In this document: positions 1 through 39,174 of the stretch, piece by piece
Layout: the number at the start of each line of letters is the position of its first letter
Position numbering within the stretch: position 1 is the stretch's first letter
Origin: Cyanobacteria bacterium M_surface_10_m2_119
GTDB taxonomy: Bacteria; Cyanobacteriota; Cyanobacteriia; PCC-6307; Cyanobiaceae
Direction of reading: 5' to 3'
DNA: 39,174 nt
Assembly: GCA_016882525.1 (NCBI GenBank)
Contig: VGPU01000020.1
Coordinates: 1 to 39,174 of the forward strand
The notes under the pieces: generated by a model
The model's database searches: none
Told to the model about the DNA's origin: nothing
What the model saw: only the letters and a program-made list of their open reading frames with translations
Translations under genes and position numbers: made by a program

Positions 1-1
1 G

Positions 2-184
2 GTGTGCGCCCAGCTGGGCCGCATCCCCAGCAAGGACGACTACCTGGCGATCGCCGCCGAACGGATCGACCCCTTCGGCGCCGAGCTCTACCGATACCTC
101 AACTTCGATCAGATCGAAGGCTTCGAAGAGCAGGGCAGGGTGGTGAGCGCCGAAGAGGAAGCGAAGGTGCTGGCGGAGGTGTGA
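2..184 (+). CDS. acnB: AcnB-type aconitate hydratase, C-terminal fragment
   Basis: Only the last 60 codons are in the window; the gene enters from the left edge and ends at a TGA (182-184). The tail contains YRYLNFDQIEGFEEQGRVVS, and the YRYLNF element is typical of the extreme C-terminus of AcnB (aconitase B), the TCA-cycle enzyme that isomerises citrate and isocitrate and, in many bacteria, also handles 2-methylisocitrate. The catalytic and Fe-S regions lie outside the window, so activity cannot be judged. The next gene is convergent, with its stop only 25 bases away, and no clear hairpin terminator separates them. Identification rests on the tail motif alone. Confidence 0.8.
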   Translation: MCAQLGRIPSKDDYLAIAAERIDPFGAELYRYLNFDQIEGFEEQGRVVSAEEEAKVLAEV

Positions 185-209
185 TCACCACAACGGGGCC
201 TGGGGTGGC

Positions 210-1643
210 CTACAGATCCTCTTCGATCAAGGCCTCCAACCGCCCCTGCTGCACGGCTTCCGCCAGGGCTGCGTAGTCCTGCTCGGTCTGATCGGCGTAG
301 GCCATGGCAAATCGGCCGACGGCGCGATCCATGGCATCACCCTTGCCGAGGTAGCCACTGATCGTTGCACCATCGCCTGATTTGGTATGGGAGCGGGCCA
401 AGGTCCAGCCGCAAATGGCGGCATAGCGGTGAAGTTGCACCACAGACAATCCCTCAATCGGCATCGACATCTTCATGTCACGCAGCTGACGCACATAGAA
501 GTCGTGACCCGTTCGGGAGTGCAGCCAGCCGAGGAAGATATCGCTGGACGACTGGGTGAGGCGCTGACCCATCACCACGCGCTGGCCATGGTTGGCATAC
601 CTACTCGTCTTGGTGTAAGGCTCAAGCACCGAAGGGCGAGCTTCCTTGAACTGCAGGATCAGGGGATGATTTTCCTCTGAGAAAAACAGTGCGATGAAGC
701 AGCGTGTCCCAACACTGCCGATACCGACCACTTTCACAACAGCATCCTCAAAGCGGTAGCGATCAAACAAGATCTGGAGCTCATCTGATAGGGATCGCTG
801 GTAGTCATCGAGCCCCTGCTGAACGAGGGTCGAAAGTTCTGAGATTGCCGGCCGGTAGAGCAACGGGGGTTGCTCTACAAACCGGTGGCGGCCACCGACA
901 CTGGTGACGATCTTTGGAAAGATATTGTCGATGATGCAATGGCGAGCCTTCTCCGCAAGGGCCTTGCGATAGCGCCTGGCCTTGGCATCAGGAGCCAGCG
1001 CAATCAACTTCTCCATGTCGATGCGGTTGTACCAGATCTCCAGAGGGCTCATCCGCGAATACTCCCGGAGATGGAGGCGATAGGAGCGCACGCTTTCGCG
1101 TGCCACTGCTTCGCAGTCCTCCTGGGAAAAGCCCCTGTCACGGCCAGCAATCACAAAGCTCGTGGCAAGCCGTTTCAGATCCCATTCCCAAGGCGCGGGA
1201 TGGGTTTCATCAAAGTCATTGATGTCGAAAACCAGATTCCGTTCCGGAGTGGCAAATAAGCCAAAATTGAGAAGATGGCAGTCGCCGCAGGCCTGCACCT
1301 CCACACCAGTCGTGGGCGTGGAAGCCAGATCAGAGGCCATCAACGCAGCTGAACCCCGCATGAAGGCAAACGGGCTGCGCAGCATGCGCCCATAGCGGAT
1401 CGGAATCAGTTCCGGCAGACGATCGTGATTCGACTCCTCCAGCACCGTGACCGGATCGCGCCGATCGGCCGCGGGCTGCCAGTGACCGTGGGCGCTGCGG
1501 GGGAGCGCACGGCGCTGCGGGGGAGCGCACGGCGCTGTGACTTGCCAATCTGGAGGCGTTCTTCCCTGGTGTGAAACTGAGCTTGAGAGGCTCCCCGGAG
1601 ATCGGCTTCGGGCTGTGACGTCATCGGGTGCTGCCTCATACAA
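210..1643 (-). CDS. DUF2252 family protein, 5' end frameshifted by a duplication
   Basis: The protein matches DUF2252 (COG4320), a family of unknown function with a kinase-like look. Recognisable stretches are LPELIPIRYGRMLRSPFAFM, GDCHLLNFG and FDINDFDETHPAPWEWDLKR. The open frame starts at a TTG (1641-1643) and its first ~43 residues look unlike the family. A different frame starting at ATG 1639 reads HTREERLQIGKSQRRALPRSA, which resembles the normal DUF2252 N-terminus but runs out of frame at a 20-bp tandem duplication (1492-1531). Removing one unit joins that frame exactly to the main one (20 is 2 mod 3, and the two frames differ by the same offset). The present gene is therefore either an N-terminally altered or truncated protein, or a disrupted gene. 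It seems less GC-rich than the housekeeping genes. Confidence 0.8.
   Translation of the reverse strand: MYEAAPDDVTARSRSPGSLSSSVSHQGRTPPDWQVTAPCAPPQRRALPRSAHGHWQPAADRRDPVTVLEESNHDRLPELIPIRYGRMLRSPFAFMRGSAALMASDLASTPTTGVEVQACGDCHLLNFGLFATPERNLVFDINDFDETHPAPWEWDLKRLATSFVIAGRDRGFSQEDCEAVARESVRSYRLHLREYSRMSPLEIWYNRIDMEKLIALAPDAKARRYRKALAEKARHCIIDNIFPKIVTSVGGRHRFVEQPPLLYRPAISELSTLVQQGLDDYQRSLSDELQILFDRYRFEDAVVKVVGIGSVGTRCFIALFFSEENHPLILQFKEARPSVLEPYTKTSRYANHGQRVVMGQRLTQSSSDIFLGWLHSRTGHDFYVRQLRDMKMSMPIEGLSVVQLHRYAAICGWTLARSHTKSGDGATISGYLGKGDAMDRAVGRFAMAYADQTEQDYAALAEAVQQGRLEALIEEDL
1492..1537. repeat. 20-bp tandem duplication (2.3 copies) inside the DUF2252 gene
   Basis: Two perfect 20-base units occupy 1492-1511 and 1512-1531, followed by the first six bases of a third (1532-1537). 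The unit begins GCGCTGCGGGGGAGCG. Because 20 is not a multiple of three, gain or loss of one unit shifts the reading frame of the overlapping gene. Such a repeat can arise, and revert, by replication slippage. Confidence 0.95.
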
Positions 1644-1660
1644 CAGCGATTGAACGCTGC

Positions 1661-2185
1661 TCAGCAGCTACCGAACAGACTGGACTCCACCTTGTGGAAC
1701 CAGGCGAACGTGAGGTCATGGTCGTGGCCGCTCACGGCGATGGCCACGGTCTGCCGGCGCACGCTGCAATCCACGCTCAACGACAGGGGCCACTGGTCAT
1801 GGCCCGCATGCCAACTGGCACTGAGACCATCGTCGGCGTAGCAGGTCTCGGGGTGCAGCTGGAATCCCAGCTCCCGCGCCAGGCAGGCAATCCCGGCCAG
1901 CGAGCTCACCAGGTCGGCCTGGGTGTGAATGGCGGCGGTGTACACAAACGGTGCTCCCTCCGGCTCCGTCACCGGATCCAGCACCAGGCTGTCCGCCAGC
2001 TCCCGCACCAACTGGCCGAGCCGCTGCGACGATCGCCGCCCTCCACCGGGGTGCCGCCGGGCCGCGGCAGATCCTGCCGCTGTCTGCTGAGACCCAGGCG
2101 CCAGAGCCACCGGTGCAACGCCGTGAAAACCAGACCAAGTTAGGCCCGATCCACCAAGCATGGTGTGTTGTTTGCTGCAGACCAC
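1661..2185 (-). CDS. Hypothetical protein
   Basis: I do not recognise this gene. The frame starts at a GTG (2183-2185) and encodes 174 residues. The first ~50 residues are Gly/Ala/Arg-rich and may not be translated. From about residue 50 the sequence looks like a real soluble domain (RLGQLVRELADSLVLDP, then FVYTAAIHTQADLVSSLAGI, then WPLSLSVDCSVRRQTVAIAV). No membrane segment or metal motif is visible. It lies 58 bases downstream of uvrA on the same strand, so it could be read from the uvrA transcript. The true start is uncertain. Confidence 0.5.
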   Translation of the reverse strand: MVCSKQHTMLGGSGLTWSGFHGVAPVALAPGSQQTAAGSAAARRHPGGGRRSSQRLGQLVRELADSLVLDPVTEPEGAPFVYTAAIHTQADLVSSLAGIACLARELGFQLHPETCYADDGLSASWHAGHDQWPLSLSVDCSVRRQTVAIAVSGHDHDLTFAWFHKVESSLFGSC

Positions 2186-2197
2186 AACATGTAGTGG
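2182..2197. promoter_or_regulatory. 16-bp imperfect palindrome at the start of the hypothetical gene
   Basis: The sequence CCACAACATGTAGTGG is a palindrome with one mismatched pair, centred on ACATGT. It overlaps the putative GTG start of the small hypothetical gene and lies between it and uvrA. It could be a repressor operator or the stem of a small hairpin. A second small hairpin (GGCTG, loop GGGAG, CAGCC on the minus strand) lies just upstream but has no T-run, so I do not call it a terminator. Confidence 0.3.
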
Positions 2198-2243
2198 TAG
2201 GGCTGCTCCCCAGCCCCCCAGATCCCTTCCAGAATCTCCCGCC

Positions 2244-5210
<2,967 letters not shown>

Positions 5211-5232
5211 GCAGCCGGCTCGGGAGCTGGAG

Positions 5233-5238
5233 AGTCTA
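5233..5238 (-). promoter_or_regulatory. Possible -10 element for uvrA
   Basis: On the minus strand TAGACT lies 23 bases upstream of the uvrA ATG in the recN-uvrA gap. It fits the TAnnnT pattern of cyanobacterial sigma-70 promoters. No convincing -35 is seen. It would allow uvrA transcription independent of recN. Confidence 0.3.
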
Positions 5239-5255
5239 CGGGGGTTGGGAGGGGT

Positions 5256-6950
5256 TCAGGCGGCCCGTTCCCGCTCCAGCAGGCTGGCGGCGTAGCGGCG
5301 GGCCTCGCCGGAATCGCCGCCGGCCAGTTCCACCAATTCGGCCTGACGGGCCTGGGCATCCCGCAGTTGGGACACTCGCGTGTGGGTGCTGCCGCCCATC
5401 ACCTCCTTGGCCACGCGGTAGTGGTGATCGGCGGCGGCCGCCACCAGCGGCTGGTGGGTGACGCAGAACACTTGGCGCTGCTCGGCCAGCCTGCGCAGCA
5501 GCTCGGCCATGGCACCGCTGACGCGGCCGCTCACACCGGCGTCGATCTCATCGAACAGCAGGGTCACATGCGGATCGGCCGCCGCCAGGCAGGTTTTCAG
5601 GGCCAGCAGGAAACGGCTCATCTCACCGCCGGAGGCCACCTCCGCCAGCGGCGCCAGCGGCTGGCCGGGGTTGGCGGAAAACAGGAACTGCACCGCATCG
5701 GCCCCCTCCTCCGCCGGTGCAGCCGGTTCGATCGCCACGCTGAAGCGCACGTTGGCCAGGCCCATCGGCCGCAACGCCGCCATCAGCTGCTGCTCCAGCT
5801 GCCGGGCAGCGGTGTGGCGAGCGGCGCTGAGGGCCGCGTTGGCCTGGTCGCGGCTGGCGGCGGCGGCGGCCTCCTGGGCCTCCAGGGCCACCAGGCTGGC
5901 CTCCACCCCACCGGGTGCCAACTGCTCGCGCAGGGCATCGCGCCAGGCGATCAAGGCCGCCAGGTCCTTGCCGTGGCGGCGCTCCAGGGCCTTGAGCTGG
6001 GCGATCCGCTCCTGCAGCTCCGCCAGGCTGTCTGGATCGCTCTCCAGGGCTGTGCCGTAGCGATCGAGATCGCGAGCCAGATCCTGCAGCTGCGCCAGGG
6101 CATCGCTGCAGCGTCCCGCCAGCTCGGCCGCCTCGGGATCGAGCTGCTGCATCTGAGCCAGCTCCTGCTCGCACACCCCCAGGTGATCCAGCACCGAAGG
6201 AGCCTCCTCCGCGCCGTCCACAAGCCGCCCCAGCAGGGTCATCACCCCCTGCTGCAGCCGCACCCCATGGGCCAGGCGGTTCTCCTCCGCCTGCAGCCGC
6301 TCGCGCTCAGCCGGATCCTGCAGCCGCGCCGCCTCCAGATCCTCCAGCAGCTGCTCCTGGCGTTCGCGCTCCCGCTGCAGCTGTTCGGCATTGGCCCGGG
6401 CCGCCTGCAGTGCTGCAGCGGCCTGGCGCCAGGCGCGATAGACGGCCTGCACCGGCGGCAGCAGCGATTGCAGCGGGTCACCGGCGAAGCGATCCAGCCA
6501 GCGACGCTGCTGCCCCGGCCGTGCCAGCTGCTGCGTCTGCCCTTGCACCGTGAGATCGAGCAGCAGCGGCCGCAACTCCTGGATCTGGCTGCGGTTCACG
6601 GCCACACCATTCAGGCGATGGCGGCTGGCCAGGCGCCCCTCGTTCAACCGCCACTCCCGGCTGATCAGGATCTCCCCCTCCTCCGGCTCCAGCTGCTGCT
6701 GCTCCAGCCAGGCCTGCAGCGGCGGGCTCAGGCTGAAGCTGGCCTCGATCAAGCCGCGATTGGCCCCCTGGCGCAGCAGCCGCGGCCCGGAGGCGGCACC
6801 GGTGCTGCCGGCCAGCAGGGCATCGAGCGCATCCAGCAGGATCGATTTACCCGCACCGGTTTCCCCGGTGAGCACCGTGAGGCCGCCCGAGAAGCTGAGC
6901 TCCAGCCGCTCGATCAGGGCGATGTTCTCCAGCTTCAGGCCGGTGAGCAC
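5256..6950 (-). CDS. recN: DNA repair protein RecN
   Basis: RecN is an SMC-like ATPase that helps repair double-strand breaks. The 564-residue protein opens with LTGLKLENIALIERLELSF and the Walker A motif LTGETGAGKS near residue 30. A long, Gln/Leu/Ala/Arg-rich coiled coil occupies roughly residues 150-370. The ABC signature SGGEMSRFLLALK and Walker B (LLFDEIDAGVSG) follow, then a D-loop/His region (FCVTHQPLVAAAADHHY). Length is normal for the family. The start is GTG (6948-6950), placed to match the family N-terminus. A LexA-like word and a -10-like box precede it, which fits SOS control. It is transcribed towards uvrA. Confidence 0.97.
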   Translation of the reverse strand: MLTGLKLENIALIERLELSFSGGLTVLTGETGAGKSILLDALDALLAGSTGAASGPRLLRQGANRGLIEASFSLSPPLQAWLEQQQLEPEEGEILISREWRLNEGRLASRHRLNGVAVNRSQIQELRPLLLDLTVQGQTQQLARPGQQRRWLDRFAGDPLQSLLPPVQAVYRAWRQAAAALQAARANAEQLQRERERQEQLLEDLEAARLQDPAERERLQAEENRLAHGVRLQQGVMTLLGRLVDGAEEAPSVLDHLGVCEQELAQMQQLDPEAAELAGRCSDALAQLQDLARDLDRYGTALESDPDSLAELQERIAQLKALERRHGKDLAALIAWRDALREQLAPGGVEASLVALEAQEAAAAASRDQANAALSAARHTAARQLEQQLMAALRPMGLANVRFSVAIEPAAPAEEGADAVQFLFSANPGQPLAPLAEVASGGEMSRFLLALKTCLAAADPHVTLLFDEIDAGVSGRVSGAMAELLRRLAEQRQVFCVTHQPLVAAAADHHYRVAKEVMGGSTHTRVSQLRDAQARQAELVELAGGDSGEARRYAASLLERERAA

Positions 6951-6964
6951 ACGCGCCCCTGAGT

Positions 6965-6978
6965 GAAACGGATGTACT
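6965..6978 (-). promoter_or_regulatory. Possible LexA (SOS) box upstream of recN
   Basis: On the minus strand the word AGTACATCCGTTTC matches 12 of 14 positions of the cyanobacterial LexA consensus RGTACNNNDGTWCB as I remember it. It lies just downstream of a -10-like box and 14 bases before the recN GTG, a position where a bound repressor would block transcription start. The second half-site is imperfect, so this is suggestive only. Confidence 0.4.
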
Positions 6979-6982
6979 GGAG

Positions 6983-6988
6983 AGCATA
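6983..6988 (-). promoter_or_regulatory. Possible -10 element for recN
   Basis: TATGCT on the minus strand lies 33 bases upstream of the recN start and immediately upstream of the LexA-like word. It fits the TAnnnT form seen before several other genes in this window. Confidence 0.4.
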
Positions 6989-7016
6989 GCGGCCCTGGCC
7001 CGCCGGCGCCAGGGGC

Positions 7017-8753
7017 TCACGCCAGCCGAGTTGGAGAGCACCGCCGGAAACGATCGATCTCCAGGTCCAGAACGCCAGCACCAATCCCGAGGGCCTCAGC
7101 CAGGGAACGCAGGAGGCGATCCTCTTGAGGCTCTATTTCGCCATCGGAGCAGGCCACCCGAAAGGCAGATTCCAGGATCAGCTCGCGGGCGTTGTCGTCG
7201 AGCAGGGGTCTGTCGCAGCGAAGCTGGCGCAGCAGAACATCAACCGGATCAGCAGCAGCGACCTGAGCAACCATGGAGCCAGCCAACCGCCGAAGCTCAT
7301 CACGATCCAGAGGCGCACCCATGAGCTCGGTATAAATGCAAGCCATGGCCTCGATTTCAGGATCCTCGATCTCTCCATCAGCGAGAGTAATCGCAAGCAT
7401 GCTGTTCAACATGCGCTCCCGCACCAGCAAGGCGGTGCGATCCCCACATTGTGCACCCCATCGCAGATCACTGAGATCACGCTTCTTGCGATTCGTCTGT
7501 GATTCACGCGGATCGCGCTTACAGCCACTGCGCCCACCGGAGAGACTGTCGTACATGTGAAAGGTGAAGCGATCAACCAATTCACGACAGAATCCAACCC
7601 CCCGAACGGAATTACCATAGGCATCCAGCCGAGGGGAAAAGGTGGCGATCCCCATCAGATTAGGAACCACAACCATCACAGCACCGGCAACACCCGACTT
7701 CGCAGGCAGGCCAATCTCAATGGTAAAGGAGCCTGCATTGTCATACATGCCTGCAGCCTGCATCACCGAAAGAGTGCGCTTGACGACCTCAGTGTCCAGA
7801 ACCTGGACACCACTGATGGGACATACTCCACCGTTGGCGAGGGTTGCAGCAGCAACTGAAAACATGCGGGCCGTCATTTCAATACTGCAGCAGGATAGGT
7901 AAACATCCATCATCAAGTGCAGATCAACACCCCGGGGCAAACCCATGCGACCACGCAGCAAATAGGCAATAGCAAAATTAGTATCAGCCGTTTCCCGTTC
8001 AGAGAGCATCGTTTCCTCGCTGAAGCGCACATCGCCAAGACCACCACAGAGATCACTCCAGAGATCCATCAGTTTCTGTGTGATCTGGCGTGAGTTCAGG
8101 CCTGGCGTGGCCGACGCCACAATGCCTGCAACAATAATGGCACCAGCATTCACGCAAGGGTTGTAGGGGCGTTGATCAGGCAGGAGCTCCAGAGAATTGA
8201 ATGGCCGGCCAGAAGGCTCCACACCAACGAACTGATGCGTGAAGCCAACACCCTCTGTGGCGAGGGAATAAGCATAGGTCAACGGCTTGGAAACAGATTG
8301 AATAGAATGATAAATATCAACATCACCAATCGCCAGGCGTTGGCCATCCACACTACACACAGCCACACCCCAGGGTTCTGAATCAGCATCACGGAGAATC
8401 GGGATATAGTCGGCATTCGCACCGCTGCGGTCAGGGGCGACGGATTTGTAGATAGCGTGAATGTCGGCGCAGAAGTCCTGCCACTCTGGAATCACGAGCT
8501 GGCTGTTAAAAGCCCGCTTCAGCATCAAGGCTTCATCACACACAATTCGGCCGAATGTTTGACCATCAATCGGGCCATCACCCATCTCAGCCAACCGGGC
8601 CATGGTGATCTGCAGGCGCCGATCATCGAGCCGCAGGCCACTCGCCTCAATCCGCTCTTGAATCCGGCCAGCCGTTGTACTTCCCTGATCAGCTACGGAA
8701 TCAAACAGCCCTTGCAAAACCTCTTGCACAACGCGCCTAAGCATGAAGGCCAA
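7017..8753 (-). CDS. glsA: Glutaminase (animal kidney-type-like) with C-terminal TerB-like domain
   Basis: Glutaminase hydrolyses glutamine to glutamate and ammonia. Residues ~1-80 match the helical EF-hand-like N-terminal domain of animal kidney-type glutaminase (RIQERIEASGLRLDDRRLQ). Residues ~85-400 are the serine-dependent, beta-lactamase-fold catalytic domain: ADYIPIL (Tyr116), catalytic QSVSKP (Ser153-x-x-Lys156), YNPCVNAGAI (Asn202), SERETADTNFAIAY, CGMYD-like GMYDNAG and LPAKSGVAG. From ~446 to the end there are two acidic ADGEIEDPE/SDGEIEPQE helical repeats typical of TerB-like domains, replacing the ankyrin repeats of the animal enzyme. The TTG start at 8753 has an AGGAG nine bases upstream; ATG 8744 is an alternative. 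No signal peptide is visible, so it is probably cytosolic. It is the last gene of an apparent cheW-cheR-channel-glutaminase operon. GC is locally low (24 of 60 bases in 8281-8340). Confidence 0.93.
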   Translation of the reverse strand: MAFMLRRVVQEVLQGLFDSVADQGSTTAGRIQERIEASGLRLDDRRLQITMARLAEMGDGPIDGQTFGRIVCDEALMLKRAFNSQLVIPEWQDFCADIHAIYKSVAPDRSGANADYIPILRDADSEPWGVAVCSVDGQRLAIGDVDIYHSIQSVSKPLTYAYSLATEGVGFTHQFVGVEPSGRPFNSLELLPDQRPYNPCVNAGAIIVAGIVASATPGLNSRQITQKLMDLWSDLCGGLGDVRFSEETMLSERETADTNFAIAYLLRGRMGLPRGVDLHLMMDVYLSCCSIEMTARMFSVAAATLANGGVCPISGVQVLDTEVVKRTLSVMQAAGMYDNAGSFTIEIGLPAKSGVAGAVMVVVPNLMGIATFSPRLDAYGNSVRGVGFCRELVDRFTFHMYDSLSGGRSGCKRDPRESQTNRKKRDLSDLRWGAQCGDRTALLVRERMLNSMLAITLADGEIEDPEIEAMACIYTELMGAPLDRDELRRLAGSMVAQVAAADPVDVLLRQLRCDRPLLDDNARELILESAFRVACSDGEIEPQEDRLLRSLAEALGIGAGVLDLEIDRFRRCSPTRLA

Positions 8754-8849
8754 GGCTCCGATCTCCTGAGGGCGCCAGACTGTCGCGCTTGATACGGTTC
8801 GAACTGATCAAAGGGGCAGCATGGAGGCAAGCAATCAGCTACAGCCCAA

Positions 8850-9923
8850 TCAGCCAACGAGAATGGCGTAGGCAATAATGACAGCGTTGATCACCACGTA
8901 ACTGGCCGAAAAGATCGGCAAATACACACGCCGATCCAAAGCCTGAGCACGATCAGCTTGATCGCGCTCGCAACGGAGATAACTGACAATCGCCAGAACC
9001 GTGGAAATGAGAATAAAGAGAATAGCTACAATGTGGATCTGATCGGTGAGCGTGACATCCTCTGACGCACCCAGGGTTGATTCAGCTTGCTGTAGATTAA
9101 CAATAGCAGCAAATAGACAGCCCACGCAAAGACCAGTGCGGCCGCTAACGAGATCCGGCTCACGCGGATCCATGAAGAAAGCCATCGCTGAGATCATCGC
9201 AGCTGCATAGACACCTGTACACATTTTCAGGAAACTGGTGATGCGTGCTCGCCTCAGCTCCAACGTGGCACTGATGCTGCTGATGGCACTACCTCGACCC
9301 ACTGCCAGCGACGGATTTCCGAAATTACTGCCGAGATCGACAGGGATTTCATTCACACGGAAGTTTGAAACCAGCCAGTCGCCCCGACCTATGCGAGGAT
9401 TGAATCCCGAACTCTGGAAATCAGGGCTGATCAGAAACTTGCCCTGGCTAACACCACGCGGCACGATATCAAAACTGATGCGGTGGCGATCAAAGGGAAA
9501 GTTCTGGGCCGACCAGGGATAGAAAAAACTACCTGTGACGCCCAGATCAGACCAATACAGCCCTTTCGTGCCAGGAAATGCCCGTGAGTTGTTGGATTCA
9601 TAGCGGGTCATCACCTCACCCATCGTGATCTCATTGGCATTGGTGATCTCCAGATCCTCAAGCGGTTTAATCACCGCTGTGGGACAGACGCTCCAGAGCC
9701 TCAGTGAGGCATACAGCGATTTCTCACTGAAGTTGAAATCACGCATATCCTCGATGAACACACCCATGCGGCAGGTGGCCAGGGCTGTGTCGACCGACGC
9801 CGGAACCACCGCAGGTGCAGCAAGGCCCCGGCCCAGCAGCAGGGCAGCCAACAGGCTCAGCAGACCCAGGAACAGGACGACACCTCGGCCGACGCCAGGC
9901 ATCCAAAGCCGACGGAGGCTCAT
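8850..9923 (-). CDS. Pentameric ligand-gated ion channel homologue (Cys-loop superfamily)
   Basis: The 357-residue protein has the layout of a bacterial pentameric ligand-gated channel of the GLIC/ELIC/DeCLIC superfamily. A signal peptide lies at ~1-36 (VVLFLGLLSLLAALLLG). An extracellular beta-rich domain (~50-228) contains the hallmark NFPFDRHRISFDI (141-153), the prokaryotic counterpart of the Cys-loop and without the paired cysteines. Four membrane segments follow: M1 ~232-251, M2 ~262-280 (RTGLCVGCLFAAIVN, presumptive pore lining), M3 ~295-316 and M4 ~337-356. The intracellular M3-M4 loop is short, as in bacterial members. The ATG (9921-9923) overlaps the cheR stop as ATGA, implying translational coupling. 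The glutaminase gene begins 96 bases downstream. The ligand and ion selectivity cannot be read from the sequence. It would sit in the cytoplasmic membrane with the sensing domain outside. Confidence 0.85.
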   Translation of the reverse strand: MSLRRLWMPGVGRGVVLFLGLLSLLAALLLGRGLAAPAVVPASVDTALATCRMGVFIEDMRDFNFSEKSLYASLRLWSVCPTAVIKPLEDLEITNANEITMGEVMTRYESNNSRAFPGTKGLYWSDLGVTGSFFYPWSAQNFPFDRHRISFDIVPRGVSQGKFLISPDFQSSGFNPRIGRGDWLVSNFRVNEIPVDLGSNFGNPSLAVGRGSAISSISATLELRRARITSFLKMCTGVYAAAMISAMAFFMDPREPDLVSGRTGLCVGCLFAAIVNLQQAESTLGASEDVTLTDQIHIVAILFILISTVLAIVSYLRCERDQADRAQALDRRVYLPIFSASYVVINAVIIAYAILVG

Positions 9924-11011
9924 CGCTGCCTCCGCTGGCGCAGGCGCTCGAGCCGGCGGATCTGACGCTCGGCCTCCTGAAGGCGACCCAGAGCAACGGC
10001 CAGATCCACCGCCAGTTCAAGCGCCTCGTGGCACCCGGGGTCGAGGTAAAGGCAGCGACGCGCCGCCGCCAGAGCCTCCTCGGCCTGACCTCCCTGACTC
10101 AGTCGCCGTGCCTCAACAAGATGATCTGCCGGCTCCAGGATGGCGCATGCGGGTGTCGGCAACACAGGTCGATCCACGGGCCTCGGAGCTGCATCGGCAG
10201 GCTCAACGGCGATCGGGCGGATGGGTGCAAAGGCAGAGCCGTGCCCTCCCGGCAAGCTGCAAAAGCGATCCAGAGGCACCATCGGCGCCTCAGCTGCCGC
10301 CACCAGAAGCATCCCCTGCGGCTCCAGCCGCGCAGCGATCGCCATCAGTAGATCCAGGCGGGCCTGATCCTCCAAGTACAACATCACATTGCGGCAGAAC
10401 ACCACATGCCAAGGGCCTGGCAGCTGAACGAGCTGCTGCTGAAGTGTGCCCTGGTGAAACCGCACCGCGGCCCTGATCTGCGGGCGCAACCGCCAGTGCC
10501 GGGTGCTGCGGCCTGGCTCCCGCTGAAAGTGACGCTCGAGCAGGCCTGGCTCCAGCCCTCGCAGGGCATGAGCGCCGTAGAGCCCTTCAGCGGCTTTGGC
10601 CAGGGCCACAGCGCTGATGTCGATCGCCTCCACCTGCAGCTGGGCGAGGGGTATCCCCGCCTCCAGCAGAGCGATCACAACCGAATACGGCTCTTCGCCA
10701 CTGGAGCAGCCACAACTGAGCACCCGCAATGGCCGTTGACGCAACCGCACGGTGAGCTGATGCAGCTGCTCGAAGGAGCGAGGCTCGCGCAGGAACCAAC
10801 TCTCACCCACAACGAGGTGCTCGATCAGCTTCTGCTGTTCAGGCCGATCGTGGGGCAGGCGCTGGGCATAGTGCCTGATGCTGGTACAGCCGCTCGGGAT
10901 CAGGCGCTGCTTTACGGCCCGAGCCAGGCGGGAAGAGCCGAGCCGATCCGCCCGCAGCCCCGTGCTCTGAAGCAACCAAAGGCTTAGGGGTTCCAGATCA
11001 GACCCTGCCAT
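9920..11011 (-). CDS. CheR-type MCP methyltransferase with TPR-like tail (WspC-like)
   Basis: CheR methylates glutamates on chemoreceptors using S-adenosylmethionine. Visible features of the 363-residue protein are an N-terminal helical domain, EHLVVGESWFLREP (the methyltransferase entry region), the SAM-binding motif VLSCGCSSGEEPYS, EAIDISAVALAKA and the VVFCRNVMLYL motif. After a Pro-rich linker (~270-300) come helical repeats (LVEARRLSQGGQAEEALAAARRCLYLDPG and following) that look like TPRs. A CheR with a TPR tail is the arrangement of Pseudomonas WspC. The ATG (11009-11011) lies inside the upstream cheW (14-base overlap), and its stop overlaps the channel gene's start. Its likely substrate is the receptor encoded divergently at 11719. 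Confidence 0.93.
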   Translation of the reverse strand: MAGSDLEPLSLWLLQSTGLRADRLGSSRLARAVKQRLIPSGCTSIRHYAQRLPHDRPEQQKLIEHLVVGESWFLREPRSFEQLHQLTVRLRQRPLRVLSCGCSSGEEPYSVVIALLEAGIPLAQLQVEAIDISAVALAKAAEGLYGAHALRGLEPGLLERHFQREPGRSTRHWRLRPQIRAAVRFHQGTLQQQLVQLPGPWHVVFCRNVMLYLEDQARLDLLMAIAARLEPQGMLLVAAAEAPMVPLDRFCSLPGGHGSAFAPIRPIAVEPADAAPRPVDRPVLPTPACAILEPADHLVEARRLSQGGQAEEALAAARRCLYLDPGCHEALELAVDLAVALGRLQEAERQIRRLERLRQRRQR

Positions 11012-11546
11012 TGCCGCCGTCGGCTGCAGGGTCGGCCAGGTCGGTGGCGTTCAGCCCGGTGAGGCCAGCGGCAGCAAGGCGATCACAGAGCAACAACTGA
11101 ATCAGCCCCCGCTCATCCAGGGCAACACCACCCAGGAAGGGGCGCTGGGCTGCAGCACCCTCAGCCGGGCGGAAACTGGCAAGGGGCTTGAGCAGGGTGT
11201 CGGTAACACGCTCAGCCAGAAGCCCAAGGAGCGCGGCTTGGCCATCACTGCCGGTATTGCGGATCATGATGATCCGGCTGCTCAGGTACGCAGCACACGG
11301 TTCACCGGCGATCAGCTGAGTCACATCCACCACCGGTACCACCCGGCCGCGGAAATTGAAGACACCCCGCAGATGATCAGGCGCACCGCTCAGCGGCCGC
11401 AGCAGCACCTGGGGGATCACCTCAACCACGGCCTCTGTCGGAATGGCGTACAGCTGCTCGCCGGCCGCGAGCAGCAGAAGCAGACGCGGCTCCAGGGCTG
11501 AATCGTCTGCCTCAGGTTGCTGGGAGGTTGCAAAGGGTTCCGGCAT
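10998..11546 (-). CDS. CheW-like adaptor protein (WspB-like)
   Basis: CheW adaptors couple receptors to the CheA kinase. The domain begins [20 protein letters not shown] and includes [20 protein letters not shown], the core CheW signature, and ends [17 protein letters not shown] place the start at ATG 11544-11546 (182 residues, near family size). The frame stays open upstream to 11729, but that longer start would overlap the receptor gene and add an unconserved stretch. The gene overlaps cheR by 14 bases and heads the minus-strand operon cheW-cheR-channel-glutaminase. No strong ribosome-binding site is visible, so the exact start is uncertain. Confidence 0.88.
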
Positions 11547-11718
11547 GAAGGCCTGGTGCGCAGACAGAGGCAACCGCAGCGGGTCCACCTTGCTCTCTTC
11601 CTGGCGTCGCGGCAAGCCGAAAGCCGGCACGGTGTGTGTGGATCCCGCAGTCCTGCAGCTTGTCAGCAGCGCCTGGGCTGCGTCAGAAAGGGCGCAGCCC
11701 AGTCCAAACAACCGCCCC
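11547..11718. promoter_or_regulatory. Divergent control region between the two chemosensory operons
   Basis: This 172-base gap separates the starts of cheW (minus) and the receptor gene (plus). It must hold both promoters if the chosen starts are right. It contains a perfect inverted repeat (11673-11702). I could not identify convincing -35/-10 pairs for either direction. Confidence 0.5.
11673..11702. repeat. Perfect inverted repeat, 10-bp arms and 10-base spacer
   Basis: CTGGGCTGCG (11673-11682) is the exact reverse complement of CGCAGCCCAG (11693-11702), with TCAGAAAGGG between. The right arm ends 16 bases before the receptor ATG. It could be an operator for a dimeric regulator controlling both divergent operons, or a hairpin in the receptor mRNA leader. 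No T-run follows, so it is not a standard terminator. Confidence 0.75.
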
Positions 11719-13383
11719 ATGGCCCGCAATCAGTCGATGGAGGCCCGCCTCCGCTATGCCTTCCTGGCCATGGGCGGGTTGTCGCTGCTGTTGGCCATCT
11801 TTGCAATGGTCACGGCCCGAGGACTGGGAAGCCGGATCAAGGAACTCTCAGAGAACCGACTGCCCAGCGTGGACGGCCTCTGGAAGATCAACGAGGGGCA
11901 GACCCAGGTGCAGTCGGCCCAGCGACTGCTGATCGAACCGGAGGAAACCACAAGCGATCGCCAGATTGAACTGGGACGTATCGATGCCGCCTGGAAGCAG
12001 ATCGAAGAGGGCCGACATCAGTACGAAGCCACTGAGGCGGATGCCGAAGAGACGGCCTTGTATGCGCGCTTCCGCGACCGCTGGCAGGCCTGGCAGGACA
12101 GCCACCGCCAACTGATGCGCCGGATCAGCGACAACATGCTGGCCCCCGGCGCCAAGGCGGGTCCGGATCTGCGCGCTGCACTGAAGCAGCAGAGCGCCTC
12201 GTACCAGGCTGCTGAGGAAGCCCTGCTGGCAGTGATCCGGTTCAACCAGGATGTGGCCTCCAAAGAAGCGGCTGCCGCTGAAGCCAGCGTGAACCAGGCC
12301 CAGTTCTGGTCGCTCGTGATGATCGTGCTTTCCCCCGCCATCGCCCTGGGAGCCAGCAGCTATTTCACCCGCACGATCGCCCGCCCACTCGGCAGCCGGA
12401 TCGCCGTCGTGGTGGACGCCGCCGAGCAGATCGCTGGCGGCGACCTACGCAACAACCTGCCGGACACCGATGCCGTTGATGAATTGGGTCAGCTGCAGAA
12501 CGCCTTCCATCGCATGGGCGGCAACCTGACCCGACTGGTGAGCGAAATCCAGCGCTCCGGTGTACAGATCAACACTGCCGCCACCCAGATCGCCTCCGCC
12601 GGCCGGCAACTCGAGGCCACCGTGGCGGAACAGTTGGCCAGCACCAATGAGGTGAGCGCCACCAGCCAGGAGATCGCCGCCACCTCACGCGCCCTGGTGC
12701 AGACGATGGGTGAGGTGGACCGCCAGGCCAGCGACACCGCCGGCGCCGCAGCCCGCAGCCAGGACGATCTCAACCGGATGGCGGCGATGATGCGCGGCCT
12801 AGCAGCCTCCACAGCTGAAATCTCCGCCAGGCTCGACACGATGAATGAGCGGGCCAGCAGCATCGGCAGCGTGGTGTCCACCATCACCAAGGTGGCGGAC
12901 CAGACCAATCTGCTATCGCTGAACGCGGCCATCGAAGCCGAAAAGGCCGGTGAATACGGCGCTGGCTTTGCCGTGGTAGCCCGCGAGATCCGCCGCCTGG
13001 CTGACCAGACCGCCGTCGCCACCCTCGAAATCGAGCAGATGGTGCGTGAGATGCAGGCGGCCGTGACTGGTGGTGTGATGGAGATGAATCGCTTCAGTTC
13101 CACCGTGGCGACATCCGTGGACGATGTGGTGCGGGTGAGCGATCAGGTCGAGGCCGTGATCCAACAGGTGCAAGGACTTGGACCCAAGTTCCAGCAGGTG
13201 GGTGAAGCGGTGCAGCAGCAATCGGAGGGTGCCCAGCAGATCAGCGAGGCGATGGGCCAGCTCAGCGAAGCGGCCCAGCAAACTTCCGACGCCATCAGCG
13301 ACACCAATTCCAGCCTGGTTCAACTGGAGGATTCGGCCCAGGTGTTGCGCCGGGAACTCTCCCAGTTCCAAGTGACGGGCTGA
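11719..13383 (+). CDS. Methyl-accepting chemoreceptor (WspA-like)
   Basis: This is a membrane chemoreceptor of 554 residues from ATG 11719. TM1 is at ~13-33 ([19 protein letters not shown]). A helical periplasmic four-helix-bundle-like sensor domain spans ~40-190, and TM2 ~195-215. HAMP follows at ~215-270 ([11 protein letters not shown]...AGGDL...DELGQL), then a long cytoplasmic coiled coil. The tip [20 protein letters not shown] with [20 protein letters not shown] matches the WspA subgroup better than the usual EAARAGE...AEEVRKLAE type, and [12 protein letters not shown] and [11 protein letters not shown] also fit WspA. In Pseudomonas, WspA responds to surface contact or envelope stress. 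Here the stimulus is unknown. It heads a tight plus-strand operon with cheW, cheA and cheB. Confidence 0.93.
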
Positions 13384-13389
13384 TCGGTC

Positions 13390-14043
13390 ATGCACGACTG
13401 CTGGAATCAGATCGGCGTTGGCGGCGACCGCTCCTGCGCCACCCTGAACGATGTGGTGCACTGCCACAACTGCGCCGTTTACTCCTCAGCGGGGCGCAGC
13501 CTGCTGGAGCGCCAACCGCCGGCCGACTACCTCCCGGGCTGGACCTCCGTACTCGCCGATGGCAGCGGCGCAGAGCGGGTGGTGACAGGCCAGCAGGCCC
13601 TGAACCTGATGGTGTTCCGCATCGGCGAAGAGGTGCTGGCCCTGCCGCTGGAGCTGCTCCAGGAGGTAACCCCACCGAGCGACATCCACAGCGTTCCGCA
13701 CCGAAGCAACGGCACCTTTCTCGGGCTGGTGAACATTCGCGGCGAGATCCTGCTGGCCGCCTCATTGCGGCGGCTGCTTGACCTGCCAGCCGCCAGCACG
13801 CCCCCTGCCGCAGGTCAACGCATGGCCGTCACCGCAGCCGGGGAGGAGCAGTGGGTGATCGCCATCGATGAAGTGCTGGGTATTCACCTCTGCAGTCCGG
13901 ACGACCTGGAACCCCCTCCGGTGGTCCACAGCGCCGCCGACGCCCTCACCCAAGCCCTGTTCGCCTGGAAGGATCGGCGGGTGGCACTGCTCGATGGGCC
14001 ACGACTGTTGAACAGCCTGCGCCGGCAGGTCAGCCAGCCATGA
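13390..14043 (+). CDS. CheW-like adaptor with N-terminal Cys-rich extension (WspD-like)
   Basis: The 217-residue protein has an N-terminal extension, MHDCWNQIGVGGDRSC with VVHCHNCAVYSSAG, followed by a CheW domain (LNLMVFRIGEEVLALPLELL, then FLGLVNIRGEILLAASL). The CWN.IG..GD.SC and HC.NC.VY pattern is, as I recall it, the mark of WspD-type adaptors. The four cysteines could bind a metal, but this is not established here. The start ATG 13390 is six bases after the receptor stop, and the stop overlaps the cheA start as ATGA, so the operon is tightly coupled. Having two CheW proteins in one system also matches Wsp. Confidence 0.9.
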   Translation: MHDCWNQIGVGGDRSCATLNDVVHCHNCAVYSSAGRSLLERQPPADYLPGWTSVLADGSGAERVVTGQQALNLMVFRIGEEVLALPLELLQEVTPPSDIHSVPHRSNGTFLGLVNIRGEILLAASLRRLLDLPAASTPPAAGQRMAVTAAGEEQWVIAIDEVLGIHLCSPDDLEPPPVVHSAADALTQALFAWKDRRVALLDGPRLLNSLRRQVSQP

Positions 14044-16277
14044 ATGCCGCCGAAGAGCAACGGCGAAATCTCGAGCTGTTCGCCGAAGAGCTGGCGGATC
14101 AGCTGACCCTCCTCAGCACAAGCCTGTTGCAGCTGGAGAACGATGCGAACAGCCCCGGCTGCCGCGAGAACCTGATGCGAGCTGCCCACACGGTGAAGGG
14201 TGCAGCACGAATGGTTGGTCTTCAGCCGATTGAAGCCCTGGCCCACGCGATCGAAGAACTGCTCACGAGCCCGGCCATTGAGCTGGCAGGCCAGGCCCTG
14301 GATCCGGAGATGGTGACGCTCCTGCTGCGGGCCTTTGATGAGCTGGCAACCGTGGGGCAGGGCAAGCCGGAGCTCTTGCCGGTTCGCCTTGATCAGCAGG
14401 CTCAGCAGCTCGAGAGCCTTCGCGGCGCCTTGCTGGCTCGGGCTAGGGGGTCCACCGCGGATCCCTCGGCCCCTGAAGCTGGACTTGAACCAGCCCCCGC
14501 TCCACCAACGGCAACACCGGAGCGGGTTGTGAAGGTGGACGCCCAGCAACTGAATCGCATCGCTGCCCTGGCCGGTGAGTCGATGGTGGCGGTGCGTTGG
14601 CTGCAACCCTTCGCCGATGGCCTGCAGCAGCTGCGGAGCCGGCAGCGGGAACTGGACCAGCTGCTCGCCCGCTGGCAACCGCAGCCAGGGCACGAGAACC
14701 AGCTGGCCATGATCCTGGAGAAACAGCAGCAGTGCCAGCAACTTCTGCTGCACCAACTCGACGAGCTCGAAGCGTTCGCCCGCCGCTCAAACACCATCGC
14801 CCATCGGCTTTATGGCGAGGTGCTCAACGCCAACATGCGCCCCTTCCACGAGGGATTGGTGGGTCTGCCCAGGCTGGTACGGGATCTGGCAAGCAGCCTG
14901 GGCAAACGCGTACGGCTCGAGCTTGTAGGCCGATCCACCCTGGTGGATCGCGACATCCTGCGGCGGCTTGAAGCACCGATCAACCATGCCGTACGCAATG
15001 CCATCGACCATGGCCTCGAAACACCGCAAGGTCGCCGCTCCGCCGGCAAACCCGAGCAGGGCCTGCTGCGACTGGAGGCCCTGCATCGGGGCGGCATGCT
15101 CAGCATCACCATCCGCGACGACGGCGCCGGAGTGGATCTCGCTGCCGTGCGTGAGCGGGCGATTGAGCGGGGGCTGATCGACAAGGGCTGCGTCGATGAC
15201 CTCGACGAGGCCGAGCTGCTGGAGCTGTTGCTGCGTCCCGGCTTCTCCACAGCCCGCCAGGTGAGTGAGGTATCAGGTCGCGGCGTGGGCCTGGATGTAG
15301 TGCAGACCATGGTGCGCGAGGTGGGCGGCTCCCTGCGCCTGAGCAGCACCACCGGAGGTGGGACCAGCCTGCACTTTCAGCTGCCACTGACACTCTCGGT
15401 GGTCCGCACCCTGTTGGTGCAGATCGGTGGTGAAACCTATGCGGTGCCACTGGCCCGACTTGATCGGATCGTGGCCATCCCGGCAACCGCCATTGATCGC
15501 CATGAAGGGAAAGCAAGCCTGCAGTGGAACGGGCGGGCCATCGGGCTGATTCCCTCGCAGCCCCTGCTGGGACTGCCCCTGCCTGGCGGATTGGCCGATC
15601 CCCTGCCGGTGCTTGTGCTGAGCGACCAGGGCCAAAGCTATGGGCTCGTGGTGGAGCAGGTTCTGGGGGAGCAGGATCTGGTGGTACGCCCCCTTGACCA
15701 ACGCCTGGGTGCGGTGCCTGGGCTGGCCTCAGCAGCCCTGCTGGGGGACGGCGCACCGATCCTGGTTCTCGATGTGGGCGACCTCTTGCGACTGGTGCAG
15801 GAGGCTTTGGCGAGTGGAGCCCTGCCACCACTCCCTCAGCGAGAGGGCGCACCAACCTCCACTCCGACGATCACCACACCCACGGCAACGCCGTCACACC
15901 AGCCGAGAACGGTGCTGGTGGTGGATGACAGCCGCATGGTGCGTGAGTCCCTGGGACGCACACTGGAGGGGCAGGGCTACCGGGTGGCCAAGGCAGTCGA
16001 TGGTCAGGACGCGCTGGAACAGCTACAGAGCGGTGGCTTCGACCTGGTCGTGAGCGATGTGGAGATGCCCCGCCTCGATGGCTTCAATCTGGTGCGCCGC
16101 CTTCGGGCGCTGGACCAACCGCTGGCCTCGCTACCGGTGCTGATCCTGTCATCGCGAGACCAAGAGTCCGACCGGATCACAGGAATGGAGGCGGGGGCCG
16201 ATCGCTACCTGGCGAAGGGAGGCTTCAGTGAGGACAGCCTGCTGAAGGCAGTTCAGGATCTGATCGGACCACCCTGA
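14040..16277 (+). CDS. Hybrid CheA histidine kinase with C-terminal receiver (WspE-like)
   Basis: The 745-residue protein is a CheA-REC hybrid. It has an HPt domain with H-box AAHTVKGAARM (His50), a short linker without an evident P2 domain, and a dimerisation helix pair (~205-250). The ATPase domain shows an N-box at ~312 (INHAVRNAIDHG), G boxes DDGAGVDL and GRGVGLDVVQTMV, and GGGTSLHFQLPLTL. A CheW-like regulatory domain (~455-590) follows (TYAVPLARLDRIV). A Ser/Thr/Pro-rich linker leads to a receiver (~620-743) with phospho-acceptor Asp673 in LVVSDVEMP and conserved DD in VLVVDDS. Length and order match Pseudomonas WspE. The start overlaps the upstream cheW stop; cheB begins 15 bases after the TGA. 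The protein would phosphorylate its own receiver and CheB. Confidence 0.95.
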   Translation: MNAAEEQRRNLELFAEELADQLTLLSTSLLQLENDANSPGCRENLMRAAHTVKGAARMVGLQPIEALAHAIEELLTSPAIELAGQALDPEMVTLLLRAFDELATVGQGKPELLPVRLDQQAQQLESLRGALLARARGSTADPSAPEAGLEPAPAPPTATPERVVKVDAQQLNRIAALAGESMVAVRWLQPFADGLQQLRSRQRELDQLLARWQPQPGHENQLAMILEKQQQCQQLLLHQLDELEAFARRSNTIAHRLYGEVLNANMRPFHEGLVGLPRLVRDLASSLGKRVRLELVGRSTLVDRDILRRLEAPINHAVRNAIDHGLETPQGRRSAGKPEQGLLRLEALHRGGMLSITIRDDGAGVDLAAVRERAIERGLIDKGCVDDLDEAELLELLLRPGFSTARQVSEVSGRGVGLDVVQTMVREVGGSLRLSSTTGGGTSLHFQLPLTLSVVRTLLVQIGGETYAVPLARLDRIVAIPATAIDRHEGKASLQWNGRAIGLIPSQPLLGLPLPGGLADPLPVLVLSDQGQSYGLVVEQVLGEQDLVVRPLDQRLGAVPGLASAALLGDGAPILVLDVGDLLRLVQEALASGALPPLPQREGAPTSTPTITTPTATPSHQPRTVLVVDDSRMVRESLGRTLEGQGYRVAKAVDGQDALEQLQSGGFDLVVSDVEMPRLDGFNLVRRLRALDQPLASLPVLILSSRDQESDRITGMEAGADRYLAKGGFSEDSLLKAVQDLIGPP

Positions 16278-16292
16278 GCGCTGCAGCAGGCC

Positions 16293-17318
16293 ATGCGGAT
16301 CGCCCTGGTGAACGACACCGCCGTGGCCCTGGAGGCCCTGAAGCGCGTGCTGGCCACCGCACCGACACACACCGTGGCCTGGTGCGCCCGCAATGGGGAG
16401 GAGGCGGTGCGGCGTGCAGCACTGGACCGGCCCGATCTGATCCTCATGGATCTGCTCATGCCAGGCATCAACGGGGTGGAGGCAACGCGCCGGATCATGG
16501 CCACAACCCCCTGCCCGATCCTGGTGGTCACCGCCAGCGTGGGCTCCAGGTCGGCTCTGGTGTACGAAGCCCTGGGGGCCGGTGCGCTCGACGCCATCCG
16601 CACGCCATCACTGGTGGCCCCCGCCGCCCAGGCGGGGGCTGATCTGCTGCAACGCATCCGCCGGCTCGAGCGGCTCACACGGCCGCTGACCAGCCCTGCC
16701 GCTTCAGCAACGCCACCGCTTGTAGCCATTGGATCCTCCACCGGCGGCCCAGCAGCCTTGGTGAGATGTCTGGGGCAGTTACCGGTGGATCTCGGCGCCG
16801 CTGTGCTGGTGGCTCAACACATCGAAGCCCAGTTCGCACCCGGGCTGGCCCGCTGGCTCAACGACCAGATCCCGCTGCCCGTGCAGATCGTGCATGAAGG
16901 GGATCCGCTCCAGAGCGGGGTGGTGCAGCTGGCTGCCACGAACCACCATATTGTGCTCAAGCCCGATGGACGGCTCGGCTACAGCCCGGAGCCACGTCAG
17001 GAGCCCTACCGACCGTCGGTGGATGCTCTGTTCCGCAGCCTGCTGCAACCCTGGTTGAAACCGGGACATGCAGTGCTGCTCACCGGCATGGGCCGCGATG
17101 GCGGTCAAGGCCTGCTCGACCTGCGCCGGGCGGGATGGCACACCATCGCCCAGGACGAGGACAGCTGCGCTGTGTACGGCATGCCGAAAACGGCCGTGGA
17201 GCTTGGAGGAGCCATCGAGGTGCTGCCCCCGGAAGCCATCGGCCGTCGCTTGCGAAGCCTGATCGCTCCTCGCCGGTCGCCGCAGCAACTACCGCGGCAG
17301 CAGGAAGCGGCCCCTTAG
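16293..17318 (+). CDS. CheB-type methylesterase response regulator (WspF-like)
   Basis: CheB removes methyl groups from chemoreceptors when phosphorylated. The N-terminal receiver begins MRIALVNDTAVALEALKRVL, with the VND opening characteristic of WspF, and carries Asp53 in LILMDLLMPGINGVEATRR. The C-terminal esterase domain shows the catalytic serine in IGSSTGGPAAL (Ser149), histidine in VAQHIEAQF, and aspartate in TGMGRDGGQGL; YGMPKTAVELG is the usual end motif. All catalytic residues are present, so with the CheR the set looks competent for adaptation. It is the last gene of the plus-strand operon; the TAG at 17316-17318 is 30 bases before the ABC1 kinase gene. Confidence 0.95.
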   Translation: MRIALVNDTAVALEALKRVLATAPTHTVAWCARNGEEAVRRAALDRPDLILMDLLMPGINGVEATRRIMATTPCPILVVTASVGSRSALVYEALGAGALDAIRTPSLVAPAAQAGADLLQRIRRLERLTRPLTSPAASATPPLVAIGSSTGGPAALVRCLGQLPVDLGAAVLVAQHIEAQFAPGLARWLNDQIPLPVQIVHEGDPLQSGVVQLAATNHHIVLKPDGRLGYSPEPRQEPYRPSVDALFRSLLQPWLKPGHAVLLTGMGRDGGQGLLDLRRAGWHTIAQDEDSCAVYGMPKTAVELGGAIEVLPPEAIGRRLRSLIAPRRSPQQLPRQQEAAP

Positions 17319-17348
17319 CTTTACCAACTGTCAAAGCCCGTCGAGCGG

Positions 17349-19391
17349 ATGCCGGCCATCACCCCCGCGGAACAGGCTCTGGCCGCCATGCGCGCCGCCG
17401 TGTTCGGCACCGATCCGATGGCACCACCACCACCGGTGGAACCCACGATCAGCGCCCCGGAACGCCCGTCCGCCCCGGTGCATGCCAATCCCGCCGGCAA
17501 CGCCGCCGAACTCAGCGATTTCATCGAAGCCGCCGGCCTGTTGGAGTACGACCCGGCGGCCATCACCCGCATCTATTCCGGCCACCCGGGGCGCCTGCTG
17601 CGCCGGATCTCGCAGACGCTCGTGCCGATCGGCCTCTACCTGCTGGGCGTGGGCCTCGACTGGCTGACCCAGCGCCTCAAGAACCCCGACCATGCCCGGG
17701 CCCGGGCCCGGGAAGCGGCCGACCTGGTGGCCTCCCTCGGCCCCGCCTTCATCAAGGCCGGCCAGGCCCTCTCCACCCGGCCCGACATCGTGCCGCCCCT
17801 GCTGCTGGAGGAGCTGGCCCAGCTGCAGGACCAGCTGCCGGGCTTCGATCCGGCCCTGGCAATGGCCTGCATCGAGGAGGACCTGGGCCAGCCGGTGGAG
17901 GCGATCTACGCCCAGCTCGACCGCGAGCCGATATCGGCGGCGTCGCTCGGACAGGTGCACAAGGGGGTGCTCAGAAACGGCGACAAGGTGGCCGTGAAGG
18001 TGCAGCGGCCGGGGCTGCGCGAGCAGATCACGCTCGATCTCTACATCGTGCGCAACATCGCCGCCTGGCTCAACCGCAACATCGGCCTGATCCGCTCCGA
18101 CCTGGTGGCCCTGATCGACGAGCTGGGCAAGCGGGTGTTCGAGGAGATGGACTACTGCAATGAAGCCGACAACGCCGAGGCCTTCGCCAGGCTCCACGCC
18201 CACAACGCGCGCATCGCCGTGCCCCGCATCTACCGGGAGGCCACCAGCCGCCGGGTGCTGACGATGGAGTGGATCGACGGCGTCAAGCTCACCAACCTGG
18301 CGGCGGTGCGAGGGCTGGGGGTGGATCCGGACGATCTCGTGCAGGTGGGGGTGAACTGCTCCCTGCAACAGCTGCTCGAGCACGGCTTCTTTCACGCCGA
18401 TCCCCACCCCGGCAACCTGCTGGCCCTGGCGGATGGCCGCCTGGCCTACCTCGATTTCGGCATGATGAGCGAGGTGAGCCGCGAGAGTCGCACCGGCCTG
18501 ATCCAGGCGGTGGTGCACCTGGTGAACCGCAACTTCGGCAAGCTCTCCAAGGATTTCGTGGCCCTCGGCTTTCTGGCCGAGGACGTGAACCTCGAGCCGA
18601 TCGTGCCGGCGTTTGAGAGCGTGTTCGGCCAGGCGCTGGAGATGGGCGTGAGCCGGATGGACTTCAAGGCCGTCACCGACGACCTCAGCGGCGTGATGTA
18701 CCGCTTCCCCTTCCGGGTGCCCCCCTACTACGCCCTGATCATCCGCTCGCTGGTGACGCTGGAGGGCATCGCCCTGAGCGTGGATCCCGACTTCAAGATC
18801 CTGGGCGCCGCCTACCCCTACTTCGCCCGCCGGCTGATGGAGGATCCCGACCCCAGCCTGCGGAACAGCCTCAAGGAAATGCTGTTCGACGGCGAGGTGT
18901 TCCGCTGGCAGCGGCTCGACAACCTGATCGCCAGTGCCGCCCAGGGCAGCCAGCTGGATCTTGATGGCCTGCTCGATCAGGTGCTCGATTTCCTGTTCTC
19001 GGCCAATGGAGGGCTGCTGCGCCAGCAACTGGTGGAGGCCCTGGTGCAACGCATCGACGGGCTGGCCTGGCAGACCACCCTGCGACTGGGCAAGCGCCTG
19101 CCGGAGCGGCTGCAGCCCCCGGGGCTGCGGCGCCGGCGCCTGGAGCCCGCCGGCGATCCCCTGCTGGAACTGGAGCCGATCCGCCAGCTGCTCACCATCC
19201 TGCAGGCCCTGCCGGGGTTCGAGCCCCAGCTGCTGCTCAAGCGGCTGCCGCGGCTGGTGGGCGAACCGGAACTGCGGCGGATGGGGGCCGAGCTGGCCCG
19301 GGGCCTGGCCGAACGCAGCCTGGTGCGCCTGCTGCGCGACGTGCTCGTCGACCCCGACCTGCAGAACCGGCCGGCGGTGGCCAGCGCCTGA
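17349..19391 (+). CDS. ABC1/UbiB-type atypical kinase (AarF family)
   Basis: This family (ABC1K/ADCK/UbiB) has a kinase-like fold and supports quinone and prenyl-lipid metabolism in cyanobacteria and plastids. Signature elements in the 680-residue protein are KxGQ (GPAFIKAGQALSTRPD), the Ala-rich loop ISAASLGQVHKG, the Lys in VAVKVQRPG, FEEMDYCNEADNA, FFHADPHPGNLL and the metal Asp in LDFGMMSEV. An N-terminal Pro-rich segment (~20-50) precedes the domain. The C-terminal ~150 residues are Leu/Arg-rich and helical. A start nearer residue 17 is possible. Around 17697-17712 the sequence carries a CCCGGG triplet repeat encoding ARARAR. A TAGCTT box that overlaps the cheB stop could be its -10. DUF1400 and thrC follow on the same strand. 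Confidence 0.93.
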   Translation: MPAITPAEQALAAMRAAVFGTDPMAPPPPVEPTISAPERPSAPVHANPAGNAAELSDFIEAAGLLEYDPAAITRIYSGHPGRLLRRISQTLVPIGLYLLGVGLDWLTQRLKNPDHARARAREAADLVASLGPAFIKAGQALSTRPDIVPPLLLEELAQLQDQLPGFDPALAMACIEEDLGQPVEAIYAQLDREPISAASLGQVHKGVLRNGDKVAVKVQRPGLREQITLDLYIVRNIAAWLNRNIGLIRSDLVALIDELGKRVFEEMDYCNEADNAEAFARLHAHNARIAVPRIYREATSRRVLTMEWIDGVKLTNLAAVRGLGVDPDDLVQVGVNCSLQQLLEHGFFHADPHPGNLLALADGRLAYLDFGMMSEVSRESRTGLIQAVVHLVNRNFGKLSKDFVALGFLAEDVNLEPIVPAFESVFGQALEMGVSRMDFKAVTDDLSGVMYRFPFRVPPYYALIIRSLVTLEGIALSVDPDFKILGAAYPYFARRLMEDPDPSLRNSLKEMLFDGEVFRWQRLDNLIASAAQGSQLDLDGLLDQVLDFLFSANGGLLRQQLVEALVQRIDGLAWQTTLRLGKRLPERLQPPGLRRRRLEPAGDPLLELEPIRQLLTILQALPGFEPQLLLKRLPRLVGEPELRRMGAELARGLAERSLVRLLRDVLVDPDLQNRPAVASA

Positions 19392-19399
19392 ATTGCCCC

Positions 19400-19405
19400 T
19401 AGGGT
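19400..19405 (+). promoter_or_regulatory. Possible -10 element for the DUF1400 gene
   Basis: TAGGGT ends eight bases before the ATG at 19413. If used, transcription would start about at the ATG and give a leaderless or nearly leaderless mRNA. The short gap to the ABC1 kinase stop leaves read-through as the alternative. Confidence 0.25.
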
Positions 19406-19412
19406 TGGGCCC

Positions 19413-20006
19413 ATGAAGCGACGCTCCCGACGCCAGCGCCTGCTGGCCTCCCTCTCCGGCCTGATGCTCGGTCTGGGCCTGGGCCTCAGCAGCCCGGCGG
19501 CCCTGGCGGCGGAGAACCTGGTGTTCGTGAGCGGCGCCTTCCGCCGCTCGATCGCCGTGGCCGACCTGGAACTGCTGGCCAAGACCGGTGAAGCGCGGGG
19601 CCTGCTGATCGACGTGCTGCGGTTCAGCCGCCAGGACCCGGCGGAAATGGCCCGGTTGCTCAACCAGTCGATCAGCCTGCCGGTGACGCTGGTGAGCCGC
19701 CTGCTGAACACCCGCATCGGCGAAGCCCTGCTGGAGCGGCTTGCCCAGGTGGTCTATCCCCTGCGCGCTCCCGGGGTGGGGCTGCCCGCCCTGCGCTCCG
19801 CCGTGGTGATGGGGCTGGCCAACAACCAGGGCTCGATTTCGGCCATCTCCTTCCTGCGGGCCTACCCCGCCCAGGAGCTGGAGGTGAACATCCCCGCCCT
19901 GCTGGCCGTCGTGCAGAAAGCGAGCTCGGTCACCGAGCTGGTGCGCTTCTTCTCCGAGTCGCCCCTCGACGGACTGCGCAAGAATGGGGACGAACCCACG
20001 CCGTAG
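19413..20006 (+). CDS. Secreted stand-alone DUF1400 protein
   Basis: The 197-residue protein has a basic N-terminus, a hydrophobic stretch (LLASLSGLMLGLGLGLSSPA) and a likely signal peptidase site near ALAAEN (~30-33), so it should be exported. The rest resembles DUF1400 (LVFVSGAFRRSIAVADLELL, LLAKTGE, LNQSISLPVTLVSRLLNTRI), a domain usually found in front of alpha/beta hydrolase domains in cyanobacteria. Here the protein ends after DUF1400: no G-x-S-x-G nucleophile elbow or catalytic His is present, so it should not be annotated as a hydrolase. It lies 21 bases after the ABC1 kinase gene and upstream of thrC. Its role is unknown. Confidence 0.8.
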   Translation: MKRRSRRQRLLASLSGLMLGLGLGLSSPAALAAENLVFVSGAFRRSIAVADLELLAKTGEARGLLIDVLRFSRQDPAEMARLLNQSISLPVTLVSRLLNTRIGEALLERLAQVVYPLRAPGVGLPALRSAVVMGLANNQGSISAISFLRAYPAQELEVNIPALLAVVQKASSVTELVRFFSESPLDGLRKNGDEPTP

Positions 20007-20094
20007 ATTCGGCCCAGCCACCCCATCCGCCCCCTTGCCACTGCTCCAATCCCTGCGGCGCCTGGGCTTGGGGCCTGGCTCTGCCAAGCCCACG

Positions 20095-21153
20095 ATGCAG
20101 GACTGGCCGGGTCTGATTGAGGCCTACCGCTCGTGGCTGCCGGTGAGTGAGCGCACGCCGGTGATCAGCCTGCGGGAGGGTGCCACACCGCTGATCCCTG
20201 CCCAGGCCATCGCCGCGCGCATCGGCCGGGGCGTGAAGGTCTACCTGAAATACGACGGCCTCAACCCCACGGGCTCCTTCAAGGACCGGGGCATGACGAT
20301 GGCCATCTCCAAGGCGAAAGAGGCCGGCTCCGAGGCGGTGATCTGCGCCAGCACCGGCAACACCTCGGCAGCGGCGGCGGCCTATGCCCGCCGCGGCGGC
20401 ATGCGCGCCTTCGTGCTGATCCCCGACGGCTACGTGGCCCAGGGGAAGCTGGCCCAGGCCCTGCTCTACGGCGCCGAGGTGATCGCCATCCAGGGCAACT
20501 TCGACCGGGCCCTGGCGATCGTGCGCGAGGTGGCCGAGCAGTACCCGGTCACCCTGGTGAATTCCGTGAACCCCTACCGGCTCCAGGGGCAGAAGACCGC
20601 CGCCTTCGAGGTGGTCGACGCCCTCGGGGAAGCCCCTGACTGGCTCTGCATCCCCGTGGGCAATGCGGGCAACATCAGCGCCTACTGGATGGGCTTTCAG
20701 GAGTACCGCCAGGCCGGCCACAGCCGCCGCCTGCCCAGGATGATGGGTTTTCAGGCGGCCGGCTCCGCCCCCCTGGTGGTGGGCCACACGGTGGAGCAGC
20801 CCGACACCATCGCCACCGCCATCCGCATCGGCAATCCGGTGAACCGGGACAACGCCCTGCGGGTGCGTGCGGAGAGCGGCGGTGACTTCATGGCCGTGAC
20901 CGATGCCGAGATCATCGAGGCCTACAAGCTGCTGGGCAGCGAGGAGGGGGTGTTCTGCGAGCCCGCCAGTGCCGCCTCGGTGGCAGGGCTGCTCAAGCGG
21001 CATGCGGAGGTACCGAACGGCGCCACCGTGGTCTGCGTGCTCACGGGCAACGGCCTGAAAGACCCCACCACGGCGATCGAGCACAACGATGCCCGCTTCC
21101 ACACCGGGCTGGAGGCCGATACGGCCAGGGTGGCACAGGTGATGGGGTTCTGA
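20095..21153 (+). CDS. thrC: Threonine synthase
   Basis: ThrC converts O-phosphohomoserine to threonine, the last step of threonine synthesis, using pyridoxal phosphate. From ATG 20095 it encodes 352 residues, normal for the short bacterial class. The PLP lysine is Lys63 in NPTGSFKDRGMTMA. The phosphate-binding and substrate stretches ICASTGNTSAAAAAYA, PVGNAGNISAYWMGF and CEPASAASVAGLL are all present. The frame is open further upstream to 19984, but that part overlaps the DUF1400 gene and lacks family similarity. A clear terminator follows at 21196-21220. Confidence 0.96.
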   Translation: MQDWPGLIEAYRSWLPVSERTPVISLREGATPLIPAQAIAARIGRGVKVYLKYDGLNPTGSFKDRGMTMAISKAKEAGSEAVICASTGNTSAAAAAYARRGGMRAFVLIPDGYVAQGKLAQALLYGAEVIAIQGNFDRALAIVREVAEQYPVTLVNSVNPYRLQGQKTAAFEVVDALGEAPDWLCIPVGNAGNISAYWMGFQEYRQAGHSRRLPRMMGFQAAGSAPLVVGHTVEQPDTIATAIRIGNPVNRDNALRVRAESGGDFMAVTDAEIIEAYKLLGSEEGVFCEPASAASVAGLLKRHAEVPNGATVVCVLTGNGLKDPTTAIEHNDARFHTGLEADTARVAQVMGF

Positions 21154-21195
21154 TCTGAAGCCGGCCCCCTGATCCCCCTGAATCGATTGCCCGCC

Positions 21196-21220
21196 GCCTC
21201 CCGCCCAGGGGGGCTTTTTT
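21196..21220 (+). terminator. Rho-independent terminator of thrC
   Basis: GCCTCCC (21196-21202), loop GCCCA and GGGGGGC (21208-21214) form a 7-bp stem with one T-G wobble, followed by six T (21215-21220). It lies 43 bases after the thrC stop and isolates the thrC transcript from the dnaN upstream region. Confidence 0.88.
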
Positions 21221-21636
21221 GTGGACATGGGCGGCCTGCAGCCCCGCCAGAACCCTGATCCGATCCACAAAGCGTCTGCCGAGAAGGCTGGGAAAAACCT
21301 GCCGAAACCGGGGATTGCCGCCGTTCCGTCGACAGCCGCCAATCTCCCAGCTTTTCCTCAGGCGCGGGATTCGGTGGAAAACGGGCAGCAGCCCCCAATC
21401 CAGCCAGCCCATTTCACAAGCCTGTGCAGAGCAGAACGCCTGGTAGTCAGGGGATCAGGGACGATTTCCCCACTCTCCCCAGCCCCTACGGCTACGGATT
21501 GGGATTTGAATTCCTTTTGATTTGATCCGATAAGCGGAAGGTCGGCGGGCGGGCGGTTCACCGGCGTTGCGCAATCCGCCGGGCTGTGGAAGCGTGGTGA
21601 GCCCGTTCGGACCGCTCAGGCCCCCCAGCACGCACC
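21221..21636. other. Candidate replication origin (oriC) region upstream of dnaN
   Basis: This gene-free stretch lies between the thrC terminator and dnaN. DnaA-box-like words, compared with TTTTCCACA / TTATNCACA or their complements, are: TGTGGACAT at 21220-21228 (7/9, overlapping the terminator end), CGATCCACA at 21261-21269 (7/9), TTTTCCTCA at 21352-21360 (8/9), GGTGGAAAA at 21373-21381 (8/9), TGTGCAGAG at 21423-21431 (7/9), ATTTCCCCA at 21464-21472 (7/9) and TGTGGAAGC at 21585-21593 (7/9). Bases 21498-21532 are 24/35 A+T in an otherwise strongly GC-rich region and could be the unwinding element. The region also must carry the dnaN promoter. No single perfect box was seen. Confidence 0.55.
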
Positions 21637-22788
21637 ATGAAGCTGGTCTGCTCCCAGTCGGAACTCAGCGCCAGCCTCCAGCTGGTGAGCCGGGCCGTTG
21701 CCGCACGCCCCACCCACCCGGTGCTCGCCAACGTGCTGCTCACGGCCGACGCCGGCACGGGCCGGTTGAGTCTCACGGGCTTCGACCTGAGCCTGGGAAT
21801 TCAGACGAGCATTGCCGCCGAGGTGGAGGCCAGCGGCGCCATCACCCTGCCGGCCCGGCTGTTCGGCGAGATCGTCGCCCGTCTCTCCGCCGACAGCCCG
21901 ATCACCCTGCACTGCGCCGAAGGTGGCGAGCAGGTGGAGCTCACCAGCATCTCCGGCGCTTACCAGATGCGGGGGATGCCGGCCGAGGACTTCCCCGACC
22001 TTCCTCTGGTGCAGACCGGCCAGCCGATCCGCCTGGAGGCCGAGGCCCTGGTGAAAGGGTTGCGCGCCACCCTGTTCGCCAGCAGCAGCGATGAAGCCAA
22101 GCAGCTGCTCACCGGTGTGCACCTGCGCCTCAGTGGCCATGGCCTCGAATGTGCCGCCACCGACGGCCACCGCCTCGCCGTGCTCCGCCTCAGCCATGGT
22201 GCCCAGGTCGGCGAGCCAGACACCGATGATCAGGAACCCTTTGCCGTGACGGTGCCGGCCCGCTCCCTGCGGGAGCTCGAGCGCCTGCTCTCCGGCCGCC
22301 CCTCGGTCGATCCCCTCAGCCTGTTCTGCGACCGCGGCCAGGTGGTCTTTCTCTGGTCGGATCAGGTGCTCACCAGTCGCAGCCTCGACGGCACCTACCC
22401 CAACTACAGCCAGTTGATCCCCGAGAGTTTCAGCCGCAGCATCAGCGTCGATCGCCGGGCCCTGGTGGCGGCGCTGGAGCGGGTGGCCGTGCTGGCCGAT
22501 CAGCACAACAACGTGGTGAAACTCACCACCGAAGCCGGTAGCGGCCAGCTCCAGGTGCAGGCGGATGCCCAGGATGTGGGCCGCGGTTCCGAGGCGCTGG
22601 CCGCCGAGGTGCAGGGGGATCCGATCCAGATCGCCTTCAACGTGCGCTACCTGCTCGATGGCCTCAAGGTGATGGCCTCCGACCAGGTGGTGCTGCACTG
22701 CAATGCGCCCACCACCCCCGCGGTGCTGCGCCCCCTCGATGAAGCCGACTTCACCTATCTGGTGATGCCGGTGCAGATCCGGGTCTGA
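21637..22788 (+). CDS. dnaN: DNA polymerase III beta subunit (sliding clamp)
   Basis: DnaN forms the ring that holds the replicative polymerase on DNA. The 383-residue protein starts MKLVCSQSELSASLQLVSRAV and carries family stretches HPVLANVLLTAD, GAYQMRGMPAEDFPDLP, ATDGHRLAVL, SLDGTYPNYSQLIPESF and the C-terminal VMPVQIRV. Three clamp domains fit the length. It is the first gene after the candidate oriC, as in picocyanobacterial chromosomes. The PRC-barrel gene starts four bases after its TGA. Confidence 0.97.
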   Translation: MKLVCSQSELSASLQLVSRAVAARPTHPVLANVLLTADAGTGRLSLTGFDLSLGIQTSIAAEVEASGAITLPARLFGEIVARLSADSPITLHCAEGGEQVELTSISGAYQMRGMPAEDFPDLPLVQTGQPIRLEAEALVKGLRATLFASSSDEAKQLLTGVHLRLSGHGLECAATDGHRLAVLRLSHGAQVGEPDTDDQEPFAVTVPARSLRELERLLSGRPSVDPLSLFCDRGQVVFLWSDQVLTSRSLDGTYPNYSQLIPESFSRSISVDRRALVAALERVAVLADQHNNVVKLTTEAGSGQLQVQADAQDVGRGSEALAAEVQGDPIQIAFNVRYLLDGLKVMASDQVVLHCNAPTTPAVLRPLDEADFTYLVMPVQIRV

Positions 22789-22792
22789 TCCC

Positions 22793-23554
22793 TTGGCGCT
22801 TCCCGAGCAGCTGCTGCTCAGTGATCTGCTCCGCCGCCAGGTGCGCTGTGAGCAGGGTCTGGAGCGGGGCCCCGGTCTGATGGTCTGGATGCACCCGCCG
22901 GTGCACCGCGTGCTCGGCTGGGCCAGTCGACCTTCCCTGTTCGGCAGCCGCCGCCTCGTCTGGCGCCTCGACCAGCTGCGGGGCCTGCTCGACCTCGAGG
23001 CCCTCGTGAAGGGGGAGCCGGCGGAGAGCGATCAGGAGACCCTGGAGCAACTGCCCACCCTGCTGGAGGCGGCCCTGCTCGACCGCGACCAGGAGCCGAT
23101 CGGCACCCTGGCGGACGTGGCCTTCGAGCCGGCCACCGGCCGGATCCGCCACTACCTCGTGAGCCGCAGCGACCCCCGCCTCCCCGGCAGCAGCCGCTGG
23201 CGCCTGAGCCCGGAGCGGATCGTTGATCAGCAGCCGGGCCGCGTGCTCACGGCCCTCAGCGGACTGGATGACCTTCCCCTGGCCCGCGCCAGCGTGCGTC
23301 AGGAGTTCCTGCGCCGCTCCCGGCGCTGGCGCGACCAGGTGCAGCAGGCCGGCGAGCATTACCAGTCGCGCTTGGAGGGCTGGTTGGAGGAGCCTCCCTG
23401 GGATGCCCCCGACCCGGATCGTGACCCCGCGGGCTGGTCGCAGGAGCGCGCGGAGGCACCGGGTGCAGAGCCCTGGGATCGGGAGGACTGGCCAGAGCAG
23501 CGGGAAAGGTCCCGCCAGGGTCGCGGTCGCGATGAGGAGGATCCCTGGGTTTAG
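22793..23554 (+). CDS. PRC-barrel-like domain protein
   Basis: The 253-residue protein starts at TTG 22793, four bases after dnaN, implying co-transcription. It has two segments that look like PRC-barrel halves: [18 protein letters not shown] near the N-terminus, and [20 protein letters not shown] with [11 protein letters not shown] at ~100-130. The last ~100 residues are highly charged and Trp/Pro/Asp/Arg-rich, probably disordered. A homologue follows dnaN in picocyanobacterial genomes, as far as I recall. PRC-barrels often bind proteins or RNA, but the function here is unknown. Confidence 0.7.
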
Positions 23555-23592
23555 GGCCTTCAGCCACACTGGATGGATCCGAAAGCCCGGCC

Positions 23593-26064
23593 GTGGTTGC
23601 AGCCTCCCAGAGCACCAGTCAGTTCAGTGCCCCGGGCTACGACGTGGCCGCCGCCCTCAAGAAGGAGAACCTCAGCCAGTCCGATTACGACGAGATCTGC
23701 CGGCGCCTAGGCCGCGCCCCCAACCGCGCCGAGCTGGGCATGTTCGGGGTGATGTGGTCGGAGCACTGTTGCTACCGCAACTCACGGCCGCTGCTGCAGG
23801 GCTTCCCCACCACCGGCCCGCGCATCCTGGTGGGTCCCGGCGAGAACGCCGGTGTGGTGGATCTGGGCGAAGGCCAGCGCCTCGCCTTCAAGATCGAAAG
23901 CCACAACCACCCCTCGGCGGTGGAGCCGTTCCAGGGAGCGGCCACGGGCGTGGGCGGCATCCTGCGCGACATCTTCACCATGGGCGCCCGGCCCATCGCC
24001 CTGCTCAATGCCCTGCGCTTCGGGCCCCTGGAGGATGAGCGCAATGTGGGCCTGATGGAGGGCGTGGTGGCCGGCATCGCCCACTACGGCAACTGCGTGG
24101 GCGTGCCCACCGTGGGCGGTGAGGTGGCCTTCGACCCCAGCTACTCCGGCAACCCGCTGGTGAACGCCATGGCCCTCGGGCTGATGGAAACCGAAGACAT
24201 CGTCTGCTCTGGCGCCGAGGGCGTGGGGTACCCCGTCGTGTACGTGGGCAGCACCACCGGCCGCGACGGCATGGGCGGCGCCAGCTTCGCCTCGGCCGAG
24301 CTCACCGAAGCCTCCCTGGATGATCGCCCCGCCGTGCAGGTGGGCGATCCCTTCCTGGAGAAGGGCCTGATCGAGGCCTGCCTCGAAGCCTTCCAGAGCG
24401 GTGATGTGGTGGCGGCGCAGGACATGGGCGCCGCCGGCCTCACCTGCAGCTGCTCGGAGATGGCCGCCAAGGGGGGTCTGGGCATCGAGCTGGATCTCGA
24501 TCGCGTGCCCGCCCGCGAGGCCGGCATGACCCCCTACGAGTTCCTGCTGAGCGAATCCCAGGAACGGATGCTGTTCGTGGTGAAGCCCGGCCGCGAGCAG
24601 GCCCTGATGCAGAGCTTCACCCGCTGGGGCCTGCAGGCTGCGGTGGTGGGCCGCGTGCTGGAAGACAACATCGTGCGCGTGCTCCAGCACGGCGAAGTGG
24701 CGGCCGAGGTTCCCGCCAGCGCCCTGGCGGACGACACCCCGATCAACCGCCACGAACTGATCAGTGAGCCGCCGGCCGAGATCCAGGCCCACTGGCGCTG
24801 GAGCGAAGCCGAGCTTCCCGCCGCTGGTGCCTCCGGCATCACCCCCGCCGCCGGCCCCCGCGCCGGCCAACCCACCAGCTGGAACGCGGTCCTGCTGGAG
24901 CTGCTCGACGACCCCACCATCGCCTCCAAGCGCTGGGTGTACCGCCAGTACGACCACCAGGTGCAGGCCAACACCGTGGTGCCACCCGGCGGCGCCGATG
25001 CGGCTGTGGTGCGCCTGCGCCCCCAGCAGGGTGAGGGCTCCCTGGCGCCAGCCAGCCGCGGCGTCGCAGCCGTGGTGGATTGCCCCAACCGCTGGGTCGC
25101 CCTCGACCCCAAGCGCGGCGGCATGGCGGCGGTGGCCGAGGCGGCCCGCAACCTGAGCTGCGTGGGCGCCGAGCCCCTGGCCGTCACCGACAACCTCAAC
25201 TTCCCCTCACCGGAAACCCCCACCGGCTACTGGCAGCTGGCCCTGGCCTGCCGAGGCCTGTCGGCCGCCTGCTCGGCGCTCGACACGCCGGTGACCGGCG
25301 GCAACGTCTCCCTCTACAACGAGACCCGTCTGCCGGACGGCCGCATGCAGCCGATCCACCCCACGCCGGTGGTGGGCATGGTGGGCCTGGTGCACGACCT
25401 CGAGCACGTGCGCGGCCAGGCCTGGCGGGAAGCCGGCGATGCCATCTGGCTGCTGGGGGTGCCGCTGGAAACGGGTGAGGCTCCCGCCGATCCCCGCCTG
25501 GGCCTGGCCGGCAGCAGCTATCTGGAGCGGATCCATGGAGCCGTCACGGGCCGTCCGCCCGAGATCGATCTGGCGCTGGAGCGCTCCGTTCAGGGCTTCC
25601 TGCGCCAGGCGATCGCCCAGGGCCTCGTGGCCTCTGCCCACGACCTCAGCGATGGCGGCCTGGCGGTGGCCGCGGCCGAGTGCTGCATGGCCACGGCCGC
25701 GGCGGTTCCAGGACCAGCTGGCCAGACCCTCGGCGCCAGGTTCGAGCTGCCCGCCAGCAGCGCCCGCCTCGACCGGCTGCTGTTTGCCGAGGGCGGCGCC
25801 CGCCTCCTGGTGAGCGTGCCGGCTGAGCGGGCGTCAGCCTGGCAGCAGGCCCTGGAAGCGGCCAATGCTGCTGCCCCTGGGTCGGTGCCTGCCCAGCGCC
25901 TCGGCGTGGTCACGGCCCCCGGCGGCACGGCTGCTGCCGAGCTCGAGATCCATCAGGCGGGCCAGGCGGACCCACTGCTGCACCTGCCTGTGGCCCAGCT
26001 GGCCGAGAGCTTCGAGCAGGCGATCCCTCGGCGCATGGGGGTTGATCTTCCCCCCACCGTGTGA
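23593..26064 (+). CDS. purL: Phosphoribosylformylglycinamidine synthase subunit PurL
   Basis: PurL makes FGAM from FGAR in step 4 of purine synthesis and, in its short form, works with PurQ and PurS. At 823 residues it is the short type (no fused glutaminase), slightly longer than usual. Seen in order: [16 protein letters not shown] (His58 region), [24 protein letters not shown] (active-site His and ATP/Mg region), [49 protein letters not shown], the second half [20 protein letters not shown] and [16 protein letters not shown]. The start is GTG 23593. purF follows after nine bases. Confidence 0.97.
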
Positions 26065-26073
26065 TCAGGCCTG

Positions 26074-27591
26074 ATGCACAATGATGAAGCAACTGAAAAA
26101 TTGATCGGGCCTGTGCTGAACGAGCAGCTGCTGCCGGAGCACCGGCCCGACAAGCCCGAAGAGGCCTGCGGTGTCTATGCCGTGATGGCCTCCAGCCAGC
26201 CCGTTGCCAACCTGGCCTACTTCGGTCTCTACGCCCTGCAGCACCGCGGCCAGGAGTCGGCCGGGATCGCCGTGTTTGACGGCGACGAGCAGGTGCGCCT
26301 GCACAAGGACATGGGCCTGGTGAGCCAGGTGTTCGACCAGGACGTGCTCGAGCGCCTGCCCGGGCAGCTGGCCATCGGTCACAACCGCTATTCCACCACC
26401 GGCAGCAGCAAGGTCTGCAACGCCCAGCCGGTGCTCCTCAACACCAGTCGGGGCCCCTTCGCCCTCGCCCACAACGGCAACCTGGTGAATGCGGCGGATC
26501 TGCGCCACGACCTGGCCCATCTGGCCAGTGAACTCACCTCCACCACCGACTCCGAACTGATCGCCTTTGCCTTGCAGGAGGCGGTGAACGCCGGCCTCGA
26601 CTGGGATCGGGCGATACGTCAGGCCGCCGCCCGCTGCCGCGGGGCGTTCAGTCTGGTGATCGGCACCCCTGACGGCCTGTTTGCCCTGCGGGATGGCCAT
26701 GGCATCCGCCCGCTGGTCTTCGGCCACCTCGGGGATCGGGAGCAGGCCCAGTGGGTGGTGAGCAGCGAGACCTGCGGGCTCGACATCATCGGCGCCACCT
26801 TCGATGGCGATGTGCTGCCCGGCGAGATCATCCATTTCCGCCATGGCGATGCCAACCCCGAGCGCAGCCGCTGGATCGAGGAGCCGGCCAAGCTGTGCGT
26901 CTTCGAGATGATCTATTTCGCCCGGCCTGACAGCCGGTTCTTCGGCGAGTCGCTCTACAGCTACCGGGTGCGCATCGGCGAAGTGCTGGCCCGCGAGACG
27001 CCGGTGGAGGCCGACATCGTGATCGGTGTGCCCGATTCCGGCATTCCTGCGGCCATCGGCTACTCCCAGGTGAGCGGCATCCCCTTCGGCGATGGCCTGA
27101 TCAAGAACCGCTACGTGGGCCGCACCTTCATCCAGCCCACCCAGGCGATGCGCGAGGCCGGCATCCGCGTGAAGCTCAACCCCCTCCCCGACGTGCTCGC
27201 CGGTAAGCGGGTGGTGGTGATCGACGACTCGATCGTGCGCGGCACCACCAGTCGCAAGCTGGTGGCGGCCCTGCGGGACGCCGGTGCCACCGAGGTGCAC
27301 ATGCGCATCAGCTCGCCGCCGGTCACCCACCCCTGCTTCTACGGCATCGACACCGACACCCAGGACCAGCTGATCGCCGCCCGTCTCACCCTGGAGGAGA
27401 TCGCCGCCCACCTGGGCGTGGATTCCCTGGCCTACCTCAGCAAGGAGGGCATGGTGGAGGCGGCCCAGTCCCATTCCGAGCATTTCTGCACCGCCTGCTT
27501 CGACGGTGCCTATCCGATCGAGATGGACGAGAGCCTGCGCAACAGCAAACTGATGCTTGAGCCCGCCGGCCTGGCCGCCCGCAGCCGTTAG
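26074..27591 (+). CDS. purF: Amidophosphoribosyltransferase
   Basis: PurF commits PRPP to purine synthesis using glutamine. The 505-residue protein has a 31-residue leader; processing would expose Cys32 in EEACGVYAVMA as the N-terminal nucleophile. Glutaminase-domain motifs are YALQHRGQESAGIAV, GHNRYSTTG, FALAHNGNLVNA and STTDSELI. The PRPP loop is VVVIDDSIVRGTTSRKLV. Cysteines in LCVFEMIYFARPDS, HPCFYGIDTD and CTACFDGAYP fit the four ligands of the Fe-S cluster in the Bacillus-type, oxygen-sensitive enzyme. It is adjacent to purL and convergent with the topoisomerase gene, whose stop lies 17 bases away; no hairpin terminator is evident between them. Confidence 0.97.
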   Translation: MHNDEATEKLIGPVLNEQLLPEHRPDKPEEACGVYAVMASSQPVANLAYFGLYALQHRGQESAGIAVFDGDEQVRLHKDMGLVSQVFDQDVLERLPGQLAIGHNRYSTTGSSKVCNAQPVLLNTSRGPFALAHNGNLVNAADLRHDLAHLASELTSTTDSELIAFALQEAVNAGLDWDRAIRQAAARCRGAFSLVIGTPDGLFALRDGHGIRPLVFGHLGDREQAQWVVSSETCGLDIIGATFDGDVLPGEIIHFRHGDANPERSRWIEEPAKLCVFEMIYFARPDSRFFGESLYSYRVRIGEVLARETPVEADIVIGVPDSGIPAAIGYSQVSGIPFGDGLIKNRYVGRTFIQPTQAMREAGIRVKLNPLPDVLAGKRVVVIDDSIVRGTTSRKLVAALRDAGATEVHMRISSPPVTHPCFYGIDTDTQDQLIAARLTLEEIAAHLGVDSLAYLSKEGMVEAAQSHSEHFCTACFDGAYPIEMDESLRNSKLMLEPAGLAARSR

Positions 27592-27607
27592 GCCGGTCTG
27601 ACGGGCT

Positions 27608-30109
<2,502 letters not shown>

Positions 30110-30144
30110 CCGGTGCTTGGAACTGAGGGCGGCAGGTGCGGCTC

Positions 30145-30150
30145 AGCCTA
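30145..30150 (-). promoter_or_regulatory. Possible -10 element for the topoisomerase gene
   Basis: TAGGCT on the minus strand lies 36 bases upstream of the ATG and is followed by GAGC. The same ten-base word TAGGCTGAGC precedes the neighbouring TPR gene. Confidence 0.4.
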
Positions 30151-30176
30151 CTGATGCCGGCCGGTTCCTTCCCGGC

Positions 30177-31076
30177 TCAGCTGTTGTCCTGGTCGAGGTC
30201 GCCGGGATTGGCGTTGGCCTGGGCCCGGTCGACCTCCGCTTTCAGTTCAGGCTGCAGCAGCAGCAACTGGGTGCTGCTGCGCAGCTTGGGTCCCCACAGC
30301 TGCTCCTTCTGGTAGCTCTCGAGCACGTAGTTGGGATCGCTGTTCAGGGCTTTGCCGGCCCGCTGAAGGGCCTCCTCTCGGTTGGCGCCACCGCGGGGGA
30401 AGAGGGCTGCCGCCAGGGCCAGATTCGGTTCGGCCGCATCGGGCTTGATCTCCAGCACCCGCCGCCAGTGCTCGATGGCCCGGCCCACGTCGCCCTGTTC
30501 GTAGAGCACCAGGGCCTGGTTGTTGATCGCCTCCCAGAAATCGCGCCGCAGGCGTGCCGCCCGTTCGAAGGCCTTCAGGGCCTCGCCGCTCTGGCCCTGT
30601 AGGATGTGGGCATTGCCCAGGTCGAAGTAGGCACTGGCATTGCGGGGGTCCCGCTGCAGGCCCTGCTGCAGCAACCCCACCGCTTCCTCGGGCCGGCCGT
30701 CACGCAGGGCCAGGGATCCCTCGGCGAACCAGATGCCCGCATTGGTCGGATCCAGTTCCTTGGCCCGGGCCAGTGACACCGCCGCCTCCTTCAGCTGCCG
30801 GCTGCGCAGCTGGGCCTCCGCCAGCAGCACCCATCCCCGGGGATCCGCCGGCAACAGCTGCACCGTCAGTGCCGCCAGCCGGGCCGCATCCTCGGCCTGG
30901 CCCAGCTGCAGCAAGCGAGCTGCCGCCTGGGCGATGCCCAGCCCGGCACCCTCGAGCTCCCGGCGCTCGGGCACATACACGTAGGGCACCAACGCCCGGG
31001 CTGGAGGGAGGCCAGCGAGGAGGCCCGCGCCCAGGGCCAGCAGCGAAAGGGCGCGCAGCCAGCGCGGAGCCATCAC
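30177..31076 (-). CDS. Exported tetratricopeptide repeat protein
   Basis: The 299-residue protein starts with a signal peptide (WLRALSLLALGAGLLAGLPPARAL, cleavage near residue 29). Then come about six TPR-like helical pairs, for example PADPRGWVLLAEAQLRSRQL, PTNAGIWFAEGSLALRDGRP, PRNASAYFDLGNAHILQGQS and DFWEAINNQALVLYEQGD with IEHWRRVLEIKP. TPRs mediate protein binding, and no catalytic motif is seen. The first codon may be GTG 31076 or the adjacent ATG 31073. queG ends 21 bases upstream on the same strand, so a queG-TPR-topoisomerase transcript is possible. A TPR gene at this place is part of the picocyanobacterial order around dnaN. Confidence 0.88.
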   Translation of the reverse strand: MMAPRWLRALSLLALGAGLLAGLPPARALVPYVYVPERRELEGAGLGIAQAAARLLQLGQAEDAARLAALTVQLLPADPRGWVLLAEAQLRSRQLKEAAVSLARAKELDPTNAGIWFAEGSLALRDGRPEEAVGLLQQGLQRDPRNASAYFDLGNAHILQGQSGEALKAFERAARLRRDFWEAINNQALVLYEQGDVGRAIEHWRRVLEIKPDAAEPNLALAAALFPRGGANREEALQRAGKALNSDPNYVLESYQKEQLWGPKLRSSTQLLLLQPELKAEVDRAQANANPGDLDQDNS

Positions 31077-31094
31077 AACGTCACGGTTCAGCTC

Positions 31095-31100
31095 AGCCTA
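31095..31100 (-). promoter_or_regulatory. Possible -10 element for the TPR gene
   Basis: TAGGCT on the minus strand, again followed by GAGC, overlaps the TAG stop of queG and lies 19 bases before the TPR gene start. The 5' leader would be only about a dozen bases. Confidence 0.35.
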
Positions 31101-32054
31101 GGGATCCCGCCGGGATGGGCCAATGGCGGCCCGGATGTTGCGCCGCCACATCCAGGGCTTGATCCGGCGCAGGGCCGAGGCCTGGAGCTTCTGATCCCAT
31201 TCGGCATCGGTCCAGCCCAGGGCTTCCTCGCCGTCCAGCGCCAGCCACCAGGGCCGGGGTTGCACGGCCGGATCGCTGCTCTCTGCCAGGGGCTGCTGGT
31301 TCCAGGGGCAGGCCTCCTGGCAGAGATCACAGCCCGCCACCCAGCCCTGCAGCGCCGTGGCGATGGTCGGCGGCAGGGCGGCATCGCGGTTCTCGATGGT
31401 GTGGAAGGCGATGCAGCGCCGGCTGTCCACCACGAACGGCTCGGGGATCGCCCCGGTGGGACAGGCCGGCAGGCAGCGGCTGCAGCTGCCGCAGAGTGGC
31501 TGGGCCGGGGTGTCGGCCGGCAGCTCCAGGGTGGTGAGCAGGTGCCCGAGCAGCAGCCAGGACCCCCGCTGGCGGTGAATCAGGTTGCCGTGCTTGCCGA
31601 TCCAGCCCAGACCGGCTTCCTCCGCCCAGGCCTTGTCCATCAGTGGAGCGCTGTCGACACAGGCGCGCCAGCCCAGCCCCGGGGCCCGGCTCTCGAGCCA
31701 GCGCCCCAGCTGGCGCAGCCGCTGGTCGATCACCCGGTGGTAATCCCGCCCCCAGCCGTAGCGGGCCACCCGCAGGCTCCCGGGCCGCGGCCGTGCCGAT
31801 ACGTGGTGGCTGAGGCCCACGGCCAGCAGGCTGCGCACCCCCGGCAGCAGCAGCTCCACCTCCCGTCGCCGCCGATCCGCCATCCAGGCCATCCCGGCCT
31901 GGTGCCCGGCCGCCAGCCAGCGCTCCAGCGCCGCCGTGCGCAGGGCCAGGCGATCGCTGCCCGGCACGGCGGCGATGCCCACCGGATCGAAGCCCAGGCG
32001 CTGGGCCTCCTGTTTCAGCTCCCGGGCCAGCTGGCTGGCGGGGCCGGTGATCAC
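31098..32054 (-). CDS. queG: Epoxyqueuosine reductase
   Basis: QueG is a cobalamin and Fe-S enzyme that reduces epoxyqueuosine to queuosine in tRNA wobble positions. The 318-residue protein shows GFDPVGIAAV at the N-terminus, VDSAPLMDKAWAEEAGLGWIGKHGN (family core), and two [4Fe-4S] clusters: CGSCSRCLPACPTGAI, with RRCIAFHTIE following, and CDLCQEACPWN. Length is slightly under the usual ~340-380. The start is GTG 32052-32054, giving a normal N-terminus. It diverges from the membrane-protein gene at 32096 with about 40 bases between starts. Confidence 0.96.
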   Translation of the reverse strand: MITGPASQLARELKQEAQRLGFDPVGIAAVPGSDRLALRTAALERWLAAGHQAGMAWMADRRRREVELLLPGVRSLLAVGLSHHVSARPRPGSLRVARYGWGRDYHRVIDQRLRQLGRWLESRAPGLGWRACVDSAPLMDKAWAEEAGLGWIGKHGNLIHRQRGSWLLLGHLLTTLELPADTPAQPLCGSCSRCLPACPTGAIPEPFVVDSRRCIAFHTIENRDAALPPTIATALQGWVAGCDLCQEACPWNQQPLAESSDPAVQPRPWWLALDGEEALGWTDAEWDQKLQASALRRIKPWMWRRNIRAAIGPSRRDP

Positions 32055-32095
32055 TCGTACAGTTGCGCCACTCCTTCAGTCTGCAGCGCCCGCCC

Positions 32096-32764
32096 GTGAG
32101 TTCCACCCCATCCGGCCGCCTGGCCCCTCTGCTGCGCTGGCTCGGCCTCACCCTGGTGGTGCTGATGGGCCTCCAGCTGTTCGGGCTCCTCCTCAGCTGG
32201 AACTGGGACCTCGAGCCGTTCCGGCAGCTCTTCATTGACCGGCTGGTGGGCGAAGCGCCGATGGCGCTGGTGGGTCTGCTGCTGATGCTCACAGCCCAGC
32301 GCCTCGAGGATGGCGCCGGCCGCTCCCCCTTCCGCTGGCTGGTGGGTGTGCTGGCTGCCCTGCTGGCCCTGGCGATGGTGGCGGCTGTGCCCCTGTCGAT
32401 CAGTGCCGAGAACGCCCTGGTGGAGCAGGCCCAGCAGCAGGATGCCGCCATTTCCCAGCAGGCGGCCCAGCTGGAGATGCAGCGCCAGCAGGTGGAGAGT
32501 CCTGCCTTTGTCGATCAGCTGATCGCCGAGGCGGAAAAGGAAGGCCGCATCCCCGCCACGGCCTCCGCCGAGGAGAAAAAGCAGAAGGCCCGCGAATTCA
32601 TTGACACCCAGATCCGGCCGCAGCTGAAGCAGGCGGAGCAGCAGCTCGCCCAGGCCCGTCTCGGTCGCGACCTGGCGGTGCAGCAGCGCCGCTTCGGCGG
32701 CACGGGTCGGGCTGTGGTGCTGGCGATCGCCTTCGTGCTCCTCACCCTGGTCGCCCTGGTCTGA
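32096..32764 (+). CDS. Membrane protein, HpsJ-like
   Basis: From GTG 32096 the protein has 222 residues. The frame is open to a TTG at 32063, but the added residues look unconserved. Two N-terminal membrane segments (LLRWLGLTLVVLMGLQLFGLL and APMALVGLLLMLTAQRL) are followed by a third (LVGVLAALLALAMVAAVPL), a long Gln/Glu/Ala-rich coiled coil (NALVEQAQQQDAAISQQAAQ and following) and a final membrane helix (AVVLAIAFVLLTLVALV). The layout resembles HpsJ-type proteins of cyanobacteria, linked to polysaccharide secretion in filamentous species, but I recognise this by layout rather than by firm motifs. It could equally be an unrelated membrane protein. Confidence 0.7.
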   Translation: MSSTPSGRLAPLLRWLGLTLVVLMGLQLFGLLLSWNWDLEPFRQLFIDRLVGEAPMALVGLLLMLTAQRLEDGAGRSPFRWLVGVLAALLALAMVAAVPLSISAENALVEQAQQQDAAISQQAAQLEMQRQQVESPAFVDQLIAEAEKEGRIPATASAEEKKQKAREFIDTQIRPQLKQAEQQLAQARLGRDLAVQQRRFGGTGRAVVLAIAFVLLTLVALV

Positions 32765-32789
32765 GATCCGGCGGGGCCCGACGGCTGGC

Positions 32790-32795
32790 TAAGTT
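32790..32795 (+). promoter_or_regulatory. Possible -10 element for the DUF502-nusB-ftsY operon
   Basis: TAAGTT lies 40 bases before the DUF502 start in the context GGCTGGCTAAGTTGCC. A very similar context, GGCTGGCTATCTTGC, precedes the phosphatase gene at 35817. Confidence 0.4.
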
Positions 32796-32834
32796 GCCAG
32801 TGGTAGCTGTCGGCCGGATTTCCGGGTTCTCCCC

Positions 32835-33563
32835 TTGGTTCAATCCAGTCCCAGACCCGATCAGCCCCTGGGTGATCGGCTCCAGCAGGATCTGAAGAAC
32901 GACCTGATTGCGGGTCTGCTGGTGGTCATCCCCCTGGCCACCACCATCTGGCTTGCCACGACGGTGAGCCGCTTCGTGCTGGCTTTTCTCACCTCGATCC
33001 CCAAACAGTTCAACCCCTTCAACACCCTCAACCCCCTGTTGCAGGAGTTGATCAATCTGGGGGTGGGGTTGCTGGTGCCCCTGCTCGGCATCCTGCTGAT
33101 CGGCCTGATGGCCCGCAACATCGTCGGGCGCTGGCTGCTGGAGTTCGGCGAGGGAACGCTGCTGCGCATCCCCCTGGCCGGTTCGGTCTACAAGACCCTC
33201 AAGCAGCTGCTGGAGACCTTTCTCCAGGGGAACTCCAGCCGCTTCCGCCGCGTGGTGCTGGTGGAATACCCCCGCGAGGGCCTCTATGCCCTCGGTTTCG
33301 TCACCGGGGTGCTCGGCACCGCCCTCCAGGCTGGTTTCAGCGAGCCCATGCTCAGCGTCTTCATCCCCACCGCGCCCAATCCCACCACCGGCTGGTACAC
33401 CGTGGTGCCGGAGCGTGCGGTGAAGGACCTCGACCTCTCGGTGGAGGATGCTTTCCGCACGATCATCTCGGCCGGGATCGTCAGTCCCGACGAGCGTGAA
33501 GCCCCGTCCAACCGCAGCTTCTCCAGCCTGCTGGCCCAGCTGCGTGCCCCCCAGATGTCCTGA
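32835..33563 (+). CDS. DUF502 family membrane protein
   Basis: The 242-residue protein starts at TTG 32835. DUF502 hallmarks are LIAGLLVVIPLATTIWLATT (TM1), LINLGVGLLVPLLGILLIGL (TM2), RIPLAGSVYKTLKQLLETFL, FRRVVLVEYPREGLYALGFV and FIPTAPNPTTGWYTVVP. The family is widespread and of uncertain function; plant relatives (LCV/COV) are membrane proteins linked to trafficking and vein patterning. The stop at 33561-33563 is followed immediately by the nusB ATG at 33564, so it heads a DUF502-nusB-ftsY operon. Confidence 0.93.
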   Translation: MVQSSPRPDQPLGDRLQQDLKNDLIAGLLVVIPLATTIWLATTVSRFVLAFLTSIPKQFNPFNTLNPLLQELINLGVGLLVPLLGILLIGLMARNIVGRWLLEFGEGTLLRIPLAGSVYKTLKQLLETFLQGNSSRFRRVVLVEYPREGLYALGFVTGVLGTALQAGFSEPMLSVFIPTAPNPTTGWYTVVPERAVKDLDLSVEDAFRTIISAGIVSPDEREAPSNRSFSSLLAQLRAPQMS

Positions 33564-34226
33564 ATGCAGAGCCGCAGTCTTTCCCGTGAACTGGCCCTGC
33601 TGATGCTCGGCCAGGTAAGCGACCGTGCCGACGCTGCCCCCAAGGCCGGGCAGGAGCCTGCTGGCGCGCCTGCGGAGCTGCCTCTGCAGGCTCTGCTGCA
33701 GCAAGCGCTCACCAGCCTCAGCCAGCATGTGCGCGAGGCCCTCGATCGCTCCGCCGCCGACCTGCAGACCGCCCAGCAGCAGCTGCTCGACAGTGAGCTG
33801 CAGGAGCAGGGGGCCGATCAGCTGCCGCGGGTTCGCCAGCACCTCCACGAGGGGTTGGGTGCGGCTGAGCAGGCCCTCAATCGGCTCTCCGCCAGTCTCG
33901 AGTTGCCCCGCCTGTTGCTCCTGGCCGACCAGGAGGAAGTGCGGCGTGGCGCCCTGGCCCGGGCCAGGGCCGTGCTCGCCGATCGCCCCGCCATCGATCA
34001 GCGGCTCGATGCCGTGATGGAGGGCTGGCGGCTGGGCCGGCTTCCCCGCATCGACCGCGACATCCTGCGCCTGGCCGTGGTGGATCTCGACAGCTTCGGC
34101 ACGCCCGCTGCCGTTGCCTGCAATGAGGCCGTGGAGCTGGCCAACCGCTACAGCGACGAGCAGGGCCGCCGCATGATCAATGGTGTGCTGCGTCGCTTCA
34201 CCACCACCGAGAGGTCCCGGGCCTGA
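33564..34226 (+). CDS. nusB: Transcription antitermination factor NusB
   Basis: NusB binds boxA RNA together with NusE (S10) to support antitermination, mainly on rRNA operons. The 220-residue protein is longer than the ~140-residue E. coli form. The extra ~70 residues lie near the N-terminus, between the opening SRELALLMLGQVSD and the helical core. The C-terminal core is typical: LPRIDRDILRLAVVDLDSFG, AVACNEAVELANRYSDEQGR and MINGVLRRF. Its ATG directly abuts the DUF502 stop, and its TGA shares one base with the ftsY ATG (34226). Confidence 0.94.
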   Translation: MQSRSLSRELALLMLGQVSDRADAAPKAGQEPAGAPAELPLQALLQQALTSLSQHVREALDRSAADLQTAQQQLLDSELQEQGADQLPRVRQHLHEGLGAAEQALNRLSASLELPRLLLLADQEEVRRGALARARAVLADRPAIDQRLDAVMEGWRLGRLPRIDRDILRLAVVDLDSFGTPAAVACNEAVELANRYSDEQGRRMINGVLRRFTTTERSRA

Positions 34227-35746
34227 TGGTCTTCGACTGGTTCAAGCGCAATCCCACTCCTGAGGCCCCGCCCACCGCGGATCCGCAGCCTGAAGCTGCG
34301 CCAGCGGAGGCTCCCTCGCCTGAAGAGCCGAGCTCGGCCTCGGCGGACGGCCCGTCCACGTCTTCACCATCCGGCGCCGTGCCTGCTGCCTCGGCAGATG
34401 GGGATGGGGATGCGGACGCCCTCGCCTGGGCCCGCGAGGCCTATGCCCGTCTCAAGGCCCAGCAGGAGGCGGAGCGCCAGGGGGCGCCCGCCGGGTCCGC
34501 CCTGGTGGAGGCAGTCGCCGCGTCGGCTGAGCTGATGGCTGTCGCTCCTGAGCCCGTGGTCGCTCCTGAGCCCGCGGTGTCCTCTGCGTCTGCGGCCGTT
34601 CCAGAGCCGCCGCCGTCTGGTCGTTCCCTTCTCGAGCAGGCGGCCGCCGAGCGCGCTGAGCGCCAGCAAAGCCTGACGCTGGCCTCGCCTGAGCCGGTCG
34701 CCCCGCCCGCGCCGGTGGCGGAGGAGCCCGAGCTGGGAGCCTTCGATGACAGCTTCACCTGGAGCGCCGAGGTGCTGGCGGCCCAGGGCAAGCGGGCGGA
34801 TCAGGTCTCCCTGGAGGAGATCGACTGGCTCGGTCGCCTGCGCCAGGGCCTGGAGAAGACCCGCCGCGGGTTCGTCACCCAACTGCTCGACAACCTCGGC
34901 GACGACCCCCTCACCCCGGAGGTGCTCGATGACCTGGAATCGACCCTGCTGCGCGCGGATGTGGGGGTGAGGGCCACCGATCAGGTCCTCGAGGCCCTGC
35001 GCCAGCGGCTCAACCAGGAGGTGGTCGATCCCTCCGAGGGGATTCGCTTTCTCAAGGAGCAGCTGCGCACCATCCTCGAGGCCCCGATTGCCCAGAGCGG
35101 CATGCCGGTGCTGGCGCCCGAGAAGGGTCGCCTCAATGTGTGGCTGATGGTGGGGGTGAACGGCGTGGGCAAGACCACCACCCTCGGCAAGCTGGCCAAC
35201 CTGGCCGTGCGCAGCGGCTACAGCTGTCTGATCGCCGCCGCCGACACCTTCCGCGCCGCCGCCGTGCAGCAGGTGCAGGTGTGGGGGGAGCGCAGCGCCG
35301 TGCCGGTGATCGCCAATCCCAGCGCCAACGCCGACCCGGCGGCGGTCGTCTACGACGCCATCGGCGCCGCCCAGGCCCACGGCACCGAGCTGGTGCTGGT
35401 GGACACGGCCGGTCGCCTGCAGACCAAGCACAACCTGATGGAGGAGCTGGCCAAGGTGCGTCGCATCGTCGACAAGCTGGCCCCGGAGGCCGTGGTGCAG
35501 TCGCTGCTGGTGCTGGATGCCAGCCAGGGTCAGAACGGTCTCAAGCAGGCCATGGCCTTTGCCAGTGCCGCCGGCCTTACGGGCGTGGTGATCACCAAGC
35601 TCGATGGCAGTGCCCGGGGCGGTGTGGCCCTGGCGGTGGCTTCGGAAACGGGCCTGCCGATCCGCTTCATCGGCGCCGGTGAGGGCATCCGCGATCTCCG
35701 CCCCTTCAACAGCTTCGAGTTCGTGGAGGCCCTGCTGGCCAGCTGA
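34226..35746 (+). CDS. ftsY: Signal recognition particle receptor FtsY
   Basis: FtsY is the GTPase receptor that docks SRP-bound ribosomes at the membrane. Residues ~1-170 are an acidic, Pro/Ala/Glu-rich A domain, including a short repeat VAPEPVVAPEPAV encoded by a near-exact 18-base duplication around 34550-34585. The NG domain follows: the N-domain helices (LRQGLEKTRRGFVTQLLDNL), the G1 loop GVNGVGKTTTLGKLANLA, AADTFRAAAVQQV, DTAGRLQTKHNLMEELAKV, and TKLDGSARGGVALAV with the closing FIGAGEGIRDLRPF. All GTPase motifs are intact. Length (506) is in the normal range for acidic-domain FtsY. Confidence 0.97.
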   Translation: MVFDWFKRNPTPEAPPTADPQPEAAPAEAPSPEEPSSASADGPSTSSPSGAVPAASADGDGDADALAWAREAYARLKAQQEAERQGAPAGSALVEAVAASAELMAVAPEPVVAPEPAVSSASAAVPEPPPSGRSLLEQAAAERAERQQSLTLASPEPVAPPAPVAEEPELGAFDDSFTWSAEVLAAQGKRADQVSLEEIDWLGRLRQGLEKTRRGFVTQLLDNLGDDPLTPEVLDDLESTLLRADVGVRATDQVLEALRQRLNQEVVDPSEGIRFLKEQLRTILEAPIAQSGMPVLAPEKGRLNVWLMVGVNGVGKTTTLGKLANLAVRSGYSCLIAAADTFRAAAVQQVQVWGERSAVPVIANPSANADPAAVVYDAIGAAQAHGTELVLVDTAGRLQTKHNLMEELAKVRRIVDKLAPEAVVQSLLVLDASQGQNGLKQAMAFASAAGLTGVVITKLDGSARGGVALAVASETGLPIRFIGAGEGIRDLRPFNSFEFVEALLAS

Positions 35747-35777
35747 GCGCTCCCCGGGCAGGGGCACCCAGGCTGGC

Positions 35778-35783
35778 TATCTT
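35778..35783 (+). promoter_or_regulatory. Possible -10 element for the PP2C phosphatase gene
   Basis: TATCTT in the context GGCTGGCTATCTTGC lies 34 bases before the GTG start at 35817. This closely resembles the box before the DUF502 gene. Confidence 0.4.
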
Positions 35784-35816
35784 GCGGGCTCTCTGCGGTC
35801 GCACGGTGCGCCATCG

Positions 35817-37235
35817 GTGAGCCAGACGCCGCCTGCCGCAGCCCCCTCCTCCCTGTCGGCCACGGCCGCCATGCGGCAGCTGCTCGACAGTCTCAGCCGG
35901 GAACAGCGTCGCAATCAGGAGCTGCTGGCCTCCCTGGGCTTTCTGCTGCGCAGTTTCACGAACCTCAGCCGCCTGCTGGAGCTGGTTCCCCTGGTGGCCG
36001 CCCGGCTGGTGGGGGCCGAATCCGCTGTGCTGGTGGTCCTGCGGCCGGATGGTCGCCCCTGGCGGGAACAGCTCCAGGCGACGCCGTCTGGCCAGGGGGC
36101 CGCGTTGGTGCACCAGTTGGCGGCCGTGCCCGACAGCGAGTGGCTCACCCCGGCGCTGCAGGGTCCCGAGGCGGAGCTGGAGCGGGCTGCCCGTCTGGAT
36201 CAGCGGGTGCGGCAGCTGCTGGGATCGGCCGATCTGTTCGCCACCTCGGTGGTGGCCCGCGGCCAGGTCTGGGGACGGCTGTATGTGTTCAGCGATCCGC
36301 TGGGGTTCAGCTGGAGCGAGGTGCACCGGCGCCACGTGCAGCTGGTGGCTGATCTCACGGCCGTGGCTCTGGAGATCGACGGTCTCCAGCAGGACCAGCG
36401 CCGCCACGAACGGGTCGATCGGCAGCTCAGTATCGGGGCGGAGATCCAGGCCCAGCTGGTGCCCGATCACTGCCCGGTGATCGAGGGGGTGGACCTGGCG
36501 GCCCGCTGCAGGCCGGCCTTCCAGGTGGGCGGTGACTATTACGACTTCATTCCCACCCGCCCCCGCCAGCTGGGGCGCCGCCGGGAGCGCGGCCGCTGGG
36601 CCCTGGTGGTGGGCGACGTGATGGGGAAGGGGGTGCCGGCCGGTCTGCTGATGACCCTGCTGCGGGGCATGTTGCGGGCCGAAGCCCTCAGCGGCCATGC
36701 CCCCGAGCGCATCCTGCACGACCTCAACCAGCTCGCCCAGGAGGACCTGGCCCAGTCACACCGCTTTGTGACGCTCTTTTATTCCGACTATGATCCGCTC
36801 ACGCGGCTGCTGCGTTACGCCAACGCGGCACACAATCCTCCCTTGCTCTGGCGTCGGCTGCGCAACCGGGTGGAGCGGCTGGATGCGCCGGGACTGCTGA
36901 TCGGTCTGCAGAGCGAGGCCACTTATCACAGCGCCTCCACCGTGCTTGATCCCGGCGACGTCGTCCTCTATTACACCGATGGCGTGACGGAGGCCAGCGG
37001 CCTCAACGGCGAGCGCTATGACGAGGAGCGGCTGGTGACCAGCCTGCAGCTGGCCTGCCGGGCCGGCCTTGGGGCCCAGGGCATTCTCGACCAGCTCTTC
37101 GCCCGGCTGGATCGCTTCGTGGGAGCGGATCGTCAGCTGGAAGACGATGCCTCGATGGTGGTCTTCAAGCTGCACGAGGACCTGATGCTGCCTCCCCTGC
37201 CCCAGGCTGCTGCTGCCCGCTCGCCACGGAGCTGA
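35817..37235 (+). CDS. GAF-PP2C (RsbU/SpoIIE-type) serine phosphatase
   Basis: From GTG 35817 the protein has 472 residues; the frame is open upstream but overlaps ftsY, so I reject earlier starts. A short coiled coil ([20 protein letters not shown]) leads into a GAF-like sensor domain (~50-190). The SpoIIE/PP2C domain (~205-460) has metal-binding aspartates in [33 protein letters not shown] and EDDASMVVF. Such phosphatases dephosphorylate anti-sigma-factor antagonists (STAS proteins) in partner-switching systems. No STAS or kinase partner is encoded nearby, so its target is unknown. argH starts 44 bases downstream. Confidence 0.93.
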
Positions 37236-37279
37236 GTGGCAAGCTGATCGCCAGCCCTGCTGTCTGTGCCGTCTCTGCC

Positions 37280-38689
37280 ATGGCCGTTGAGTCTTCCTCC
37301 AGCACCTGGAGCCAGCGCTTTGAGCAGGGTCTGCATCCGGCGGTGGAGCGTTTCAATGCCTCGATCGGCTTCGATATCGCCCTGCTGCAGGAGGACCTCG
37401 ACGGCTCGATCGCCCACGCCCGCATGCTGGGCCGCTGCGGTGTGATGACCGAAGCGGAGGCTGAACAGCTGATCGCCGGCCTCGAGCAGGTGCGCGCCGA
37501 GGCGGCCGCCGGCCAGTTCAACCCCGGTCTGGAGGCCGAAGACGTGCATTTCGCCGTGGAGCGGCGCCTGATCGAGCTGCTCGGCCCCCTGGGCAAGAAG
37601 CTGCACACCGGCCGCTCCCGCAACGACCAGGTGGGCACCGACATCCGCCTGTGGCTGCGCCGTCAGATCGATGCCATCGATGCCGCCCTGGTGCGCTTCC
37701 AGCGGGCCCTGCTCGATCAGGCCGAGTGCCACGCCGACACCCTGATCCCCGGCTACACCCACCTGCAGCGGGCCCAGCCCCTCTGTCTGGCCCACCATCT
37801 GCTGGCCTACATCGAGATGGCCGACCGTGATCGCCAGCGCCTGGCCGACGTGCGCCGACGGGTGAACATCTGCCCCCTGGGGGCGGCGGCCCTGGCGGGC
37901 ACACCGGTGCCGATCGATCGCCGCGCCACCGCCGAGGAGCTGGGTTTTGAGGCGATCTATGCCAACAGTCTCGATGCCGTCAGCGATCGGGATTTTGCCG
38001 TGGAATTCATGGCGGCCGGCTCCTTGGTGCTGGCCCACCTCAGCCGTCTCAGCGAGGAGGTGATCCTCTGGGCGAGTGAGGAGTTTGGTTTTGTCGCCCT
38101 CAGCGATCGCTGCGCCACCGGCAGCAGCCTCATGCCCCAGAAGAAGAACCCTGATGTTCCTGAGCTGGTGCGGGGCAAGAGCGGTCGGGTGTTCGGCCAC
38201 CTGATGGGCCTGCTCACGCTGATCAAGGGCCTGCCTCTGGCCTACAACAAGGACTTTCAGGAAGACAAGGAGGCCCTGTTCGATGGGGTGAAGACGGTGC
38301 TCGATTGTCTGGAGGCGATGGCGATCCTGTTTGAGGAGGGCCTCGAGTTCCGGCCCCAGCGGCTGGAGGCGGCGGTGGGTTGCGACTTCTCCAACGCAAC
38401 CGATGTGGCCGATTACCTGGTGGCCCGCGGTGTGCCCTTCCGCGAGGCCTATCAATTGGTGGGTGGTCTCGTGAAGACCTGTCTGGCCGAGGGGCTCCTG
38501 CTGCGCCAGTTGCCGTTGGAGCGCTGGCAGCAGCTCCATCCCGCCTTCGGGGCCGACATCTTTGCCGCGATCGAGCCCCGCCAGGTGGTGGCGGCCCGCC
38601 GCAGCGAGGGCGGCACAGGTTTTGAGCAAGTGCGGGCCCAGTTGCAGCGTCAGCGTGCCCACCTCGGCCGTGCAACAGGGCAGTGCTGA
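37280..38689 (+). CDS. argH: Argininosuccinate lyase
   Basis: ArgH splits argininosuccinate to arginine and fumarate, the final step of arginine synthesis. The 469-residue protein is of normal length. Seen in order: [19 protein letters not shown], the conserved [54 protein letters not shown] and the superfamily signature [20 protein letters not shown] with the catalytic serine. [18 protein letters not shown] follows. The start is ATG 37280; a short leader separates it from the phosphatase gene. Confidence 0.97.
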
Positions 38690-38714
38690 ACGCGGCAGTG
38701 CCGAACGGCGGCCC

Positions 38715-38720
38715 TAGGCT
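38715..38720 (+). promoter_or_regulatory. Possible -10 element for the RRM gene
   Basis: TAGGCT in the context CCCTAGGCTGGCC lies 35 bases before the GTG start at 38755. It matches the hexamer before the topoisomerase and TPR genes. Confidence 0.4.
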
Positions 38721-38754
38721 GGCCCAGTGATCGGACCTTGAGCCTGACCCGTTC

Positions 38755-39174
38755 GTGAGCATTTTCGTTGGCAATCTGCCCTTCCGTGCCGAACAGGACG
38801 ATGTGGCAGAGCTGTTTGCCCCCTACGGGGAGGTGGTGAGCTGCGTGCTGCCGCTCGAGCGCGACACCGGTCGCAAGCGCGGTTTCGCCTTCGTTGAAAT
38901 GGCCGATCCCGCGATGGAGACCCGGGCGATCGAAGCCCTCCAGGGAACCGAGCTGATGGGCCGGCCTCTGCGCATCAACCAGGCCGAACCCCGTGGCAGT
39001 GCCCCACGCCGCGGCGGCGGCTATGGAAGTGGTTCCGGAGGTGGGGGGTATGGCGGCGGTGGCTCTGGAGGCGGCTCTGGAGGCGGTGGCTATGGGGGTG
39101 GGAGCCGCTCCTCCGGTGGCGGCGAGCGCGGTTCCGGGGCCCGGGGCTGGGAAGATCGCAGCTATGGATCCGGG
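38755..39174 (+). CDS. Glycine-rich RRM RNA-binding protein (partial)
   Basis: The gene starts at GTG 38755 and runs off the right edge after 140 codons without a stop. Residues ~1-80 form one RRM: RNP2 is IFVGNLPF and RNP1 is KRGFAFVEM. From ~90 there is a Gly/Ser/Tyr/Arg-rich tail (GGGYGSGSGGGGYGGG and similar). This is the cyanobacterial Rbp type, small cold- or stress-linked RNA-binding proteins that look like eukaryotic glycine-rich RNPs. The tail-encoding DNA is an imperfect GGN repeat and could vary in length between strains. Confidence 0.95.
   Translation, partial: MSIFVGNLPFRAEQDDVAELFAPYGEVVSCVLPLERDTGRKRGFAFVEMADPAMETRAIEALQGTELMGRPLRINQAEPRGSAPRRGGGYGSGSGGGGYGGGGSGGGSGGGGYGGGSRSSGGGERGSGARGWEDRSYGSG

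Follow-up and report, generated by a model that had tools for sequence, protein, structure and literature searches.

A protein with the predicted fold of a pentameric ligand-gated ion channel (pLGIC) is a conserved component of one type of chemosensory gene cluster in cyanobacteria. A relative of the receptor channels of nerve cells is, in some of these bacteria, a fixed part of a chemical-sensing cluster, which gives it a concrete and testable job. The cluster was studied in a DNA stretch of 39,174 nucleotides (hereafter, the window) from contig C20 of a genome of 2.62 Mb (G000), presumably of the family Cyanobiaceae. Four features were established by computation: the predicted channel fold, the conserved linkage of the genes, the ATGA by which channel and cheR overlap, and the shared presence or absence of channel and array. 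We see about an even chance that the putative channel acts as a second, ionotropic sensor feeding the chemosensory array.

The cluster occupies positions 7017–17318 of the window. Coordinates and domains verified the minus-strand chain of cheW, cheR, channel, and glutaminase genes reported in an earlier note on this DNA. The longest CheW-encoding ORF spans positions 10998–11729 (Pfam CheW, E 9.9e-20); its true start is probably near 11546, since the longest ORF would enter the divergent gene of the methyl-accepting chemotaxis protein (MCP). The CheR methyltransferase is encoded at 9920–11011 (Pfam CheR, E 2.2e-33) and has a weak C-terminal TPR match (TPR_19, E 0.0036, 18 bits, below the Pfam cut-off of 25). 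These genes are followed by those of the predicted channel of the Che-linked clade (8850–9923), which was assigned by its AlphaFold model, Foldseek, VIA, and tree, and of a glutaminase protein with EF-hand_14, Glutaminase, and TerB domains (7017–8753; Pfam). The plus strand encodes an MCP with a 4HB_MCP_1 sensor, HAMP, and MCPsignal domains (11719–13383; Pfam), the start of which was set by alignment within an ORF opening at 11443 (11443–13383). Downstream are a second CheW (13390–14043; Pfam CheW, E 4.4e-24), a hybrid CheA with a C-terminal receiver domain, CheA-REC (14040–16277; Pfam and motif reading), and a CheB methylesterase with a receiver domain (16293–17318; Pfam CheB_methylest, E 1e-52). 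The CheA-REC contains the H-box (AHTVKG) and the motifs NAIDHG and DDGAG. Domains and coordinates of this divergent group agree with the gene order MCP-cheW-cheA(REC)-cheB given previously. The previously claimed spacings are also exact: cheW and cheR overlap by 14 bases (10998–11011), the stop of cheR overlaps the channel start as ATGA, and 96 bases (8754–8849) separate the channel from the glutaminase gene. Scanning of positions 6900–12000 found no promoter and one terminator-like site, located inside the glutaminase gene; this is fewer than in shuffled sequences.

The whole block stands between recN (5256–6950) and an ABC1-kinase gene (17349–19391). These two genes adjoin each other in all ten congeners compared (G030, G072, G099, G121, G140, G155, G168, G180, G192, and G203; the position of recN in G180, where the ORF picker chose another frame over this gene, comes from a separate search), and the block is therefore an insertion. 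Domain searches identified recN on the left flank, and its neighbour further out is presumably uvrA. The right flank comprises genes for the ABC1 kinase, a PALP-family enzyme, the DNA polymerase beta clamp, purL/purF-type enzymes, and gyrase A. Third-position GC is 0.87–0.92 in eight flanking genes and 0.68 in the outermost one (DUF2252). Inside the block it falls below that of the adjoining genes: the che genes have 0.70–0.82, the channel gene 0.59, and the glutaminase gene 0.57.

The channel protein had no Pfam match (E ≤ 0.01) and no NCBIfam match, and phmmer found only a weak match to GLIC (E 0.068). A relative in genome G635 matches TIGR00860 with an E value of 4.5e-5, far under the cut-off of that model. 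The protein was identified through its predicted structure, which shows a complete pLGIC fold. The AlphaFold (AF2) model, built from 22 aligned relatives (pLDDT 82.2, pTM 0.70), consists of an extracellular domain of beta-strands located between residues 49 and 225 and four transmembrane helices at 229–250, 261–284, 292–319, and 323–356. VIA-align superimposed the model on the glutamate-gated channel GluCl (4tnw_B) with Z 23.4, rmsd 2.9, 285 aligned residues, and 13% identity, many rows of the ranking being tied within 1 of GluCl. The 50 Foldseek matches listed, like the listed VIA matches, were all pLGICs or pLGIC chimeras. The hydrophobic helix at the N-terminus is a probable signal peptide. 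M2 carries SGRTGLCVGCLFAAIVN, which we take to place S-G-R-T-G-L at about −2′ to 3′ and to resemble the glycine and GABA receptors. A glutamate ring in M2 is a mark of cation channels. It is lacking here and, as a first guess, the pore may for this reason be anion-selective or weakly selective, the ion being uncertain.

The extracellular domain contains the PFD motif, and residues P143, D145, and R225 are invariant in all 22 aligned channels. D145, which is acidic and belongs to the Cys-loop region, and R225, which is basic and directly precedes M1, make up the pair described as a pLGIC feature in the available part of Tasneem et al. (2004; PMC549065). The predicted fold, the PFD motif, and the basic pre-M1 residue are common to the window channel and the prokaryotic pLGICs GLIC, ELIC, and sTeLIC. 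Twenty-four positions, including Cys51, Cys80, and Glu319, separate the channels linked to che genes from the unlinked ones, with agreement in at least 15 of 16 linked and at most one of 6 unlinked proteins. The conserved Cys51 and Cys80, as well as the absence of a fused sensor domain, distinguish the linked clade from known prokaryotic pLGICs; a disulphide between these two cysteines is only a suggestion.

The distribution of the channel follows that of the chemosensory genes. A first family-level search detected some channel homologue in 44 of 300 genomes, mostly a distant one, and 16 homologue neighbourhoods were taken from it. All six close orthologues (G032, G163, G267, G279, G261, and G044) are located within the same che cluster. 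No MCP, CheW, CheR, or CheB match was obtained within the stretches fetched around ten distant homologues, and the second channel copy of G689 and the homologue in G753 also have no che genes nearby. This makes 0 of 12 unlinked loci with any of these four proteins in the vicinity, some of the stretches being short and ending with their contigs. Receiver-domain proteins are encoded 4–5 kb away at two of the ten distant-homologue loci.

At the order level (399 genomes), the orthologue profile matched 22 genomes at E ≤ 1e-10. Ten of them scored 600–720 bits, the next best 158 bits, and G223 contributed an end fragment. Close channel orthologues occur in 11 of the 399 genomes and the MCP (E ≤ 1e-60) in exactly the same 11, where G223 is counted as a carrier on a fragment of 43 residues with which a contig begins and its che contig ends inside cheR. 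No p-value is claimed, since the 11 carriers belong to five genera and cannot be treated as independent. Within the phylum-level set (386 genomes), the channel profile matched ten genomes, five of them with at least 260 bits; these five are also the five top MCP scorers among the 27 MCP-positive genomes (E ≤ 1e-90). In 14 genomes the channel shares its contig with cheW or cheB at the least, which, together with the coincidence in 11 of the 399 genomes, bears out the earlier view of channel and chemosensory genes as one unit.

Three gene arrangements were recognized. The first, cheW-cheR-channel, is represented by 10 loci. Wherever the junction is intact, which is the case at 10 loci including the window, the cheR stop overlaps the channel start as ATGA, a recurrence beyond chance; in L101 and L102 the longest ORF reaches further upstream, and an alignment served to set the start. 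In three other families, four genomes (G685, G689, G583, and G635) possess one or two channels beside the same che genes and on the same strand. In the second arrangement, one or two channels precede cheW-mcp-cheR-mcp-cheW-cheA; measured from longest-ORF starts, the distance to cheW is 6 bases in G685 and G689 and 181 bases in G583, which has two overlapping channels. The third one, cheB-channel-channel, occurs in G635, with the two channels 3 bases after cheB (longest-ORF starts).

Phylogenetic analysis placed the 16 linked channels in one clade (support 99/97). The same main groups recur in the channel tree and in those of MCP and CheA: the window with G032, the g6 genomes with G044, and the other families together. 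G583 groups with G685/G689 in the channel tree (100/100), whereas in the trees of MCP and CheA it is G635 that groups with this pair (99/95 and 100/99); some channel replacement or tree error is a possible cause of this conflict. All trees are unrooted, and sequences cut by contig ends were left out: the channel tree lacks G223, the MCP tree G391, and the CheA tree G163. Full-length MCP matches of 559–638 bits were obtained in six genomes that are channel-less at E ≤ 1e-10 (G493, G759, G662, G518, G570, and G462); the channel HMM had no match at E ≤ 1 on the stretches fetched from them, that of G570 being shortened by a contig end. The earlier note named Wsp-type clusters without the channel among the findings that would make the link accidental. 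These six more distant genomes have such clusters, and their MCPs branch apart: the MCP tree separates the seven rows without a channel from the 14 with one (support 99/97). Two channel-less rows of the CheA tree stand unresolved beside four from other families.

Structural work on nerve receptors makes heavy use of bacterial pLGICs as models. For their native role, the accessible text of PMC8449418 offers no more than 'possibly' chemotaxis or quorum sensing. In the part of their paper available, Tasneem et al. (2004; PMC549065) predicted a chemotaxis-receptor role from fusions with PBP, Cache, and MCP-N domains and from operons predicted to include PBP-II or Cache genes. The context described here differs in comprising a full che gene cluster; the term CheR is absent from that part of their text. 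A search of titles and abstracts, mainly in the open literature, found no description of a pLGIC in a che cluster. The link of one channel clade to a single chemosensory cluster points to a concrete partner and to organisms in which simple knock-outs can test the role of these proteins.

We propose an array of MCP, two CheW, CheA-REC, CheR, and CheB that would include a dedicated pLGIC-type channel as a conserved component. A periplasmic ligand would open the pentamer, the resulting ion flux or voltage change would be read by the MCP/CheA array, and methylation of the MCP by CheR/CheB would supply adaptation; the glutaminase would be a local passenger. An input role is suggested by the intact extracellular domain and by the predicted M3–M4 link of only about 3 residues. 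It is also suggested by the two receptors and two channels present in each of G583 and G635, although G685 and G689 have two receptors and one channel each. If this is true, ion flux joins the known currencies of chemosensory arrays.

The channel could alternatively be the output of the pathway, with the state of the array gating it directly via its cytoplasmic end or via contact with CheW or CheA, so that membrane current would be altered instead of a second messenger being made. We hold this to be unlikely, though possible. A receiver-domain HMM run on 13 linked stretches of 12 genomes (loci L099, L100, L102, L103, L105, and L150 were left out, and the L034, L094, and L095 stretches carry cheA or cheB in partly truncated or broken form) detected CheA, CheB, and one weak 60-residue ORF in G685 (E 0.0062), which is probably part of the broken cheB of this genome. 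These stretches yielded no separate receiver-domain effector, a result that would also fit the channel as an output. An extra receiver protein follows cheB in two of the six channel-less stretches, a receiver with a nucleotide-cyclase domain in G518 and a hybrid kinase in G462, and this is the slot taken by the two channels of G635. However, the other four have neither a receiver domain nor a CheA match, and the comparison of linked and channel-less stretches is therefore thin. At the end of M3 that faces the cytoplasm, Glu319 is present in 16/16 linked and 0/6 unlinked channels, which agrees with an output role. The very short predicted cytoplasmic link does not, and pLGICs are opened from the extracellular side. 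An orphan regulator encoded elsewhere could also be the output, since the window genome has 28 GGDEF matches, none of them on contig C20. We regard as improbable, though conceivable, an array that has a neurotransmitter-receptor-type channel as its effector. Such an array would turn a chemical stimulus into membrane current and adapt through CheR/CheB, a metabotropic-to-ionotropic coupling with no second messenger.

The output side also bears on the class of the cluster, which had been called Wsp-like. The joint occurrence of MCP, two CheW, CheR, CheA-REC, and CheB upholds this likeness, but neither a WspR-type (receiver-GGDEF) nor a WspH effector was found in the window cluster, where the receiver HMM recognized CheA and CheB only. 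Since a WspR-type output is missing from it, the cluster is Wsp-like rather than Wsp. As far as the available text of PMC8552884 describes it, the Wsp system of Pseudomonas and relatives shares the membrane-sensor MCP, the two CheW, CheR, CheA-REC, and CheB with the window cluster. The latter differs in having no WspR/WspH, in the divergence of cheW-cheR from the remaining genes, and in the presence of the channel. A CheR that matches TPR weakly and a hybrid CheA are shared with the pathways of alternative cellular function that possess CheR-TPR, for which the accessible portion of PMC3447774 names cyanobacteria among the hosts. Multidomain response regulators are given there as a distinctive feature of this class, whereas the linked stretches yielded none.

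Channel and array may also represent two parallel arms under common control that do not signal to each other directly. One arm might, for instance, serve ion or osmotic homeostasis and the other pilus or biofilm behaviour; we consider such parallel arms unlikely. Ion-transport genes do adjoin some of the channels: in G032, kdpA, a kdpB-like gene, kdpC, and a kdpD follow on the same strand after 72 bases, and two CrcB genes are located directly upstream in G685. These neighbours, however, vary by lineage, while che genes adjoin the channel in 14 of the 14 genomes with contiguous evidence.

Joint sensing of glutamine, glutamate, ammonia, or pH by channel, array, and glutaminase, as put forward in the earlier note, is very improbable. 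The 96-base same-strand gap without a terminator-like site would agree with it, and so would the occurrence of a glutaminase orthologue in six of seven g6 genomes with the cluster and in none of seven cluster-less ones tested. The latter, a subset of g6, have only distant glutaminases or none, and this co-occurrence may be a subclade effect. Against joint sensing, the glutaminase gene adjoins the channel only in the window among the 15 cluster genomes and at none of the nine other loci with an intact junction. Full-length orthologues (>800 bits) are confined, within these 15 genomes, to the window and six g6 genomes; in the other eight, glutaminases are either only distant (G267, G685, and G689) or absent at E ≤ 1e-20 (G032, G044, G223, G635, and G583). 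Where both genes are on one contig in g6 (four genomes), they are on the same strand, 11.6–15.8 kb apart, with other genes between. Orthologues are also present without the cluster in the congeners G155, G203, and G221 (as two pieces in G221). In the glutaminase tree, the window is nearest to G221 by path, without strong support, whereas the channel and MCP trees pair it with G032. The glutaminase was rejected as a conserved partner on its distribution and differing tree, and is probably a local addition or passenger. As it stands outside the conserved unit, glutamine, glutamate, or ammonia as the signal is not supported.

Mere hitchhiking of the channel with a chemosensory island, as the inserted block of deviating composition might suggest, is the least credible explanation and is disfavoured by a link retained at channel identities of 44–71% within the window's family and 30–35% beyond it, in three positions, and with the ATGA overlap at every intact junction. 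Distant channel matches (21–28% identity) also occur in 10 plasmid records, eight from Azospirillum and two from Streptomyces.

In genus g6, orthologues of the TerB-glutaminase occur in six of the seven cluster-bearing genomes versus none of the seven cluster-less ones tested. In the cluster-bearing genomes, the orthologue is not adjacent to the channel and its che genes.

Tandem pairs of che-linked channels were present in genomes G583 (locus L096, 7511-9596) and G635 (locus L093, 9364-11537). In the channel tree, the nearest relative of each tandem channel is its own partner, and the two pairs are therefore of separate origin. Hetero-pentamers formed by the paired channels are conceivable in both genomes.

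Ion-transport genes were identified beside other che-linked channels. The channel of G032 is followed, 72 bases downstream and on the same strand, by kdpA, a kdpB-like ATPase gene, kdpC, and a kdpD (L033, 11210-16882). Two CrcB-family genes lie immediately upstream of the G685 channel (L095, 8794-9661); ORFs resembling this pair, putatively also CrcB, occur in G689 (L094, 10436-11169). The che cluster of G685 looks broken at L150 (1851-4548), where cheB seems to lie in open pieces on the far side of an intervening 547-residue ORF.

The window's own genome encodes one more channel homologue (contig C3, L047, 1886-3256), a very distant one at 22% identity, with no che genes within the stretch fetched around it. 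Two further distant homologues (L043 and L044) have receiver-domain proteins within approximately 5 kb.
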